Shown in pieces: positions 1 through 64,000 of a DNA stretch of 64,000 nt; position 1 is the stretch's first letter; every line of letters starts with the position of its first letter. The DNA is from Rouxiella sp. S1S-2. GTDB lineage: Bacteria > Pseudomonadota > Gammaproteobacteria > Enterobacterales > Enterobacteriaceae. Made by a program: the position numbers and the translations under genes. Location: contig NZ_WFKL01000001.1 of assembly GCF_009208105.1 (NCBI RefSeq), forward strand, positions 1,736,001-1,800,000, given 5' to 3'. Under the pieces are notes generated by a model. The model was not told the origin of the DNA, made no database searches, and saw nothing but the letters and a program-made list of their open reading frames with translations.

Positions 1-2019
1 CTGCTCGTCCGGCAACGCAGGTGCACTGCTTTGCCGATAGGCAGCGGTGAAGTCGGCGCCCTCAACTTTGCGTTTGTCCTGCCACAGGCCCATGCGCGCG
101 CGCAGTGACCCTTCAAGTTCATTCACTGCCTGTCGGGCTGGCTCTGACTCAGGGTTAAGCTCAAGCACAAAGTTCATTAACTGCCAGGCGATGTATTTGT
201 TCTTTTTAGTGCCGACGCCCTGCATCCACGCCATGCCGAGCGTATAAGCCGCCTCAAAACGTTCAGGATGTTCAACGTTCGCCAATATAGTGGGCAAGGA
301 AACGTCTACCGCCTGACGTTTTTCAGCCTCCGAGCCTAAATCCAACGCACAGCTTGCCCGCCAGTAGTCGGCTGAGGCATGGCCCGCATCGCTGGCGCGT
401 TGATACCACTGCATTGCCTGCTGGTAGTCAACCTCGCCGCCCAACCCTTCGCGCAGCGCGTTGGCGCAGCTGAACATGGCGGGCACTAATCCCGAGCGGG
501 CGGCGCTGAGCACGCAGTCTAGCGCGTTACTGTCGTTGTGCAACGCTGCAGGCACGTCCTGATGCCAGGCATTACGGTAAAAAAAGAACAGCTCATAGCT
601 GTGAAGAGCGCTGCCGCGACGTGCCATTTCAGTCATCAGGTAATGCGTGGCCTCAATATCATCATTTATTGCCATGTCGTGGGCTAGCACCAGCAAGTCT
701 TTGCCGACGCTTTCGGTGACGTGCTGCTGCTGCATCAGTGAGCCGGCGCGGTCCATAAGCGCCTCGCTTAAATCCGGATCATGGGGCAGGCCGTAAAGGC
801 CATACTGCACGGCGGCGGCGGCGAAGGCGGTGAGCAACGGGTCATCAGCGCGGTTTATGGCACGCACCAGCAGCGAAGTCAGCACTGAGAGCGCTTGCGG
901 TTGCTCATCAACCGACTGCTCATTGGCCAGTACGGCGCGAGAAATAAACAGGGCAGCAAATTTGCCCGGCATCGCCTGCGGGGAGACGGCAAAAAGGTCG
1001 GCATAGACTTGCAGACCTGCGAGGTCATCGTCCTGCCAATAGGCAACACAGGTTCCGGCGTGATTGAGTAATGCAATGCGTGTAGCAGGCTCAAGAGGCT
1101 GTGCCAGTAAAGTGGCCAACTGCTGCTGTAGCTGCACGGCGCGAGGAGAGTCACGGTCGGCGATATCTCCGCCTAGAGCCTCAAGCAGTGCATTGGCCCT
1201 AAACTGATTACGCTCATCTTCACTGAATTCGGCGCAAAGCGGGCCGTCGATTATCTGGTTTTGTTGCTCGTCGTTTCCGCCCCAGTAGCTTGAGTGAAAC
1301 AGCAGGTAAGACTCCATGCTTCCTACGTCACTGTGGCGCACAGACATTGCCATGCGTAGCCAGTAATCCAGCGCGTCTTCTTCATGGCGACGGGTATTTT
1401 GCAGCGAGGCAGGAAGCTGCTGCGGCCAGTGGGTCACGGGCGAAACGCCAATTTGATACAGATAGGCAACGCCCTGTTGCCACACCTGGCTGCCCTGAAT
1501 GTTGAACTGCTCATGCAACGGTTTTGGCTGTTTACCGGCGAACAGGGCACGCAGCCAGTAAGGCTCTCCAAATCCGCCGCTTAGGTTCATCATGTGGCGA
1601 AAAGCGTGCGTAGGACGGGGGTGACAGGCAATGGCATTTAAAAAGGAGATAACGGCATAATCACAGCACAGCTGCGCGCCCAGCCACTGCGAGTCTTCGA
1701 CTTCGTGCTCGGGCCCGTGTTCATTGCGGATAACCCAGGCCTGTTCGTGCCAGAACATACCCAATAAACAGTGAGCATGGTAGCTGGTTGGGTACTGCTG
1801 CTGCCAGTCCCCAAGAATTTCGAGACGCTGAGTGGCCGTTTCTTCCTTAGAAAACAACGTATCGGGATGCATCATCAGACCGTAGGCATTGTCAGCCTCA
1901 CTCTGATTTTGCCAACCGCGCATTTGTGACAACAGCCACTCGTCGAGTTTGAGAAAACGGCGGGTTGCCAGCAGCATCTGTGCCCTGGCGATGTTGTCTT
2001 GCTTGTCCGGTTGTTGCAT
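1..2019 (-). CDS. Sel1/TPR-repeat protein, C-terminus cut by window edge
   Basis: An uninterrupted frame of 673 codons starts at the ATG at 2019 and is still open at base 1, so the gene continues to the left. A Shine-Dalgarno (AAAGGAAT) lies just upstream of the ATG. The translation is rich in Trp, Gln, Ala and Leu. Towards the visible C-terminus it contains Sel1-type repeat sequence (AMQWYQRASDAGHASADYW), which folds into helical pairs that scaffold protein-protein contacts. The N-terminal half has the character of DUF4034-type proteins that often carry such repeats, but I am not certain of this. No signal peptide or membrane segment is visible, so it is probably cytoplasmic. Its function is unknown. 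It is transcribed away from the micF/porin region, and about 430 bases without a gene separate it from micF. Confidence 0.8.
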   Translation of the reverse strand, partial: MQQPDKQDNIARAQMLLATRRFLKLDEWLLSQMRGWQNQSEADNAYGLMMHPDTLFSKEETATQRLEILGDWQQQYPTSYHAHCLLGMFWHEQAWVIRNEHGPEHEVEDSQWLGAQLCCDYAVISFLNAIACHPRPTHAFRHMMNLSGGFGEPYWLRALFAGKQPKPLHEQFNIQGSQVWQQGVAYLYQIGVSPVTHWPQQLPASLQNTRRHEEDALDYWLRMAMSVRHSDVGSMESYLLFHSSYWGGNDEQQNQIIDGPLCAEFSEDERNQFRANALLEALGGDIADRDSPRAVQLQQQLATLLAQPLEPATRIALLNHAGTCVAYWQDDDLAGLQVYADLFAVSPQAMPGKFAALFISRAVLANEQSVDEQPQALSVLTSLLVRAINRADDPLLTAFAAAAVQYGLYGLPHDPDLSEALMDRAGSLMQQQHVTESVGKDLLVLAHDMAINDDIEATHYLMTEMARRGSALHSYELFFFYRNAWHQDVPAALHNDSNALDCVLSAARSGLVPAMFSCANALREGLGGEVDYQQAMQWYQRASDAGHASADYWRASCALDLGSEAEKRQAVDVSLPTILANVEHPERFEAAYTLGMAWMQGVGTKKNKYIAWQLMNFVLELNPESEPARQAVNELEGSLRARMGLWQDKRKVEGADFTAAYRQSSAPALPDEQ

Positions 2020-2451
2020 GCGATTCCTTTTGACCTGTTCGATAGTCGAAATATGCCAGTGTAACGACCCTGTTGGCTCGCGACAGCGGGATTGCTCTTA
2101 TAGTAACGGAATCCCTGAAGGTCTTCTTGCCTAACTGTCGACAAAAAATCCTTGAGGCAGTAAGGCAGACGGGATGTACTGCTCTGTGGCCCAGAATAAG
2201 CGATCCCTACCTGAGTATTAATTAATCATCAGGAGCCAACGCCTTGTTTTTATTTACTGATTTAAATACCAAATATTAATAAAATATTGAGCATAAAATG
2301 CTTTTATTCTGTAATGAATGCGGAAAATAGAAGGAATAATGATTTTAATTCACGGAGTAAAATAAATGATTAATGAAGAAATTTTGTGCATAAACGAAAA
2401 GATACGTAAATAACAGAGTTATGACGTCGCGAAACTACCGCACAAATAGCA

Positions 2452-2534
2452 AAAAAAAACCGGCCAAAAGGCCGGCTGTTGTTTCCAAATACAGGGGATA
2501 ATGAAAGTAATAAATAACAAATAATGATGATAGC
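2452..2534 (-). ncRNA. micF: MicF antisense regulatory RNA
   Basis: Read on the minus strand, the RNA begins GCTATCATCATTA and continues with TTATTTATTAC. This 5' part is nearly the same as the E. coli MicF segment that pairs with ompF mRNA. It ends in a strong stem (CCGGCC-tttt-GGCCGG) followed by nine U, a standard intrinsic terminator that also serves as Hfq-binding tail. The middle of the molecule is shorter than in E. coli. Its position, divergent from an OmpC/OmpF-type porin gene, is the classic micF-ompC arrangement. MicF represses porin translation and is activated by SoxS/MarA/Rob and OmpR in E. coli. The target porin gene is expected elsewhere in this genome. Confidence 0.85.
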
Positions 2535-2541
2535 GAGAGTG

Positions 2542-2547
2542 ATTATA
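2542..2547 (-). promoter_or_regulatory. -10 element of the micF promoter
   Basis: A perfect minus-strand TATAAT lies seven bases upstream of the proposed micF start at 2534. The -35 region (about 2565-2570) is poor, as expected for a promoter that depends on an activator. Confidence 0.6.
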
Positions 2548-2686
2548 TAGGATGGAGTTAATTTTGATTTATCACTTAGTGCGCTTTGTGTTTTTTTATC
2601 CCATTGAAAATAAGTAATTTTTTTGTTCCTTAACACTATGTGCTATATTTTTCGCATTTACGTTGCTGACAATTGCCTCCTAAATT

Positions 2687-2704
2687 ACAATTTTACTTAC
2701 ATTT
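2687..2704 (+). promoter_or_regulatory. possible OmpR-binding sequence upstream of the porin gene
   Basis: The stretch ACAATTTTACTTACATTT resembles the TTTACTTTTG/ACAT-type direct half-sites bound by OmpR upstream of ompF and ompC. It lies about 170 bases upstream of the porin start, between micF and the porin. This is pattern resemblance only. The rest of the 2040-2830 interval is AT-rich and shows no further gene. Confidence 0.3.
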
Positions 2705-2868
2705 ATTAATTAATAAGCAACACTATCGCGTATTCAGTATCATTTTCTCGGTAGATTAATAGTTATAAATCCTGAGAATAGGTCTGCCTGTCGAGCAAAT
2801 CAATTTTTAAACATTCGTAAATTTACGATCCAGTGGCGGCCGCTCGACACTTTTATGAGGATAGACAA

Positions 2869-3969
2869 ATGAAACTTCGTGCTCTTTCAATCCTGATTCC
2901 TGCTTTATTGGTTGCGGGAACAGCCAGTGCGGCAGAAATCTACAATAAAGACGGCAATATATTAGACCTGAACGGTAAAATTGACGCAGAACATTACTTC
3001 TCAAGCAATGCAGCCGATGACGGCGATCAGTCTTACCTGCGTTTCGGTTTTGACGGTCAAACTAAAATCAGCGATCAGCTTACTGGCTATGGTCAATGGG
3101 AGTATCAGGCAGCTCTGAATACCTCTGAAGCCGAAGGTACAGCCAACAGCTACACGCGCGTAGGTTTTGCCGGTTTGAAATTTGGTGACTGGGGTTCACT
3201 GGATTATGGCCGCAATTACGGCGTAATGTATGACGTGGGTTCATGGACCGACGTTTTGCCTGAGTTCGGTGGTGACACTTACAGCTCAGACAACTTTATG
3301 GAGCAGCGCGGCAACGGTATGGTCACTTACCGTAATAACAACTTCTTTGGTCTGGTTGATGGACTGCATTTTGCTCTGCAATACCAGGGTAAAAATGACA
3401 ACCCGGGCGGCGAAGCGAGTGGTCGATCTGCTCAGGCTGAAAACGGCGACGGCTATGGCCTCTCTGCCTCCTATGACCTCGGTTGGGGCATTAGCGCAGC
3501 GGCGGCATTTAGCAGTTCTGACCGCACCACGGGTCAAAATGAACTGGCTTATGGCCGCGGCGATAAAGCGCAGGCAACCAGCGGCGGCTTGAAGTACGAT
3601 GCCAACAATGTTTACCTCGCCGCCATGTATACCCACACAGAGAACCTGACCCGCATCGGTTCTGCTGACAACGACGTCGACGGTTTTGCCAGCAAGGCAA
3701 ACAACTTTGAAGCCGTGGCTCAGTACCAGTTTGACAGCGGACTGCGTCCTTCTTTGGCATATCTGCAGTCACGCGGTAAAGATATGGGGCAGTACGGTAC
3801 CCAGGATATTGAAAAGTATATTGATGTCGGTACTTACTACTACTTCAATAAGAATATGTCTACCTTCGTTGATTATAAAATCAACCTGTTGGACGACACA
3901 GAATTTACCCGCGCTGCCGGTGTCAATACCGACAACGTGGTGGCAGTGGGCCTGATTTATCAGTTCTAA
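2869..3969 (+). CDS. ompC: OmpC/OmpF-family general porin
   Basis: This is a 366-residue outer-membrane trimeric porin that admits small hydrophilic solutes. The start is the ATG at 2869, with GAGG upstream and a classical signal peptide ([21 protein letters not shown], cleavage before AEIYNKDG). The mature protein opens with the family's [19 protein letters not shown] and carries the loop-3 constriction motif [13 protein letters not shown]. It ends in Phe (LIYQF), the signal for beta-barrel assembly. The ompC symbol rests mainly on the divergent micF; sequence alone does not distinguish OmpC from OmpF in this group. A bidirectional terminator follows. Confidence 0.9.
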
Positions 3970-3995
3970 GCATTGCCTTTTACAGACACAGATAC

Positions 3996-4025
3996 AAAAA
4001 AACGCGGCCCAGGCTGCGTTTTTTT
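3996..4025. terminator. bidirectional intrinsic terminator between porin and tetR
   Basis: The inverted repeat AACGCgGCC/GGCtGCGTT is flanked by an A-run on the left and a T-run on the right, so it can end both convergent transcripts. Confidence 0.85.
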
Positions 4026-4033
4026 GTAGGCGC

Positions 4034-4645
4034 TCACTTATTAACTGCTTCCGCCTTAGCCGACCACTGGCTGATTAAAATCTCCAGCATGTTTTGTATA
4101 AACCGAACGGCGGGCTGCGCCTGGTTCTCCATTTGAGCTTTAACAATCGCGCCGTCAATGAGCAGCGCCACGCATTCGGCCTGTTCGGAAATATTCTCGG
4201 ATTCCGCCAGATAACCGGCGACCACTGCGGCCATTTCGCGTTTATGACTAACGGAAAGCCTCTGAACCTCGGGCAGTGCCACGGCATATTCCAGACTGCT
4301 GTTGATGAAGGCGCAGCCACGAAAATCGTCTCCTGTAAACCACTCCTGCAGAGTCGATGCCAGCGCGGCAGGCAGCGGCAACGCTGTAGAATAACGGCCT
4401 AACGCCTGGCGAAACCACACCATCCAATGCTGATGACGATAGTGCAAAAAGGCCAGAATCAGTGCGTCCTTACTGGGATAATGCCGATAAAACGTCACTT
4501 TGGTTACACCGGCCTGTTTAATAATCAGGTCGATACCCGTCGCCCGGATCCCGTCACGATAAAAAAGCGCATGCGCGGTGTGCAGGATGCGTTCTTTCGC
4601 CGCCAGTAGCGGTGTTTCGACGACAGTAGGGGATTGCATATTCAT
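4034..4645 (-). CDS. TetR-family transcriptional repressor
   Basis: The protein has about 203 residues from the ATG at 4645, which is preceded by AAAGAG at good spacing. A TTG eight codons upstream is a weaker start. The N-terminal helix-turn-helix is clear: AKERILHTAHALFYRDGIRATG, then AGVTKVTFYRHYPSKDAL, the usual TetR recognition-helix region. The C-terminal part is an all-helical ligand-binding and dimerisation domain. Two 18-bp palindromes lie between it and the divergent NTF2-like gene, so it probably represses both itself and that gene until a small molecule is bound. The ligand cannot be told from sequence. Confidence 0.88.
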   Translation of the reverse strand: MNMQSPTVVETPLLAAKERILHTAHALFYRDGIRATGIDLIIKQAGVTKVTFYRHYPSKDALILAFLHYRHQHWMVWFRQALGRYSTALPLPAALASTLQEWFTGDDFRGCAFINSSLEYAVALPEVQRLSVSHKREMAAVVAGYLAESENISEQAECVALLIDGAIVKAQMENQAQPAVRFIQNMLEILISQWSAKAEAVNK

Positions 4646-4688
4646 TTCGCTGCTCTTTATTTTTATCAAACTATTTCATTACGTGAGT

Positions 4689-4743
4689 GTAGACAATTCT
4701 GTCTACCTGCGCTAGTGTATTTGATGTAGACAGAGTTGTCTAC
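4689..4743. promoter_or_regulatory. twin palindromic operators of the TetR regulator
   Basis: There are two near-identical 18-bp palindromes, GTAGACAATTCTGTCTAC at 4689-4706 and GTAGACAGAGTTGTCTAC at 4726-4743. They share arms GTAGACA/TGTCTAC, with centres 37 bp apart. They fill the gap between the divergent tetR and NTF2-like genes, which is where a TetR dimer would block both promoters. Confidence 0.8.
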
Positions 4744-4785
4744 GTGATGAGTTATCCCTTCTTTTTAAAAATTATTGAGGTCGTT

Positions 4786-5271
4786 ATGTCTGAAAAAAAC
4801 CTATCCCCATTGAAAAAACCGCTTCCTCCTTTTAACCGCGAAAGCGCAGCTGAAAAGGTGAGACTGGCTGAAGATGCATGGAACAGCCGAGACCCGCAGC
4901 GCGTTAGCCAGGTTTATTCCGAGGACACGCGCTGGCGCAACCGCAGCGAGTTTGTTAGCGGGCAGCACAATGTCGTCGATTTTTTGGCGCGTAAATGGAC
5001 CAAGGAGCTGGATTATCGATTGATCAAGGAGCTATGGGCCTTTGACGGCGAACGTATTGCCGTTCGCTTTGCCTATGAGTGGCACGACGACTCGGGGAAT
5101 TGGTTCCGCAGCTTTGGCAACGAAAACTGGGCTTTTAACGAGCAGGGGCTGATGTTTGAACGTCACGCCTGCATTAACGATTTGCCAATTAAAGAGTCCG
5201 AACGCAAATTTCACTGGCCGTTGGGGCGTAGACCCGACGATCATCCGGGTCTCAGCGAGCTGGGCTTTTAG
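4786..5271 (+). CDS. NTF2-like (DUF1348 / SnoaL-fold) protein
   Basis: The protein has 161 residues and starts at the ATG at 4786, preceded by TTGAGG. It has the compact alpha+beta NTF2-like layout and the motifs of the DUF1348 group: [22 protein letters not shown] near the start, [41 protein letters not shown], and a conserved tail [17 protein letters not shown]. This family is widespread and its reaction is unknown; the fold forms a small hydrophobic pocket used by other members for hydrolysis or isomerisation. It lies directly downstream of the twin TetR operators, so it is probably the regulator's main target. It converges with the AraC-type gene with no gap. Confidence 0.85.
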
Positions 5272-5658
5272 TCAGGCAGATTTTTGATGAATAAGGTGCA
5301 GCGGTGGAGCAACATCGAGTGTGATATCCGGGTTTTGACGAAATTCGTGAGGGGTGATGTTAAAACGCTTGCGGAACATGTAGGTAAAGTGGGACTGCGA
5401 ACCAAAACCAAAGTCCATTGCGATATCAAAAATCGATGAATCACTGCTGCTCAACTGATAAACCGCGCTGGCCAGACGCCTCTCGCGGATGTACTTGCCC
5501 AGAGAAATGCCGGTCGATTCTTTGAAGATCTTCTGCATGTGCCAAAGTGAGTAGCCGGAGTATTCCGCCAGCTCCTCGAGATGGATAACTCTTCCCAAAT
5601 GGCCTTCAATCCATTTGCTGAGTGCGCTGACGATAGTCAGGTGGAGGTCTTGTGCCAT
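5272..5658 (-). CDS. AraC-family regulator of MarA/SoxS/RamA size
   Basis: The 128-residue protein consists almost only of the two-HTH AraC DNA-binding domain: LEELAEYSGYSLWHMQKIFKE for the first motif, DIAMDFGFGSQSHFTYMFRKRF for the second, then the conserved TPHEFR. It has no effector domain, so activity should be set by its amount, as for MarA, SoxS and RamA. Those regulators bind marboxes and activate stress genes, including micF, which is present in this window. Whether this protein does the same is inference. Which of the named paralogues it matches cannot be decided here, so no symbol is given. Confidence 0.85.
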   Translation of the reverse strand: MAQDLHLTIVSALSKWIEGHLGRVIHLEELAEYSGYSLWHMQKIFKESTGISLGKYIRERRLASAVYQLSSSDSSIFDIAMDFGFGSQSHFTYMFRKRFNITPHEFRQNPDITLDVAPPLHLIHQKSA

Positions 5659-5747
5659 AGCCTGTCAGTGATTAGTTTCGATGAGATGATTATACACAAA
5701 TTCCCCGCCGAGGCGGATAGTGAGAAAGGGTCAGGCGCTTGAGGGTG

Positions 5748-5855
5748 TTAGCGTAGCAGGATCCAGTGGATAATGCGGGCAATGGCATCGTCTAACACCA
5801 CAATGCCAACGAGGATTGCGAGCACCATCAAAATAAAACGCTTACCGGTGGGCAA
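5748..5855 (-). CDS. putative small membrane protein (35 aa)
   Basis: The TTG at 5855 follows a strong AGGAGA at 8-base spacing. The frame encodes PTGKRFILMVLAILVGIVV and a short amphipathic tail ending in HWILLR. One hydrophobic helix with a basic N-terminus gives the look of a small inner-membrane protein. An internal ATG at 5828 would give 26 residues. It follows another tiny ORF on the same strand by 33 bases. I do not recognise the family. Confidence 0.45.
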   Translation of the reverse strand: MPTGKRFILMVLAILVGIVVLDDAIARIIHWILLR

Positions 5856-5888
5856 AATTCTGTCTCCTGACTCTTGCTGCCTAGGTTG

Positions 5889-5981
5889 TTAACTCCAGGG
5901 ACTGGTTCCGTGCATATTCAGGGCTATCACGGTTATGCAGACTGCGAGAAAAACAAAAGCAACGATAAATAGCCGTTTCAT
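5889..5981 (-). CDS. putative small membrane protein (30 aa)
   Basis: The ATG at 5981 opens a 30-codon frame: MKRLFIVAFVFLAVCITVIA, then a short polar end. This is one membrane helix with basic residues before it. The ribosome site is weak. It is followed at once by the 35-residue ORF, and the two may form a mini-operon between the PBP3-like gene and the AraC regulator. Support comes only from composition and arrangement. Confidence 0.4.
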   Translation of the reverse strand: MKRLFIVAFVFLAVCITVIALNMHGTSPWS

Positions 5982-6142
5982 ACCGGTAGTCACTGTTAAT
6001 GAGTGGGAAATAGAGGCGAAAGGTACAAAATTTACCGCTATAAATCCAGTGACCCGCCAGGAAATAAATGGCTTTTACCGTTATTTACCCAGAAAACGGT
6101 AAATCAGCCTGATTCCGTTCATTTACCGCGCCGTCATGGCGC

Positions 6143-7906
6143 TCACTGAGCGCCTTTCTCTTTCAGCTTAACAGCCTTGTTGGTTGATACAACCGTTGTT
6201 GGCGGTGTTTCTGGAACCAGCGCATCCGGCGCGATATTCATATGGTTCAATACCTGACCCATAATTTCACCGAATATTGGACCGGCTACCGATCCGCCGA
6301 AGTGCTTACCTGCCTGCGGATTGTTCACCATTACCACCAGCGCGACGCGCGGGTTACTGGCGGGAGCAACGCCTGCGGTGTAGTTGATATAACCGCCGTC
6401 ATATTTGCCAGAAGGGCCCATTTTCTCGGCCGTACCGGTTTTAATCGCCAGACGATAACCCGGAACCGCCGCGCTTAATCCGCTGCCGCCGGGCAAGGCA
6501 TCGCTTTCCATCATGTGTACTACTGTTTCGACCACGTTCTTATCCATAACGCGCGTACCCAGCACCGGCGGGGTGACTTTAGTTATCGACAATGGACGAT
6601 AAATACCGAAGGAGCCGATGGTGGCATATTCACGAGCAATCTGTAGAGGCGTCACGCGCAGGCCATAGCCAAACGCAAAGGTGGCGCGTTCGATATCTGC
6701 CCAGCGTTCGCGGTGCAGAGGGAAGTAACCCCCACTTTCGCCACCTATGCCCAAGTCGGTCGGCTTGCCCAGACCAAAGGAGTGATACTGGTCGACAAGC
6801 ACCTGCGCAGGCATTGCCAAAGCAATATGTGATACGCCAATGTCACTGGATTTTTGCAGTACGCCGGTAATGGTCAGTGCCGATTCGTGTCCAACGTCGC
6901 GGATCAAGTGGCCATTGACGGTGTAAGGGCGGGTATCGAGCACTGTGTCAGGGCGAATAATATTGTGTGCGAGGCCGGACATCACCACCAGCGGCTTAAC
7001 GGTTGAGCCGGGTTCAAAACTGTCGCTAACCGCCACGTTACGCATGTCTTTGGCATCGACGCCTGCGTAGTTGTTTGGATTGAATGACGGATAGGAGGCC
7101 ATCCCCAATATTTCGCCGGTGTTCACGTCTACCATGACTGCCGCGCCGGAGTCCGCCTGGTTGAGCATCACGCCTTTTCGCAACGCGGCATAGACCACAT
7201 ATTGAATATAGCTGTCGATGCTGAGATTTACCGTCGGCGGCTGCTCGGGTGGCACGTCCTTGAGAATGCCGATCACATTGCCTTGACCGTCCTGACGAAA
7301 TTCACGCATACCCGGTTTGCCCTGGAGCAGGGTATTGAAACCGCGCTCTAGACCGGTCAAACCTTCGTTATCCGTTCCCACTACGCCAACCAGATTGGCT
7401 GCCGCTTCGCTCATAGGATAATAGCGGCTGTCGTCGTGCTGTAAAATTATGCCGCCGAGGTGCAGTTCACCAATATCTTTGGCAATTCCCTGTTCGATTT
7501 TTCTGCCGAGGAACACAAAGCGACGTTTAGGGTCAACGGTGATGATTTGCTGGAGCTGGGAAAGCGGCATATCTAGCGCCGAGGCCAGATACTGCCATTT
7601 TGGGCTGTTTAAATCACTGTGCAGCTGAGCAATACGATAAGGGTCGGCAATCACGTCTTTTGAAGCCACGCTCAGGGCAAGAGGGTGGCCATTGCGGTCG
7701 GCGATAGTACCGCGACCGGCAGGAATAATTTGTGTGCGCAGCGAGCGCTGATCGGCTTGTCGTTCCAGCATCGGGCGATTGAGCAACTGCAAATACCCGA
7801 CACGTCCCAGAAGCAGCCCCATACAGCAGACGATACCTAAGCAAATCAACGCGAAACGTTTAGAATAAAAATTGGGTTGGGCGCTGTTTTTCTTTGGATT
7901 TGGCAT
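6143..7906 (-). CDS. second FtsI: class B penicillin-binding protein 3 paralogue (PBP3SAL-like)
   Basis: This 587-residue peptidoglycan transpeptidase is close to E. coli FtsI throughout. It has a cytoplasmic tail, a membrane helix at about residues 18-40, a class B dimerisation domain, and a transpeptidase domain with the acylated Ser in STVK (301-304) and KTG at 489-491. The middle motif is SSD at 353-355, where FtsI has SSN. The gene is alone, away from any mraZ-ftsL-murE division cluster, so it is an extra copy. The known parallel is the acid-adapted PBP3SAL of Salmonella; equivalence is inference. No lytic or elongation partner is adjacent. Confidence 0.9.
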   Translation of the reverse strand: MPNPKKNSAQPNFYSKRFALICLGIVCCMGLLLGRVGYLQLLNRPMLERQADQRSLRTQIIPAGRGTIADRNGHPLALSVASKDVIADPYRIAQLHSDLNSPKWQYLASALDMPLSQLQQIITVDPKRRFVFLGRKIEQGIAKDIGELHLGGIILQHDDSRYYPMSEAAANLVGVVGTDNEGLTGLERGFNTLLQGKPGMREFRQDGQGNVIGILKDVPPEQPPTVNLSIDSYIQYVVYAALRKGVMLNQADSGAAVMVDVNTGEILGMASYPSFNPNNYAGVDAKDMRNVAVSDSFEPGSTVKPLVVMSGLAHNIIRPDTVLDTRPYTVNGHLIRDVGHESALTITGVLQKSSDIGVSHIALAMPAQVLVDQYHSFGLGKPTDLGIGGESGGYFPLHRERWADIERATFAFGYGLRVTPLQIAREYATIGSFGIYRPLSITKVTPPVLGTRVMDKNVVETVVHMMESDALPGGSGLSAAVPGYRLAIKTGTAEKMGPSGKYDGGYINYTAGVAPASNPRVALVVMVNNPQAGKHFGGSVAGPIFGEIMGQVLNHMNIAPDALVPETPPTTVVSTNKAVKLKEKGAQ

Positions 7907-8017
7907 CTATTACTTCGCAATGTCATTAAAATATTTTATCTTCTAGGGCTATCTTATAATAAGCCACCGTATTGATATGTTTATTTCAATTGCGCTTTGT
8001 AAGTAAATAAGAATGGA

Positions 8018-8260
8018 TCACTCATAAGAGAGCCATTCGTCGGCCTCATCAAACATCTCTTCAAGCATTTGATTCAGCTGTGACTTTTCTTGCTTAGACG
8101 CGCCGTGCGTACTCAAGCCGTTCGCCTGCATTGCTTTGACTTTTATTTCCGCATCGGGAAACATTCGGTGAACCCGCTTGGTTAATTCCTGCGTTATCTT
8201 TTCACTCGCGCCGGGAATACCCGCAACGTTTCTTTTGTCATAGCTTAGTTCAACCCGCAT
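8018..8260 (-). CDS. DinI-family DNA-damage-inducible protein
   Basis: The 80-residue protein begins MRVELSYDKRNVAGIPGA and has the acidic C-terminal helix (MLEEMFDEADEWLSYE) typical of DinI. In the family this acidic helix mimics DNA and binds RecA filaments, adjusting the SOS response. A good LexA box lies 56 bases upstream of the start, which fits SOS control. Paralogues (DinI, the phage TUM protein, ImpC) share this layout, so the exact name is left open. Confidence 0.85.
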   Translation of the reverse strand: MRVELSYDKRNVAGIPGASEKITQELTKRVHRMFPDAEIKVKAMQANGLSTHGASKQEKSQLNQMLEEMFDEADEWLSYE

Positions 8261-8315
8261 AGCCCGCTCTCTTATCTTATCTATCTCATCGGAAAAGCCA
8301 ATGCCACATTTTTGG

Positions 8316-8331
8316 CTGGATAAATATACAG
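8316..8331. promoter_or_regulatory. LexA (SOS) box upstream of the dinI-like gene
   Basis: On the minus strand it reads CTGTATATTTATCCAG, one mismatch from CTGT-N8-ACAG with the usual AT-rich centre. It is placed to repress the dinI-like gene. Confidence 0.75.
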
Positions 8332-8378
8332 TTAAACCTCCGCGGGGCCAAGCCCTTATTCAGAGTTTATTGAGAGAG

Positions 8379-8717
8379 CTATCGAGAATTTGGTTTGTTG
8401 AACAGGCCCGCCAGGCGCCAAAGTCCCATCACCAAAAAACCGAGCAGAGCGGCGGCAATTCCCGTGCGGGTGATGAAACCTGCAAAGCCTAACTCCGGTG
8501 GCATTTCACCCGCCATATTACTGTTGGAGGGCATGGACGGCTCAGGAAATGAAAGGAAATAGATGAACGACAAACTGCCGATGCCAATGAGAAAACTGCA
8601 CAACAGCCAATAGGCTTTTTTCAGACCTTTTGCACGGACGGCGAGACTCATCACGGTGCCAAAAATGATAACGATAAACACAATCGCTACAATAAGTATC
8701 AGGACTTCCTGTTTCAT
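8379..8717 (-). CDS. small inner-membrane protein of unknown function
   Basis: The protein has 112 residues from the ATG at 8717, preceded by GAGGAGAC. It has three hydrophobic helices: residues about 5-25, about 34-55, and about 80-103 before a short basic tail (FNKPNSR). A polar Pro/Ser/Asn-rich stretch near residues 60-75 separates helices two and three. I do not recognise a family. It stands alone between the dinI-like gene and the PMP3-type gene. Confidence 0.65.
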   Translation of the reverse strand: MKQEVLILIVAIVFIVIIFGTVMSLAVRAKGLKKAYWLLCSFLIGIGSLSFIYFLSFPEPSMPSNSNMAGEMPPELGFAGFITRTGIAAALLGFLVMGLWRLAGLFNKPNSR

Positions 8718-8904
8718 CAACTGCGTCTCCTCTCGAATCAGTGTTTTGTTGCATCATTGCATAACTGAATACTAATCCCGTGAGGGAAGGGAGGCAATCG
8801 GTAAACAAGAGAACTCTTATTGTCTAATAAACATAAAACGGCTAACGTTATTTGTGTAAAAAGAAAGATGAAACAAGAACGACAAACTCGAAAAGGAGAG
8901 CATT

Positions 8905-9066
8905 ATGGGTTTCTGGAGAATACTTTTTACCATCCTTATCCCACCGCTGGGTGTTTTAATCGGCAAAGGCTTTGGCTGGGCATTTATTATTAATATCATT
9001 CTGACTATCTGCGGCTATTTCCCAGGTCTGATTCACGGCTTCTGGGTTCAGACCAAAAAATCTTAA
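8905..9066 (+). CDS. PMP3/YqaE-family (UPF0057) small membrane protein
   Basis: The 53-residue protein starts at the ATG at 8905 behind AAAAGGAGAG. It has the family pattern of two membrane helices with the IPPLGVLIGKG motif in the first and NIILTICGYFPGLIHGFWV in the second. PMP3/YqaE proteins sit in the plasma membrane and are linked to membrane potential and salt or cold stress, with no defined biochemical activity. It lies alone with its own ribosome site; an inverted repeat CCCTTAACC/GGTTAAGGG follows at about 9074-9101. Confidence 0.88.
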   Translation: MGFWRILFTILIPPLGVLIGKGFGWAFIINIILTICGYFPGLIHGFWVQTKKS

Positions 9067-9187
9067 GCATTATCCCCTTAACCTGCTGCGGCGGGTTAAG
9101 GGTTTCCTGCCGCTCCTCTGCCTTTCTTAATGTGTGGTTAAGGTCATCACGATACGCTAAGCGAAGTATCGTTTGAGAGAAACCTTA

Positions 9188-9763
9188 ATGCGTACAAAAT
9201 ATAAACCCGTACAAATTGCACTTCACTGGCTGATATTCCTGCTGGTGGCCGCTACCTATAGCACTATTGAACTTCGTGGCTACATTCCTAAAAGCCTTCC
9301 TCAACATCAATGGCTTACTCTGTTGCATTTCAGTTTTGGTGCCAGCGTACTGGCCATGATGGTCCTGCGCGTTTTTGTTAGACTGATGTACGTTACGCCC
9401 GCAATTAACCCCGCGCCAAAAGTATGGCAGCACAGGCTCGGTGAGTTAATGCATCTGACTGTCTATATATTATTTATCAGTATCCCCATACTCGGTGTGC
9501 TCTCTTTATACTTTAAGGGCGACGTGTGGACACTTTTCACGCTTAATATGCCGGTTTCTTTCGAGCATAATCCACTGCTGTCAAAAAAGATTAAATCGCT
9601 TCACGAACTGATGGCAAACTGCGGATATTATTTAATCGGGCTGCACGCCGCGGCCGCGCTTTTCCATCACTACTGCCTACACGATAATACGCTGCTCAGA
9701 ATGATGCCAGGTAACAAAAGCATAAATACACAACGTAAGAAGCCCCCTATATCACAAAAGTAG
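9188..9763 (+). CDS. cybB: cytochrome b561 (CybB family)
   Basis: This 191-residue di-heme membrane cytochrome can pass electrons from quinol. Four hydrophobic helices are visible. Heme-ligand type histidines lie in QIALHWLIFLLV, LLHFSFGAS, SLHELMANCGYYLIGLHAAAALFHHY. The start is the ATG at 9188; an in-frame TTG five codons earlier is less likely. It is a single gene, with no partner dehydrogenase next to it. Several CybB paralogues occur in enterobacteria, so the symbol is at family level. Confidence 0.85.
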   Translation: MRTKYKPVQIALHWLIFLLVAATYSTIELRGYIPKSLPQHQWLTLLHFSFGASVLAMMVLRVFVRLMYVTPAINPAPKVWQHRLGELMHLTVYILFISIPILGVLSLYFKGDVWTLFTLNMPVSFEHNPLLSKKIKSLHELMANCGYYLIGLHAAAALFHHYCLHDNTLLRMMPGNKSINTQRKKPPISQK

Positions 9764-9816
9764 AGAAGAGGGGGCCGGTGATAACATGCACAAGCTGGCT
9801 AATAAATTAAGATGTC

Positions 9817-10641
9817 TCAATAGACCGTTTTTACGAATGCCAACAGATCTTCATTTAACTTATCCTGATGCGTTAATGCAAAACCGTGCGGCGCACCGTC
9901 ATACGTTTTGAGCTGGGCATTGGCAATCATTTTAGCCGCCAGCTTACCGGTGGCTTCGAAAGGTACGATTTGGTCTTGGGTGCCGTGAATGACCAGAGTG
10001 GGAACATCGATTTTAGAAATATCGCCGCGAAAATCCGTTTCTGAAAATGCCGTCACACAATCGATGGTGCCCTTCAGCGAGGCTAGCAGCGCGATGTTCA
10101 GCGTCTGGGTGAGCGCACCTTCCGAGACGGTCATCCCTTTGTTAATGCCATAGAACGGGGTGGCGAAATCACTGATAAACTGCGCGCGGTCTTTACGCAA
10201 TCCGTCTTTTATGCCATCAAACACTGACTTTTCAACGCCTTCTGGGTGATCGTCAGTTTTGATGAAAATAGGCGTAACCGCGCCGAGCAAAACGAGGCTG
10301 CTGATGCGGTCAGTGCCATAGTTGCCAATGTAGCGAGTTACGTCTCCGCCGCCCATTGAGAAACCCACTAGGGTAATGTCATCCAGGTCTAGATGCTCAA
10401 TAAGCCCACGAATATCGGCGGCAAACGTATCGTAATCATACCCTGTCCACGGCTGATCGGAACGTCCGAAACCGCGCCGGTCGAAGGCGATCGCTCTGTA
10501 GCCACGTTCGGCCAGAAAATTCATCTGGCTGTCCCACATATCTGCATCCAAAGGCCAGCCGTGGCTGAAAAGGATGGGTTTACCCGTACCCCAGTCTTTA
10601 TAATAGAGTTGAGTGCCGTCTTGTGTTGTGAATTTGCTCAT
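9817..10641 (-). CDS. alpha/beta hydrolase, non-heme chloroperoxidase/arylesterase type
   Basis: The 274-residue alpha/beta-hydrolase has the nucleophile elbow GFSMGG (Ser about residue 95), the oxyanion-type FSHGWP near residue 25, the acid in VIHGTQDQIVPF and the catalytic His in DGAPHGFALTH. AFDRRGFGRSDQPWTGYDYDTFAADI is the hallmark of the cofactor-free haloperoxidase/esterase branch. The haloperoxidase activity of this group is a perhydrolysis side reaction; the natural substrate is unknown. No signal peptide is present. A Shine-Dalgarno AAGGGAT precedes the start. It is a single-gene unit. Confidence 0.85.
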   Translation of the reverse strand: MSKFTTQDGTQLYYKDWGTGKPILFSHGWPLDADMWDSQMNFLAERGYRAIAFDRRGFGRSDQPWTGYDYDTFAADIRGLIEHLDLDDITLVGFSMGGGDVTRYIGNYGTDRISSLVLLGAVTPIFIKTDDHPEGVEKSVFDGIKDGLRKDRAQFISDFATPFYGINKGMTVSEGALTQTLNIALLASLKGTIDCVTAFSETDFRGDISKIDVPTLVIHGTQDQIVPFEATGKLAAKMIANAQLKTYDGAPHGFALTHQDKLNEDLLAFVKTVY

Positions 10642-10760
10642 GCTGATCCCTTATCTGTCAGTCGTAAAAGTTGCGTTGTGTAGCAACAACACTACCTCGT
10701 TGAAACAAATAATGATAAGGCAAGATTTTTGATAACTTGTTGAATAAATTTATCAGAATC

Positions 10761-10814
10761 AGGCCCCTCTATAAGCTGTTAATGCAGGCGCAATTAACAA
10801 TTATAGACGGGCCT
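10761..10814. repeat. long interrupted inverted repeat
   Basis: Matching arms AGGCCC...GGGCCT, TCTATAA...TTATAGA and TTAAT...ATTAA are nested around a 9-base loop, giving a 54-base interrupted hairpin. It lies in the 210-base gap between the divergently placed starts and ends of the hydrolase and the DUF3750 gene. It lacks a clear U-run, so it may be a transcript-end structure rather than a standard terminator. Confidence 0.6.
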
Positions 10815-10853
10815 CAGAGAGGTGATTAAAAACAGGGCGGGACGAGCGTCGCC

Positions 10854-11609
10854 TCAGCCCTCAAAGCCCACGTGGCCAATAAACGGCAGGCGCAGGCCTG
10901 GCGATTTAAAATCTACGCCAAGATTCAAGCCTAACACGTTGACTTCAACCCCTTCTTGAGCCCCTACGTTTAGGCCCAGAACGCCTAGCAGAGAAACTTG
11001 TACACCTTTACCTGAGGGCGGTAATCCCACGGGACTGGACAGAGGACGATAGTCTTTACCGATGGCGTTGGAGGGCATATCCAGCTCAAGTGCGGGAACT
11101 TCTCTGCCAATGTGAGCAATAAATGTGTTGCTGTTTGGGCCAGGCCACGCGTGATAGGTTTGTGGATAAGGATAACGGGCGACCGCGGCCTGAATTTGCG
11201 GGATCATCGCTTCGGCAGCTGCGCCGCGGTGGTCGACGAGGAGAGTCGGTTTAGCACCGAACCAGTAGCCGTCGGGTATTGCATAGTTACGGCGAACCAC
11301 TCCGCCGCTGCCCCAGCCAATCACATCGAAACGAGTGAACTCATTTTCGCCGGCCTTCTTGAATATTATCCAGGTATGAACGGCAAACAATCCGCGCCAG
11401 CCGTAGGTAGAGGCCGCATAAACTTGAACAATGGCGGTATTGCTAAGCTGAGTCGGATTGGGTGCCAGCAATGCAGAGTCGCGACGTGCCGTTGACCAGT
11501 TTTGCCCCACGGCATCGCCCTTACTTTGCGATGCTTTGGCATAGCTATAGCCAAACGACAAAAGCAAGACGACGATATAAACCAGACTGAACCATTTCAC
11601 GTAATTCAT
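10854..11609 (-). CDS. DUF3750-family protein with N-terminal membrane anchor
   Basis: The protein has about 251 residues from the ATG at 11609, which has AAAGAG upstream; an ATG at 11633 would add eight residues. A hydrophobic segment (FSLVYIVVLLLSFGYSYA) at the N-terminus is a signal anchor. The body has the features of DUF3750: VYAASTYGWRGLFAVHTWIIFK, GWGSGGVVRRNYAIPD, and YHAWPGPNSNTFIAHIGREVP. The His/Asn arrangement of the last motif suggests an enzyme or transport fold in the periplasm, but the family has no known reaction. It is divergent from the PAP2 phosphatase. Confidence 0.8.
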   Translation of the reverse strand: MNYVKWFSLVYIVVLLLSFGYSYAKASQSKGDAVGQNWSTARRDSALLAPNPTQLSNTAIVQVYAASTYGWRGLFAVHTWIIFKKAGENEFTRFDVIGWGSGGVVRRNYAIPDGYWFGAKPTLLVDHRGAAAEAMIPQIQAAVARYPYPQTYHAWPGPNSNTFIAHIGREVPALELDMPSNAIGKDYRPLSSPVGLPPSGKGVQVSLLGVLGLNVGAQEGVEVNVLGLNLGVDFKSPGLRLPFIGHVGFEG

Positions 11610-11818
11610 TGCTTTTCTCTTTGGCATTCCCATGAATCACTAACCTAATGTAAACCCCTGCGGGTGGCAAGCGCGCGGACCGTGGCGGCAACATGCAATG
11701 AGTAACGAAATTACCGCCGTCGTGAGCCTTCCAAAGATGTTTTTGCAATAAAAATGTCATACAGCGGTGCTAGCGTTGAGTTATTACAGGCTAATGATTT
11801 GATTATAAGGGAAAGTTA

Positions 11819-13087
11819 ATGAAAATTCGGTTATCGCTCATTGCGGCCACTTTGCTGCTCGCTCAGCAGGCACAGGCGGTTTCATTGCCACAGGCGGCTT
11901 CGTTGGCGAACGGCACCTCTCCGGCTTCAACCAGTCAGGCGTTTAACGCGCTGGAGGCTCAGTCACTGCAGGCGGAAATCAACGCCTTGAAAGGCAGTGC
12001 CGCATCGCTGACTCGCGGGCAGTTGGAGAAGGCCAGGCAAAATAGTACTCAGGCCGACGGCGCATGGCTGAAAGCCAGCGGTTATGACTTTCAGACCAAG
12101 GCCAATCAGCAGGCTGGAATAGAACTGTTGTCTGGTTTTAGCAAGCTGCCGGACTCAACGCTGAAGGCCAGCCTCGAGACCGTTACGGCGATTAATCGTG
12201 ATGCCACGCAGGGGATGCGTCATCAGGCACTTGCCGACGCCGAAGGCATCAGCTATCTCTATTTTTTGGCCGATGCCATGGGTCCACGCTTGGGTAAAGC
12301 CTTCTTAACGGCGTATGACAAAGGCGAAATCAGCAAAGCTGCGGCGCTTATCAAGGCCAGTGAAGTCAGCACCGGTGCCGCTAAAAAACACTTTAACTAT
12401 GCCCGACCGTTCCTTATAAAGGGTAATACCATTCATTTAGTGCCTGACGATACGGTCGTTAAAGATAATCAGCCCTATACCGCCGACGGCGGCTCTTTTC
12501 CAAGTGGGCACACGAATACTGGCTACACCGACGCCCTGCTGATGGCCCAAATGATACCCGAGCGCTATGACTCTCTGGTGGAGCGTGGTGCGCGTTACGG
12601 CTACTCACGCATTGTGCTCGGGGTGCATTACCCGCTCGATATTATGGGCTCCAGGATGATCACCCAGCGCAACGTTGCGCACTATCTCAACGATCCGCGT
12701 TATGTGGTTTTGTTTAACGAGGCCAAAGATCAACTGCGCGCCGCGTTGGAGAAAGAGTGTGGAACCTCGCTTGCCGAGTGCGCCAAAACCGCAGGCAAGG
12801 ATGACCCTTATCGTTCTGCCGACATGAAGGCGTTTTATCGTTTCACCATGAGTTACAACCTGCCGAAACAGCAGGCGGCATCGCAGCTTACTGTGCCAAA
12901 AGGAGCTGAAGTGTTGCTGCATGCGGCTCTGCCAAAGGTTTCTACGTCCCAGCTTCGCCAGCTGATGGTGAAAACCGCACTACCGGCTGGCTATCCGCTT
13001 TCAGGCACTACGCCTGAGCAGGCCTTCTGGCAGCGTCTTGATTTACCGGCTGCCTACGCGCTGGGTAAGTCAGAACACGCTCGTTAA
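11819..13087 (+). CDS. secreted class A acid phosphatase (PAP2 superfamily)
   Basis: The 422-residue periplasmic phosphatase has the signal peptide MKIRLSLIAATLLLAQQAQA. The full PAP2/class A acid phosphatase signature is present: K189-x6-R196-P197, PSGH at 228-231, and SR-x5-H-x3-D at 263-274, with H231 and H270 as the expected catalytic histidines. It is longer than PhoN or PhoC (about 250 residues), with extra sequence on both sides of the core. The family removes phosphate from a broad range of organic phosphomonoesters. AAGGGAAAG precedes the ATG. Confidence 0.88.
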   Translation: MKIRLSLIAATLLLAQQAQAVSLPQAASLANGTSPASTSQAFNALEAQSLQAEINALKGSAASLTRGQLEKARQNSTQADGAWLKASGYDFQTKANQQAGIELLSGFSKLPDSTLKASLETVTAINRDATQGMRHQALADAEGISYLYFLADAMGPRLGKAFLTAYDKGEISKAAALIKASEVSTGAAKKHFNYARPFLIKGNTIHLVPDDTVVKDNQPYTADGGSFPSGHTNTGYTDALLMAQMIPERYDSLVERGARYGYSRIVLGVHYPLDIMGSRMITQRNVAHYLNDPRYVVLFNEAKDQLRAALEKECGTSLAECAKTAGKDDPYRSADMKAFYRFTMSYNLPKQQAASQLTVPKGAEVLLHAALPKVSTSQLRQLMVKTALPAGYPLSGTTPEQAFWQRLDLPAAYALGKSEHAR

Positions 13088-13097
13088 TTGTAAAAAG

Positions 13098-13135
13098 CTC
13101 AACGGGGAGAAAGGTAAGGCAGTTTCCCCGTTGAG
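13098..13135. terminator. stem-loop between convergent phosphatase and glyoxalase-like genes
   Basis: A 12-bp stem, CTCAACGGGGA(a)/(t)TCCCCGTTGAG, sits in the convergent gap. There is no long U-run, so termination efficiency is uncertain. Confidence 0.55.
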
Positions 13136-13147
13136 GCTTATGCCCTC

Positions 13148-13678
13148 TTAACTTTGGCAGAAACGAACTCGATTGCCGAACGGATCATAAACTTCGAGAA
13201 CCTTTCCCCAGTCCTGTTCAACAATATCTGGACGTCCGTAGCCATACTGTTTGGCCTGTAGCTCATCCCTCAGCAGTTCAATATTTTGCATTGAGACAAA
13301 TATCGTCGAGCCGGGACTGGCGTCGCCGTGGTGTTCAGAAAGATGGATGTGCAGCCCGTCCCTGACCAGTCCTAAATACAGCGGCAGATGCGGCTCGAAG
13401 CGGTGTTCAAACTCCACGTTAAAACCCATGAAATCTAGATAAAACTCACGTGCTTTGGTTTCATCAAACATTCTTAATATCGGAATGGTTTTGTCGAAAG
13501 TAATCGCAGGGGAGGGGGCTTGCCGCTCGAGCATCGCAGAGGCGGTATTCCAGTCTCGAAAACCCATTTGCTGAGCCACTAATTCGAGCGCTGCCGAGTA
13601 AGAGATGTCTTGATTACGCGATGTGAGTGACGTGTGCAGTCGTTTGGCCATTTGTTTGGCCTGATCGATAGAAAACAT
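13148..13678 (-). CDS. glyoxalase-superfamily (VOC) protein with N-terminal helical domain
   Basis: The protein has 176 residues from the ATG at 13678, which follows a perfect AGGAGG. The first 60 residues form a small helical domain (IDQAKQMAKRLHTSLTSRNQDISYSAALELVAQQMGF) seen in a subgroup of bleomycin-resistance-like proteins. The rest is one VOC unit: IPILRMFDETKAREFYLDFMGFNVEFEHRF, LHIHLSEHHGD, and a closing VYDPFGNRVRF. Such proteins either bind small molecules or are metal-dependent lyases or dioxygenases; which applies here cannot be told. The in-frame codons upstream of 13678 are unlikely to be translated. Confidence 0.8.
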   Translation of the reverse strand: MFSIDQAKQMAKRLHTSLTSRNQDISYSAALELVAQQMGFRDWNTASAMLERQAPSPAITFDKTIPILRMFDETKAREFYLDFMGFNVEFEHRFEPHLPLYLGLVRDGLHIHLSEHHGDASPGSTIFVSMQNIELLRDELQAKQYGYGRPDIVEQDWGKVLEVYDPFGNRVRFCQS

Positions 13679-13987
13679 TGTTCCTCCTGTAGCCGAGGCG
13701 TGTTGGTACTCGCATTGCCAAACCTCGGCGTTCAAGAGAGACGAACGATTCGGAGATAAACATGCTTTCACCATCCCCTGTCGGGTGCGAGCGGCGGGCA
13801 GCATGGGCCCGTATTGATAATACACAACGGACATGGAATTCGGAAGCTATCTTATAAGTAACGGCGGCGCTGATTTAGGCCGCGTTTTGTGGGGTAAATC
13901 ATGAATTTGTCGGCGGACAAAGCCAGAAAGGAACAATTGTCTATACTTGAAAGGCGCCGACAATATTTCACATTCAAGGAGAACCTA

Positions 13988-14221
13988 GTGAAAAAAACAG
14001 CTTTAGTAGTATTTATCCTAACCTCACTGTCAGTATTTACCGTAGCCGGATGCTCTTCAAATCAGGCAATCAAAACGACGGATGGAAAAACGATAGTGAC
14101 AAGCGGCAAGCCGCAAATTGATAACGACACCGGACTGGTTTCTTATAAAAATGCGCAAACGGGCAAAACTGAGCAAATAAACCGTAATCAGATTAGTAAC
14201 ATGAGTGAACTGGACAATTAA
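13988..14221 (+). CDS. YgdI/YgdR-family lipoprotein, first of a tandem pair
   Basis: The 77-residue protein starts at GTG 13988 behind AAGGAG. The lipoprotein signal is clear: basic KKTALVVFILTSLSVFTVAG then Cys (lipobox VAGC). The mature part carries the short SH3-like DUF903 domain: IKTTDGKTIVTSGKPQIDNDTG, LVSYKNAQTGKTEQINRNQISNM. Family members are anchored to the outer or inner membrane and have no known function. Only 16 bases separate it from its paralogue. Confidence 0.85.
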   Translation: MKKTALVVFILTSLSVFTVAGCSSNQAIKTTDGKTIVTSGKPQIDNDTGLVSYKNAQTGKTEQINRNQISNMSELDN

Positions 14222-14237
14222 TCCGAAGGAGAGGTCA

Positions 14238-14465
14238 ATGAAAAAACTCATCATCTTACCTATGGCTGCCGTGCTGTGTCTGGCTGCATTGACGGGGTGT
14301 ACACGTACCAGCTATGCAATTCATACTAATGATGCGCGTACGATAATCAGTGATGGTAAACCGAAAGAAACTGACGCGGGCCTGCTGGGCTACACCGATG
14401 CCAACGGGGTTAAGCAGCAGATAAATAAATCAGAGGTCAAGGAAGTCTCCGAAATACCTAACTGA
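14238..14465 (+). CDS. YgdI/YgdR-family lipoprotein, second of a tandem pair
   Basis: The 75-residue lipoprotein has the signal MKKLIILPMAAVLCLAALTG and then Cys (LTGC). The same DUF903 layout as its upstream neighbour follows (IHTNDARTIISDGKPKETDAG, LLGYTDANGVKQQINKSEVKEV). The similarity between the two shows a local gene duplication. AAGGAGAGG precedes the ATG at 14238, and an intrinsic terminator follows, so the pair is one transcription unit. Confidence 0.85.
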   Translation: MKKLIILPMAAVLCLAALTGCTRTSYAIHTNDARTIISDGKPKETDAGLLGYTDANGVKQQINKSEVKEVSEIPN

Positions 14466-14492
14466 TTGTAAAAATGAGCCTCTTTGCTCGTT

Positions 14493-14519
14493 AAAAAAGC
14501 TGCCTGCGGGCAGCTTTTT
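14493..14519. terminator. bidirectional terminator after the lipoprotein pair
   Basis: GCTGCC-tgcg-GGCAGC is flanked by six A on the left and five T on the right. Confidence 0.85.
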
Positions 14520-14546
14520 ACGTTGAAACGTTGGCGTTACGTCAAC

Positions 14547-15233
14547 CTAAATAAGTCGTAGTTTGGTCTCTACGGCTACGCCAATAATCTCGCAATCATC
14601 TTTAATAAGCGCCATTGGCCAGGTTGGATTTAACCCTTTCAAATACTTCTGCCCGGCATCGATAACATATTTTTTGAACGTCGCCTCCGTTGAGTCCTGG
14701 AATTTGGCGATGACCAGGTCTCCACTGACTGCGTCACGCGAGGTATCAAAAAGCGTATAAGTCCCTTCAGGAATACTAATACCCAAAGGGGCAGTCATCG
14801 AGTCATTATTGACCTGAGTCCAAAACCCGTCGCCCATTAAAGGGGCATCGGATTCAAACCACAAGTTTATATTTTTTAATGAATTAACATCCAACGGAAC
14901 GCCCAAGTTCGCAGCCTGAACGTGCGTTAATACCGGATACCTAATACACAATGTGTTGGGTTGGATTTCCGATTCTGTTTTATCAAAGTCAATCCCATAC
15001 ATCAGATGCGTGGGGGAACAGTCTAATGCAAAGCTAAGGGATATAAGATTACTTCCTTTAGGTTCGCTCTCACCATTCTCCCACTGAGAGATGGTGACGT
15101 GGGAAACACGCAGTGAATTGGCAAGCTCCCTCTGGGTAAGTTCTTTGCTTTTCCTTAGCTTGTAAATACGGTCGCCAATATTCCCCTCAAGAATAAAACG
15201 TTTCGCCAGGATATCTCTTTGTTTCTTATCCAT
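14547..15233 (-). CDS. orphan CI-like repressor (XRE HTH plus S24 peptidase)
   Basis: The protein has about 228 residues from the ATG at 15233 (AGGA upstream). The HTH lies near residues 20-70 (IGDRIYKLRKSKELTQRELANSLRVSHVTISQWENGESEPKG). The C-terminal LexA/CI fold has the nucleophile Ser in VNNDSMTAPLG and the general-base Lys in ATFKKYVIDAGQKYLKGLNP. Such repressors cleave themselves when RecA filaments form. The usual Ala-Gly cleavage site is not obvious: AANLG near residue 108 is the closest candidate. No phage genes surround it, so it is either a prophage remnant or a domesticated SOS regulator. Confidence 0.85.
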   Translation of the reverse strand: MDKKQRDILAKRFILEGNIGDRIYKLRKSKELTQRELANSLRVSHVTISQWENGESEPKGSNLISLSFALDCSPTHLMYGIDFDKTESEIQPNTLCIRYPVLTHVQAANLGVPLDVNSLKNINLWFESDAPLMGDGFWTQVNNDSMTAPLGISIPEGTYTLFDTSRDAVSGDLVIAKFQDSTEATFKKYVIDAGQKYLKGLNPTWPMALIKDDCEIIGVAVETKLRLI

Positions 15234-15372
15234 CTTCAAAATCCTAATCAGTTTAACTTATCAGACTACTTTGCCGGGTACTGCCTCTGGCGAGCGCCTA
15301 TCATATGACTGATTTAGGTTATATCAAATACTATTTAAATTTTGAGGGGGATGATGCTGGATATTGCATAAA

Positions 15373-15678
15373 TTAGTCTTCGAAAGATAAAGGTTTAGGT
15401 CGAGGGCGGGCCATTAAAATATGAATGTCAATATCCTCGACATGTTCATCCTCAGCGTGGGCCAAAAGATAGATATAGTTGTCAATTCTTGATAAGTGCC
15501 TGGTTATCAAGAATTTTTCCTTTCTTTGCAATTGGGGGGCCTTTTTTGTAGTATCTTTTAATCTCTTTTCAAGTGTCATCGGCGAGGGATAAAACTCAAC
15601 AAACCGTTCTCCCTGCCATTCGAGAGGCAGTACTGCACCGTTATAACCGTGACCAAAGACAATACAATCACACTTCAT
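15373..15678 (-). CDS. hypothetical protein (101 aa) next to the orphan repressor
   Basis: The cytoplasmic protein of 101 residues begins MKCDCIVFGHGYNGAVLPLEWQ and has a basic centre (RLKDTTKKAPQLQRKEKFL) and an acidic stretch (AEDEHVEDIDIH). AAAAAGG-type sequence precedes the ATG. It lies on the same strand as the CI-like gene but has its own start region. I do not recognise the family. A proline-rich end (ARPRPKPLSFED) may bind a partner. It may belong to the same prophage remnant. Confidence 0.55.
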   Translation of the reverse strand: MKCDCIVFGHGYNGAVLPLEWQGERFVEFYPSPMTLEKRLKDTTKKAPQLQRKEKFLITRHLSRIDNYIYLLAHAEDEHVEDIDIHILMARPRPKPLSFED

Positions 15679-15692
15679 CTTTTTCCTTTTAG

Positions 15693-16134
15693 GCCGCAGG
15701 GTCTAATTTATAATAATTATTAAGAGGGCGAAGGATGTCATAAGCCGCATCGATTTACATGCTAACTAATTGCTTTTAACCTTAGCAACTAAAATGATTA
15801 ATTGACGTAAAGCGTCAGCGTGAGGGAGTGAAAAATGCCGATCTCTGTCACTCACTCTGAGTTGAGTAAATATTAATGTAATTAATAATCTGCAAACGAT
15901 TTTTCAATGACCTAACAATAATTAACGCTTTTTTGAGCGAAATGTTAATATGTGTAAATTTAATTAAAGTTAACAAAATGAATGGCGAACGCTTTTGTTT
16001 GCTGTGCAAAAAATAGCCGGTTTCGGGGATGGACATAAACTGGCTATATTTTAAATATGTGAAGCGTTAAGCTAGGCATTCATTTATGAGTTAAACCCGA
16101 TGTACATCAAGTAATGGGAAGGTGGAGATAACAA
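15693..16134. other. AT-rich intergenic stretch, no gene seen
   Basis: This is about 440 bases of low-GC sequence without a convincing coding frame, RNA gene or terminator. It probably holds the control region of the AriR-like gene at its right end. Confidence 0.5.
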
Positions 16135-16338
16135 TTGGTCGATGAAAAAGCAGCGAACCAGGATGATGTCCATGCTGTAATAGGTTATGCAGTAGCGTTA
16201 TTGCTTGAGGCAGAGCGGCCTGTACATCTGCATGAGATTGCGGCCTTGCTTAAGCATGAGGCAGAAAAGGCTTCTAATGAAGTGTTCAAACATAATTGCC
16301 TAAACGCGCTGCGCCTTATAGCTGAGAAAATGAACTGA
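16135..16338 (+). CDS. small helical protein resembling YmgB/AriR biofilm regulators
   Basis: The 67-residue protein starts at TTG 16135 behind GGTGGAG. It is all-helical: a first helix (HAVIGYAVALLLEAERPVH), then LHEIAALLKHEAEKASNEVFKH and a last helix NALRLIAEKMN. The spacing of hydrophobic residues matches the YmgB/AriR family of small dimeric connector proteins that feed acid and biofilm signals into the Rcs system in E. coli. The match is by pattern only. It stands alone with a long AT-rich upstream region, as such connectors usually do. Confidence 0.55.
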   Translation: MVDEKAANQDDVHAVIGYAVALLLEAERPVHLHEIAALLKHEAEKASNEVFKHNCLNALRLIAEKMN

Positions 16339-16528
16339 TCCCCATTAATTGCCCGTTTGGTATATTATAACGCCGGGGTATAGCTCGCAAAGCCATAATT
16401 TAAGTAAACTTAAATTATGCTATTTCTAAATATCTCAGGACTGTCTTGTTAGCTTCAGTTAATGGTTTTTCACATTCTTCACCGATCACCCTTTTCAGAT
16501 GTTGCGAATTTTAACCTCGTAATAAACA

Positions 16529-17443
16529 TTAAAGATCGGGAAGTGATTGCAGACCATGTTGCTGGCGAATAATGTTTACAAGCTCTCTGAGGGCGGGATG
16601 ACCGTGTCGGCGGCTGCTGTAATACATATGAAACGGTGCACCGTAGGCGGCGAAGTCACCGAGTACCTTTACCAATACTCCCTGAGTTAACTCCTCTTCT
16701 ATTCTTGATTCCAAAAAATAGCCCAATCCCAAACCCGCCCTGGCGGCAGAAATCGTTGTTGCTGTATCTTTTATTGAGATCAGTCCGGGTACGTTCATGG
16801 TGACAGTGTTTTCTGCCTTGCCAAGCTCCCACCTGAAACTTGCATTATTTCCTAGCAACAGTTGCAGACAGTTGTGCTGCGCGAGGTCTGAAAGGGTATA
16901 AGGTGTACCGTGGCGCTCGAGATAATCGGGTGAAGCGGCAATTATCCACTGCTGGTCGCCGGTAAGCGGCACGGCAATCATGTCTTCCGGCACCAGGTGG
17001 CCGTAGCGCACGCCAGCATCAAAACCCTCGGCGGTAATATCCACCGGCCTGTCCTCAATCACAATGGTCAGTTTGACGTCCGCGCAACGTTCTGAAAATG
17101 CCTGCAATGCTGGGGTGATAAGCAGATGCGCAGCATCGGCAAACACGTTGATCCGCAGCTCGCCAAATCGCCCTCGGCCCGGTGCATTAATCGTCTCAAG
17201 TGCCGATGAAATGGCATCAAATCCTCCGGCGAGCCTTTCGGCCAAGTCCATCCCTAGCGCGGTAGAGGACACGGCGCGGCTGGTTCTGTTGAGTAATCTT
17301 GCATCTAAACGTGTTTCCAGGCGACGTACCGCATGGCTTACGGCTGAAGATGAAAGCCCCAGTTCGATGGCGGCGAGCTTAAAGCTTCTACAGCGCAGCA
17401 CCGTCAAGAAAACCTGTAGGTCAGCGAAGTCAATCCGTTGCAT
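16529..17443 (-). CDS. LysR-family transcriptional regulator
   Basis: The protein has 304 residues from the ATG at 17443. The winged HTH is at the N-terminus (FADLQVFLTVLRCRSFKLAAIELGLSSSAVSHAVRRLE) and a two-lobed substrate-binding domain follows (RINVFADAAHLLITPALQAF to the C-terminus). RYGHLVPEDMIAVPL and SPDYLERHGTP are typical of the subgroup close to DsdC/GcvA/YafC-like regulators. It is divergent from the aldo-keto reductase at 17617 with a 170-base gap, the usual LysR layout, so that gene is its likely target. Confidence 0.88.
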   Translation of the reverse strand: MQRIDFADLQVFLTVLRCRSFKLAAIELGLSSSAVSHAVRRLETRLDARLLNRTSRAVSSTALGMDLAERLAGGFDAISSALETINAPGRGRFGELRINVFADAAHLLITPALQAFSERCADVKLTIVIEDRPVDITAEGFDAGVRYGHLVPEDMIAVPLTGDQQWIIAASPDYLERHGTPYTLSDLAQHNCLQLLLGNNASFRWELGKAENTVTMNVPGLISIKDTATTISAARAGLGLGYFLESRIEEELTQGVLVKVLGDFAAYGAPFHMYYSSRRHGHPALRELVNIIRQQHGLQSLPDL

Positions 17444-17616
17444 ATTCAAGATGAATCATAATCACTGTTTGGATGAATGTAGCTCATCTTTTATCACGAG
17501 TGTTCCCCGCGCGTAAACGATAAGCTCGCTGAACTCTTTTCCGCTATTGCGAAACGCGTTGAGTTTACGAGTATTTCAGTGCCGGTTATGTCAGTTGAAT
17601 CTTAAGGAATGAATGC

Positions 17617-18603
17617 ATGAAACAGAGAATTTTGGGTCGCACAGGACAGAGTGTCTCAGAAATTGGGTTTGGGGCATGGGCCATTGGGGGAACCTGGGGC
17701 GAAGTCAGTATGCAGGATGCCGAAGCTGCGCTGCACGCCGCGCTGGATGCGGGCATTACCTTTATTGATACAGCCGATGTGTATGGCGATGGCCGTTCAG
17801 AAAAAATTATTGCCAAGGTGCTCAATGAGCGTGGCGGAGAACGCCCTTATGTTGCCACCAAGCTGGGAAGACGTCTCTCCCCGCACGTTGCACAGGGCTA
17901 TACGGCGAAAAATCTGAATGAGTTTATTGACCGATCGTTAGAAAACTTGCAAACGGACTCGCTGGATCTGGTGCAGCTGCACTGTCCACCGACTGAGATT
18001 TACTACACGCCGGAAGTGTTCGGCGTGATGGATGACATGGTTGCCGCCGGCAAAATTCGCCACTATGGCGTGTCCGTCGAGAAAGTTGAAGAGGGGCTTA
18101 AGGCGCTAGAGTTTGCCAATGTTTCTTCTATCCAGCTGATATATAACATTTTTAGACAGCGTCCGGCGGAGCTGCTTCTCCACGAAGCTAAAAGGCGTGA
18201 TGTCGGCATTATTGCCCGCGTTCCGCTCGCATCAGGCCTTTTAACGGGTAAAATGCGTGCTGATACCGCTTTCTCGGCAGACGATCATCGTGCGTTTAAC
18301 CGCAACGGCGAAGCCTTCGACAAGGGCGAAACGTTTTCCGGCGTACCTTACGACGTAGCACTGGACGCCGTCGAAGATATCCGACGTTTTGTCACCGGCG
18401 ACGTCACGATGGCGATGTTTGCGCTGCGTTGGATTTTGATGAACGAAAACGTCACCGTGGTTATTCCCGGCTCGAAAAGCAAAGCGCAGTCTGAGGCGAA
18501 TGCCCGCGCCAGCGAAATCGCTGCACTTTCTGACGAAACAATGATTGCGCTGAAAAGCATCTATCAGGAAAAAATCGCGCCGTGGGTCCATCAGCGCTGG
18601 TAA
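17617..18603 (+). CDS. aldo/keto reductase
   Basis: The 328-residue NADPH-dependent TIM-barrel oxidoreductase has the catalytic tetrad visible: Asp in FIDTADVYGDGRSE (followed by Tyr), Lys in VATKLGR, His in VQLHCPP. The phosphate-binding end reads VIPGSKSKAQSEANARA. It resembles the YajO/Tas-like general oxidoreductases that reduce aldehydes and ketones; no specific substrate can be named. AAGGAATG is upstream of the ATG. It is transcribed away from the LysR gene that probably controls it. Confidence 0.88.
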   Translation: MKQRILGRTGQSVSEIGFGAWAIGGTWGEVSMQDAEAALHAALDAGITFIDTADVYGDGRSEKIIAKVLNERGGERPYVATKLGRRLSPHVAQGYTAKNLNEFIDRSLENLQTDSLDLVQLHCPPTEIYYTPEVFGVMDDMVAAGKIRHYGVSVEKVEEGLKALEFANVSSIQLIYNIFRQRPAELLLHEAKRRDVGIIARVPLASGLLTGKMRADTAFSADDHRAFNRNGEAFDKGETFSGVPYDVALDAVEDIRRFVTGDVTMAMFALRWILMNENVTVVIPGSKSKAQSEANARASEIAALSDETMIALKSIYQEKIAPWVHQRW

Positions 18604-18680
18604 TCATCCGTGGTTACTCATGTGGAGTTTGTCACCCCGAATACGGGTGGCATGCCACACATTAACGGTGTTTCTCGGGT

Positions 18681-19514
18681 TTATGCGGGCGTCCGCAGAC
18701 GTTCAATATGAATAGTAAGGAACATCTTTTCATCAAGACTCATGGTGTAGTTGTGATTGCTATTTAACCAACCCTCAATTTTTTCCGTGCAGCGATAGGA
18801 TGTAGGCAGTTTTTCCTTAATGTCGACATAAAGCGACGCGTCGTCGAGTGAGAACGGGCTGTTATTCATCATACGCATTGAGAAAAACTTTAGATGGGTG
18901 ACGATGCGCTGAAAGCTTAATGAGTTTTCATTCAACTCTATGCGCAGGTACAGCTTTATAATATTCAGTATATCTTTAATCAGATTTGCGGAGTGCATCG
19001 TATCGTGCATGTTGCCACTGTGCCGGCAGTTAACGATGTGCAAGGCAATAAACCCGGCTTCCTCCTGCGGAAGGGTGACTGACATCGACCGGTTAATTAA
19101 GTCAATCGCCTCTTTCGCCATGCCGTACTCTTCGGGATAGAAAATTTGGATATCCCAGGCCAGAGGATTACGAATCAGCTGGTTTTTACTGGCGCGGGTT
19201 ATGGCGTAATAAATATGGTCACTTAATGCCAGAATAAGAGACAGCTGTGAGGCTATGGCGAATGTGCGCTCTATATTGCTGACTATTTTTCTCGACGTTT
19301 GAATGATTTCATCGGGGATATTACTGAACAGCTGGCGCCATGAATTTGTGACATCGTCATTTTTCTCAAGATACTGCGCTTCAAACAGCGCGGGATCAGC
19401 CGCATCTCCCGGCTTTTTGCCAAAACCAATTCCCCGACCCAATGCCACAAGCGTTTCTTCCTGCAGGTTTTCTACCACAATCGCATTGTTGCTTAATACT
19501 TTTATTATTTTCAT
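18681..19514 (-). CDS. BglG/LicT-family transcription antiterminator
   Basis: The 277-residue protein has an N-terminal RNA-binding CAT domain (MKIIKVLSNNAIVVE..ALGRGIGFGKKPGD) and two PTS regulation domains. The PRD histidines phosphorylated by PTS proteins are visible in LALSDHIYYAI, EAGFIALHIVNCRHSG, VTHLKFFSMR and FLTIHIERL. When beta-glucoside is being transported, BglG-type proteins bind a RAT hairpin and stop a terminator from forming. Here a RAT/terminator pair lies ahead of the PTS gene at 22902, and this gene is third in that operon, so it can sustain its own expression. Confidence 0.92.
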   Translation of the reverse strand: MKIIKVLSNNAIVVENLQEETLVALGRGIGFGKKPGDAADPALFEAQYLEKNDDVTNSWRQLFSNIPDEIIQTSRKIVSNIERTFAIASQLSLILALSDHIYYAITRASKNQLIRNPLAWDIQIFYPEEYGMAKEAIDLINRSMSVTLPQEEAGFIALHIVNCRHSGNMHDTMHSANLIKDILNIIKLYLRIELNENSLSFQRIVTHLKFFSMRMMNNSPFSLDDASLYVDIKEKLPTSYRCTEKIEGWLNSNHNYTMSLDEKMFLTIHIERLRTPA

Positions 19515-19579
19515 GGCACGCTTACCGGTAATAAATCGGGGTGGCGTGTGATGCCCTGCGGCATCACACTGTTGTTCAC

Positions 19580-21001
19580 TCAGGCATGGTGACTAAGGCC
19601 GTTGTTTTTTATCAGCTCACCATACCAGTAAGCGCTTTTCTTCTTGATACGTTTCAGGTCTTTAAGGTCAAACTCATCGCGATTAACGAAGATAAAACCA
19701 TAGCGCTTGGCGCAGCCCTGATGAGTGGAAATCAGGTCTATTGCTGACCATGGCGTATACCCCAGGACCTCCACGCCGTCGGTAATGGCCAACTGCATTT
19801 GGTGAATATGCGCCTGCAGATAATCAATCCTGTATTGGTCATTAATGGTGCCGTCTTTCTCCAATTTATCAAACGCGCCAATGCCGTTTTCGGTTATTAG
19901 CAGCGGCAGGTTATAGCGGCTATAAATGGCGCGTAGCGTATTGCGAAAGCCCACGGGATCAATTTCGGTGCCGAATTGGGTGCGCGGTAAATAGTCGTTT
20001 GCTGCCCCGCGATGAACGCCGTCTTCGCCCGACTTCAAATATTTATTGCCCCCGCGAACGACTTCGTCATGCCCGTCGCCCCGACTGGCTTCAACCGTTT
20101 GCGTGGTGTAATAGTTAAAGGCGAGGTAGTCCGGCTTTCCTGCCGCCAATATCGCCTCATCCCCCTGCTGCATGTCAGGAAGCAGACCTTTTTCTTGCAG
20201 ATAGGCCCACGCCAGATGGTTATATTTTCCGTGCACCGCCATATCCAAATAAAGCCAGTTACGGATAGCGTTGTAGTTTTCGGCGGCCAAAACGTCTTCA
20301 GGCTTTGGCGTTGCCGCATAAATCAGGGCAATATTTGGAGCGGGTCCAATTTTAGATGACGGGTATTTTTCATGCAGCCGAGACATCACCTGCGCCTGAG
20401 CCACCATCATATGATGATTCTGCTGGTAGAGATTTTTCTTGTCGTGCTGGACTTTGGGGTCAACGGTACCTAGCGCATTTCCCTGTAAAATCATCAGGTT
20501 TTGCTCATTTATAGTCAACCAATACTTGACCTTGTCACCAAACGCATCAAACACCACGTCGGCATAGCGGACGAAGGCGTCGACCGTAACGCGATTGTGC
20601 CAGCCGCCTTTTTCCATCAGTGCCTGCGGAAGATCAAAGTGATACAAGGTGACAATCGGCTCCATGCCTTGTGCTCTGATTTCATCAATCAGTCGGTGAT
20701 AAAAGTCGATACCCGCCTGATTTATCTTGCCTTCACCGGCAGGGATGATGCGCGTCCAGGCTATTGAAAAACGGTAGGCGCGCAGGCCAATTTCAGCCAA
20801 AAGGGCAATATCTTCTTTATATTTATGATAATGATCGCTGGCGACGGTGAAGTCCGTCGTGCCCTCAGGATATTCCTTGCGTGCATCAATAACTGAGGGG
20901 CCTTTGCCGTCGGTATTCCATGCGCCTTCGACTTGATAGGCTGAGGTTGAGGCTCCCCAGAAAAAATCATCAGGAAAAGGTTTGAGGTTTTTATAGCGCA
21001 T
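19580..21001 (-). CDS. 6-phospho-beta-glucosidase (GH1)
   Basis: The protein has about 473 residues from the ATG at 21001, which has GGGAGC upstream; an ATG at 21013 would add four. It is a GH1 barrel with a start typical for the family (FPDDFFWGASTSAYQVEGAW), the acid/base Glu in YWLTINEQN, and the nucleophile Glu in LLITENGIG. KRYGFIFVNRDE near the C-terminus fits binding of a 6-phosphate. It hydrolyses phosphorylated aryl-beta-glucosides or cellobiose made by the PTS protein encoded just upstream. The spacing of 17 bases to the PTS gene shows an operon. Confidence 0.92.
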   Translation of the reverse strand: MRYKNLKPFPDDFFWGASTSAYQVEGAWNTDGKGPSVIDARKEYPEGTTDFTVASDHYHKYKEDIALLAEIGLRAYRFSIAWTRIIPAGEGKINQAGIDFYHRLIDEIRAQGMEPIVTLYHFDLPQALMEKGGWHNRVTVDAFVRYADVVFDAFGDKVKYWLTINEQNLMILQGNALGTVDPKVQHDKKNLYQQNHHMMVAQAQVMSRLHEKYPSSKIGPAPNIALIYAATPKPEDVLAAENYNAIRNWLYLDMAVHGKYNHLAWAYLQEKGLLPDMQQGDEAILAAGKPDYLAFNYYTTQTVEASRGDGHDEVVRGGNKYLKSGEDGVHRGAANDYLPRTQFGTEIDPVGFRNTLRAIYSRYNLPLLITENGIGAFDKLEKDGTINDQYRIDYLQAHIHQMQLAITDGVEVLGYTPWSAIDLISTHQGCAKRYGFIFVNRDEFDLKDLKRIKKKSAYWYGELIKNNGLSHHA

Positions 21002-21018
21002 ATTTGCTCCCATTCTAT

Positions 21019-22902
21019 TTATGAAAGTGACAGTAACACCGCGCCCGATTCCGTGCGCTCCGTCTGCTGATGTTTAATGGATTGATATCTTTCAGGATTA
21101 GTGACAATGACCGGGATAACCGTGTCATATCCGGCATGACGAATTTCCTCGAGGTCACATTCCACCAACAGTTCACCCTGGGTGACACGCTGGCCCTCAC
21201 TGACCCGCATTTTGAAGAACTGCCCCTTGAGCTTGATGGTGTCTAGCCCAATGTGGATGAGCACTTCTGCGCCACTGTCTGACAGCAGGTGCATGGCGTG
21301 ACCGCTGGCAAAAGTTGAAACCACGGTTCCATTGATGGGGGAAACAATGTGTCCGCAGAGTGGCTCTATAGCGACGCCACTGCCGACGACGCCGGATGAA
21401 AAGACATTGTCATTGACCTTTTCCAGCGGGATCACTTTTCCACTGACCGGTGCCCAAATTTGCTCCGCCGTGATGGCGTTCATTGCACGAGCGGGGGAAG
21501 GCACATTGCCAATCGGCTGTAACTCGACCTCTTTATTCACCGGCGTAGGTGCTTCTTCAATCGGGTCTTCAAAGCCGACGAGGTAAGTTAATACCGCTGA
21601 AAGTACGAAGGAGACGCTGATACCGATAAGCAGACCGATAAATCCATCGCCGTAAAAAATAGGCAATGTGACCAGGCTTGGAATGCCGAGTGAAATAGCG
21701 CCGCTGCCTGAATAACCGACGATGCCACCGCCGACGGCCGACGCCACGACCGCGCATATAAACGGCTTTTTCAGCTTCAGGGTTATGCCATAGACCGCGG
21801 GTTCGGTGATGCCAAATATTGAGGAAACAAAGGCACCGCTGGCCAGCGTCTTCAGTTTTTTATTCTTGGTTTTCAGCAGCACGGCCAATACGGCACCCGC
21901 CTGAGCAAAAACGGCAGGGACGGTCGCGGCCTTGAGCGTACTTTTCCCCAACACGCTTATTTCATTAATAATCACCGGTGTGAAGGCCCAGTGCATGCCG
22001 AAAATAACAAACACCTGCCAGCCTGCGGCGAAGAGTGCGCTGGCAATAATCGGATTAAAACTAAATATTTTGACAAATACACTGGCCACGGCCTCACTGG
22101 CAAATACCCCGACCGGACCTATAGTCAGTAATGTTAATGGCACCATTACCAGCAGCAAAATAAACGGCAGAATGACGTTACGGACCGTTTCATGAATATA
22201 GTTTTTGATTAAACGATCGAGCAGTGACATGACGTACACCGCTAAAATGATGGGCAATACGGTACCGGTATATTTCATCATCATCACGGGCAGGCCAAAA
22301 AAGCTCACCTCACTGTGATTGCTGAAGAATGCCACAATATCGGGATACACCAGCGCGCCGGCTAATGTGACTGAAACAAAAACGTCGGTTTTAAATTTAC
22401 GTGCCGCGGTAATCGCCAGCAGCATTGGCAAGAAGTAAAACAGGCTGTCGGAGGCGGACTGCAGGATAACCGCCGAACTTTCTTTTTTATCGAGCCATCC
22501 GTTAGCAAAGGCTATTGCCAGCAGGCCTTTGATAATACCGGATGCGGCCATAGCGCCGAGCAAAGGGGTGAAAATTGACGAGATAACATCAATCAGTCTG
22601 CCTATCAGCGGTCCCTTTGCATCCGAGGATTTATTCTGAGCCTGAGCACTGTCGTCCTGAGAAATAAACTTCTCTAATTCACGATAGATTTCAGCGACTT
22701 TATTGCCGACGACCACCTGAAATTGTCCGCCGGACTGAACCGTAGTGATGACCCCATCCAGCTGTTCCAGCCCGGCAATGTCAACATTGCTTTTATTATT
22801 AAGGGTAAAGCGCAGCCGCGTTGCGCAGTGAACTAACTCGGCAACATTGCTATCGCCACCCACTTTGATAAGAATTTTTTCAGCCAGTTCCTGATTATTC
22901 AT
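21019..22902 (-). CDS. bglF: beta-glucoside PTS transporter EIIBCA (BglF type)
   Basis: The 627-residue inner-membrane sugar permease carries all three domains on one chain. EIIB has the phosphorylated Cys in VHCATRLRFTL (about residue 26). EIIC spans the membrane from about 105 to 445, with IFGITEPAVYGI as the conserved substrate loop. EIIA has the His in EVLIHIGLDTIKLKG (about residue 550). It imports and phosphorylates aryl-beta-glucosides such as salicin. It is the first gene of an operon whose leader has a CRP site, a RAT element and a terminator. Confidence 0.93.
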   Translation of the reverse strand: MNNQELAEKILIKVGGDSNVAELVHCATRLRFTLNNKSNVDIAGLEQLDGVITTVQSGGQFQVVVGNKVAEIYRELEKFISQDDSAQAQNKSSDAKGPLIGRLIDVISSIFTPLLGAMAASGIIKGLLAIAFANGWLDKKESSAVILQSASDSLFYFLPMLLAITAARKFKTDVFVSVTLAGALVYPDIVAFFSNHSEVSFFGLPVMMMKYTGTVLPIILAVYVMSLLDRLIKNYIHETVRNVILPFILLLVMVPLTLLTIGPVGVFASEAVASVFVKIFSFNPIIASALFAAGWQVFVIFGMHWAFTPVIINEISVLGKSTLKAATVPAVFAQAGAVLAVLLKTKNKKLKTLASGAFVSSIFGITEPAVYGITLKLKKPFICAVVASAVGGGIVGYSGSGAISLGIPSLVTLPIFYGDGFIGLLIGISVSFVLSAVLTYLVGFEDPIEEAPTPVNKEVELQPIGNVPSPARAMNAITAEQIWAPVSGKVIPLEKVNDNVFSSGVVGSGVAIEPLCGHIVSPINGTVVSTFASGHAMHLLSDSGAEVLIHIGLDTIKLKGQFFKMRVSEGQRVTQGELLVECDLEEIRHAGYDTVIPVIVTNPERYQSIKHQQTERTESGAVLLSLS

Positions 22903-22942
22903 TGCTGCCCCAGTGTAAGCATATTAGTGAGTTTTTTTAGGC

Positions 22943-22996
22943 AAAAAAAAACCTGACGCGCAATGCATATATATTTATGCATTGCGCGTCAGGTTT
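22943..22996 (-). terminator. leader terminator controlled by BglG-type antitermination
   Basis: An almost perfect 20-bp stem (AACCTGACGCGCAATGCAT and its complement) around an 8-base loop is followed by a run of eight or more U on the minus strand, all before the bglF start. The base of the stem overlaps the AAACC end of the RAT element, so the two structures exclude one another. Confidence 0.9.
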
Positions 22997-23020
22997 CGCT
23001 CGGATAAACCGATAACGTCC
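22992..23020 (-). promoter_or_regulatory. RAT site for BglG/LicT-type antiterminator
   Basis: The 29-nt element on the minus strand begins GGACGTTATCGG and ends CCGAGCGAAACC, with a TTTA loop. This matches the length and the GGA...AAACC ends of known ribonucleic antiterminators. It abuts and overlaps the leader terminator. Confidence 0.8.
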
Positions 23021-23075
23021 AGATCCCTATGCTAATGAAAATAGGCGGCCGAACACAATCACCGGTTTATAAGTC

Positions 23076-23091
23076 TGTGAGGAAAGTCACA
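23076..23091. promoter_or_regulatory. CRP-cAMP binding site upstream of the bgl operon
   Basis: TGTGA-GGAAAG-TCACA is a perfect TGTGA-N6-TCACA palindrome. It lies about 60 bases upstream of the RAT element, which fits catabolite control of the glucoside operon. The rest of the 22903-23316 gap holds no gene. Confidence 0.85.
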
Positions 23092-23274
23092 ATGATAAGT
23101 GACAATTTTATTTACGAAATTTTGGAAGTAGAGGGGAAGTGTTAATAAAATTCCCATTAGAAAATAAATAATAATCAGTGAATAAAATGAGGTGGAGCGT
23201 GATTTTTCGGCGTAATTTCTCATTGTGCTGTTTATTATCAGCCTGGGAAGATGTCTACGGCGGCGAATAATATC

Positions 23275-23301
23275 GGCGGCGGATAAAAATATTCCGCCGC
23301 C
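23275..23301 (-). terminator. strong stem-loop after the second glucosidase gene
   Basis: An 8-bp all-G/C stem, GGCGGCGG/CCGCCGCC, with an AT loop lies 16 bases beyond the stop codon of the gene at 23317. It lacks a U-run, so it may act as an RNA-stabilising end rather than an intrinsic terminator. Confidence 0.5.
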
Positions 23302-23316
23302 TCCGATGAGAGGACC

Positions 23317-24753
<1,437 letters not shown>

Positions 24754-24773
24754 TCACTTCTTTCGGTAGTCGA

Positions 24774-26282
24774 TCAGGCCGCGTTCGTCGCAGCAGCGAC
24801 GCGTTTCTCGGCAGGAATGTCTTCTTTAAATCCGCCGAGCCAGGTAAATACAATCCCCAGCGAGAAGGCGACGCAGATAGACAAAATAAAGCCGAGGAAT
24901 TGGGTCATATGACCTTCTTTGAAGAACACCGGCAGCACGGCAATACCTGGAATGCAGTAACTCCATGAAACCGCATTAAAAGCGCCCGCAACGGCACCGC
25001 CAATCGCGCCCGCCAGACAACCGCAAATCATCGGTGTTTTCAGTCGCAACGCAACACCATAAATTGCAGGCTCGGTAATGCCGAACAGCGCCGTCAGGCC
25101 AGCGGAAAGGGACAGGCGTTTCATTTCATCGTCTTTTGATTTCAGATACACGCCAAACACCGCGCCAGCCATGCCAAAGACTGCGGAGGCCTGAAGGCCG
25201 GTGAAGGTGTCATACCCTAACGTGGCGTAATTGCCTACGGTGACCGGCGTAATCCCCCAATGAACGCCCAGCGTAACCAGCGGCATCCAGGCGCCACCGA
25301 CCACAAATCCGGCAATCGACGGGCTAAGGTGGTAAAGCGTGTTGTAGACTCCGCCGATTGCGCCGCCAATCATGTTGCCCACCGGACCAAACGCCAGCAG
25401 CGTTAATGGCACCATAATGGCGAGGCAAAACATTGGCGTGAACATATTGCGAATAACCAGCGGCAGAATGCGCTCAAAAAATCGCTGCACGTAAGACATG
25501 ATCCACACCATCAAGATGATAGGTATCACCGATGAGGTGTAGCTCAGGTATTCAACCGGCAACCCAAGGAAGGTGAGGGGAGCGGCGTTAAGCGGAATGC
25601 CGGCAACTTCGACCAATACTTTGGCGATGTCCGGGTTTTCTACCGCCGATTTCATCAGCGCCTGCATGGCAGGGTCGGCGGAATTGGCCATCAGGATCTT
25701 GTTGGCCGACAGCATGCTGAGGTAGTCGGGCGAAACCAGCGCACAGGCGGCAATGACGGCCGTGAAAGGGTTAACGTTAAACTTTTTCGCCGCGGTGAAG
25801 GCGACCATCACCGGCAAAAATGTGAAACCTGTCCACGAAACAAAATTAAGTATGCGATAGGTACCGCTGGCCGGATCGACCCAGCCGAGGGCGGCAAAAA
25901 GAGAAATTATGCCCTGTAAAACGCCACAGGCAGCCAATGGGTAGAGGAACGGTGCAAAAATGCTGGAAATAATGTCCATCAGGCGATTGACGATACCGAC
26001 ATTCGGCGCGGTCACGGCCACACTTTCATCAATATTTAACAGCTTTTGCACTTCACGGTAAGCGTCCCCGACGTGGTTGCCAATGACAACCTGTAATTGT
26101 CCACCGGCCTCGACGGCCGTTATTACACCTTTAACTCGTTTTAATGTGTCTTTATCAACCTGCGAATTATCTTTTAAAATAAATCTTAATCTTGTGGCAC
26201 AATGTGTGACGCTAATCACATTATTATCGCCACCGATCAAGTTGACGATTTCTCTCGCCGATTCAGCATAGTTAATTGCCAT
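24774..26282 (-). CDS. beta-glucoside PTS transporter EIIBC (AscF type)
   Basis: The 502-residue permease has EIIB with its Cys in VTHCATRLRFIL (about residue 28) and EIIC with the substrate loop ALFGITEPAIYGVAL. The chain ends soon after the last membrane helix, so it lacks the EIIA domain found in its neighbour at 21019. It must take phosphate from a separate EIIA, probably the glucose-specific one. It is followed by its glucosidase gene, and the RpiR-type regulator at 26429 lies upstream on the same strand. The 26283-26428 gap is AT-rich and holds the operon's promoter. Confidence 0.92.
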   Translation of the reverse strand: MAINYAESAREIVNLIGGDNNVISVTHCATRLRFILKDNSQVDKDTLKRVKGVITAVEAGGQLQVVIGNHVGDAYREVQKLLNIDESVAVTAPNVGIVNRLMDIISSIFAPFLYPLAACGVLQGIISLFAALGWVDPASGTYRILNFVSWTGFTFLPVMVAFTAAKKFNVNPFTAVIAACALVSPDYLSMLSANKILMANSADPAMQALMKSAVENPDIAKVLVEVAGIPLNAAPLTFLGLPVEYLSYTSSVIPIILMVWIMSYVQRFFERILPLVIRNMFTPMFCLAIMVPLTLLAFGPVGNMIGGAIGGVYNTLYHLSPSIAGFVVGGAWMPLVTLGVHWGITPVTVGNYATLGYDTFTGLQASAVFGMAGAVFGVYLKSKDDEMKRLSLSAGLTALFGITEPAIYGVALRLKTPMICGCLAGAIGGAVAGAFNAVSWSYCIPGIAVLPVFFKEGHMTQFLGFILSICVAFSLGIVFTWLGGFKEDIPAEKRVAAATNAA

Positions 26283-26428
26283 GAGGTGTCTTCCATTGCG
26301 ATTGGTTTAATTTAAGTCAAAAGTGCTTAAATATTCAAAACGAATGGTAGAAAAAGAAGCAACCAATGTCACGCGATAACAATATTCAACGGATGTAACT
26401 TGTGACATATCCGAAACGCCCTGTGACG

Positions 26429-27160
26429 TTAAACGGAAATTTTATTTACCAGCTTCCTGCCGATCGATTCAAGTATATATATAACCGGTACCTGAGTCGT
26501 AATATCGTATTCATTCTCTATTAACAGTCTGGATACGTGATAGGAAACGTTAAAGTCTGCCATTTTTGACAGTGTTGATTGGTTATTACTGGTGATACTA
26601 ATGACCTTGCAGTGGTGAATAAGAAATTGCTTGGCTAATTTAATTATCTCCGGCGTTTCTCCAGACACGGAAAGCACGATGGCAACTGCATTTTTGTACA
26701 TGTCGGTCGTTACCGGATAGTAAGGATCATCAATGTGATTACTGAACTTGCCGATGTTGGAGAAGAACCGCGCACCATACTTGCCCAGCGTTCCTGAGCT
26801 GCCTGCGCCGACGAAAATGACACGCTCTGCGGCAACAATATGTTCTGCCGCATTGTCAATCAGTTGGTCAAAATCATCGTTATTTATACTTTTAAAGAAA
26901 CTGAGTATTTCATCCGCGCCGTGTGGGAGATGTATTTTCTTCTCTTGCTCGAGATAGAGTTTTAAATAAGCCTTGAATTCGGAATAACCTTCGAATTCCA
27001 TTTTCTTACAAAAGCGCGATACTGTAGCGGTGGATACTTCAGAATTAACCGCCAACTCTCTTATGGTCATATAAATAACGGTGTTCAAATTTTTTATGAC
27101 GTAGTTATAAACTTTGTTCTCAAGAGAATTAAATGTCGATACGGTTTTATGGTTAAACAT
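26429..27160 (-). CDS. RpiR/MurR-family transcriptional regulator
   Basis: The 243-residue protein has an N-terminal HTH (MTIRELAVNSEVSTATVSRFCKKMEFEGYSEFKAYL) and a C-terminal SIS domain that senses phosphosugars (VIFVGAGSSGTLGKYGARFF, LSVSGETPEIIKLAKQF, ISITSNNQSTLSKMAD). It sits directly upstream of the EIIBC/glucosidase operon on the same strand and is the obvious controller of it, answering to a phospho-glucoside or glucose-6-phosphate. Whether it represses or activates is not visible. Confidence 0.9.
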   Translation of the reverse strand: MFNHKTVSTFNSLENKVYNYVIKNLNTVIYMTIRELAVNSEVSTATVSRFCKKMEFEGYSEFKAYLKLYLEQEKKIHLPHGADEILSFFKSINNDDFDQLIDNAAEHIVAAERVIFVGAGSSGTLGKYGARFFSNIGKFSNHIDDPYYPVTTDMYKNAVAIVLSVSGETPEIIKLAKQFLIHHCKVISITSNNQSTLSKMADFNVSYHVSRLLIENEYDITTQVPVIYILESIGRKLVNKISV

Positions 27161-27266
27161 TCATCTATCTCTTTGTTCAGGTTGTCAAGTTGAGGCCAAC
27201 GGCAGTGATACACCGTGTGACATTATGATTATTTTCAGGCGCTCAACTCCATTTCTATTGAAACTA

Positions 27267-28298
27267 CTATTCAAAAGTGTGATCGATAGCACAAGGATAT
27301 ACCACGCCTAGCGCTTCACGAGCTACGTCGAGGATAGATATCATTTGCTGTGAAAGCGCATGGCTGATTATTGGACTTTCGGTAGCCCCCTGACGCAGTA
27401 ATTCACAGAAATGGTCGGTTTCGTAGTTCAGACCGCCGCCTTCGAAAGGCACGTCAAGCTCCACCACGCGACCTCCAACATAGTGAACGGTGGCGCGAGA
27501 CGGATTCCACCAGTTTTCGTGTATTGTTACGCTTCCCTTCGTACCGGCTATCACGGCATCACCTTTACCGTCTACATCCAGCCCGCTGAATAATTGGGAA
27601 ATACCCTTTTCGTGCAATACATTAAGGCTGGCAAAAATATCGACGCCAGATTCGCCGACTCGGCCCAATGTCTGCACTTTCAGCGGTTTGCCCAAGAAGT
27701 AAATGGCCAAAAAGGCTTCATAGATGCCGATGTTTAATAATGATCCGCCGCCTAATTCTAATTTAAAGGAGGGATGATTCTCTGGCGCGTCGGGGATTGA
27801 GCTGCCTGCACGAACGAATTTGATGTCACCAATAGGCTCATCGTTGAGCTGTTGGGTTAAACGTTGAAAAAGCGGGAAAAATGGCGGTTTCATTGCCTCC
27901 ATAAACAGTACATTAGCTTCAATGGCGGCGTCCTGGATCTTTTTAAGCGCTTTGGCACTGACGGCGGCGGGTTTTTCACACAACACTGCACATTTTGCTG
28001 CGAAAGCCCGCAGCGCATAGTCCGCATGGCTGTCTTGCAGGGTCGCAATATAAAGTGCGTCGATGCTGTTAACCATTTCCTCAAAAGTCGCAAATGCCTG
28101 GGTTGAATACTGCGCGGCAAATCTTGCACTTTCGCTTTCGCGACGCGCCCACACGCCTGTCAGCGTAGTGTTTGGCACAAAATTGAGCCCCTGCGCGAAT
28201 CGTCCTGCGATGTTACCGACTCCAACAATCCCCCAGCGTAGCGGTACAGAAGGAACAGCCTTAGGCGTTGAACTTTCAATGCGTGAGTTATCTGGCAT
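27267..28298 (-). CDS. Gfo/Idh/MocA-family NAD(P)-dependent oxidoreductase
   Basis: The protein has about 343 residues from the ATG at 28298. The Rossmann fold starts WGIVGVGNIAGRFAQGL; the EKP motif that binds the nicotinamide ribose reads VLCEKPAAVSAKAL; MEAMKPPFFPLFQRL starts the C-terminal substrate domain. Members oxidise or reduce sugars, inositols or their glycosides. The place beside the beta-glucoside clusters suggests a role with glycosides, but the gene has its own unit and the substrate is open. Confidence 0.87.
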   Translation of the reverse strand: MPDNSRIESSTPKAVPSVPLRWGIVGVGNIAGRFAQGLNFVPNTTLTGVWARRESESARFAAQYSTQAFATFEEMVNSIDALYIATLQDSHADYALRAFAAKCAVLCEKPAAVSAKALKKIQDAAIEANVLFMEAMKPPFFPLFQRLTQQLNDEPIGDIKFVRAGSSIPDAPENHPSFKLELGGGSLLNIGIYEAFLAIYFLGKPLKVQTLGRVGESGVDIFASLNVLHEKGISQLFSGLDVDGKGDAVIAGTKGSVTIHENWWNPSRATVHYVGGRVVELDVPFEGGGLNYETDHFCELLRQGATESPIISHALSQQMISILDVAREALGVVYPCAIDHTFE

Positions 28299-28353
28299 GC
28301 AAAACAACCTATTTTATTGATAATTATATGTATTTATCTTGCGCTCATTTCGT

Positions 28354-28494
28354 TCAAACGGGCAGTATCAATTTCATTAAACGTTTTGTCAGCGCTTTGC
28401 TGTCATGTTTACCGCGCTCCCACACGTCTTCGAACTCGTCCAGGATGCTGACATAATCCGAGCTGTCCAAGATAGCATCGTTGAGGGCGGGTAA
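28354..28494 (-). pseudogene. short open stretch, possible remnant of a decayed gene
   Basis: A frame open between an in-frame stop at 28495-28497 and the stop at 28354-28356 encodes about 46 residues with protein-like composition (DYVSILDEFEDVWERGKHDS, then KALTKRLMKL). No ATG with a ribosome site heads it. It may be the C-terminal scrap of a lost gene or a small ORF with an unusual start. The rest of this 200-base gap is AT-rich. Confidence 0.3.
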
Positions 28495-28520
28495 TCATGC
28501 GCTGCTATCAAAAACACAGC

Positions 28521-28904
28521 CTATTCGACAATTTCAATCAAGTTTCCATCGGGGTCTTTAATCACTGCCTCGTAATAACCATCGCCAGTGGTACGCGGGC
28601 GAGAGACCAGAATTGCGAGTGCTTCAGCCTTTCTTGCCAGAGCATCCACCTTATCCTTCCCACCCACTGATATTGCCAGGTGCGCCCATCCGCAGGTGCT
28701 ATTATCAGGCAGCCATTCGGTAAGCCCTGGCTTGGTCATTAATTCTACGGCAATGTCGTCCGCTATTTTTACAAAATAGGACTCAAACCCCAGATTGGTC
28801 TGGCTGCTGTATTTCTCGTTAATCTCTGCGTCGAAAAAATTGACCCAGAAACGCGCCTGCGTTTCCAGACTCGAGGTCCATAAAGCAATGTGTGCGATTT
28901 TCAT
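28521..28904 (-). CDS. VOC-family (glyoxalase/dioxygenase fold) protein
   Basis: The 127-residue protein is one VOC module: IAHIALWTSSLETQARFWVNFFDAEI, WAHLAISVGGKDKVDALARKAEA, GYYEAVIKDPDGNLIEIVE. The metal ligands expected of a glyoxalase (His in the first strand, Glu in the last) are present. It starts only one base after the stop of the MFS gene upstream, so the two are one operon. The substrate is not known, and glyoxalase I itself is unlikely because the sequence around the ligands differs. Confidence 0.82.
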   Translation of the reverse strand: MKIAHIALWTSSLETQARFWVNFFDAEINEKYSSQTNLGFESYFVKIADDIAVELMTKPGLTEWLPDNSTCGWAHLAISVGGKDKVDALARKAEALAILVSRPRTTGDGYYEAVIKDPDGNLIEIVE

Positions 28905-28905
28905 G

Positions 28906-30042
28906 TTAAGCGTCTCCTCGGATTTTCATATTTTTGTTCAAAATAATGCTGAGCATTAAAACCACCACCATTAGCGCCGCCACAAAAACAAAGGCATGCG
29001 GTAATGAACTGTGGTGAGCAATAAAGCCGATCAATGCCGGGCCAGCCAGCACGCCGATATAGCCCAGAGTGGTAACGGCAGGTACGGCGACCCTTTGCGG
29101 CATGCTTTTCTGTTTGCCTATCTGGCTGAACATCACGGGTACGATATTGGCGCAACCCGCACCAATCAGCAGATAGCCTGTTAGCAGAAGAGGGAGGGCG
29201 TCGGAGGTAAATATTAAGCAAAACCCAATGAAGGCCATGATGGCGCCGTACACCACCACGCGAAGCTGACCAAAGCGTTTTATAATCGCATCACCGCCAA
29301 GACGCCCGACGGTCATTGCCGTGGCAAAGCAGATAAAGCCAAGCCCACCCAGAGAATCGGCTACGTTTCTGACTTCAACCAGATAAACAGCGCTCCAGTC
29401 GAGCACCGTCCCTTCGGCAAGGAAAACAATAAAGCAAATCACGCCCAAGAGCAGAACCTCTCCTTTCGGGATGGCAAAGGCCGGGCCTTCTGCCGGATTG
29501 GCATACGACAGTAAATGACGAAAGCTGACAGTGATCAGCACGCAGACCACGACTGCCACCATGAGCGTTGAGATGAATATGCTGAACCCCAGACTCATCA
29601 GACTGGTCATCAGCCCCGCGCCTGCGATGCCCCCCACGCTATACATGCCGTGAAATCCCGACATCAGTGGCGTATTTTCATTTTTCTCCACCAAAATGGC
29701 CTGAATATTCATCGTGCAGTCGGTCAGCCCAACGCCAACGCCAAACATAAGCAAAAGTAGACCTAGAATGACGGGATTATTGGCCAGAATTAAAAAGGGC
29801 ATCGACAGCAGAATAATAATTACCGCGCAGGAAATGACCTTTCGGCAGCCAAAGCGGGAGGATAATAGTCCGGCTAATGGCATAGAAATAATGGCTCCGC
29901 CGCCCAAACACAATAACAGCACGCCGAGCAGTGCGTCGTTTACACCGGTATTCATTTTGGCGAAGGGCACCATTGCCGCCCATGATGATGTGGCCAAACC
30001 GGCAATAAAAAATACACATCTCGTCGCTATCTTTTCATTCAT
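28906..30042 (-). CDS. MFS transporter (YbjJ-like sugar/efflux group)
   Basis: The 378-residue inner-membrane transporter has 12 predicted helices. The MFS loop 2-3 motif is weak (GLLSSRFGCRKV) and a matching one appears in the second half (GRLGGDAIIKRFGQLR). FGVGVGLTDCTMNIQAILVE and GFHGMYSVGGIAGAG are typical of the FucP/YbjJ group. It is between a degenerate inositol-monophosphatase homologue upstream and the VOC gene downstream, all on one strand, facing a DeoR regulator. The cluster looks like a small sugar or cyclitol uptake unit. Confidence 0.87.
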   Translation of the reverse strand: MNEKIATRCVFFIAGLATSSWAAMVPFAKMNTGVNDALLGVLLLCLGGGAIISMPLAGLLSSRFGCRKVISCAVIIILLSMPFLILANNPVILGLLLLMFGVGVGLTDCTMNIQAILVEKNENTPLMSGFHGMYSVGGIAGAGLMTSLMSLGFSIFISTLMVAVVVCVLITVSFRHLLSYANPAEGPAFAIPKGEVLLLGVICFIVFLAEGTVLDWSAVYLVEVRNVADSLGGLGFICFATAMTVGRLGGDAIIKRFGQLRVVVYGAIMAFIGFCLIFTSDALPLLLTGYLLIGAGCANIVPVMFSQIGKQKSMPQRVAVPAVTTLGYIGVLAGPALIGFIAHHSSLPHAFVFVAALMVVVLMLSIILNKNMKIRGDA

Positions 30043-30081
30043 CTTAAATCTCTAATTGGTGAGTTATTGAAGCTTAAATGC

Positions 30082-30855
30082 TCAAGTTATAGGCATCAGT
30101 AATTGCAAAATATGCTGGTGCACGGCCTGCGATCCGCTGGCGATGATCATATTGCTGGCACCGGGCAGGCGGCTTTCATAAACCGTGAAAAGGCCACCGG
30201 CATTCTGTATCAGAATAAGCGCAGGCATAAATTCGGCGATCGACTCTGCCGCAATGATGCAAATATCAAGGTAACCCGTTGCCAACATCGCCATGGCGTA
30301 ATAAGGGTCGCCCTGGCGTGTCACTAATACCCGCTGGCGTATTTCTTTAACCCAACCGCTGCCGGTTGTGAAATCAAAGTCGGTATTGATATGCAGAATT
30401 GCCTGATCCAAACGAATATTCTGGCGAGTTGACAGCGTAAATTCGCCCATCGGACTGAAGATTCGCGTCGGCGTACCGTCAGACCAAAAACGTTCACGGG
30501 TAAAAGGATGACTTAACATGCACATTTCAGTAACGCCATTGATGGCTAGCCCGATTAACATGCCGATGCAGGAAACGCCTTGCACCTTGCTGGCGAACTG
30601 TTTGATAACCCATTCAAATTCACTGCTCGCTGAGGCTGGCATCAGACAAGAGGTGTGAACTACGTGGGTAGGGTAAGCGTTAAGAATGTGTTTTTTTATC
30701 TCCTCCTCAATTTCTTGAGGTATGTCTTCCCGCAATTCACCGTTGAGCGATCCTGCTTCCTCAGTTGCATAACGTGGACGAGAGGGGGTGAGAATCTTAT
30801 GCTCGGCCAGCGCAGCCAGCTGATGGAGAAAGTTGATATCAGGCAGGGTTAACAT
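30082..30855 (-). CDS. inositol-monophosphatase-like protein lacking catalytic metal ligands
   Basis: The 257-residue protein follows the IMPase fold throughout but has lost the active site. Where the family has WVxDPxDGT (two metal-binding Asp), this reads WVIKQFASK. Where it has GEE, this has VVHTSC. Where it has WDxAA...AGG, this has AEFMPALILIQNAGG. There is no frameshift or stop, so the gene seems kept as a non-catalytic protein, perhaps a sugar-phosphate sensor or partner of the transporter encoded next to it. It lies 39 bases upstream of the MFS gene and is divergent from the DeoR regulator. Confidence 0.8.
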   Translation of the reverse strand: MLTLPDINFLHQLAALAEHKILTPSRPRYATEEAGSLNGELREDIPQEIEEEIKKHILNAYPTHVVHTSCLMPASASSEFEWVIKQFASKVQGVSCIGMLIGLAINGVTEMCMLSHPFTRERFWSDGTPTRIFSPMGEFTLSTRQNIRLDQAILHINTDFDFTTGSGWVKEIRQRVLVTRQGDPYYAMAMLATGYLDICIIAAESIAEFMPALILIQNAGGLFTVYESRLPGASNMIIASGSQAVHQHILQLLMPIT

Positions 30856-30954
30856 TTTTCAGGACACTTCTCCGGTAAAGGGACGTTGACAGACACAGTA
30901 GCGATGCACGATCATGCTCCTTATTGCTCAGTGTTTATTTATTTAGGAGTTTAC

Positions 30955-31725
30955 GTGCTCGATTATGCAGCTTTCCCTAAGGAACGACAAGCCCTCATTA
31001 AACAGATACTCCTGGACAGTGGCCGGGTGGTTTGCAACGAACTTGCTGCGCAGCTCAAGGTGTCAGAACACACTATTCGTCGTGATTTACATGAGCTTAG
31101 TAAGAAAGGGGTGTGTAAGAAAGTCTATGGCGGTGCTGTAATAGCATTGCCTGAAGCCGGTGATTTCTCTGGTCGTCGGGATATAAATAGAGATAAAAAG
31201 AGCAGTATCGCGCATAAATGTGCACAACTGGTCAAGCACGGCAGCTGTATTTTTATCGACAGCGGGACGACTAATTTAGCCATTGCCGACGCGCTGCCTG
31301 CCGATATGGCCCTCACGGTCGTGACAAACTCTGCGGAGATTGCCGTCATTTTGTTAAAAAAACCGTTATTTGAAGTGATTATGCTGGGAGGGCAGATTCA
31401 GCGAGCCTCCGGAGGATGCGTGGGGACTTCCGCCGTCACTCAGTTGAAAGGGGTAATGTTTGATCAAGGGTTTATTGGTGGTTGCGCGATGGCCCCAGAA
31501 ACAGGTCTAACGGGGTTTGACTATGCAGACTGCGAATTTAAAAAAGCCATCATTGGTCAGTGTAATGAAACCCTTGTTGGACTCACTGCCGATAAAATTC
31601 CGGCCGTGGCCCGCTACGTTGTCGCCGACAGCAGTCAGATTGATGTGATGGTGGTTGAAGAAAATATCAGCCGCGAGTACTACTCCGCCTTTCGTGAGCA
31701 TGATATCCGCATCTACACGGTGTAA
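30955..31725 (+). CDS. DeoR-family transcriptional regulator
   Basis: The protein has 256 residues from GTG 30955, which has TTAGGAG upstream. The in-frame sequence further upstream does not resemble the family. The HTH starts FPKERQALIKQILLDSGRVVCNELAAQLKVSEHTIRRDL and the phosphosugar-binding domain contains FIDSGTTNLAIADAL, VTNSAEIAVIL and VVADSSQIDVMV. Such proteins repress sugar genes until a sugar phosphate binds. It is divergent from the IMPase-like/MFS/VOC operon, its likely target. Confidence 0.9.
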   Translation: MLDYAAFPKERQALIKQILLDSGRVVCNELAAQLKVSEHTIRRDLHELSKKGVCKKVYGGAVIALPEAGDFSGRRDINRDKKSSIAHKCAQLVKHGSCIFIDSGTTNLAIADALPADMALTVVTNSAEIAVILLKKPLFEVIMLGGQIQRASGGCVGTSAVTQLKGVMFDQGFIGGCAMAPETGLTGFDYADCEFKKAIIGQCNETLVGLTADKIPAVARYVVADSSQIDVMVVEENISREYYSAFREHDIRIYTV

Positions 31726-31759
31726 TGAGTGATGGGCAATTCAGCGCCGATTTAATCAG

Positions 31760-31787
31760 AAGAGGCAACCTTGGGTGATTGCCTCTT
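31760..31787 (+). terminator. stem-loop after the DeoR gene
   Basis: AAGAGGCAA/TTGCCTCTT form a 9-bp stem around a 10-base loop, 35 bases beyond the stop. There is no clear U-run. Confidence 0.5.
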
Positions 31788-31840
31788 GGCCGGTGCATTG
31801 ATATTCAGTGTCGTCGGGAAGTTAGCGCATCAATTAACGA

Positions 31841-32251
31841 TTAAGGGACGCCGTTATAACCATCGAGATAAGCTTCAGTTGCGCCTTTAGCAATCATTTG
31901 TTGCTGCGTAATCGGATCATCAACGGTATAGGTATGACCGGCATACATGGCTTTGTCGCCACCCTGAATTACGCCGCTTGTACCTATTAAATGGGCACGC
32001 TCCATAGCTTGAACGGGGGTCATCCCAGAAGCCTGATCTCGTTTACCGATATCATAGAACTGCTGCATAACGGGTTTCATCACTCTGATATTGTCGGCCG
32101 TTAAAGGACGAGTATTGGGATCAAAGTGGTTTTGTGCAATTTCTTGAGCGACGTGGCGAGCATTTCTGTCAACGCTAGTTTGTTGACTGTTGCAGGCGGA
32201 AAGTACAAGCGAAATAGAAACGGCGAGAGGTAAAATCCCTTTCTTCAACAT
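31841..32251 (-). CDS. putative lipoprotein, possibly Exc2 family
   Basis: The 136-residue protein has a lipoprotein signal (MLKKGILPLAVSISLVLSAC). The mature part is helical and polar (NARHVAQEIAQNHFDPNTRP, MKPVMQQFYDIGKRDQASGM), then QAMERAHLIGTSG and a C-terminal QQMIAKGATEAYLDGYNG. The layout recalls the Exc2-type lipoproteins of enterobacteria, named after plasmid entry-exclusion proteins, but I hold this only loosely. It is a single gene beside the tRNA. Confidence 0.65.
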   Translation of the reverse strand: MLKKGILPLAVSISLVLSACNSQQTSVDRNARHVAQEIAQNHFDPNTRPLTADNIRVMKPVMQQFYDIGKRDQASGMTPVQAMERAHLIGTSGVIQGGDKAMYAGHTYTVDDPITQQQMIAKGATEAYLDGYNGVP

Positions 32252-32380
32252 TAGGTTATCTTCCTGATTTTATTAGCTGAAAAACCATTAAACACCAGAG
32301 TGATCGGCAAGTAAATATGTTCAGATTGATAACGGGAATATTTGTAGGGCTAGAGGGTTATGCAGTTTCAAACATAAAGT

Positions 32381-32410
32381 AAAGGGGCTAACCTTTCGAT
32401 TAACCCCTTG
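32381..32410 (-). terminator. terminator downstream of tRNA-Pro
   Basis: On the minus strand AAGGGGtTAA/TTAgCCCCTT forms a stem around an 8-base loop and is followed by TTTACTTTAT. It is 17 bases beyond the tRNA 3' end. Confidence 0.75.
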
Positions 32411-32426
32411 ATCTATCTACAATAGT

Positions 32427-32503
32427 TGGTCGGCATGAGAGGATTTGAACCTCCGACCCTCGCCCCCCCAGGACGATGCGCTACCAAGCTGCGCTACATG
32501 CCG
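32427..32503 (-). tRNA. proL: tRNA-Pro(GGG)
   Basis: A 77-nt cloverleaf on the minus strand has the acceptor CGGCATG/CATGCCG, D arm GCGC...GCGC, anticodon stem TCGTC/GGCGA with loop CTGGGGG (anticodon GGG), T arm GGAGG-TTCAAAT-CCTCT, and encoded ACCA end. It reads Pro codons CCC/CCU. Its place beside yejM is the same as E. coli proL. Confidence 0.95.
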
Positions 32504-32579
32504 ATTCTGTTTAAACAGTCTACGCATTCGGGCTTTAAAATCAATATGCTGTGCTCACGACTGCTTCAATTTTAAACAG

Positions 32580-34349
32580 TTAGTTCGCTACAAATCGTTT
32601 CTGATTGGTCAGCACCTGTAACAGCAGGCCCAGTTCCGGGCGCTGGTCTTTAAGCTCAAGGCCATTGCTGTCATAGGCGTGATAGTTGCCGTTATTGTCC
32701 AGTCGAATGGTCTGCGTAGGTGTCGTTATCACCAGTGCGCCGTCGTTGCTGCTGGAAACCCAGTTGTTGGTCCGACGTGCGGCAAACAGGTCTTCACCCT
32801 GTGAATAGTCAGCCGGTGAGGTGGTGACGTGCAACAGGCGCTGCATTAGTGTCGTCATTACGTCTTCATGGGCGGTCAGTTTGTTTACCGTTTGAGCCGG
32901 CGTGCCCGGCCAATGGATAACCAGCGGAACTTGAATCTGTGCTGTATCCATCGCGTTTTGCTGGGCATTAAGGTCAACGCCCTTCGAACCGGTAATGACT
33001 ACCACCGTATTGCTGAGCATGCCTTTGTCCTGGAGCTTTTTGAGTACCTCGGCGATTTGCTGGTCAACTTCCTCGGCCCCTTGCTGATAGCGTCGATTGA
33101 TCGTTGCTGCAGAAGATTTTTTACCGTCTTTACCAGGAGCTATAGCGCCAGTGGTACCGCTAAAGCTGAGATAAGAGAACCACGGGCGTGTGCTTCTTGC
33201 GTTCAGCCACTGCTCCCATTGCTGGGTGGTTTGCGCATCGTCCTGACTTGTTGCCGGCGGCAGTGAGAAGTCGGAAAGCAGTGCCTGTCGATAAAGCGGA
33301 CTGTTAAAACCGTCGGAGGCAAACAGGCCAAATTCATAATTTTGCTGAGCAAGAGAGGTCATCAATGCCGACGGTTTGCGTGAGGTTATAATCCCCTCAA
33401 GATAGGTTGGGGAGATGCCATAAAATAGCCCAAACAGCCCCGTATCATCCTGATTACCTGAGCTAAAGTGATGCGTGAAATTCACATTGTTGCTGGCAAA
33501 TTGGCTCAACTGCGGCAGACTTTTCGACATTGTGGTGGCATTCAGGCCATTGACCACGATCATCAGTAAATTATAGTTACTGCCTTTATCACGGAAACTG
33601 ATGGTGTTCAGCGGATATTCGACTGAAATCGCTTCAGGATCACCTTGTTCAATTAGACGCTGCTGATAAGCCTGAGCATCAAGCAGGCCATGCTTTTCAA
33701 GGAATTTACGCGCCGTCATCGGGTACGACAGTGGCAGATTGGAGCGCTGCATGGTGATAGGGCGGTAGAAATTGGCGTCAGCCCAAATGTACATCAGGTG
33801 CGAAGCAAAGAAGCAGCAAATAAACAGGACTACCAACGGCTTGGCAAAGCTGCGGCGGTTGAGGCTGCGCAGTTTTTGCCATGCCCAAGTGCCAAATAGC
33901 ATCTCTATCAGGAAAATAATCGGCACGCAGATAAACATTAACTGCCAGTCACGTGCCAATTCGGCCTGACCGGGGTTCACCACCAGCTCCCACACCACGG
34001 GGTTAATATGCAGGTGGAAACGGGTAAACACTTCAGTGTCTACCAGCAGCAGCGTGAGCCCTGTTGTGGCGAGTATGGCCGAGAGGAATCGCAGCAATCG
34101 CTGCGACATCACCACAAACGTCAGTGGGAAAACGATCAGCAGATAAACGGCAAAGCCGACAAAGCTGAAATGACCTAGCCAACTGACCAGCGCGTAAATC
34201 CTGCCTTCAAGCGAGGAGGGCCAGTCAGAAACAAATAGATATCTGCTACCGAGTCCAAGACTAAGCAGAATATTGAATAGGGCGAACCAGTGCCCCCAGC
34301 TAACCATCTGGGATACTTTTTCGCGATAGCGTGGACTATTTGTCACCAT
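32580..34349 (-). CDS. yejM: YejM/PbgA/LapC, inner-membrane regulator of lipopolysaccharide synthesis
   Basis: The 589-residue protein has five N-terminal membrane helices (within residues about 18-190) and a large periplasmic domain of alkaline-phosphatase/sulfatase fold (LLMIVVNGLNATTMSKSLPQLSQFASNNVNFTHHFSSGNQDD). In E. coli the protein senses LPS and restrains LapB-FtsH cleavage of LpxC, and it is essential. The hydrolase-like domain lacks the full metal site in the family. The gene overlaps neither neighbour but sits 24 bases after yejL on the same strand, a conserved pair. Confidence 0.93.
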   Translation of the reverse strand: MVTNSPRYREKVSQMVSWGHWFALFNILLSLGLGSRYLFVSDWPSSLEGRIYALVSWLGHFSFVGFAVYLLIVFPLTFVVMSQRLLRFLSAILATTGLTLLLVDTEVFTRFHLHINPVVWELVVNPGQAELARDWQLMFICVPIIFLIEMLFGTWAWQKLRSLNRRSFAKPLVVLFICCFFASHLMYIWADANFYRPITMQRSNLPLSYPMTARKFLEKHGLLDAQAYQQRLIEQGDPEAISVEYPLNTISFRDKGSNYNLLMIVVNGLNATTMSKSLPQLSQFASNNVNFTHHFSSGNQDDTGLFGLFYGISPTYLEGIITSRKPSALMTSLAQQNYEFGLFASDGFNSPLYRQALLSDFSLPPATSQDDAQTTQQWEQWLNARSTRPWFSYLSFSGTTGAIAPGKDGKKSSAATINRRYQQGAEEVDQQIAEVLKKLQDKGMLSNTVVVITGSKGVDLNAQQNAMDTAQIQVPLVIHWPGTPAQTVNKLTAHEDVMTTLMQRLLHVTTSPADYSQGEDLFAARRTNNWVSSSNDGALVITTPTQTIRLDNNGNYHAYDSNGLELKDQRPELGLLLQVLTNQKRFVAN

Positions 34350-34373
34350 AAAAGGATTTGGCTAAATATTAAA

Positions 34374-34601
34374 TTAATGGGCTTTGTCTTCTCTTATAGA
34401 TGCTTGCAAGGCATCGGCAAACGAACGTCCCAGAACTTTACGCTGAGCAGGAGCGACGCTGGTGTTGATAAGGTTAGTCACCATATTGCCTAAAACCATT
34501 AGAGAAAGGTCGGTTGGCGCGCGGTGTTTTTCCAGAACGGTGGCTAACTCAGACAGCAGTTGCTCAACGTGTTCGTCACTATAACGGGATGATTGTGGCA
34601 T
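34374..34601 (-). CDS. yejL: YejL, UPF0352 protein
   Basis: The 75-residue protein follows the UPF0352 pattern: [20 protein letters not shown], then [25 protein letters not shown] and [16 protein letters not shown]. It is a small helical dimer with no known role. It is always next to yejM and yejK in enterobacteria. Confidence 0.92.
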
Positions 34602-34811
34602 AGATTAATGTGCTCAAAGCTTTACAAAGTCCAATATCTTAACTTATCGCGGCATGAGTTTCCGCATTTTTATAACGTTAATAACGCTGGGTTAGTGTCT
34701 GCCCCTGTTACCAGAGGTTTCGAGTGTACGGGTAATGGCTTGCAGCAGGTGCGCTTCAGTGTTTGAATACGCGGCGCAGGGGAATACCCTAAATGAACAG
34801 GAGATGGTCAA

Positions 34812-35822
34812 ATGAGTCTGGATCTCGAGCAAATTGCTCTACACCAGTTGAATAAACGCGACGAGCAGACGCTGGATGTTGTGCTGCGCGATACCCTTTT
34901 AACCCCGAATGCGGCGGTTGAAGAGATGATGGCCGAGCTTCATCGTGTTTACAGCGCCAAGAACAAAGCTTATGGCCTGTTTAATGAAGACAGCGAGCTG
35001 GCCACTGCGCTGCGCGGCTGTCGCCAGGGTGACGAAGATTTTCTCGGATTTAGTCGTGCCGCGACCGGTCGTCTGCGCGACGAGCTGGCGAAATATCCTT
35101 TTGCCGAAGGCGGCGTTGTGCTGTTCTGCCACTATCGTTTTCTGGCGGTCGAGTATTTGCTGGTTGCCGTGCTGAGCAGCCGCAGCAGCATGCGCGTAAA
35201 CGAGCAGCTTGACGTGAGCAGCATTCATTATCTCGATATCAACCACGCCGATATCGTGGCGCGTATTGATCTGACCGAATGGGAAACTAACCCGGAATCA
35301 ACGCGTTATCTGACGTTCCTCAAGGGCCGAGTAGGCCGTAAAGTCTCTGACTTCTTTATGGATTTTCTCGGTGCTTCAGTGGGTCTGGATACCAAGGCGC
35401 AAAACCGCGGGCTGTTGCAGGCCGTTGATGACTACTGCGCACAAGCGCAGCTAGATAAGAATGAACGACAGAACTACCGTCAGCAGGTGTATACCTACTG
35501 CAATGATCAGTTGCAGGCGGGTGAAGAGATTGAATTGCAGGAGCTGGCGCAGGAGTTGCCGCCGCTGGGCGATAAAGACTTTAAACAATTTTCGACCGAT
35601 CAGGGTTATGAGTTGGAAGAGAGCTTCCCAGCCGACCGCAGTACGCTGCGTCAGTTGACTAAGTTTGCCGGCAGCGGCGGGGGCGTGAGTATCAACTTCG
35701 ACGCCATGCTGATGGGCGAACGAATCTTTTGGGATCCGGCGACTGATACGTTGACGATTAAAGGCACGCCGCCGAACCTGCGTGACCAGTTGCAGCGTCG
35801 TTCTGGCAGCGGTAACAGCTGA
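34812..35822 (+). CDS. yejK: YejK, nucleoid-associated protein NdpA
   Basis: The 336-residue protein begins [19 protein letters not shown] and contains [23 protein letters not shown] and the late [28 protein letters not shown], all family hallmarks. YejK was found in purified nucleoids and binds topoisomerases in E. coli; its exact job is unclear. AACAGGAG precedes the ATG. It is divergent from yejL and ends in a shared terminator with rplY. Confidence 0.93.
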
Positions 35823-35839
35823 GTTTCACCAAAATCAGA

Positions 35840-35876
35840 CAATAAAAAACGCCGCATTAAGCGGCGTTTTTTATTG
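35840..35876. terminator. bidirectional terminator between yejK and rplY
   Basis: CAATAAAAAACGCCGC and its exact complement flank ATTAA. A- and T-runs on both sides serve both convergent genes. Confidence 0.92.
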
Positions 35877-35918
35877 TTCTCGCGTAGGCGTCCCTATGCG
35901 CATCTACTCAGTTTGCGA

Positions 35919-36203
35919 TTAAACGCGAACGAAGTCGATGTGAGCCAGTTTTGGCTTGAACGGGTGACGCTGTACAGCTTGAACTTTAACTTTGGTTTCT
36001 TTACCGTCGATAACCAGAGTAATTGCTTCGCTGTAAAATTCCGCTTTCAGTTCCTGGTTCTTTACAGAGTCATGGTCCAACTCGATAGAGATAGGTTCAG
36101 CAGAGCCACCGTAAACGATAGCTGGGAATTTGTTTGCTGCGCGCAGGCGGCGGCTCGCACCCTTACCCTGCGCAGTACGTACTTGTGCATTAATAGTAGT
36201 CAT
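35919..36203 (-). CDS. rplY: 50S ribosomal protein L25
   Basis: The protein has 94 residues, the same length as E. coli L25, from the ATG at 36203 with AAGAG upstream. It begins [20 protein letters not shown] and ends [18 protein letters not shown]. It binds 5S rRNA in the central protuberance of the large subunit. It is the short form without the CTC extension seen in other bacteria. Confidence 0.96.
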
Positions 36204-36351
36204 GATTTTTCTCTTAATAAGAAAATTACTGTTACAGGCGACCCAGCAACAGGTGATAGATCTTCGCTTCGCACATGGCGAAAGCGGGCGGTATGTTACC
36301 GAAGTATCACCCGCACGGCAAATGATTAATCCCTGAATATGTCTTAAACCG

Positions 36352-38121
36352 CTAACCTCGCAGCTCGTGGGCACGGCGAAAACGGCCCTGATAATCGAAG
36401 ATCTTCTCGCGAATTTGCCAGAACCTGCCTTTCATACGCGCGACAACAAAATCGGGATGCCGCAGTAGCGCCTGTTGGGCAATGATATCTGCCGCGCTGT
36501 TCCACACCAGTTCAACGCCAGGTGCGCGCTGATGCGGGCGCATAAAGTTATGCAAAAAGGCCGTTCGCTGGGCCGACGTTTGCAGGCGATAGCGTTCGCT
36601 GGCGTTCGCGCCGTCCTCATCGTAATAGGTAATTTTTAACCATTCGCCTTTGTCATCTTTGCCGGCTTCAAGGCTCATACCGCCGCAGCGCAGCACGAGA
36701 GCGTCTTTCAGCCGCTGTGCCGCTTTGAGCATATCGTCGGGGTCGACCAATATTTCCTGACACTGATGACACCGGCGGGCAGCAATGTCGTTTTCCGCAC
36801 CGCAGTGTGGGCAGCTTTTAAAGCGAAAGCGAAAATCGCACTGCTCGCGATTGTCTTCATCATCTTCAAGAATGCCCTGACAGCGGCGTCCAAAGTGTTC
36901 GATAACAGTGCCGTCTTCCGTGGTTTTTCCCCAAAAAATATTGGCGAAGCCGCAGGCGGGACAAAAAACCTGCACCGGTTTATTGTCACCGGCGGGTTTA
37001 TGACTGCCTACTTCAGGGGTAAACAAGTCGTGCGGATTGCCTGCGTAGTCAAGGATCAGGCAATCGGTCTTATCCGGTGCCAGTCGCAGCCCTCGGCCCA
37101 CAATTTGCTGGTAAAGACTCACTGACTCGGTAGGGCGCAAAATAGCAATTAAATCAACGTGCGGCGCATCAAAGCCGGTAGTAAGCACCGAAACGTTAAC
37201 GAGATAACGCAATTTTTGCTGTTTAAATGCGTTAATTAACTGGTCTCTGTCCTGGGCTGACGTTTGCGCACTCACCAGTGCCGTCTCTCCGGCGGGCAGC
37301 AGTTTGAATACTTCGCCTGCGTGCTCCACCGTCGAACAGAAAACCATCGCACCTTTGCGATCTTTTGCAAAATCTACAATCTGATTAACAATGTGTGGCG
37401 TGATGCGCGCCTGCTGACGCAGTTCGAGGTTGAGATCCGCTTCGGCGAACAGCCCATTGCTGTTGGGCTGCAGGCGGCTGAAATCATACTGCACCACCGG
37501 CATATCTAGACGCTCCGGCGGTACCAGAAACTGATGTTTTATCATGTAGCGCAGCGGCAACTCGTAAATACAGTCGCGAAACAGACATTTATCATCACCG
37601 CGCACCATACCCTGATAGTGAAACTGATAAATCCAGCCTTTACCGAGGCGATAAGGCGTGGCGGTCAGTCCCAATAATCTGAGACGCGGATTTTGACTGC
37701 GCAGATGAGTAATAATTTGCTGATACTGGCTGTTGTCATCGTCGCTGATGCGGTGACATTCGTCGATAATCAACAGAGAAAATGCGCTGTCGAACTTATC
37801 CAGATTGGGCGCAACCGACTGTACGCTGCCAAATACCACCTTCCCCTGGCTTTGCTTGATGTTTAGCCCAGCGGCAAAAATATCGGCATCCAGTCCGTAA
37901 GAGAGATATTTCGAGTGATTCTGCGCCACAAGTTCTTTGACGTGCGCGAGCACCAATACGCGCCCTCGGGCAACCCTTGCCAGCTCGGCAATCACCAGAC
38001 TTTTCCCCGCACCGGTAGGCAGTACGATAGCGGCAGGCGCATCGTGGCGTCGAAAATGCTGCAGCGTGGCGTCTACGGCTTCTTGCTGATAAGGGCGGAG
38101 TGTAAAGGGAATGGCTTGCAT
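36352..38121 (-). CDS. radD: RadD (YejH) DEAD/DEAH-box helicase-like ATPase
   Basis: The protein has 589 residues from the ATG at 38121; the in-frame sequence further upstream is not family-like. Superfamily 2 motifs are present: Walker A PTGAGKS (35-41), DECH box in [13 protein letters not shown], motif [11 protein letters not shown], and motif VI-like [11 protein letters not shown]. The C-terminal third carries zinc-type cysteines ([26 protein letters not shown]). In E. coli RadD aids RecA-driven recombination and survival of DNA damage and interacts with SSB. Confidence 0.93.
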
Positions 38122-38331
38122 GACGACCCAAAACTTTCTGTGGCAGATAAAAACAGAGTGGCAGTATGCCAATTATTCTCTCACAAGGCGAACGGCGCTC
38201 AAGTAACCTGCATTAAAATTTAGTCTGCTAAGTTTTACAGATAGACGCGACATTTAATCGCAAGGCCCGCTATAATAGACGCTCTCAACGGCAGGCAGAC
38301 TGCCCATTCAAATTCATTAAATAATACTTTT

Positions 38332-38369
38332 ACACCCTGCGGTTGCAGCATTATGCAGCAGCGGGGTGT
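38332..38369 (+). repeat. hairpin upstream of rsuA
   Basis: ACACCCtGC and GCgGGGTGT enclose a second small stem (TTGCAGCATTATGCAGC). Followed by TGTGTTTTATT it looks like a weak terminator or a leader structure of rsuA. Confidence 0.45.
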
Positions 38370-38426
38370 TGTGTTTTATTAAAGCGCGAGCACTCCATGC
38401 TCGCCAGGACAGGCTAAGTAGATTCA

Positions 38427-39131
38427 ATGCGATTGGACAAGTTTTTATCTCAACAGTTAGGCGTAAGCCGTGCGTTAGTCGCGCGTGAACTGCGTGCAAA
38501 GCGTGTTACCGTAGACGGCGAAGTGGTCAAGAGCGGATCGTTAAAATTGACCCCAGAAATGTCTGTTGAATTTGACGGCAACGTGCTGGAGCAAATTACC
38601 GGCTTCCGTTATTTCATGTTGAACAAGCCGCAGGGCTACGTCTGTTCGACCGATGATCCTGATCATCCTACCGTGCTTTATTTCCTTGAAGAGCCGGTTG
38701 CCTACAAGCTTCACGCCGCGGGTCGTCTTGATATCGACACCACGGGTTTAGTCCTGATGACCGACGACGGCCAGTGGTCGCACCGTATCACCTCACCGAA
38801 ACATCACTGTGAAAAAACCTATCTGGTAACGCTTGAGCTGCCGCTGGCAGAAGATACCGCCGAGCAGTTCACCGCCGGTGTTCAGTTGCATAATGAAGAC
38901 TCGCTGACCAAGCCTGCACAGCTTGAGCAGGTAAGTGAGCACGTGGTGCGTTTAACCATCAGCGAAGGTCGCTATCACCAAGTGAAACGCATGTTCGCCG
39001 CCGTGGGTAACCGCGTGGTTGAGTTGCACCGTGAGCGTATTGGCGACATTACTATGGACGAAGACCTTGAACCAGGCGAATACCGCCCATTGACTGAGGC
39101 AGAGATTGCCTCCGTGGTCGTTCCTCGCTAG
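38427..39131 (+). CDS. rsuA: 16S rRNA pseudouridine(516) synthase RsuA
   Basis: The 234-residue protein has an N-terminal S4 RNA-binding domain ([32 protein letters not shown]) and a pseudouridine synthase domain with the catalytic Asp in [43 protein letters not shown] is the conserved C-terminal signature. It isomerises U516 in helix 18 of 16S rRNA. bcr follows in the same direction, as in E. coli. Confidence 0.95.
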
Positions 39132-39175
39132 TCATCTGAATGACAGGTTTTCATTTTTAACAGGAGCTGTAAAAA

Positions 39176-40393
39176 GTGCAAGAACCGCGGACATCCCATT
39201 TAGGTCTGATCCTGATATTGGGACTGTTGTCGATGTTGATGCCGTTGGCTATCGACATGTATCTGCCGAGTATGCCAATGATTGCTCAGGAGTTTGGCGT
39301 TCCGGCTGGCAGTGTGCAAATGACGCTGAGTGCCTATGTATTGGGCTTTGCCGTGGGGCAGCTATTTTATGGCCCGATGGCTGACAGCCTCGGTCGTAAA
39401 CCGGTCATTTTTTGGGGCGCGCTGGTTTTTGCCATTGCTGCCGCAGCCTGTGCACTGTCAAACTCGGTAGAACAACTGGTCAATATGCGCTTTTTGCACG
39501 GCCTTTCAGCGGCGGCAGCCAGCGTAGTTATAAATGCCCTGATGCGCGATATGTTCACTAAAGACGAATTCTCGCGAATGATGTCTTTCGTGGTGCTGGT
39601 GATGACCGTTGCGCCTCTGCTGGCCCCAATGCTTGGGGGGGCTTTGATGCTGTGGTTCAGCTGGCACGCTATTTTTTGGGCGATGGCGATTGCCGCCCTG
39701 ATAGCGGCAGTGTTGGTCGCGGTGTTTATTAAAGAAACGCTGCCCAAAGAGCGCAGGCAGCGATTTCACATGCGCACCAGTCTGGGCAACTTTGCCACAC
39801 TGTTTCGCCACAAGCGCGTGCTGAGCTATATGCTGGCCAGCGGTTTCTCGTTTGCCGGCATGTTCTCGTTTCTCAGCGCAGGTCCATTTGTTTACATCGA
39901 ACTTAACGGTGTTTCACCACAGAATTTCGGCTTCTATTTTGCGTTGAACGTGGTGTTTCTGGTGATCCTGACCTTTTTTAACAGCCGCAACGTGCGTCGC
40001 TTGGGTGCGGTAAAAATGTTCCGTCTCGGCCTGATGATTCAGCTGACAATGGGCCTTTGGCTGCTGGCTGTCAGCGCTTTCGGATTAGGCTTCTGGGCAT
40101 TGGTATTCGGTGTAGCGGGCTATGTGGGTTGTATCGCAATGGTAACGTCGAATGCCATGGCGGTGATTATGGATGACTTCCCGCACATGGCTGGAACTGC
40201 CGCATCGCTGGCAGGGACGATTCGTTTTGGCACCGGCGCGCTGGTGGGTTCACTGTTGGCGATGTTCCCGGCGCACAGCGCCTGGCCGATGGTGGGGTCA
40301 ATGGCGTTCTGTATTATCGCGTCAGTCGTGCTGTATCTTTACGCCAGCAGGCCGCCAAAGGTGGCAGTAGATAAAACGGCTAACTCCTCGTAG
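39176..40393 (+). CDS. bcr: Bcr/CflA-family multidrug efflux transporter
   Basis: The 405-residue protein starts at GTG 39176 behind AGGAGC. It has 12 membrane helices and the DHA1 motifs: [20 protein letters not shown] with the key Asp in helix 1 and [18 protein letters not shown] for the loop 2-3 signature. In E. coli Bcr exports bicyclomycin, sulfonamides and cysteine by proton antiport. It lies 44 bases after rsuA. Confidence 0.93.
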
Positions 40394-40409
40394 TTCAGTG
40401 CCCTTCAAT

Positions 40410-40446
40410 CCTCTCCCTGCAATGCGAAAACGTAGGCAGGGAGAGG
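40410..40446. terminator. stem-loop between convergent bcr and roxA
   Basis: An 11-bp perfect stem, CCTCTCCCTGC/GCAGGGAGAGG, around a 15-base loop. There is no long U-run on either side. Confidence 0.6.
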
Positions 40447-40457
40447 GTCTTCAAACA

Positions 40458-41579
40458 TTACTCGTCAAAGTACCAGTAACCGCTATTCACTAGTGCGCAG
40501 AGCAGTGCAAGGAAGGAAGGGTCTTCCAGCGCGTCGCCGAGCATAGCCTGGGTTACGCTCAGATTACGGCTTAAGGCATCCGCAGCCGCAGTATGCTCGG
40601 TGACGATTGGCTCGCCGTTCACATAGCAGCGATCGCCGACTTTCAGGACGCGAAGTCCACCCAAACGTTGCAGTGCCTCGCCTGATTCGAGAAACTCGTA
40701 AACTTCGCCTGGCTGATAAGGCGGCTCCGGTGGCGCAACGTCAAGCTCGTGGCGCGACTGTGAAATAAACTCGCCAAACCAGCTGTTGAAGTGTTCCGGG
40801 CTGGCCACCAGGTCGGTCATCATATTACGCAGTCCGTCGAGCTCGTGCTGTTGAACCTCGGCAGGATGTTCGCGCCTGACCAATTCAGGATCGCTGTAGC
40901 GTTTGCTGCCCAGCTCGCGTGATAACACATAGTCAGCGAATCCACTGACCATTTCACGTGAACTTGGTGCGCGGAACCCAACCGAATAGTTAATGGCGTT
41001 TTCCAGCGAATAGCCTTCGTGCGGGAATCCAGGCGGAATATAGATAATGTCACCGGGTTCCATCTCTTCATCGATGATGGCATCGAAAGGTTCAACCTGC
41101 AGCAAGTCGGGGTGCGGAGAGTGCTGTTTCATCGCAATCTTCTCGCCCACGCGCCAGCGACGACGGCCGGTACCTTGAATGATGAAGACGTCATATTGGT
41201 CGAGGTGTGGTCCCACGCCACCGCCCGGCACTGAGAAGGAGACCATCAGGTCATCCATTCGCCAATCGGGGATTTGACGGAAAGGGCACATCAGGCGTGC
41301 TGAAGGCTCATGCCAATGGTCTACGGCCTGAACCAGAATGGACCAATTTGTTTCGCCAAGGTGATCGTAGCTTTCAAAGGGACCGTGGCTTACCTGCCAG
41401 CGGCCTTTTTCGTGGCTGACAAGACGGCTGTCTACTTCGCTTTCCATTGCCAGCCCCGCCAGCTCATCCGGGGAAAGGGGATCGATAAAATTTTTAAAGC
41501 CACGTTTAAGCAGGACCGGACGTTTCTGCCAATAACGCGCGAGAAAGTCGTCCCAGTCTAAATCAAGTTGATAATCCAT
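40458..41579 (-). CDS. roxA: RoxA (YcfD) ribosomal protein L16 arginine hydroxylase
   Basis: The protein has 373 residues, as in E. coli, from the ATG at 41579 with GGAAAAG upstream. It is a JmjC-type 2-oxoglutarate/Fe(II) oxygenase. The iron ligands are H125 and D127 in GPHLDQYD and H187 in PPGFPHEGYS. A winged-helix-like C-terminal domain follows. It hydroxylates an Arg of L16 (uL16). The gene lies downstream of phoPQ on the same strand with a 140-base gap. Confidence 0.94.
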   Translation of the reverse strand: MDYQLDLDWDDFLARYWQKRPVLLKRGFKNFIDPLSPDELAGLAMESEVDSRLVSHEKGRWQVSHGPFESYDHLGETNWSILVQAVDHWHEPSARLMCPFRQIPDWRMDDLMVSFSVPGGGVGPHLDQYDVFIIQGTGRRRWRVGEKIAMKQHSPHPDLLQVEPFDAIIDEEMEPGDIIYIPPGFPHEGYSLENAINYSVGFRAPSSREMVSGFADYVLSRELGSKRYSDPELVRREHPAEVQQHELDGLRNMMTDLVASPEHFNSWFGEFISQSRHELDVAPPEPPYQPGEVYEFLESGEALQRLGGLRVLKVGDRCYVNGEPIVTEHTAAADALSRNLSVTQAMLGDALEDPSFLALLCALVNSGYWYFDE

Positions 41580-41719
41580 TTGTCTTTTCCACGGATTGCT
41601 GATGTCTGACAAGGATTATAACGGAACATCACCGTGCTGGCTTAGGCAATCGCCAGCAATTTTTCACAATAGCGCTAATTCTTCGAGACGTATTCCAGAG
41701 TGGGCAAAGTGCGCTTCTT

Positions 41720-43174
41720 TTAGGCTTGGTCGCTGTCATACTGCTGGCCAAAGGAGATACGCATGCTGGCACCGCCAAGCTCGCTGTCGCCAATCAGAAT
41801 TTTGCCGCTATATTGTTCAATGATTTCGCTGGCAAGCGAAAGGCCAAGGCCCTGACCCGGACGGAGGGTATCGGCTCGTTGGCCGCGTTTGAAAATAAGC
41901 TCACGTTGATGCTCGGCGATCCCTGGACCGTCGTCCTCGACCAGAATCACTAATTCGTTTTCTGTATGAATAGCGCTGATTTCCACAAACTCGAGGCAAT
42001 ATTTGCAGGCATTATCGATGACGTTGCCCAGCACTTCCATAAAGTCGTTTTTCTCACCGATGAAGGTAATTTCGGGCGAGATGTCCAGCGTCAGTACCAC
42101 GCCTTTGCGCTGATAAACTTTATTCAAGGCGGAACAAAGGCTGTCGAGAAGGGCGGGCACGGAGTGGATCTCACGGACCAGAATCAGGTGCTCGGACCTC
42201 AGTGTGGCGCGATGCAGATAATAACCAATCTGCTGAGAAATGCGGCTTATCTGTTCCAGCATAATCGGCTCAGCTTTTTCGATGCTCATTTCTTTGCCGT
42301 TACGCAGGGATCGAAGTGTAGTTTGCAGGACCGCCAGCGGCGTTTTAAGACTGTGAGTCAAATCGGCAAGCGTCGTGCGGTAGCGATCGTAACGGCCACG
42401 TTCACTGCTGAGAAGAATATTCAGGTTACGTACCAGGCCGCGCAGCTCAAGCGGCGTCTGCTCATCAAGCAAATCACGCTCTTTGGTCTCAAGCTCGGCA
42501 ACCTGAATAATCAGCGACTTGATAGGTCGCAGGCTCCAGTAGGCAACCAGCCACAGCAGCGGCACCACCAGCAGCAGGTTTGCCAGCAGCACATAGCTGA
42601 ACCATTGCCACACTAAATCGGAGTGCTGTAACTCCTGTGGAATACTGTCGACCACGACAATGTTCAGCGCAGGCAAGCGTGAGGTTGCAGGATAGGTATT
42701 TACCGCTACCGAGTGGGTCATGGCGGTAGCGTTGGTCTGGTCATAGGATTTTAGTCGGTCTTGCGCCTGCGGGTTATTGCCCACCACTTCACTGGAGGTG
42801 AGGGTGTCGGTATCAAGGTCGTAGAAACCAGCTTTGTTGAGCCAGGACTTGCTGATTTGCGCTTCCAGATCCGGTACGCGGCGCTGAGCCCACAGCAGCT
42901 TGCCGTTGCTATCATAGATAAATACCAACGTTGGAAAGTTGATATCCAGGTCGGGTGGCACGTTGATCGTTAATTTATCGTCGTGCCACTGCGCCAGGCT
43001 GAAAAACAGATTACTTTCGCCCCGCAGCAAACGATAGGCTGTTTTATCGAAGCTGACCAGATACCCGACCACGGCCACCAGGCCGTAGGCGAGAGAAAGC
43101 GCCAGCACGACTGCGGCGGTAGCCATCATGTAGCGCGAGCGGAGCGAGAAGGGATTCTTGTTTTTCGGGATCAC
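41720..43174 (-). CDS. phoQ: PhoQ sensor histidine kinase
   Basis: The 484-residue protein has a membrane helix at about 17-40, a PDC-fold periplasmic sensor of about 150 residues, a second helix at about 192-213, HAMP, and a kinase core with the phosphorylated His at 274 in [12 protein letters not shown]-site motifs are [20 protein letters not shown] and GQGLGLSLA. The periplasmic part binds divalent cations and responds to low Mg2+, acid pH and cationic peptides in the family. It follows phoP by 21 bases in one operon. Confidence 0.95.
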
Positions 43175-43195
43175 TGTTTTATGGCCGAATAAGTT

Positions 43196-43870
43196 TTAGG
43201 CACGAATATCAAAGCGGTAGCCTTGACCACGAACAGTTGTAATGACTTCAACCGGATGCTCCACCTGCAGTTTTTTGCGCAGTCTGCCCATCAGCACGTC
43301 AACGGTGTGGCTTTCACGCAACTCCGCATCGGGATAAAGCTGAAGCATCAGGCTGTCTTTACTTACTACTTTTCCGGCGTTACGGATCAGCGTTTCAATA
43401 ATAGTGTATTCAAAAGCGGTCAGTTTTACCGGTTGCTCATTTACTGTCAATTCGCGGCGTGACAGGTCAATGGTAAACGGCGGTAGGGCAATAATCTGCG
43501 AAGCGAGTCCGCTGTTGCGACGCATAAGTGCCTGCATGCGGGCGATGACTTCTTCAAGATGGAAAGGCTTAGTGACATAGTCATCAGCACCGGCTTCAAG
43601 CACGGCGACTTTATCCTGCCAACTTTCGCGGGCAGTCAGAACCAGAATAGGCAGTTTGACCTGATGATTACGCCAGCGCTGAATCATGCTCAACCCGTCT
43701 TCGCCCGGCAGTCCGAGGTCGACGATAGCAATATCAGGCGCGTGCTCCTGCAAAAAATAGTCAGCTTCCTTGGCATCTTCCGCCGAGTCAACCTGATTGC
43801 CCATTTCGCGCAGTTGCACTGAAAGGTGATGGCGTAATAACGCATTATCTTCAACGACTAAAATTCGCAT
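43196..43870 (-). CDS. phoP: PhoP response regulator
   Basis: The 224-residue OmpR-type regulator has the receiver domain with acidic pocket E8-D9, phospho-acceptor D51 in [13 protein letters not shown], Thr in VLTARES and Lys in VTKPFH. The winged helix DNA-binding domain ends [22 protein letters not shown]. It controls Mg2+ transport, LPS modification and virulence genes in enterobacteria. A PhoP box lies upstream of its start, indicating autoregulation. Confidence 0.96.
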
Positions 43871-43946
43871 AACTTTCTCCGGTTTCGGCTTGGCTCATTA
43901 TCATCGTCAGAAGATAAACCTGATATCAACCATAAGATGGAAAATA

Positions 43947-43963
43947 TAAACGAAATATAAACG
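43947..43963 (-). promoter_or_regulatory. PhoP box upstream of phoPQ
   Basis: On the minus strand: CGTTTA-TATTT-CGTTTA, the direct hexamer repeat with 5-base spacer that PhoP binds ((T/G)GTTTA-N5-(T/G)GTTTA). It is 77 bases upstream of the phoP start. Confidence 0.8.
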
Positions 43964-44035
43964 AGAAAAGAAAGGCACGCCTGGTTATTTTTTCATACTG
44001 TGAGTATTTCGGCATTACGTGGCCGTTACGATAAT

Positions 44036-44070
44036 AAAAAAGGGGAGAAAACCGACGTTTTCTCCCCTTT
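44036..44070. terminator. intrinsic terminator downstream of purB
   Basis: AAAAGGGGAGAAAAC and GTTTTCTCCCCTTT form a 14-bp stem with a CGAC-type loop. A-runs on the plus-strand left side give a U-tail to the minus-strand purB transcript. Confidence 0.88.
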
Positions 44071-44096
44071 GAATCAGGACTGAAATTTACGAGAAA

Positions 44097-45485
<1,389 letters not shown>

Positions 45486-45503
45486 TTATTAACAGTAGAA
45501 TTT

Positions 45504-45526
45504 CATACCTGCGCGGTGCAGGTATG
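45504..45526. repeat. perfect hairpin in the purB-hflD gap
   Basis: CATACCTGC/GCAGGTATG forms a 9-bp stem with a 5-base loop. It has no U-tail. It may set the processing or attenuation point between hflD and purB. Confidence 0.4.
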
Positions 45527-45539
45527 GTAAATCAGATTT

Positions 45540-46166
45540 TCAGCAACGGGCGAGAATAGCTTTTGCCTGTTCGAACAATCGGTTACGAGAAAACATTAGC
45601 TGCAGGCGACCACCGCCTACTTGCTGCCACAGTACTGCTGCGCGGATACCCGCGAGAAGCAAGGCACGAACTTTAGCCTGAATCTGGGTGTTCTGCAAAA
45701 TCGCCGGCGAACCCACAACCTGAATTCGCGGACCGGCCGGGCTAACGATATCGACATAAATCGAGGCCAGAGAGCTGATAACCTGCTCAGATTCAAGGTC
45801 GAAGTGAGCCAGTTGACGATCAAGCTGATCGATACGCAGACTCAATTGATCCATTGATGATTTCTTGGCATGAAGTTTACGCTCCAGCACCATCAGGCTC
45901 AACGTATAGCGCGTAAGTTCAGCGCCCAAACCCTGCCGATTCGCGTTAAGCACGCCCAGCAACGTTTCGAGACCCATTTTGAGATTAGCTTCATTATTAC
46001 CGTATACCGCAAGCGTAGACGCCGGATTCATTTCGAGCAGGCTGCGCAGGGAAACAGTCATCTCTTCTTTGGCGCAAGTACCTTCGTGGGCAAGCTGTTG
46101 AACTAAACGCGCAGACTGGCACATTCCAGCCAATGCCAGCGTAATGTCATAATAATTTTTGGCCAC
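45540..46166 (-). CDS. hflD: HflD, high-frequency-lysogenisation protein
   Basis: The 208-residue helical protein is associated with the inner face of the membrane. [29 protein letters not shown] and the C-terminal [27 protein letters not shown] are conserved. In E. coli HflD binds the lambda CII activator and lowers lysogeny; its host role, between mnmA and purB, is unclear. The gene order mnmA-hflD-purB is kept, with an additional gene inserted before mnmA. Confidence 0.94.
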
Positions 46167-46413
46167 GGTTACTCCTGTAAGCGCTGTTCGACAGCAAGGT
46201 TCTGCGACTTTTGCGGATGTCCAACTAATGGCGACAGATCATGCCATAAAATGACGGCTAAACACAGAGCCGAAAAGCAGGGAATCTCCCTCATCAACCG
46301 ATAAGATAGGGGTTATAGCCTAAACTTTGCTTTAGTCATGAGACTTCGCCTAGATTTGTTGATTAAATAAGCGCAGAAGCCACTTTCAATATTTATCAAA
46401 AAAGGAAGAGTAG

Positions 46414-46845
46414 ATGAAGACGTTAGCGTGGTATGCCGTGTGTTCAATGATTTCTTTGACAGCATTTAGCGCTGTTGCCGAGATGCCGGGTAAGTCGATA
46501 GATCAACGAACACAGAGCTGCTCTAAAAATGCGGTAACAACGATAGATTCAGAAACCTGCCTGCAAAATGGCTATGCGGAGTGGGACAAAGAGCTCAACG
46601 TGCAATATCAGGCGCTGCTTAAAGGGCAATCCGCTGAGGCAAAAAAAGCCATTGTTCAGTCCCAGCGCGATTGGCTGACGTACCAAAAATCCTATTTTGC
46701 CGCATTGGACAGTTTTTATCGTCAACAGCAGGGGACTATTTGGGGCATAGTCGATGCGCAGGCCAAGCTGGATTTTATCCGCGCAAAAGCGATTGAGTTA
46801 AATACCTGGCAGGGAAGTACGGATGTGAGCGGAGGGCAGGGATAA
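46414..46845 (+). CDS. LprI/DUF1311-family secreted protein
   Basis: The 143-residue protein has a signal peptide (KTLAWYAVCSMISLTAFSAVA). The mature part holds the DUF1311 helical core: CLQNGYAEWDKELNVQYQALLKG, KKAIVQSQRDWLTYQKSYF. Cys residues in CSKN and ETCLQNG may pair in the periplasm. Relatives include lysozyme-inhibitor-like LprI of mycobacteria, but activity is unproven here. It is on the plus strand between hflD and mnmA, an insertion compared with the E. coli order. Confidence 0.82.
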   Translation: MKTLAWYAVCSMISLTAFSAVAEMPGKSIDQRTQSCSKNAVTTIDSETCLQNGYAEWDKELNVQYQALLKGQSAEAKKAIVQSQRDWLTYQKSYFAALDSFYRQQQGTIWGIVDAQAKLDFIRAKAIELNTWQGSTDVSGGQG

Positions 46846-46909
46846 GCGGTAACGAGAGATAAAGTACAGGACATCATTGCTGCCCTGTACTTTAAGATAT
46901 CTTTAACCG

Positions 46910-48016
46910 TTAAACTAACGGAATGCGCTGTTCAATAACGCCGCCGCCAAGGCAAATTTCACCCCGATAAAACACGGCAGACTGGCCTGGTGTTACAGCA
47001 GCAACGGGCGATTCGAAGCGAACTTCGATGCGATTGTCGTTTAAAGGTGTAATCACGCAGGGAATATCTTCCTGGCGATAGCGTGTTTTGACAACGCAAT
47101 GCAGAGGAGCTGTTATTGGCTGTCGATCGACCCAGTCAAGTTGCTGAGCAATCAGACCAACCGACATCAGGCGTGGATGTTCATGACCCTGCGCAACATA
47201 CAAAATGTTGTTGGCAACATCTTTATCCACCACGTACCAAGGATCTTCACCGCCGTCTTTTTGACCGCCAATGCCCAGACCCTTGCGCTGACCCAGCGTG
47301 TGATACATCAAGCCCTGATGCTGGCCCATGTCCTGGCCGTCAACGCTCTTGATTGGGCCAGGCTGCGCGGGCAGGTAGCGTCCAAGAAAATCGCGGAATT
47401 TGCGCTCACCGATGAAGCAGATACCCGTCGAATCTTTTTTCTTGGCGGTAACTAACTCTTGCTCTTCGGCAATACGGCGCACTTCTGGCTTCTCAAGCTC
47501 GCCCACTGGGAACAGACTTTTGGCAATCTGGTCGCTTCCCAAGGTATAAAGGAAGTAGCTCTGGTCTTTATTGCCGTCGAGGCCGCGTAAAAGCTGGCTC
47601 TTGCCATGGCTGTCCTGGCGGCGCACGTAGTGTCCGGTTGCAATATAATCCGCGCCCAGGTCTTCCGCTGCGAACTCAAGGAATGCTTTAAATTTTATCT
47701 CTTTGTTGCACAGAATGTCGGGATTAGGCGTGCGTCCGGCCTTGTATTCCTGCAGAAAATGCTCGAATACGTTGTCCCAATACTCTGCGGCAAAATTAAT
47801 GGTGTGCAGCTTGATACCCAGCTTGTCGCTTACCGCTTGCGCATCGGCAAGGTCAGTTGCGGCCGAGCAGTACTCTTCATCGTCGTCCTCTTCCCAATTC
47901 TTCATAAAGAGTCCCTCGACCTGATACCCCTGTTGTTGCAGCAGGTAAGCAGATACTGAGGAGTCGACACCGCCGGACATTCCGACGATCACTTTTTTCT
48001 GGCTGTTGTCAGACAT
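46910..48016 (-). CDS. mnmA: tRNA 2-thiouridylase MnmA
   Basis: The protein has 368 residues, the E. coli length, from the ATG at 48016. The PP-loop GMSGGVDSS binds ATP. The catalytic Cys pair is in [11 protein letters not shown] and [12 protein letters not shown]. It takes sulfur from the Tus relay and thiolates U34 of tRNA Lys, Glu and Gln. The C-terminal beta-barrel ends [18 protein letters not shown]. Confidence 0.96.
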
Positions 48017-48186
48017 AGCAGTTCCAAAACATAGAATCATAACCCGTTAAACGCCGTCCACACGAGGATGAAGGCCGCGCGCCGACTGCATTTCGTTCGG
48101 GGGCATAAAAAATAGCAGGCAAAATTTTATCACGTTGTACGTAGGGCTGCACAGGTGAATGGTGCTACGCCGCAGACGGTGATGGC

Positions 48187-48627
48187 TTATACATTATAAT
48201 TGCCGAGAACTTCCAACGGGTAACGTGCGGTCTGTTGATACAGGCGAATACTCTCGGCAACGAGCGGCGAGCGAAGATGATGGGAGCTAAATATTTCTTC
48301 GGCGCTCAGCCACCGGCAGCCGGAAATGTCGCTGTCCTGCGGGGTTGTAGCCACAATTTCGGGTAAATCAATCACGAAACAAAAACGCAGGAATGAGGTC
48401 TGATCTGGCGCCTGCCATTGATGCAAACCCATGAAAAATTGCGGGGCTGCGTCTATGCCGGTTTCTTCAAATAGTTCGCGACGCGCGGCGGCAATCAACG
48501 TTTCATTCGCTTCAAGGTGACCGGCCGGCTGATTTAGCGTTAGCCTGCCGTGAATAATTTCGTCAACCAGCAAAAACTTGCCTTCGGCCTGAACCACGCA
48601 GGCGACGGTGACATTCGGTTTAAACAT
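48187..48627 (-). CDS. nudJ: Nudix phosphatase NudJ
   Basis: The 146-residue protein has a full Nudix box, [20 protein letters not shown] followed by TGI. In E. coli NudJ removes phosphate from nucleoside tri- and diphosphates and from the thiamine precursor HMP-PP. Its start overlaps the end of rluE by eight bases, so the two are translationally coupled. Confidence 0.93.
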
Positions 48628-49246
48628 GCGTTATCTCCTTCCATTCACCCGGCGCCAAATCACCCAGTGTCAGCTCACCCATGCTGTAGCGAATAAGCCG
48701 TAACGTAGGATAGCCGATATGCGCGGTCATGCGTCGCACCTGACGGTTTTTACCTTCATATAGGGTGATTTTTAGCCAGCTGGTAGGAATGCTTTTGCGC
48801 TCACGAATTGGCGGAACGCGTTCCCAAAGCCACGCGGGCTGGTCTACGACCTCAATACCAGCGGGCAATGTTTTCCCATCTTTAAGCGGCAACCCGCGGC
48901 TAAAGGCCATCAGTGCAGCTTCGTCGGGCACGCCCTCGACCTGTGCAAAATATATTTTGGCCGTGCGTTTGCCGGGTTGAGTCAATTTTGCCTGCAGTTG
49001 CCCGTCATTGGTCAGCACCAAAAGACCTTCGCTGTCTCTATCGAGTCGACCCGCGGCATACACATTTTCGACTGAAATATAGTCCTTCAGCGTGGCGCGT
49101 CCAGCTTCGTCAGTAAACTGTGGCAGCACGTCAAAAGGCTTGTTGAAAAGAAGGACTTTTCGTTCCTCTTTTAACAAAATTTTATCCTTATGTGGCTTGG
49201 TGCTGAAACGTTTAATGCTGTGATTTTTAACAAAGAATTTATTCAT
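48620..49246 (-). CDS. rluE: 23S rRNA pseudouridine(2457) synthase RluE
   Basis: The 208-residue RsuA-family enzyme lacks an S4 domain. The catalytic Asp is in [44 protein letters not shown] is the conserved end motif. It modifies U2457 of 23S rRNA in the peptidyl transferase region. It is divergent from icd, as in E. coli. Confidence 0.94.
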
Positions 49247-49378
49247 AGTCGTTGTGATGGCGAATTATTGGCGCATTATACTTGAAAATTGTTTGCGATT
49301 GGCGTCGGGAAAATATTCAAGTAGTATTGACCCGCATCCTACAAATATTTAACAAATAATGCGCTGAAGGAGAGGTTA

Positions 49379-50632
49379 ATGGAAAGCAAAGTAGTTGTTC
49401 CGGCTAAAGGTACCAAGATTACCGTTGATGCCAAGGGTAAACTGGTTGTTCCTAATAATCCTATCATCCCTTTTATTGAGGGAGACGGTATCGGTGTTGA
49501 TGTTACTCCGGCAATGCTCAAAGTTGTCGATGCAGCTGTTCAGAAGGCTTACAACGGTGAGCGCAAAATTTCCTGGATGGAAATCTACACCGGTGAGAAA
49601 TCTGTAGAGCTGTACGGCCAAGACGTCTGGTTACCGCAGGAAACGCTGGATCTGATCCGCGATTACCGCGTTGCCATCAAAGGCCCGCTCACTACGCCGG
49701 TCGGCGGCGGCATTCGTTCCCTGAACGTAGCCCTGCGCCAACAGTTAGACCTGTATATCTGTCTGCGTCCGGTTCGTTATTACACCGGCACGCCAAGCCC
49801 GGTTAAGCGCCCTGAAGATATCGACATGGTTATCTTCCGCGAAAACTCCGAAGATATCTATGCCGGTATCGAGTGGAAAGCCGGTTCTGCTGAAGCGGAC
49901 AAAGTGATCAAATTTCTGCAAGACGAAATGGGCGTCAACAAAATCCGTTTCCCACAGGACTGCGGCATTGGCGTGAAACCTTGCTCTGAAGAGGGCACCA
50001 AGCGTTTAGTACGTGCGGCTATTGAATACACTATCACTAACGATCGTGATTCACTGACGCTGGTACACAAAGGCAACATCATGAAATTCACCGAAGGTGC
50101 GTTCAAAGATTGGGGTTACCAGCTGGCTCGTGAAGAGTTCGGCGGTGAACTGATTGACGGCGGTCCTTGGGTCAAAATTAAGAACCCAAACAACGGCAAA
50201 GATATCATCATTAAAGACGTTATCGCCGATGCATTCCTGCAGCAAATCCTGCTGCGCCCTGCAGAATATGATGTTATCGCTTGTATGAACCTCAACGGCG
50301 ACTACATTTCCGACGCCCTCGCGGCACAGGTTGGCGGTATTGGTATTGCTCCCGGTGCCAACATTGGTTCCGAATGCGCGCTGTTTGAAGCGACCCACGG
50401 TACCGCACCAAAATATGCCGGTCAGGATAAGGTGAACCCAGGTTCAGTGATCCTCTCTGCAGAAATGATGCTGCGTCATATGGAATGGTTCGAAGCGGCC
50501 GATCTGATTGTGAAGGGAATGGAAGCGGCGATTGCCAAGAAAACCGTGACTTACGATTTCGAACGTCTGATGGACGGCGCTAAGCTGTTGAAATGTTCAG
50601 AGTTTGGCGATGCGATGATCGCGAATATGTAA
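49379..50632 (+). CDS. icd: NADP-dependent isocitrate dehydrogenase
   Basis: The 417-residue TCA-cycle enzyme converts isocitrate to 2-oxoglutarate. Substrate-site [13 protein letters not shown] holds the Ser phosphorylated by AceK in E. coli; [27 protein letters not shown] is the family signature. AAGGAGAGG precedes the ATG. The C-terminus ([19 protein letters not shown]) is intact. In e14 and phage 21 lysogens the last part of icd is supplied by the phage, and the integrase next door suggests the same here. Confidence 0.96.
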
Positions 50633-50740
50633 TGTCGGGAAACCGAGATGCACGAGACGGGAGCCGAAAGGGTCCCGTTTTTTTTAGGACAACATGATCC
50701 TTCTGCAAAACTCCTGCAAAACCCTTCTGCAAAACTGTAC
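50560..50740. other. probable left attachment site (attL) within the icd 3' end
   Basis: The prophage integrase ends 124 bases beyond icd, the exact arrangement of e14 and phage 21, which recombine inside the last part of icd. Three copies of a CTGCAAAAC element at 50699-50737 (two as CTTCTGCAAAACT/C) look like integrase arm-type sites. The core cannot be set without the other junction, which lies outside the window. Confidence 0.5.
50657..50685 (+). terminator. icd transcription terminator
   Basis: ACGGGA(g)CC-gaaa-GG(g)TCCCGT followed by eight T. Confidence 0.9.
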
Positions 50741-50755
50741 AATAAACAACCTATC

Positions 50756-51880
50756 CTATACTGCGAGAACCACCCATCCTTTCCCTCTATCGTCATTATA
50801 TTTATCTGTCATGTCCTGATTTTTATGCCCTAGCAGCTTCTGAGTATCGACTCCCTGAGCGCGATAGAGTCTCTCGGATAATGAACGTTGTTCATGGAAT
50901 GTCGGTGGGGTGCCTTCGGTCCATTTGAGGCCGCTCCTATCCCTGGCTCGGGAGAAGGCCATAGTAATAGAACTACTCGATACAGGCCCACCTCGTTTAG
51001 CTAGGCCTGTGGTGTGGTGGATATGGAGAATATGAGGACTGATGATCCTGTCGCGGCAACGGCTTATTACTTCTTTGAGGGTCATGCTCAATTCATCGCA
51101 TCGAAGAGCGACCGGAATAGCCAGTTTCATACCCGTCTTCTCCTGTATTATATGGAGATGGTCATCCCAAACATCTGAAAATTTCATTCTGGCAATATCC
51201 CCGAGACGTTGTCCGGTCACAATGGCAAGAAGCATGGAGTTTTGAACGTATCTTTGACTTGTTTCGGCTGCTGCAAAAACTGTTCTCCATTCTTCTAAAT
51301 TGAAACGTTCGCGCTGGACTTTATTATTTGGTTGTTTGGTCGCCAAGGCAGGGTTATATCCCGGCTTCACTTCACCGGCATGTTGCGCCTCTTTGTATAC
51401 ATCAATTAAAACCATCCTGACGACCTGAGCCATTCTTCTCTGACCCTTTTTCTTATAATTCTCAATAAGTCTGGCAATATCTTTTGCCCCAATTGATTGC
51501 AGTTCCATAAGGCCGCACTCGCGTCGGAATAATTCTATTGGGGTGATTTTTTGTTTAAACGTGTTGAGTTTTATTTCGCCATCTTTCAGTCTGTCTTCTT
51601 GGATTTTGATATAACGATCCAGCCAGGTTGTTACTGTTATTGATAGCCCAAAGTTTTCACTGACACGTTCTTTAATTTTGAAAAGCTGATTTGTTTGTTG
51701 CTCGGCAAATCTCCCATTTGCTTCAATCGCAATGGCTTTTGCCTCTTCCTTGTCATCACCTAATCCATGAAACTTGCCGGTAATGGGATGTTTATATCGC
51801 CAATAGACTTTATTTGTTCTGGCATCGGTTGAGCAAAAAAGACCCTGAACAGTAACGTTATATTTACGGGGTCGTGCCAT
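50756..51880 (-). CDS. int: phage tyrosine integrase
   Basis: The 374-residue integrase has an N-terminal arm-binding domain (about 1-75), a core-binding domain (about 80-175), and a catalytic domain with R225 in TGQRLGD, H329-x-x-R332 in FHEQRS, H352 in LLGHKNQ and the nucleophile Y361 in TDKYNDDRG. Its start overlaps the end of xis by 17 bases. The gene reads toward icd, so the attachment site lies between. Confidence 0.94.
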   Translation of the reverse strand: MARPRKYNVTVQGLFCSTDARTNKVYWRYKHPITGKFHGLGDDKEEAKAIAIEANGRFAEQQTNQLFKIKERVSENFGLSITVTTWLDRYIKIQEDRLKDGEIKLNTFKQKITPIELFRRECGLMELQSIGAKDIARLIENYKKKGQRRMAQVVRMVLIDVYKEAQHAGEVKPGYNPALATKQPNNKVQRERFNLEEWRTVFAAAETSQRYVQNSMLLAIVTGQRLGDIARMKFSDVWDDHLHIIQEKTGMKLAIPVALRCDELSMTLKEVISRCRDRIISPHILHIHHTTGLAKRGGPVSSSSITMAFSRARDRSGLKWTEGTPPTFHEQRSLSERLYRAQGVDTQKLLGHKNQDMTDKYNDDRGKGWVVLAV

Positions 51881-52106
51881 CTTCCAGGATCCTCATTAAT
51901 CGTGGACTGTCATTTTTTTTAATAACTGGCTTATCTGACATACCAATAAATCTGGCTGTTTTATCAACACGCCAGCATCGTCCTGCTTTGAAAGGTGGAG
52001 GGAATATCATGCCATTTTGAGCATATTTAAGCAGGGTAGGCATGCTAGGAATGGGTATGGTGAACTCATCAACGGCCCACTCATCTAAAGTTTGTGTTCT
52101 TGCCAT
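51864..52106 (-). CDS. xis: excisionase
   Basis: The 80-residue winged-helix protein reads LDEWAVDEFTIPIPSMPTLLKYAQNGMIFPPPFKAGRCWRVDKTARFI, the Xis pattern in which TLLKYAQNG is the recognition helix and RCWRVD the wing. It steers integrase to excision. It overlaps int and is read in the same direction. Confidence 0.87.
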   Translation of the reverse strand: MARTQTLDEWAVDEFTIPIPSMPTLLKYAQNGMIFPPPFKAGRCWRVDKTARFIGMSDKPVIKKNDSPRLMRILEDGTTP

Positions 52107-52194
52107 ATCATTCTCACCCCTTTGTTATTGAGTGTATTTTCTGCTCATCGTCCATGCGTACTAAGCGTGTCTTGCCAGCACCGTTCGCAGCTAA

Positions 52195-52497
52195 TTAATG
52201 GTTTACGTCACTCATGAAAGCCATTAAAGCCAAAAGCATTACGTTTGTTTTTATTGCACTGGGGTACAGTACGATTTTACTCTGATCGATGCCGGTAAAG
52301 TTTTCTAATACCGCTGAAATTGCCTCATTTGCGCAGCTAAAGTCACCTAAGGTCGAGCCGTTAGGTAAAACTATTGCTTGTGATTTTCCCTGACTTTCAG
52401 TTTTAACCATATATCCTATTAGCGTTTTATCCAGTTTTAACTTAACGATATTGTCATGAAGGTTTATTATATTTAATGTAGGGGTCACGTTGGCCAT
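52195..52497 (-). CDS. hypothetical prophage protein (100 aa)
   Basis: The 100-residue protein starts MANVTPTLNIINLHDNIVKL. It has no signal peptide; a hydrophobic stretch lies at the C-terminus (NVMLLALMAFMSDVNH). GAGG lies almost against the ATG, so initiation may be weak. It lies between xis and the repressor gene, where lambdoid phages carry small accessory genes. I do not recognise it. Confidence 0.55.
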   Translation of the reverse strand: MANVTPTLNIINLHDNIVKLKLDKTLIGYMVKTESQGKSQAIVLPNGSTLGDFSCANEAISAVLENFTGIDQSKIVLYPSAIKTNVMLLALMAFMSDVNH

Positions 52498-52763
52498 TCC
52501 TCTATTTTGAACTCTATTTTGAGTGAATTAACTTATTCCGTTAAATTAAAATTATCTCCAAAGTTAAAATTATTATTTACTTTCGGCGTTTTTCGCCGCT
52601 TATCGGATGCAGTCTTTCCCGCTGTCAGAACTAAAACCCTCGAAAGCGCTGTGCCGTTCGATGAGCCTAATATTAGTGATGCGAATTATTAAAATCAAGC
52701 GTAATAGTAATAATAATATGCGTAATGATGATTTATCGATGATTTTAAAGGCGATTTAGTCAC

Positions 52764-52787
52764 AAAAAAACCGCCTCAAGAGGGCGG
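52764..52787 (-). terminator. terminator after the repressor gene
   Basis: Minus strand: CCGCCCTCTTGAGGCGG followed by seven U, 30 bases beyond the repressor stop. Confidence 0.88.
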
Positions 52788-52817
52788 TAAATTGCTAAGA
52801 AGGGAATTTAGTGAGGA

Positions 52818-53270
52818 TTATTGCTTTCTGGCAGCGAGTAATTCTTCAAAAAGTCGATCGTAATTTTCTGTTTTGGTTTTCAGCTCTTTGAGGTGCTGCT
52901 CTTTTTCACTTTCAGGTAAACGATTGAAAATCTCAATAAGTTCAGCTTGCTGGGGCTTTAGCAGACGCCATCCGACACTATCAACTTGCTCTGTAGAAGG
53001 CGAAGAGCTACGGATATAGTTCATCAAATCAGTCAGACTGGGATCAATCTCTTCTGGTTTTACCTGGAGAAGAACCGCAAATTTGAGGACCGCATCTGTA
53101 TTTAAAGGAATTTTTCCTCTCAGATACTGACTTACCGTTGCCTGCGTACTAAACCCGAGCGCATCTGCCGCCTTTTCTTGAGTAAGGCGCAATTCAACTT
53201 TCTTTTTGTTCCAAATAGCGTGCAGACGAGCCGCATTATCAGGAAGTTTATCTGGGATATTTTCGTTCAT
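52818..53270 (-). CDS. prophage repressor, short form without peptidase domain
   Basis: The 150-residue protein has the XRE HTH at residues about 15-65 (ARLHAIWNKKKVELRLTQEKAADALGFSTQATVSQYLRGKIPLN). The C-terminal 80 residues are a charged helical region (LIEIFNRLPESEKEQHLKEL). The S24 self-cleavage domain of CI is absent, so induction cannot go by RecA-assisted cleavage of this protein itself; an antirepressor or another partner is likely. It is divergent from cro across three operator repeats. Confidence 0.82.
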   Translation of the reverse strand: MNENIPDKLPDNAARLHAIWNKKKVELRLTQEKAADALGFSTQATVSQYLRGKIPLNTDAVLKFAVLLQVKPEEIDPSLTDLMNYIRSSSPSTEQVDSVGWRLLKPQQAELIEIFNRLPESEKEQHLKELKTKTENYDRLFEELLAARKQ

Positions 53271-53281
53271 GAGTCCATTTT

Positions 53282-53346
53282 ATTGGTAACGCTAATAAAC
53301 GACAAAGCGTAATACGCTTGACTATAAATATTCGCAACACTAATAT
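53282..53346. promoter_or_regulatory. repressor/Cro operator region with three repeats and the rightward early promoter
   Basis: Related 15-bp elements lie at 53282-53296 (ATTGGTAACGCTAAT) and 53330-53344 (ATTCGCAACACTAAT), with a palindromic AAGCGTAATACGCTT at 53305-53319 between. Centres are 23-25 bases apart, like OR3-OR2-OR1. A rightward promoter fits on top: -35 TTGACT at 53318-53323, 17-base spacer, -10 TAATAT at 53341-53346. It is 27 bases upstream of cro. Confidence 0.78.
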
Positions 53347-53372
53347 TTAGGCGACCAAACAAAGGAGTTGTC

Positions 53373-53621
53373 ATGAAGCTTAAAGAATATCTAAGAGTTA
53401 ACAAAATCCCTCAGCACAAGTTTGCTCTCACCGTTGGACGTTCACAAGGATATATAAGCCAAGTTTTATCTGGACGATACATTCTGCGTGGCAAGGTTGC
53501 TCGTCAGTGGTCAGAGGCCACGGCTTTTCAGGTTACCCCGCATGATCTTAATGCGGAAGATTACCCAAACCTTACGGACGGGATCCCTCCCGATCGGCTG
53601 TCAAACGTCACTGCTGCCTAA
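53373..53621 (+). CDS. Cro-type regulator
   Basis: The 82-residue HTH protein reads MKLKEYLRVNKIPQHKFALTVGRSQGYISQVLSGRYILRGKVARQWSEATAFQVTPHDLN, close to the YdaS/Cro group. AAAGGAG precedes the ATG. As first gene of the rightward early operon and divergent from the repressor, it should shut down repressor synthesis in the lytic path. Confidence 0.82.
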   Translation: MKLKEYLRVNKIPQHKFALTVGRSQGYISQVLSGRYILRGKVARQWSEATAFQVTPHDLNAEDYPNLTDGIPPDRLSNVTAA

Positions 53622-53727
53622 GTTTCGATAAATGGAAACCAAACACCATCACCTTCTTGAATCGGCCAAAGTCGTGAAGAGACAGGCCAAACTGTGCGCA
53701 CATATCCAATAGCGTGAGGTATGACCA

Positions 53728-53895
53728 ATGAAAAGACTTCGATGCATCGGCGGTAAATTTTGTTACGGCAGTATGCCGATCAACAAGACATCAATGCGCG
53801 CCGTTATTCGCAAAATAGCCAAACGTCGCATCAACCAGCAGTTGGCGCGACAGGTGAAGGCTTTCCACATCATTTCAAATAATCAGGGCTGGTAA
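53728..53895 (+). CDS. small basic phage protein (55 aa)
   Basis: The ATG at 53728 has GTGAGG eight bases upstream. The frame encodes a very basic protein: MKRLRCIGGKFCYGSMPINK, then RAVIRKIAKRRINQQLARQ. The high Arg/Lys content suggests nucleic-acid binding. It is in the CII position between cro and the O-type gene, but is too short for a CII. I do not recognise it. Confidence 0.5.
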   Translation: MKRLRCIGGKFCYGSMPINKTSMRAVIRKIAKRRINQQLARQVKAFHIISNNQGW

Positions 53896-53941
53896 TCATG
53901 GCAGCACCTCTCCCTATGCGGCTGGATTAACAGGAGTATTT

Positions 53942-54976
53942 ATGCGTGATTTTGCGAAGATATCACCCACATTTTGGATGGGAAGCACTCAGAAAAAAAT
54001 CAGGGAATTGGGTTCCGAGGCTTTAGTGGTGTCTCTCTATCTCATGACTTGCCCGCACTCCAACATGATCGGGCTTTATTATCTGCCGATTATCTATCTG
54101 GCCCATGAAACTGGTCTGGGCGTTGAAGGGGCTAAGGAGGGGCTTGCAAGAGCTGAAAGTGTCGGTTTCTGCCGTTATGACCCTGAATCTGAGATGGTGT
54201 GGATCCCAGGTATGGCGCATAGCCAAATTGGCAGGTGCTTAAAGGCCACGGATAAGCAGTGCAAAGGTGTTCAAAATACCTATGACTTATTGCCTGACAA
54301 CCCCTATCTATCGGACTTTTTCCTGATGTATCGGGATGATTATCATCTACACAACCGGCGATATTTTACCTGCGAAAATCCCAAGGCACCTGGAGGGGCT
54401 TCTGAGGGGCTTGCAAGCAAGGAGAACGAGAAGGAGCAGGAGAAAGAGAATAAAACCCCACACAGCGCGCGAGAAGAATTTTTGCCGGCTTCGTTAGATG
54501 TTCAAATTGCGGATAATTTTTTGAACGAGTCATCCCCAATGACTATCGAGATCGGCGATCCCGCAGACTTTCCCATGACCGGTAACTGGTTACCCCAGAA
54601 GGATTTTTTGCACCGAGTATCTGGCTATGTAGCCGATGAGTTACTGAATTTTGTGATGTTCTGGCAGGCCGGTGGCAAAGTTTTTAATCAGGCACAGTGG
54701 GAGCAGAAGTTCGAACGCAGCATCATGAATTATCGTAAGCAGTCGACCAGAAATTTACGACAAAAAACAGGAGGTTTATATGCAAAAGCAACCGCAGGAT
54801 GCGCATTTGTCAGCAATGCTGTCCGACAGGTCAGGGCCGCACGAAACGCCGAACGTATCCGACAGGGCTTGGTTGTTCTGGGAGACTATGGCGACGATTT
54901 ATGCCAATCGCTGGTTGGCAAAAAATGGGGCAGCACCCACATCGCTCTGGATAGCCAAGGTGTCGCAGTGTTCTGA
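53942..54976 (+). CDS. phage replication protein, O/DnaT-like
   Basis: The 344-residue protein starts with a winged-helix type N-terminal domain (FAKISPTFWMGSTQKKIRELGSEALVVSLYLMTCPHSNMIGLYYL). A charged linker (ASKENEKEQEKENKTPHSAREE) follows, and then a DnaT/primosomal-type C-terminal segment (FPMTGNWLPQKDFLHRVSGYVADELLNFVMFW..FNQAQWEQKFERSIMNYRK). It should bind the phage origin and load the helicase with the P-like partner. AACAGGAG precedes the ATG. The last 66 codons overlap the next gene in another frame and look unlike the family, so the original stop may have been lost. Confidence 0.82.
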   Translation: MRDFAKISPTFWMGSTQKKIRELGSEALVVSLYLMTCPHSNMIGLYYLPIIYLAHETGLGVEGAKEGLARAESVGFCRYDPESEMVWIPGMAHSQIGRCLKATDKQCKGVQNTYDLLPDNPYLSDFFLMYRDDYHLHNRRYFTCENPKAPGGASEGLASKENEKEQEKENKTPHSAREEFLPASLDVQIADNFLNESSPMTIEIGDPADFPMTGNWLPQKDFLHRVSGYVADELLNFVMFWQAGGKVFNQAQWEQKFERSIMNYRKQSTRNLRQKTGGLYAKATAGCAFVSNAVRQVRAARNAERIRQGLVVLGDYGDDLCQSLVGKKWGSTHIALDSQGVAVF

Positions 54977-55415
54977 CGATCAATTGGCGTTCTCGACCAA
55001 GCGCTGCATGGACCGCTGTTCGGCTGGAGAGCATTGGCCGCCAGATTTGGCAGAATTTAGCGCTATCGCCGGTGAGTACTCCGTCAACCCGCTAGGGCTG
55101 GGCGTGGAGGAGGTGATGACTGAATATTGGCGCTACATCAAACACTACTGGAAATACGACACCGCTGAAGATTTTCCCTGGGCTCATCCTGTCTATTATC
55201 AAGTCTGCACACTAATGCGACGGGAAGGGGCCAAACGCCATTTATCACAGGCAGAACTCACCATACTGGCGAAGCGGCAGCTTGATAAATGGGTTAAGCA
55301 CGTTGAAAAGGGTTTTTCTATACCGCCGGTTCGCACCATATTAAATGCGCCTGTACGACCCGTTGGCTCAACACCGGCGCAGCAGCTCGCAGCCGGTCAA
55401 CGCTATGTGAAGTGA
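54780..55415 (+). CDS. phage replication protein P-like
   Basis: The 211-residue protein starts at the ATG at 54780 behind AGGAGG, inside the O-like gene in the +1 frame. SDRAWLFWETMATIYANRWLAKNGAAP, DDQLAFSTKRCMDRCSAGEHWPPDLAEF match the lambda-P/replication-P family that brings DnaB to the O-bound origin. The overlap of 197 bases with the preceding gene is far longer than usual for this pair. Confidence 0.8.
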   Translation: MQKQPQDAHLSAMLSDRSGPHETPNVSDRAWLFWETMATIYANRWLAKNGAAPTSLWIAKVSQCSDDQLAFSTKRCMDRCSAGEHWPPDLAEFSAIAGEYSVNPLGLGVEEVMTEYWRYIKHYWKYDTAEDFPWAHPVYYQVCTLMRREGAKRHLSQAELTILAKRQLDKWVKHVEKGFSIPPVRTILNAPVRPVGSTPAQQLAAGQRYVK

Positions 55416-55679
55416 GAAGGGCGGACCAGCTTCTTTCCAAACTAAGTGGGTTATAAAATACACCGTTCCTATCCTCTTATGAGATAAGTTCGCTCGCGGT
55501 CATCGGCAAAGTACGGCGCAATGCTGAGCTGAATTTGTGCTAACGCTGATTCTGATATTTTAAGGGCTAGACTTATAAAGGTTAAACATTTTTAAAAACA
55601 TTGATTTTAAATTATTAATTAAGATATTAGTATCTTGCTATAGTAATTTGTAAGTAAACCGTAAAGATAGAGAGGAATA

Positions 55680-56336
55680 ATGAAGTATAAATCTGTGAAG
55701 TCTGTGTGCTTGGCAGCCTTTCTTATGGCCAGCCATAATGCTTTTGCTGAAGAAAGTGCCCTTCAAGAAGGCGGCAAACCTTTAAGTGTAGTTACCAGCG
55801 ATGGTAAAGAAAGAACCATAAGTGATTGTAAGCAATTTACCTTTTTAAGATTGAATGATTTGAAAATATCAAAAATAAACGGGTTATCTGATCCGGACTG
55901 GATAGATGCTAAAAACTCCCTTACAGGTTGTTACATAGATTGGTACGTCAAGGAAAACAAACTAACTTTAGATAACACTGCCAAAACTCCAAACATCAAA
56001 GATGTGCTCTCACACTTTCCAGCAAGCGAGGCTTACTTTGTAAACAAAGATGAGCAGGCTAAAATTAAAAAAAATAGCTCCGGTAAGTCAATTCTCGAAT
56101 ATACACCTTCTCTAAAAATTAATGATAGGAAAATGATTTCTGATAAAGAAGGGGTAAGCTATAGTGTATGGTGGTTTGCAAGTTATAAAAATGAAAATGG
56201 CGATTTGGTCAGTTTTATAACCATTGGTTCTGGAGTAACTCAAGGTACTCAATCTATTTTGAAAAGTTACATAATAAAATCAACCCAAGGTAAAATCTGG
56301 GACGTCAAAGAATTAGATGAGAACTCACCAATTTGA
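55680..56336 (+). CDS. secreted protein, candidate immunity protein for the neighbouring muramidase
   Basis: The 218-residue protein starts at the ATG at 55680 after AGAGAGGAAT, with a signal peptide (KYKSVKSVCLAAFLMASHNAFA). The mature protein is Lys/Ser/Asn-rich with two Cys (SDCKQF, LTGCYIDWY) that may form a disulfide, and it has no lipobox. I do not recognise a family. It is AT-rich, unlike the phage genes around it. It is convergent with the lysozyme-type bacteriocin gene, the stops being 34 bases apart, which is how immunity genes of several colicins lie. A periplasmic location fits protection against a peptidoglycan hydrolase. The role is inferred. Confidence 0.6.
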   Translation: MKYKSVKSVCLAAFLMASHNAFAEESALQEGGKPLSVVTSDGKERTISDCKQFTFLRLNDLKISKINGLSDPDWIDAKNSLTGCYIDWYVKENKLTLDNTAKTPNIKDVLSHFPASEAYFVNKDEQAKIKKNSSGKSILEYTPSLKINDRKMISDKEGVSYSVWWFASYKNENGDLVSFITIGSGVTQGTQSILKSYIIKSTQGKIWDVKELDENSPI

Positions 56337-56369
56337 AAATCAAGCCCCCATCTAATGGGGGCCATAATA

Positions 56370-57182
56370 TTAACCCTTAGCGGCAGAAAGTAGCTGGTTT
56401 TTAGTAGCATCATTTCGTGCATCTTGAATTCCAGTTCTGTGAGATTCAGCTGCTGCAGTATTCCAATCTCGACGGTTTATGGCTGCATTGAAATTCGGAA
56501 ACTCATTTTTTAAATTTGTAAGACCAAGGTTATAAATCATATCATGCAAAGCAACTTTGGCGTCTGCTGGGAAGTCACCATAGCCAGAGTACAAGCTCTC
56601 CAGTGCTGATTGATCGCTAATGGTACGAGTTATTAGTGACTGACCAATTTGATCATCATTAAGAACAATGCTGCTTGCGGCCCAAGCTGATCTTTTATTC
56701 TTAATAGTTGGATCATTGAAGACATCTTTCACATGTTGATATGCTGCTGCGACCTGATCATCACTCGCTGAAGTATAAGATATTTCGTCATCTCCATGTG
56801 CGTGGAAAGTATTCCTTTTACCGAATTTCATTTTTTTTGCATCATCTACATTAGACAGAAGAGTGCCAATACCCACGGTTACGTTGCCTTTAGTATCCGC
56901 ATACATATTATGTACGAGCCCTTCCCACTTAATCGTGTTATCTACAATGCGTGCAAGTTCGTCAGAACCAATTCCTGCATTTGATGCTGCTTTATTGTAA
57001 TTATTTAAATTTAAATATCCACCATGTGTTGTTCCTGGTTGTGCTGTGGCTGTGTTATTACCAGTACTTCCTGCTTTGTAGGAAGTACTTCCAAATTGAC
57101 TTGGATCATAGTTAGTAATATCACCATAAGGTGTCTGACTCACACCCCAGCCATCACCTTGATTATCGTTAATACCACTCAT
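56370..57182 (-). CDS. bacteriocin-like muramidase (colicin-like N-terminus, T4-lysozyme/pesticin-type domain)
   Basis: The protein has 270 residues from the ATG at 57182 (AAGGAAATGAGA upstream). Residues 1-75 are rich in Gly, Asn, Ser and Thr and start MSGINDNQGDGWGVSQTPYG, like the disordered translocation regions of colicins. No signal peptide is present. From about residue 76 there is a T4-lysozyme-type domain with the catalytic triad E87, D96 and T102 in KWEGLVHNMYADTKGNVTVG. The C-terminal half also follows the T4L pattern (ALHDMIYNLG, RRDWNTAAAESHRTG). A LexA box lies upstream. A separate endolysin exists at 62557, so this is not needed for host lysis. It most likely kills related cells. 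Confidence 0.8.
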   Translation of the reverse strand: MSGINDNQGDGWGVSQTPYGDITNYDPSQFGSTSYKAGSTGNNTATAQPGTTHGGYLNLNNYNKAASNAGIGSDELARIVDNTIKWEGLVHNMYADTKGNVTVGIGTLLSNVDDAKKMKFGKRNTFHAHGDDEISYTSASDDQVAAAYQHVKDVFNDPTIKNKRSAWAASSIVLNDDQIGQSLITRTISDQSALESLYSGYGDFPADAKVALHDMIYNLGLTNLKNEFPNFNAAINRRDWNTAAAESHRTGIQDARNDATKNQLLSAAKG

Positions 57183-57235
57183 TCTCATTTCCTTTTTAAA
57201 ATTTAATTGAAGCTGATTAGTACACAGTAGAGATG

Positions 57236-57251
57236 CTGTGTTTATATACAG
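57236..57251. promoter_or_regulatory. LexA (SOS) box upstream of the bacteriocin-like gene
   Basis: CTGT-GTTTATAT-ACAG is a perfect CTGT-N8-ACAG site, extended to TACTGTATATAAACACAG on the coding strand. It is 54 bases upstream of the ATG. A second, degenerate half-site lies at about 57212-57227, recalling the double boxes of colicin genes. Confidence 0.82.
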
Positions 57252-57253
57252 TA

Positions 57254-57797
57254 ATTGTGGGGTGATTTATTTGCAAGGTTTATTTAGATTTTTATAACTA
57301 ACTAAAATTAGCTTGCTGGTATTCAGTGTTAGACCGTTTCAAAACGTGATGCTTACATAAGAAGCAAGCATGAAGGTTTTATGATTAATTCATTGATTTT
57401 ATTATTAAATGAGTGAATTTTTTAACGAGAGGTTGAGAGGGTTTCTCTTAGCGGGAAAAATTGTTGTTACTCAGTCACGGGCCAATGTGGTGTCTGGAGA
57501 ATTGATGTTATAGAAAAGTTTACATTTGAGTGAAAATCAATCGCAAGAGAGTGGTTATACATAGTCAATAATTTGCGATATCTTTTTCACATTTTTTAAT
57601 AGTCACAAGCTGTAATTTCTCGATTTTCATTTATCGATATGTTGTAAGACGACATATACATATGTAGGAGTGGTTAAACTAAATCTATTAATTATATGCA
57701 TTTGTATTTGATTTATTTTTGGCTAATTGTTGAACATGTGCGGGCAGGGATGCAACAAGGGATTGCACGTTAAAACAAGTTGAAACAAGGGGTTGGG
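57254..57797. other. AT-rich gap, no gene seen
   Basis: These 540 bases hold no convincing coding frame, RNA gene or terminator. They separate the bacteriocin gene from the Q region. Confidence 0.45.
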
Positions 57798-57992
57798 ATG
57801 AAAGGTTATATACCTATCAAAGGAGTGAAATTTGCTTTGCCTGAAAACGGGCGGGTACTGGTTTTTATTGAAAATGGGAAAATGTCGAGCGCAGAATTAT
57901 TACGCCCCGACCAGCATGTCGCAAGTCTGGCTGTATTGCTCGAACTAGCAGGTCAGGCCGGATATCGTGTCACAAAGCCTGAATTAGATTAA
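57798..57992 (+). CDS. hypothetical prophage protein (64 aa)
   Basis: The protein has 64 residues from the ATG at 57798 behind AAGGGG. It reads MKGYIPIKGVKFALPENGRV, then a helical C-terminal half (SLAVLLELAGQAGYRVTKP). It has no signal or membrane segment. It lies in the nin-type interval before Q, where small phage genes are common. The family is not recognised. Confidence 0.6.
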   Translation: MKGYIPIKGVKFALPENGRVLVFIENGKMSSAELLRPDQHVASLAVLLELAGQAGYRVTKPELD

Positions 57993-58087
57993 CGACAAAA
58001 CTAAGTGAGGCGTTATAGTGTCGTTGTCAGCCTGAACAACTGATAACCCTTGAAACCGCTGTGTCTCCTTCAAAAATTGAGGTGAGA

Positions 58088-58234
58088 ATGACACAGCTAT
58101 CTACGAACAAAACAGCCCCTGTAGTATCGATGCCCGCTAATTGTAATGCTTGGGTATTAGCGTGCCTGACAATTGCTTCCTTCGAATATACCAAACAGTA
58201 TGCTGGCGAACAGCTGCTGGCGGTGCTGCTATGA
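58088..58234 (+). CDS. small prophage protein coupled to Q (48 aa)
   Basis: The ATG at 58088 follows GAGGTGAGA. The 48 codons end in TGA that overlaps the Q start as ATGA, a sign of coupled translation. It includes NCNAWVLACLTIASFEYTKQ, with two Cys. The function is unknown. Confidence 0.5.
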   Translation: MTQLSTNKTAPVVSMPANCNAWVLACLTIASFEYTKQYAGEQLLAVLL

Positions 58235-58590
58235 CTCGCTTAATAGATGAGGGAAGGGATATACATACCCTTTTGGAACTTTGGGGAGCTTGGGCAGCCA
58301 GTGATAACAGCGGGCTGGATTTCTCCAACGTTGCGGCCGGATTTAGAGGTCTGCTGCCGTCGACGTCAAAGACTCGGATGCAGTGTAATGACGATGAAGG
58401 GATTTTGATCGACGGCTGCGTGGCGCGTTTAAAACAGCACAGGCCAAAGGAGTATGAGTTGGTGGTGCTGCACTTTGTCTATGGGGTGTCGTTGAGAGCA
58501 ATAGCTAAAAGGCGGAAGTGTTCTGATGGGACGGTTAGGAAGGATATGGGGATGGCTGAGGGGTTTATTGAAGGTAGAATTTTGTCGTAA
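58231..58590 (+). CDS. antitermination protein Q (phage 82/QuuD type)
   Basis: The protein has 119 residues from the ATG at 58231. It fits the short Q family: LLELWGAWAASDNSGLDFSNVAAGFRGLLPS, DDEGILIDGCVARLKQHRPKEYELVVLHFVYGVSLRAIAKRRKCSDGTVRKDMGMAEGFIEG, where the last part is an HTH. Q binds at the late promoter and lets RNA polymerase pass the terminator ahead of the lysis genes. A terminator in the right place is at 60957. Confidence 0.88.
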   Translation: MTRLIDEGRDIHTLLELWGAWAASDNSGLDFSNVAAGFRGLLPSTSKTRMQCNDDEGILIDGCVARLKQHRPKEYELVVLHFVYGVSLRAIAKRRKCSDGTVRKDMGMAEGFIEGRILS

Positions 58591-58660
58591 CTATTGTACT
58601 TCGCCACTAGCCATTAATAGCAGCGAAGTTTCAAATTTATTTATTGTAATATTTAATTTT

Positions 58661-59044
58661 TTAAATATTTAAAACATTAGGTATACGGGGTTTTTTCGGG
58701 GTATTTATACTATCTTCATCGCTGCTTTCAATATATTCTGTGAGGAATGTGTTATCTTTTAAATATTTTTTTACTTCATGTATGTTCATTATAAATGAAT
58801 TGCTGATGTAATCTTCATCACTACTCTCAGTAGTATTGGTTCTGATTGTGCTTGGGGAAATTTGGTCTTGATCTGATGCTTCATTTACTTTGGTTATTGT
58901 TGTCCAATTTTTGAGTGTGGCTGAGTCATCATCACTGGATTCAATTGTAAATGTGCGAGAAGTATGTCCCATGCTTAAAAGTGCACCGTGATTTATTTCT
59001 ATCTTTTCAATTGTCTCGCTATATAGCATAATATAAGGTTTCAT
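58661..59044 (-). CDS. candidate graspetide precursor with four acidic core repeats
   Basis: The 127-residue protein starts at the ATG at 59044 (AGGAGATGC upstream). After a leader of about 30 residues it carries four copies of an acidic motif: ESSDDDSA from residue 35, EASDQDQI from 55, ESSDEDYI from 73, and ESSDEDSI from 106. These are joined by Thr/Ser/Lys/Asn-rich linkers (TTITK, TIRTNT, NTFLTEY). Repeats that pair Ser/Thr with Asp/Glu are what ATP-grasp ligases cross-link in graspetides. It overlaps the membrane-protein gene by 26 bases. No signal peptide is present. The assignment depends on the neighbouring ligase; no described precursor family is recognised. Confidence 0.7.
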   Translation of the reverse strand: MKPYIMLYSETIEKIEINHGALLSMGHTSRTFTIESSDDDSATLKNWTTITKVNEASDQDQISPSTIRTNTTESSDEDYISNSFIMNIHEVKKYLKDNTFLTEYIESSDEDSINTPKKPRIPNVLNI

Positions 59045-59912
59045 TTTGCATCTCCTGATATAAACTGTTGGTTGGATAATTGCTGTGAGACTCTATAATA
59101 ATGTTATTTCCTGAGTTACTAGGTTTTACTACTTGTGGTATATAGGAAAGCGACAGCGTGATTATACCAATCACAATTATTCTATACATATACTTTTCTG
59201 AGTTTTTTAGTATACCTACAAAATACTCTGTATCATTTTTACTTGCTGTCCAATCTCTATACAATGACTTTGCTAGCGCATCTGATCCACTGTCTGTCCT
59301 TAAGTCTTTAAATGAAGATCTGTGAAAACTATTTACGGAAAGTCCTTTTTTTATGAAAAAAGCTAAAGAAATATTGTCAAATATTATAATTAAAATCAAA
59401 TAATAATAAATTGTTTGAATTATCAAAAATTCGCAATTGAAATTTACAGTAAATAAATAAGTAATTACACCAAAAAAAGCCAGCATAATAGTTAAATAAT
59501 AGGATATCCTATTATATACATTGCTTATCGAATCATTGCATTCAGAAATACGCTGAGTGAGGAAGGCCTCTTGTTGATTTAATTGATTTAGTTCTAACTT
59601 TGATGATACATTTTGTTCGTATTGTTTAACAAGAGTATCAATGCATTGACTACCAATTCTTTTTTGAATCGAATCAAATTTTAAACTATAAAAAAATTTA
59701 AAATTTTTCCTTGAAAAGACAGTCGTCCCTATTATTTTATAGGTGAGAAAATATAATATCTTCTCACCTAGCGGGATTTGTAGGAATGATATTCGGAAGT
59801 CCCTAAAATTATTTTTCCCATCAACTGTATCAAAGTTCATATCATGTGATACATGCAGTAGCAGCGAGCAATTAAAAATTTTCGCTAAGAAATAAAGAGA
59901 TTTATTAATCAT
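59019..59912 (-). CDS. membrane protein of the ATP-grasp operon
   Basis: The 297-residue protein has a polar N-terminal half with a likely coiled coil (residues about 80-135, KLELNQLNQQEAFLTQRISE). Two close membrane helices follow at about 138-156 and 162-187, then a soluble loop (about 190-240, RTDSGSDALAKSLYRDWTAS), a third helix at about 242-262 and a 35-residue tail. It has no ABC or peptidase motif, so it is not a usual peptide exporter. Loosely, the order recalls SLATT-type membrane effectors. It overlaps both neighbours (8 and 26 bases). Composition is very AT-rich. The family is unknown to me. Confidence 0.7.
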   Translation of the reverse strand: MINKSLYFLAKIFNCSLLLHVSHDMNFDTVDGKNNFRDFRISFLQIPLGEKILYFLTYKIIGTTVFSRKNFKFFYSLKFDSIQKRIGSQCIDTLVKQYEQNVSSKLELNQLNQQEAFLTQRISECNDSISNVYNRISYYLTIMLAFFGVITYLFTVNFNCEFLIIQTIYYYLILIIIFDNISLAFFIKKGLSVNSFHRSSFKDLRTDSGSDALAKSLYRDWTASKNDTEYFVGILKNSEKYMYRIIVIGIITLSLSYIPQVVKPSNSGNNIIIESHSNYPTNSLYQEMQNETLYYAI

Positions 59913-60807
59913 TTAAATATCTCAATATTGATTTTGATATTTGCAAGTCAGTTTCTTGCTCAAGCCAAGCCCATTGTCCATTTGCATTCATTTCTAAAAA
60001 AAACCACTCACATTGGGATATTATAAAATCGAAACAACCAAATTTCAATCCATAATTATCCATGTAATTTAAACATTTTTCTTTGATACTTTGCGGTAAT
60101 TTATATTTTGAGTATGAAATGATATTATCTTTTTTTCTCCAATCAATCTTGTTCTCTGATTCTATCTTAACTGTGAAGTCCTCTTGGTCAACGAAAGTAG
60201 CTCTAATTTCGAAATCCTTGGTTGTATATTCTTGAAAATAACTTGGCGAGAATTTTAAAAAATTCGTACATTTACTCTTATCATAAATATTTGTTTGCAC
60301 GTATTCTTTCTCATATTGACTTTCAATCAAACCAGAAGATAAAGGTTTGACAATTGCTGTTTCAAACCCGCTTATAGCGATACTTTCATGATTATTTGTT
60401 ATCAGGTAGTTAGGTATGTTAAAACCATAAGACTCTGCGACTCTTGTTTGTAATATTTTATTGTCAGCCCTTCTCATTAGCGAGGGTTTAGATAAACATC
60501 TTCGCTCAAAAGATTCAACAATCCCATCTATTAAAGAGAAAACCTCTCTGAAGCAATGCGTCCAATATTTATAGTCAATTTTTTTATCAAGATCTTCAGG
60601 TGTAGGTTTTCTATAATATATTGATTGGCAATTTGACTCCCTAAGTATTCCATTATTTTTTGATGAAATCACAAAACCTTCTCTTGTAAAAGAAATTTTG
60701 TAATCAGAAAAAAAGTCTACATTTAGTTTGTAAAAATTGTTTACTCCATGTTTATTAACTATATAGTCGATAGTTTTGTCAAAGCTTGATGTTACTACAA
60801 GTATCAT
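59905..60807 (-). CDS. ATP-grasp peptide ligase, MvdD/MvdC (graspetide synthetase) type
   Basis: The 300-residue protein starts at the ATG at 60807 behind AAAGGAGAGC. It opens with the pre-ATP-grasp domain of the MvdD group (MILVVTSSFDKTIDYIVNKH) and the marker SIYYRKPTPEDL at 62-73. The ATP-grasp core shows the nucleotide-binding Lys in AIVKPLSSGL (154), FQEYTTKDFEIRATFV (191-206), and metal ligands D260, E272 and N274 in FFLEMNANGQWAWLEQ. Such enzymes join Ser/Thr/Lys side chains to Asp/Glu in a precursor peptide. It is the first gene of a three-gene operon with membrane protein and repeat-bearing substrate candidate. Confidence 0.85.
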   Translation of the reverse strand: MILVVTSSFDKTIDYIVNKHGVNNFYKLNVDFFSDYKISFTREGFVISSKNNGILRESNCQSIYYRKPTPEDLDKKIDYKYWTHCFREVFSLIDGIVESFERRCLSKPSLMRRADNKILQTRVAESYGFNIPNYLITNNHESIAISGFETAIVKPLSSGLIESQYEKEYVQTNIYDKSKCTNFLKFSPSYFQEYTTKDFEIRATFVDQEDFTVKIESENKIDWRKKDNIISYSKYKLPQSIKEKCLNYMDNYGLKFGCFDFIISQCEWFFLEMNANGQWAWLEQETDLQISKSILRYLND

Positions 60808-60839
60808 TTTGCTCTCCTTTGCAGTATTTTTATAACTTT

Positions 60840-60868
60840 ATATTACAAAAATCCTAACGCGTACGCAA
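60840..60868 (-). promoter_or_regulatory. promoter of the ATP-grasp operon
   Basis: Minus strand: -35 TTGCGT (60868-60863), 17-base spacer, -10 TAATAT (60845-60840), 33 bases upstream of the ATG. No LexA box is seen, so expression may be constitutive in the lysogen. Confidence 0.65.
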
Positions 60869-60956
60869 AACATCTTGTAACCTGTTAAGAGTGGTCACTT
60901 AACACGGTGCTTACGAAATCCCAACCCTGATCAGTGGGAGTGTTGTTGTTAGTACC

Positions 60957-60994
60957 AAAAAAAACCCTTTCTCTTACGAGTCAGGGCTTTTTTG
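60957..60994. terminator. bidirectional terminator, possible tR'-type target of Q
   Basis: AAAAAACCCT and AGGGCTTTTTT flank a 16-base loop with an A-run before and a T-run after. It lies between Q and the methyltransferase/lysis genes in the plus direction, where the Q-dependent leader terminator is expected. Confidence 0.65.
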
Positions 60995-61128
60995 TATGTG
61001 GAAATAGGCGGCAGTATCCGCGCCTCAACATCGACCTCTCAAGACGCTTACGTGAGCACAAGCAACCTAAAACTCCCTGCTACACACCCGCACCGGATGA
61101 TACCTATCCAAAAGGCCACTTCCGATCT

Positions 61129-62226
61129 ATGAAAAGTACTTTAAATTCAGATGGTTTTAATCTATTTAACGCCGATTCACTTCAATTTATTCAGACCTTA
61201 CCCGACAACTGTATCGACCTGATCGCCACTGACCCGCCTTACTTTCGAGTTAAAACCTGCTCCTGGGATAACCAATGGAAAAGTGAGCAAGACTATTTAG
61301 CTTGGCTCGATGAGATGATCGGGCAGTTCTGGCGAGTGTTGAAACCGTCGGGCAGCTTATATATGTTTTGCAGTTCGTGGCTGGTGTCCGATACAGAGAG
61401 TTTGCTGCGACAGCGGTTGAAAATATTGAATCACATAATTTGGGCTAAGCCCTCTGGCCCGTGGAACCTTCAAAATAAAGCCAGCCTGAGGTGTTTCTTT
61501 CCGGCGACTGAGCGTGTTCTCTTTGCAGAACATTATGCAGGGCCTTATAAGCCGAAGAATAATGGCTACACGGATAAATGCCGCGAGTTAAAACAAAACG
61601 TGTTTAGACCGTTAATCGACTATTTCAGGGATGCTCGTCGATTTCTCGGTATTTCTTCAAAGGCCATCAATCAGGCCACGGGTAAACAAATGTCCAGCCA
61701 CTGGTTCAGCGACAGTCAGTGGCAGTTGCCGAATCAGCAGGATTATTGCGCTTTGCAGTCTCTTTTTCAGCGTCTGGCGATTGAAAAATGCCAGGCTGGT
61801 GGACTGGGTCGATGCTATCAAGACCTTAAGGCGGAGCATCAAGTTTTAAGTAAAAGCTACCATGAACTACAGAATGAGTATTCATCATTACGAAGACCCT
61901 TTGTTGTCTCATCCAGCGTGCCGTTTACCGATGTCTGGCATTATCCTTCGGTACCCTATTATCCAGGCAAACACCCTTGCGAGAAACCGGCGGCAATGAT
62001 GGACCACATCGTTCAAGCCAGCTCACGCGAAGGTGATGTTGTGGCCGACTTTTTCATGGGATCGGGAGCAACGATAAAGGCTGCCATTAAGCACCGACGA
62101 AATTTTATTGGGGTCGAACTGGAGGCCGAGCGGTTCCAGCAAACACAGACTGAAATTCTTGAGGCCCATAGCGGGCCTTTTTCTTTTATGCGTTTCCAGC
62201 AAGATGGCGACAGGCGGAGATCATGA
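61129..62226 (+). CDS. phage DNA methyltransferase (beta class, DPPY)
   Basis: The protein has 365 residues from the ATG at 61129; in-frame codons further upstream cross the terminator at 60957 and are unlikely to be used. The catalytic DPPY is at 35-38 (DLIATDPPYFR) and the SAM-binding FxGxG (VADFFMGSGATIKAA) is near the C-terminus. This order, IV before I, defines beta-class N6-adenine or N4-cytosine enzymes. A long middle part may read the target. No restriction partner is adjacent, so it is an orphan modification gene, likely protecting phage DNA. It overlaps the holin start by four bases. Confidence 0.88.
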   Translation: MKSTLNSDGFNLFNADSLQFIQTLPDNCIDLIATDPPYFRVKTCSWDNQWKSEQDYLAWLDEMIGQFWRVLKPSGSLYMFCSSWLVSDTESLLRQRLKILNHIIWAKPSGPWNLQNKASLRCFFPATERVLFAEHYAGPYKPKNNGYTDKCRELKQNVFRPLIDYFRDARRFLGISSKAINQATGKQMSSHWFSDSQWQLPNQQDYCALQSLFQRLAIEKCQAGGLGRCYQDLKAEHQVLSKSYHELQNEYSSLRRPFVVSSSVPFTDVWHYPSVPYYPGKHPCEKPAAMMDHIVQASSREGDVVADFFMGSGATIKAAIKHRRNFIGVELEAERFQQTQTEILEAHSGPFSFMRFQQDGDRRRS

Positions 62227-62570
62227 AAATGCAAAATAGCCCTTATACGTGGTCAGGATGGGTTGAATTATTCCAATCGTGGTGGCGGGGTGATGTGCCT
62301 ATAGGTGGTGTGCTTTTATCCGTGGTCATGGCAGTACTGCGGGTGGCCTACACTGGAGGCGGATGGAAAAAAACATTTCTTGAAGGACTAATCTGCGGAG
62401 GTCTGACCCTCACAGCAGTCTCTGCTCTCGATTATTTTTCACTGCACAAAGATTTGACTCCAGCTGTGGGCGGGTTGATTGGATTCATGGGGGTCGAGCA
62501 AATCCGACGTTTGGCATTTCGTTTTGTCGGCAACCGATTAGATGGTGGGCATCGTAATGAAAATAAGTAG
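62223..62570 (+). CDS. phage holin (class II/lambda-holin-3 family)
   Basis: The 115-residue protein has hydrophobic helices in GGVLLSVVMAVLRVAYTGG, LEGLICGGLTLTAVSALDYF and LTPAVGGLIGFMGVEQI, and a basic tail (RFVGNRLDGGHRNENK). It forms the membrane holes that start lysis. The start overlaps the methyltransferase stop (ATGA), and its end overlaps the endolysin start. Confidence 0.86.
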   Translation: MKMQNSPYTWSGWVELFQSWWRGDVPIGGVLLSVVMAVLRVAYTGGGWKKTFLEGLICGGLTLTAVSALDYFSLHKDLTPAVGGLIGFMGVEQIRRLAFRFVGNRLDGGHRNENK

Positions 62571-62982
62571 CCAAGGGATCGGTTTGATTAAGCAGTTCGA
62601 AGGCCTAAGGCTCTCGGCATATCGATGCAGCGCGGGGGTGTTAACGATTGGCTATGGCCACACATCTAATGTGCAGTCGGGACAAGTAATAACCAAAGCT
62701 CAAGCCGAGTTGTTTTTAACAGATGATTTAGTAGTGGTAGAGCGGGCGGTTGGAAGACTCGTAAGTGTCTCATTAACCCAGAACCAATATGACGCAATAT
62801 CATCGTTTGTCTTTAATCTCGGTTGTCGAAAATTCTCTCGTTCAACGCTCCTCAAGAAATTAAGCATAGCTGATTTTGACGGTGCTGCTAATCAGTTCGG
62901 GCGCTGGGTGAGGGCAAAGGGAAAAGTGAGCGGCGGTTTGGTAGCACGTCGTAAAATTGAGGCGGAGTTGTTCCTGTTATGA
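62557..62982 (+). CDS. endolysin, GH24 lysozyme (lambdoid R type)
   Basis: The protein has 141 residues from the ATG at 62557. The active site is E15-x8-C24-x5-T30 in FEGLRLSAYRCSAGVLTIGYG, the Cys variant of the E/D/T triad found in some P22/P21-type lysozymes. The N-terminus lacks a signal-anchor helix, so release depends on the holin. It is unrelated in detail to the muramidase at 56370. Rz starts within its last codons. Confidence 0.9.
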   Translation: MKISSQGIGLIKQFEGLRLSAYRCSAGVLTIGYGHTSNVQSGQVITKAQAELFLTDDLVVVERAVGRLVSVSLTQNQYDAISSFVFNLGCRKFSRSTLLKKLSIADFDGAANQFGRWVRAKGKVSGGLVARRKIEAELFLL

Positions 62983-63503
62983 AAACGATAATGATAGCTG
63001 CGGCGCTGGCGTTCGTTGCTGGTGGATGCTGGTGGGCAGAGAATTTGCACTGGACTAAAGAAGTATTCCGTTTGCAGAAGAATCATAGTGTTCAACTCAA
63101 GGCTATAAGTGATAGGGCATTGATAGATATCAGTGTTGTTTTAGAACGGACACAATTGGCGCAACGGCTAGCCGCTGAGCTTGATAAAAAATATACCAAG
63201 GAGCTGGCCGATGCGCTGGTCAAAAATGAAAAGCTCAAGGCTGATGTTACTAATGGTTCTCGGCGGGGGCTGTTCGCCCGCGCCAATCTTGCCACCTGTC
63301 AGCTTGCAAAAGATCGAGCCTCCGCAACCGGCAGCGTGGGCGATGCAGACCAAGTCGAACTCTCTGCAGCTGCTGGACGCACTGTTCTCGCTATCCGGGA
63401 AGGGATAGTGAAGGACCAAGCGAAATTGGAGTATTTACAGCGGTATCTGGAAATGGTCGCTACAAAAAATAGATTAAAAATACCGGCAAATACGCCAGTA
63501 TGA
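62979..63503 (+). CDS. Rz-like inner-membrane spanin
   Basis: The 174-residue protein has one N-terminal membrane helix (KTIMIAAALAFVAGGCWWA) and a long helical periplasmic part (RALIDISVVLERTQLAQRLAAELDKKY..). It is an i-spanin that with Rz1 fuses inner and outer membranes in the last step of lysis. It overlaps the endolysin stop by four bases and contains the Rz1 gene in another frame. Confidence 0.86.
   Translation: MKTIMIAAALAFVAGGCWWAENLHWTKEVFRLQKNHSVQLKAISDRALIDISVVLERTQLAQRLAAELDKKYTKELADALVKNEKLKADVTNGSRRGLFARANLATCQLAKDRASATGSVGDADQVELSAAAGRTVLAIREGIVKDQAKLEYLQRYLEMVATKNRLKIPANTPV
63211..63408 (+). CDS. Rz1-like outer-membrane spanin lipoprotein, nested in Rz
   Basis: The protein has 65 residues from the ATG at 63211 behind AAGGAG; another ATG is at 63226. 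The lipobox LGGGC is followed by the proline-rich region typical of Rz1 (SPAPILPPVSLQKIEPPQPA). It is wholly inside the Rz gene in the +1 frame, as in lambda. Confidence 0.85.
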   Translation: MRWSKMKSSRLMLLMVLGGGCSPAPILPPVSLQKIEPPQPAAWAMQTKSNSLQLLDALFSLSGKG

Positions 63504-63511
63504 ATTTATAA

Positions 63512-64000
63512 TTATTGCCAAATTGGAGCAGTAGATGAATCATAAAATTCTATAACAATATTACGAGAGCTTAAAAATGCATTTGCATTAGCAATCGAGC
63601 GTAAGTTTGAGTGGGAATTCTCATCACCATAAATGCCAACAAAAATTTTCTCAACGTTACTTTCCTTAATTTTATCGAAAATATGCCTGTCATTTTCATC
63701 AATAGAGTGGCCATGGATAAAAAGATTACCGCTAAGCTTTTTTAAAGACAAATAACATGAATTTAAATAAGGGTTATGTTTTATTCGTTCGAGCTTTTTG
63801 TCAGCAGTTGGTTCTGAAACGAACAAAGGGAAGTTACCATTATTAAGATTTGTTCTTACTTGTTCAGAGATACTCTCATTTAAGTTACCATTGAAAGCTA
63901 TTTTATGAATAGATGTTCCGGTATCGTACAAATGAAGACCACCATGTAAAAAGAAGATGCTCTGTTCTTCACGAGCGATCCAAGTTGTACCCATAAAGCC
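63512..64000 (-). CDS. DUF4917-like protein, N-terminal part beyond window
   Basis: The frame is open to the right edge; the ATG at 63994 is probably internal, since family members are about twice this long. The visible 160 residues read SIFFLHGGLHLYDTGTSIHKIAF, PLFVSEPTADKKLERIKHNPYL, LFIHGHSIDENDRHIFDKI, KIFVGIYGDENS, which fits the DUF4917 group with SIR2-like relatives. It is AT-rich and points against the lysis genes, as prophage cargo genes do. A defence role is possible but not shown. Confidence 0.65.
   Translation of the reverse strand, partial: GFMGTTWIAREEQSIFFLHGGLHLYDTGTSIHKIAFNGNLNESISEQVRTNLNNGNFPLFVSEPTADKKLERIKHNPYLNSCYLSLKKLSGNLFIHGHSIDENDRHIFDKIKESNVEKIFVGIYGDENSHSNLRSIANANAFLSSRNIVIEFYDSSTAPIWQ

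Follow-up and report, generated by a model that had tools for sequence, protein, structure and literature searches.

The 64,000-nucleotide stretch of DNA analysed here (the window) carries three genes, encoding an ATP-grasp ligase, a membrane protein and a multi-core precursor peptide, which likely form an undescribed antiviral defence based on a ring-bearing peptide, because their relatives recur on mobile DNA and often lie beside anti-phage defence genes. Our full reading, of a conserved graspetide-type operon on mobile DNA whose ligase-cross-linked product acts intracellularly with the membrane protein against phage, is given an even chance of being right.

The three overlapping, AT-rich minus-strand genes described in the earlier note were confirmed from ORF coordinates and GC content at 58661-60807 (Table 1), the ligase and membrane genes sharing 8 bases and the membrane and precursor genes 26 bases. 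GC content in 500-base intervals is 27-34% across 58500-60999, which spans the trio, versus 41-51% in the intervals of 60750-62499 and 44-49% over Q, so the trio is more AT-rich; the stretch upstream of Q, 57000-57999, is likewise AT-rich. The trio is moron-like and antisense to the late transcripts of a lambdoid prophage. Its earlier placement between Q and the lysis genes stands in so far as the site is moron-like and Q adjoins, but the strict neighbour on the other side is a methyltransferase gene and not the holin. The DUF4917 gene, after Rz, is a second AT-rich antisense gene. Promoter-like sites at the locus (15 vs 14.3 expected) were uninformative, a terminator scan of the locus found none, and an Rfam scan returned no family.

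Table 1. Features of the operon and its surroundings, in positions of the window.
Feature	Position	Strand	Remark
Q (phage antitermination protein)	58150-58590	plus	PF06530, E 7e-44; neighbour marking the moron site
Precursor gene	58661-59044	minus	127 aa, multi-core
Core 4, TFLTEYIESSDED	58712-58750	minus	
Decayed core position (residues 82-98)	58751-58801	minus	no TxxTxxxExxD left; relatives carry a core here (alignment)
Core 3, TIRTNTTESSDED	58811-58849	minus	
Core 2, TTITKVNEASDQD	58865-58903	minus	
Core 1, TSRTFTIESSDDD	58925-58963	minus	
Leader motif MKPYIMLYSET	59012-59044	minus	Phhx(1,2)h-type motif, putative site of ligase binding
Membrane protein gene	59019-59912	minus	297 aa
Ligase gene	59905-60807	minus	300 aa, graspetide-type ATP-grasp ligase
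N6/N4 DNA methyltransferase	60934-62226	plus	strict neighbour on the trio's other side
Holin, then lysozyme, then Rz	beyond the methyltransferase	plus	lysis genes
DUF4917 gene	63512-64000, cut by the window edge	minus	PADLOC candidate defence family PDC-S21; whole gene is L091:9512-10489

The ligase belongs to the graspetide-synthetase family: it matches the graspetide maturase models TIGR04187 (E 7e-52), TIGR04185 and TIGR04184 (E 7e-52 to 8e-41, with scores under the curated cut-offs), and a profile comparison with the PDB returned CdnC (7mgv), the ATP-grasp ligases 5ig8 and 5ig9, and AMdnB (7m4s) as relatives. All 28 aligned sequences share residues K154, R202, D260, E272 and N274, in agreement with the intact residues noted before, and the ligase is predicted to link side chains of the precursor through ester or amide bonds. 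The pattern TxxTxxxExxDxD is exact in all four cores of the window precursor; the residues conserved in it are Thr, Thr, Glu, Asp and Asp, which corrects an earlier description as Ser/Asp repeats. These cores and the ligase matches uphold the assignment of the trio as ATP-grasp ligase, membrane protein and repeat precursor. The repeats are far above chance: TxxTxxxExx[DE]x[DE] occurs four times in the protein, whereas 20,000 shuffled versions of it averaged 0.003 copies and never had more than 1. Each of 15 tabulated loci has 4 to 6 TxxTxxxExxD cores per precursor. A graspetide precursor carries Thr/Ser (or Lys) donors ahead of Asp/Glu acceptors in its core and is encoded close to the ligase, as is the case here.

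Among 19 aligned precursors, MKPY, Y8, S9 and most core Thr, Glu and Asp positions are invariant. PYIML in the window precursor, and similar residues in the 19 aligned, fit the Phhx(1,2)h leader motif when Tyr is taken as hydrophobic; this motif is defined in PMC8939145, which places it in about half of precursors, as it does a GG-like cleavage motif. The window precursor has no literal GG; its residues 20-21 form a GA doublet, which may serve as a GG-like site.

The membrane protein combines an alpha/beta N-terminal domain (residues 1-82) with three predicted transmembrane helices, lying within 108-156, 164-192 and 212-262 (hydropathy, AlphaFold2); in the AlphaFold2 model (mean pLDDT 80, pTM 0.75) a long helix runs into paired membrane helices. 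Searches of Pfam, NCBIfam, PHROG and PADLOC gave no convincing family for it, a structure search gave no informative fold match, and none of the three proteins matched a family in PADLOC 2.0.0 at E up to 1.

Reference genomes and IMG/VR yielded 16 loci with close relatives of the trio, two of these loci ending at a contig edge. Among the 14 with complete context the gene order ligase, membrane protein, precursor is intact in 13 and traceable in all, contradicting the possibility, raised with the original proposal, that ligase homologues never sit beside a repeat-bearing neighbour. The loci include three pairs of near-copies (L008/L087, L013/L018, L015/L017). A further IMG/VR relative, L129, has the trio. 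The ligases of the close loci form one clade (SH-aLRT 100), and the distances of the three proteins correlate pairwise (r 0.96, 0.92 and 0.93; 15 loci), a result matched by none of 5000 permutations; the three proteins have been inherited jointly and diverge in step. Among distant relatives, at 24-44% identity, the arrangement is mostly absent. In a second ligase clade, drawn mostly from phage records, the ligase comes with a repeat precursor of its own, patterned TKT then ExDD in place of TxxTxxxExxDxD, and with its own membrane protein, which shares a common core with that of the first clade (hhalign 91%, E 1e-6).

The trio is rare. It occurs in 3 of 295 family genomes at E below 1e-140 (distant ligases in 2 more) and, at E 1e-70, in 2 of 394 order genomes and 1 of 369 class genomes, the window's own genome being included in all three counts; 50,697 phage records held no close relative, and the operon is present, at 95% identity or above, in 91 of 5,426 complete E. 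coli genomes (about 1.7%). The lambdoid-prophage setting given at first is right for the window and is not specific, since many relatives lie in integrative elements and islands. Hosts, by record title, extend from Kluyvera and Enterobacter through to Shewanella, Aliivibrio and Pseudoalteromonas, a breadth which speaks against a lysogenic-conversion trait with no bearing on phage, such as the inhibition of grazer or animal-host proteases. Microviridin-type graspetides do inhibit animal proteases, and the window trio has the moron-like position, against the late transcripts, that such a trait might have; its constant companion, however, is a membrane protein and many of its neighbours are anti-phage genes, and we hold this explanation to be very improbable.

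A few loci carry damaged genes. The ligase gene is broken in the E. coli isolates L004 and L111, and the ligase is 21 residues shorter in L112, all three beside a membrane gene of intact length; conversely, the membrane gene is interrupted in L089 (IMG/VR) and shortened in the E. coli isolate L113, with ligase and precursor retained. The latter two would suit a toxin-antitoxin or addiction module by which the element secures its place in the genome, the membrane protein being toxic and the modified peptide its antidote; a small, overlapping operon on mobile elements would suit one too. The ligase changes point the other way: barring errors of assembly or a shortened ligase that still functions, they argue against an obligatory modified antidote, and we regard such a module as improbable. 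Assembly errors may indeed account for the breaks in E. coli, because the altered length in three of these four isolates coincides with a run of at least five equal bases. We commit to the reading that the cross-linked peptide would be needed for activity and would not be an antidote, because two broken ligases and one shortened, if the changes are real, stand beside intact-length membrane genes.

Defence genes were counted with PADLOC among flanking ORFs (longest non-overlapping, at least 100 aa, midpoint within 6 kb; flanks shorter at L008, L016, L017 and L091) and in control stretches at fixed positions in the same genomes, 13 of an intended 14, G1026 having no such stretch. In the 119 flanking proteins of 13 loci there were matches to 84 models, 25 of them identified by name, versus 9 in the 131 proteins of the controls; in these counts one protein may match several models. 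A control match to SspA/DndA is presumably a housekeeping cysteine desulfurase. Location among defence genes and on mobile elements thus recurs above control. Individual checks confirmed a defence neighbour, with E no higher than 1e-40, at 7 of the 13 loci: BREX PglZ/BrxL, PDC-S39 and Orf5/HEC-06 (L012); Hachiman HamA/HamB, Cas8f/5f and TniQ of a CRISPR-linked transposon (L014); GajB of Gabija (L110); SIR2 (L008); type IV restriction (L015); a reverse-transcriptase defence protein (L011); and PDC-S21 in the window's own prophage. L013 and L017 have only weaker PADLOC matches (4e-27 and 5e-11), and at L007, L009 and L016 no defence gene was found among 3, 2 and 2 neighbours checked singly, mostly against Pfam only. 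The trio adjoins a phage Q gene twice, in the window and at L009. Such neighbours show company and not function; they nevertheless lend strong indirect support to the earlier guess of superinfection exclusion or defence.

The other role suggested then, competition through a secreted product, found no positive support, the conserved unit having no exporter or protease gene. As a rival it would make the peptide a secreted bacteriocin or protease inhibitor and the membrane protein its exporter or immunity protein. Graspetides of known activity are protease inhibitors, and islands and prophages also carry bacteriocins among other cargo; the GA doublet offers a possible cleavage site, and transport is the role suggested in PMC8939145 for the uncharacterised membrane proteins (cluster 18) of loci of the graspetide thuringinin. 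Yet the trio comes without a C39 peptidase, ABC exporter or other protease, three helices plus an alpha/beta domain are in our judgement unlike an exporter, several neighbours are defence genes and the window precursor has no literal GG, all of which makes a secreted product unlikely.

For the antiviral reading we propose the following course. The ligase would bind the MKPYxMxYS leader of the precursor and make side-chain cross-links, probably esters joining Thr to Glu/Asp within every one of the four cores. The resulting rigid multi-ring peptide would stay in the cell, unexported, since the trio has no protease or exporter, and may bind the membrane protein through its alpha/beta domain, the part ahead of the three helices. 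On phage infection, peptide and membrane protein together would disturb the inner membrane or block entry, with superinfection exclusion or abortive infection as the outcome. More tentatively, and at somewhat less than an even chance, the trio may be the first member of a new class of anti-phage immunity in which a multi-ring intracellular ribosomal peptide switches on a three-helix membrane effector upon infection. This class would comprise at least two ligase clades with different cores and would be disseminated on prophages, on integrative elements and, perhaps, on a CRISPR-linked transposon.

To our knowledge, the benefit of most graspetides to their makers is not known. Their role is given only as conflict or communication between microbes in the abstract of PMC8939145. 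A search of PMC-licensed text found no graspetide defence system among the matches listed; 'graspetide' and 'antiphage' occurred together, among the matches listed, only in PMC11118758, whose passages on the subject describe the co-expression of RiPP families and defence genes in the ocean and name no graspetide system. If the operon protects, peptide natural-product chemistry would be joined to bacterial immunity, and a modified peptide would be an immune part and not a secreted weapon. A graspetide operon at a moron site, with BREX, Hachiman, Gabija and a CRISPR-linked transposon among the neighbours of its relatives, makes function directly testable, and the native E. coli version means that it is testable in K-12 at once.

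Among known systems, the multi-core thuringinin of Bacillus thuringiensis, reportedly group 3 of Lee et al. 2020, likewise has several tandem cores. We take TxxTxxxExxDxD to be the core pattern of this Bacillus graspetide, and the cross-linking chemistry is thus probably not new; the setting and the proposed role are. The earlier view that the repeats fit no described family is not supported, given this core pattern and the membrane proteins of thuringinin loci mentioned above. Two ester links per repeat unit are given for thuringinin in PMC12291112. Unlike thuringinin, from Bacillus, the trio is gammaproteobacterial, resides in prophages and integrative elements with defence genes often close by, and has its precursor gene last in the operon. 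Searches for the thuringinin locus gave no match by tblastn of a precursor against plasmids and phages, and no Bacillus among the matches listed (60 of 76) by tblastn of a ligase against plasmids; the string TxxTxxxExxDxD was not found in PMC-licensed text.

The closest solved relatives of the ligase are microviridin/chryseoviridin-type synthetases (MdnB, MdnC, CdnC, AMdnB; profile E 1e-44 to 2e-41). At R202, D260, E272 and N274 the aligned CdnC residues are identical, the lysine being one column off in the alignment. These systems have another core, and their loci often include two ligases and tailoring or export genes; a second ligase, tailoring and export genes are all missing from the trio.

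Abi proteins and the PycTM effectors of Pycsar, membrane-acting defence systems of prophages and islands, likewise come in small operons on mobile DNA near other defence genes, and PycTM may share with the modelled membrane protein a long helix running into paired membrane helices. A likeness of the clade-2 helix RR..AdsKA.tYL to PycTM (PF18967) suggested this identity, which Pfam scans did not support and which is a lead only: the Pfam model matched none of 16 clade-1 membrane proteins (E up to 0.5), nor 3 clade-2 and 4 clade-1 proteins (E up to 1), and PycTM members were found in 0 of 149 genomes of the family and 1 of 30 others, under the cut-off. The trio differs from these systems in having no nucleotide cyclase, known sensor, or PycTM or PADLOC match; in place of a signalling enzyme it has a peptide ligase and a repeat precursor.

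The operon claimed in an earlier note at 58661..60868 of the window is present there as three overlapping, AT-rich genes (GC 27-34%) for a graspetide-type ATP-grasp ligase, a membrane protein, and a multi-core repeat precursor, and it occupies the antisense site described between Q and the lysis genes. Since the trio and the flanking phage genes lie on opposite strands, it opposes the late genes, a placement common among morons. A second AT-rich antisense gene, encoding DUF4917 (PADLOC candidate defence family PDC-S21), directly follows Rz, and the prophage thus carries two candidate defence morons, one on either side of the lysis genes. Another AT-rich pair of genes in the window codes for a protein of 218 aa, whose start looks by eye like a signal peptide, and for a convergent one of 272 aa that carries a phage-lysozyme domain (PF00959, E 5e-7); the two could be an effector of the lysozyme type and its periplasmic partner.

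Coordinates of the trio, its phage neighbours, and further features (window positions unless a locus is named)
Feature	Coordinates	Strand	Remark
Q	58150-58590	plus	PF06530
Precursor gene	58661-59044	minus	last of trio
Membrane protein gene	59019-59912	minus	overlaps precursor gene by 26 bases
Ligase gene	59905-60807	minus	overlaps membrane protein gene by 8 bases
DNA methyltransferase, then holin, lysozyme, Rz	from 60934 on	plus	downstream phage genes
DUF4917 gene	63512-64000		whole gene at L091:9512-10489 (L091, the window's own prophage)
AT-rich gene pair	55680-57188		218-aa and 272-aa proteins
Trio between Hachiman and CRISPR-linked transposon genes	L014:4804-17696		Shewanella
ATP-grasp ligase and hydrophobic protein	L096 (genome G134) 1504-3104		still more distant ligase

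The window ligase matches graspetide maturase models TIGR04187 (E 7e-52), TIGR04185 (5e-42), and TIGR04184 (8e-41), each under the curated naming cut-off, and its MvdD pre-ATP-grasp domain match falls just short of the cut-off. Its best solved relatives by profile comparison are CdnC (7mgv), the ATP-grasp ligases 5ig8 and 5ig9, and AMdnB (7m4s). Residues K154, R202, D260, E272, and N274, which are established ATP- and metal-binding positions of ATP-grasp enzymes, are invariant across 28 aligned sequences; in a pairwise alignment the latter four pair with identical residues of CdnC and the lysine is one column off. These sub-threshold matches and invariant residues agree with the proposed MvdD/MvdC-type enzyme with intact ATP and metal residues. 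A protein search with the ligase found 192 proteins at E 1e-3 (query counted), the nearest others 60-61% identical.

The window precursor contains four exact copies of TxxTxxxExxDxD, presumably the thuringinin core, and at most one copy occurred in any of 20,000 shuffles. Across 19 aligned precursors, leader residues M1, K2, P3, Y4, Y8, and S9 and core residues T28, E35, D38, T48, T51, E55, D58, T99, T102, E106, and D109 (cores 1, 2, and 4) are invariant and the spacers variable; one core position is lost in the window precursor, and relatives (15 loci) have 4 to 6 TxxTxxxExxD cores. The window leader agrees with the motif Phhx(1,2)h as given in PMC8939145. Judged by sequence, enzyme and precursor make the trio a predicted graspetide cluster. 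The Pseudoalteromonas precursors (L013 and L018) keep TxxTxxxExxD and vary in the last acidic residue, hinting at a different link pattern.

Pfam, NCBIfam, PHROGs, and PADLOC offer no convincing family for the membrane protein, and a direct protein search (E 0.01) found only two relatives besides the query; a relative nonetheless adjoins every close ligase with complete context. An AlphaFold2 model from 15 sequences (mean pLDDT 80.2, pTM 0.75) has an alpha/beta domain (1-82), long helices (108-156, 164-192, 212-262), and an unreliable last 34 residues. Hydropathy predicts membrane segments at about 140-158, 168-186, and 245-263; comparison with solved folds gave no informative match. Marine relatives have an extra C-terminal part.

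Genome contigs were scanned for ligase relatives and the best 80 of 103 loci kept, 12 of them close (46-59% identical) and the remainder 24-44% identical; IMG/VR held four more close loci. Two of these 16 (L010, L090) run into a contig edge, and the co-occurrence survey proposed in the earlier note found the order ligase, membrane gene, repeat precursor in all 14 others, not all independent given near-copies (L008/L087, L013/L018, L015/L017); 13 trios are intact, as the membrane gene of L089 is interrupted. The L013/L018 precursors were recognised by reading rather than by regular expression because of their varying last acidic position. In a quick tree of 48 rows, where some outgroup rows have long branches, the trio ligases group as a single clade (SH-aLRT 100). 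Pairwise distances of ligase, membrane protein, and precursor are correlated across 15 loci (0.96, 0.92, and 0.93), which shows joint inheritance, not contact. The trio is sporadically distributed: at E below 1e-140 it turns up in 3 of the family's 295 genomes, with two more carrying distant ligases, and at E 1e-70 in 2 of 394 from the order and 1 of 369 from the class (window's own genome counted in each). Among 5,426 E. coli genomes, 94 hold trio-related DNA, and in 91 there is an operon sharing at least 95% identity with the one at locus L003, always on the chromosome.

A second clade of graspetide-type operons, with more distant ligases, occurs in phage records, namely L116 (Leptospira phage LE1), L117 (gut phage contig), and IMG/VR L118, L119, L123, and L124, and in L095, a genome of the window's family. 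A membrane protein with three or more predicted helices lies near the ligase in all seven, and all except L116, where any precursor would fall under the detection cut-off, have an upstream repeat precursor; L124 shares L116's ligase start and membrane protein and has a precursor. Cores combine TKT and ExDD in L095, L118, L119, L123, and L124 and differ in L117. L095 and L116-L119 form one clade (support 95, same tree). By profile comparison, the two membrane families match over 141 columns of helical core (91% probability, E 1e-6; pairwise values without database correction), and at 39% with fewer sequences. Ligase, membrane core, and repeat precursor therefore recur with differing core patterns. 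L122 has ligase and membrane protein without recognisable cores, and L125-L128 lack the arrangement, the ligase neighbour, where displayed, being methyltransferase-like by eye. Leptospira-phage-like precursors begin MKPLIFDY, resembling MKPYIMNY. In L096 a still more distant ligase is followed by a 127-aa hydrophobic protein.

The flanks of 13 trios (119 ORFs of at least 100 aa within about 6 kb) matched 84 PADLOC models at E 1e-40, versus 9 for 131 ORFs from 13 control stretches (SspA, DndA, mad3, mad6, and five PD-T4-6 models). Named models make up 25 of the 84, including mREase_IV (two proteins), HerA, and type II restriction and methylase; those for HerA and type II count for the pooled flanks and are assigned to no single locus. 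At seven of the 13 loci, at least one match reaches 1e-40 or better when the neighbours are checked singly; the confirmed neighbours there are SIR2 (L008, Kluyvera), a reverse-transcriptase defence protein beside an integrase (L011, Aliivibrio), PglZ and BrxL of BREX with PDC-S39 and Orf5/HEC-06 (L012, Aliivibrio), HamA and HamB of Hachiman with Csy3, Cas8f/5f, and TniQ of a type I-F CRISPR-linked transposon (L014, Shewanella), a type IV restriction enzyme (L015, Marinomonas), PDC-S21 (window prophage), and GajB (L110, genome G023). At L014 the trio lies between the Hachiman and transposon genes, so it may be transposon cargo. Other neighbours are AbiEii-like by Pfam (L088, IMG/VR), an AAA protein matching PDC-S59 more weakly (4e-27; L013), and a weak PbeA-like match (5e-11) with an integrase (L017). 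At L007 (integrase, shufflon-like protein), L009 (phage Q gene), and L016 (P2-like gpA replication protein, ion-channel domain), scans of 3, 2, and 2 neighbours, respectively, named no defence gene. By annotation, the E. coli trio is cargo of elements with an integrase and MobQ relaxase, some at tRNA-Asn or ssrA, and its companions by strain are SIR2 and an ATP-binding protein, HEPN and DUF262, HNH and AAA, or reverse transcriptase. The IMG/VR "virus" L087 carries the island of Kluyvera L008 (trio, SIR2, 623-aa ATP-binding-type protein) and is perhaps not a phage but a mobilizable element.

We infer that the trio serves in phage defence: the ligase would cross-link the precursor into a multi-ring peptide that would stay in the cell unexported, bind the membrane protein, and act with it at the membrane against phage. 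What the sequences show directly is the make-up of the operon, its conservation, and the genes that accompany it. In E. coli, the ligase gene is broken in L004 and L111, and in L112 the ligase is 21 residues shorter and the precursor end altered, all three with a membrane gene of intact length; L113 has a shortened membrane gene and an intact ligase. These altered genes speak mildly against an antidote model. The four give no rate because they were picked for their odd look among 60 of the 91 operons, and length changes in three of them fall at runs of at least five equal bases, a frequent site of assembly errors.

The core pattern of the window precursor is presumably that of thuringinin. Uncharacterised membrane proteins are present in thuringinin loci according to PMC8939145. 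PMC13097080 enlarges an earlier set of 24 graspetide groups by 19, several of which have unidentified partners, so the trio family may in part be catalogued there. Literature searches for a connection between graspetides and a defence system found none among the matches listed. New relative to these known systems are the location on a prophage and near defence genes, a trio that is strictly kept, and a membrane core common to two ligase clades.
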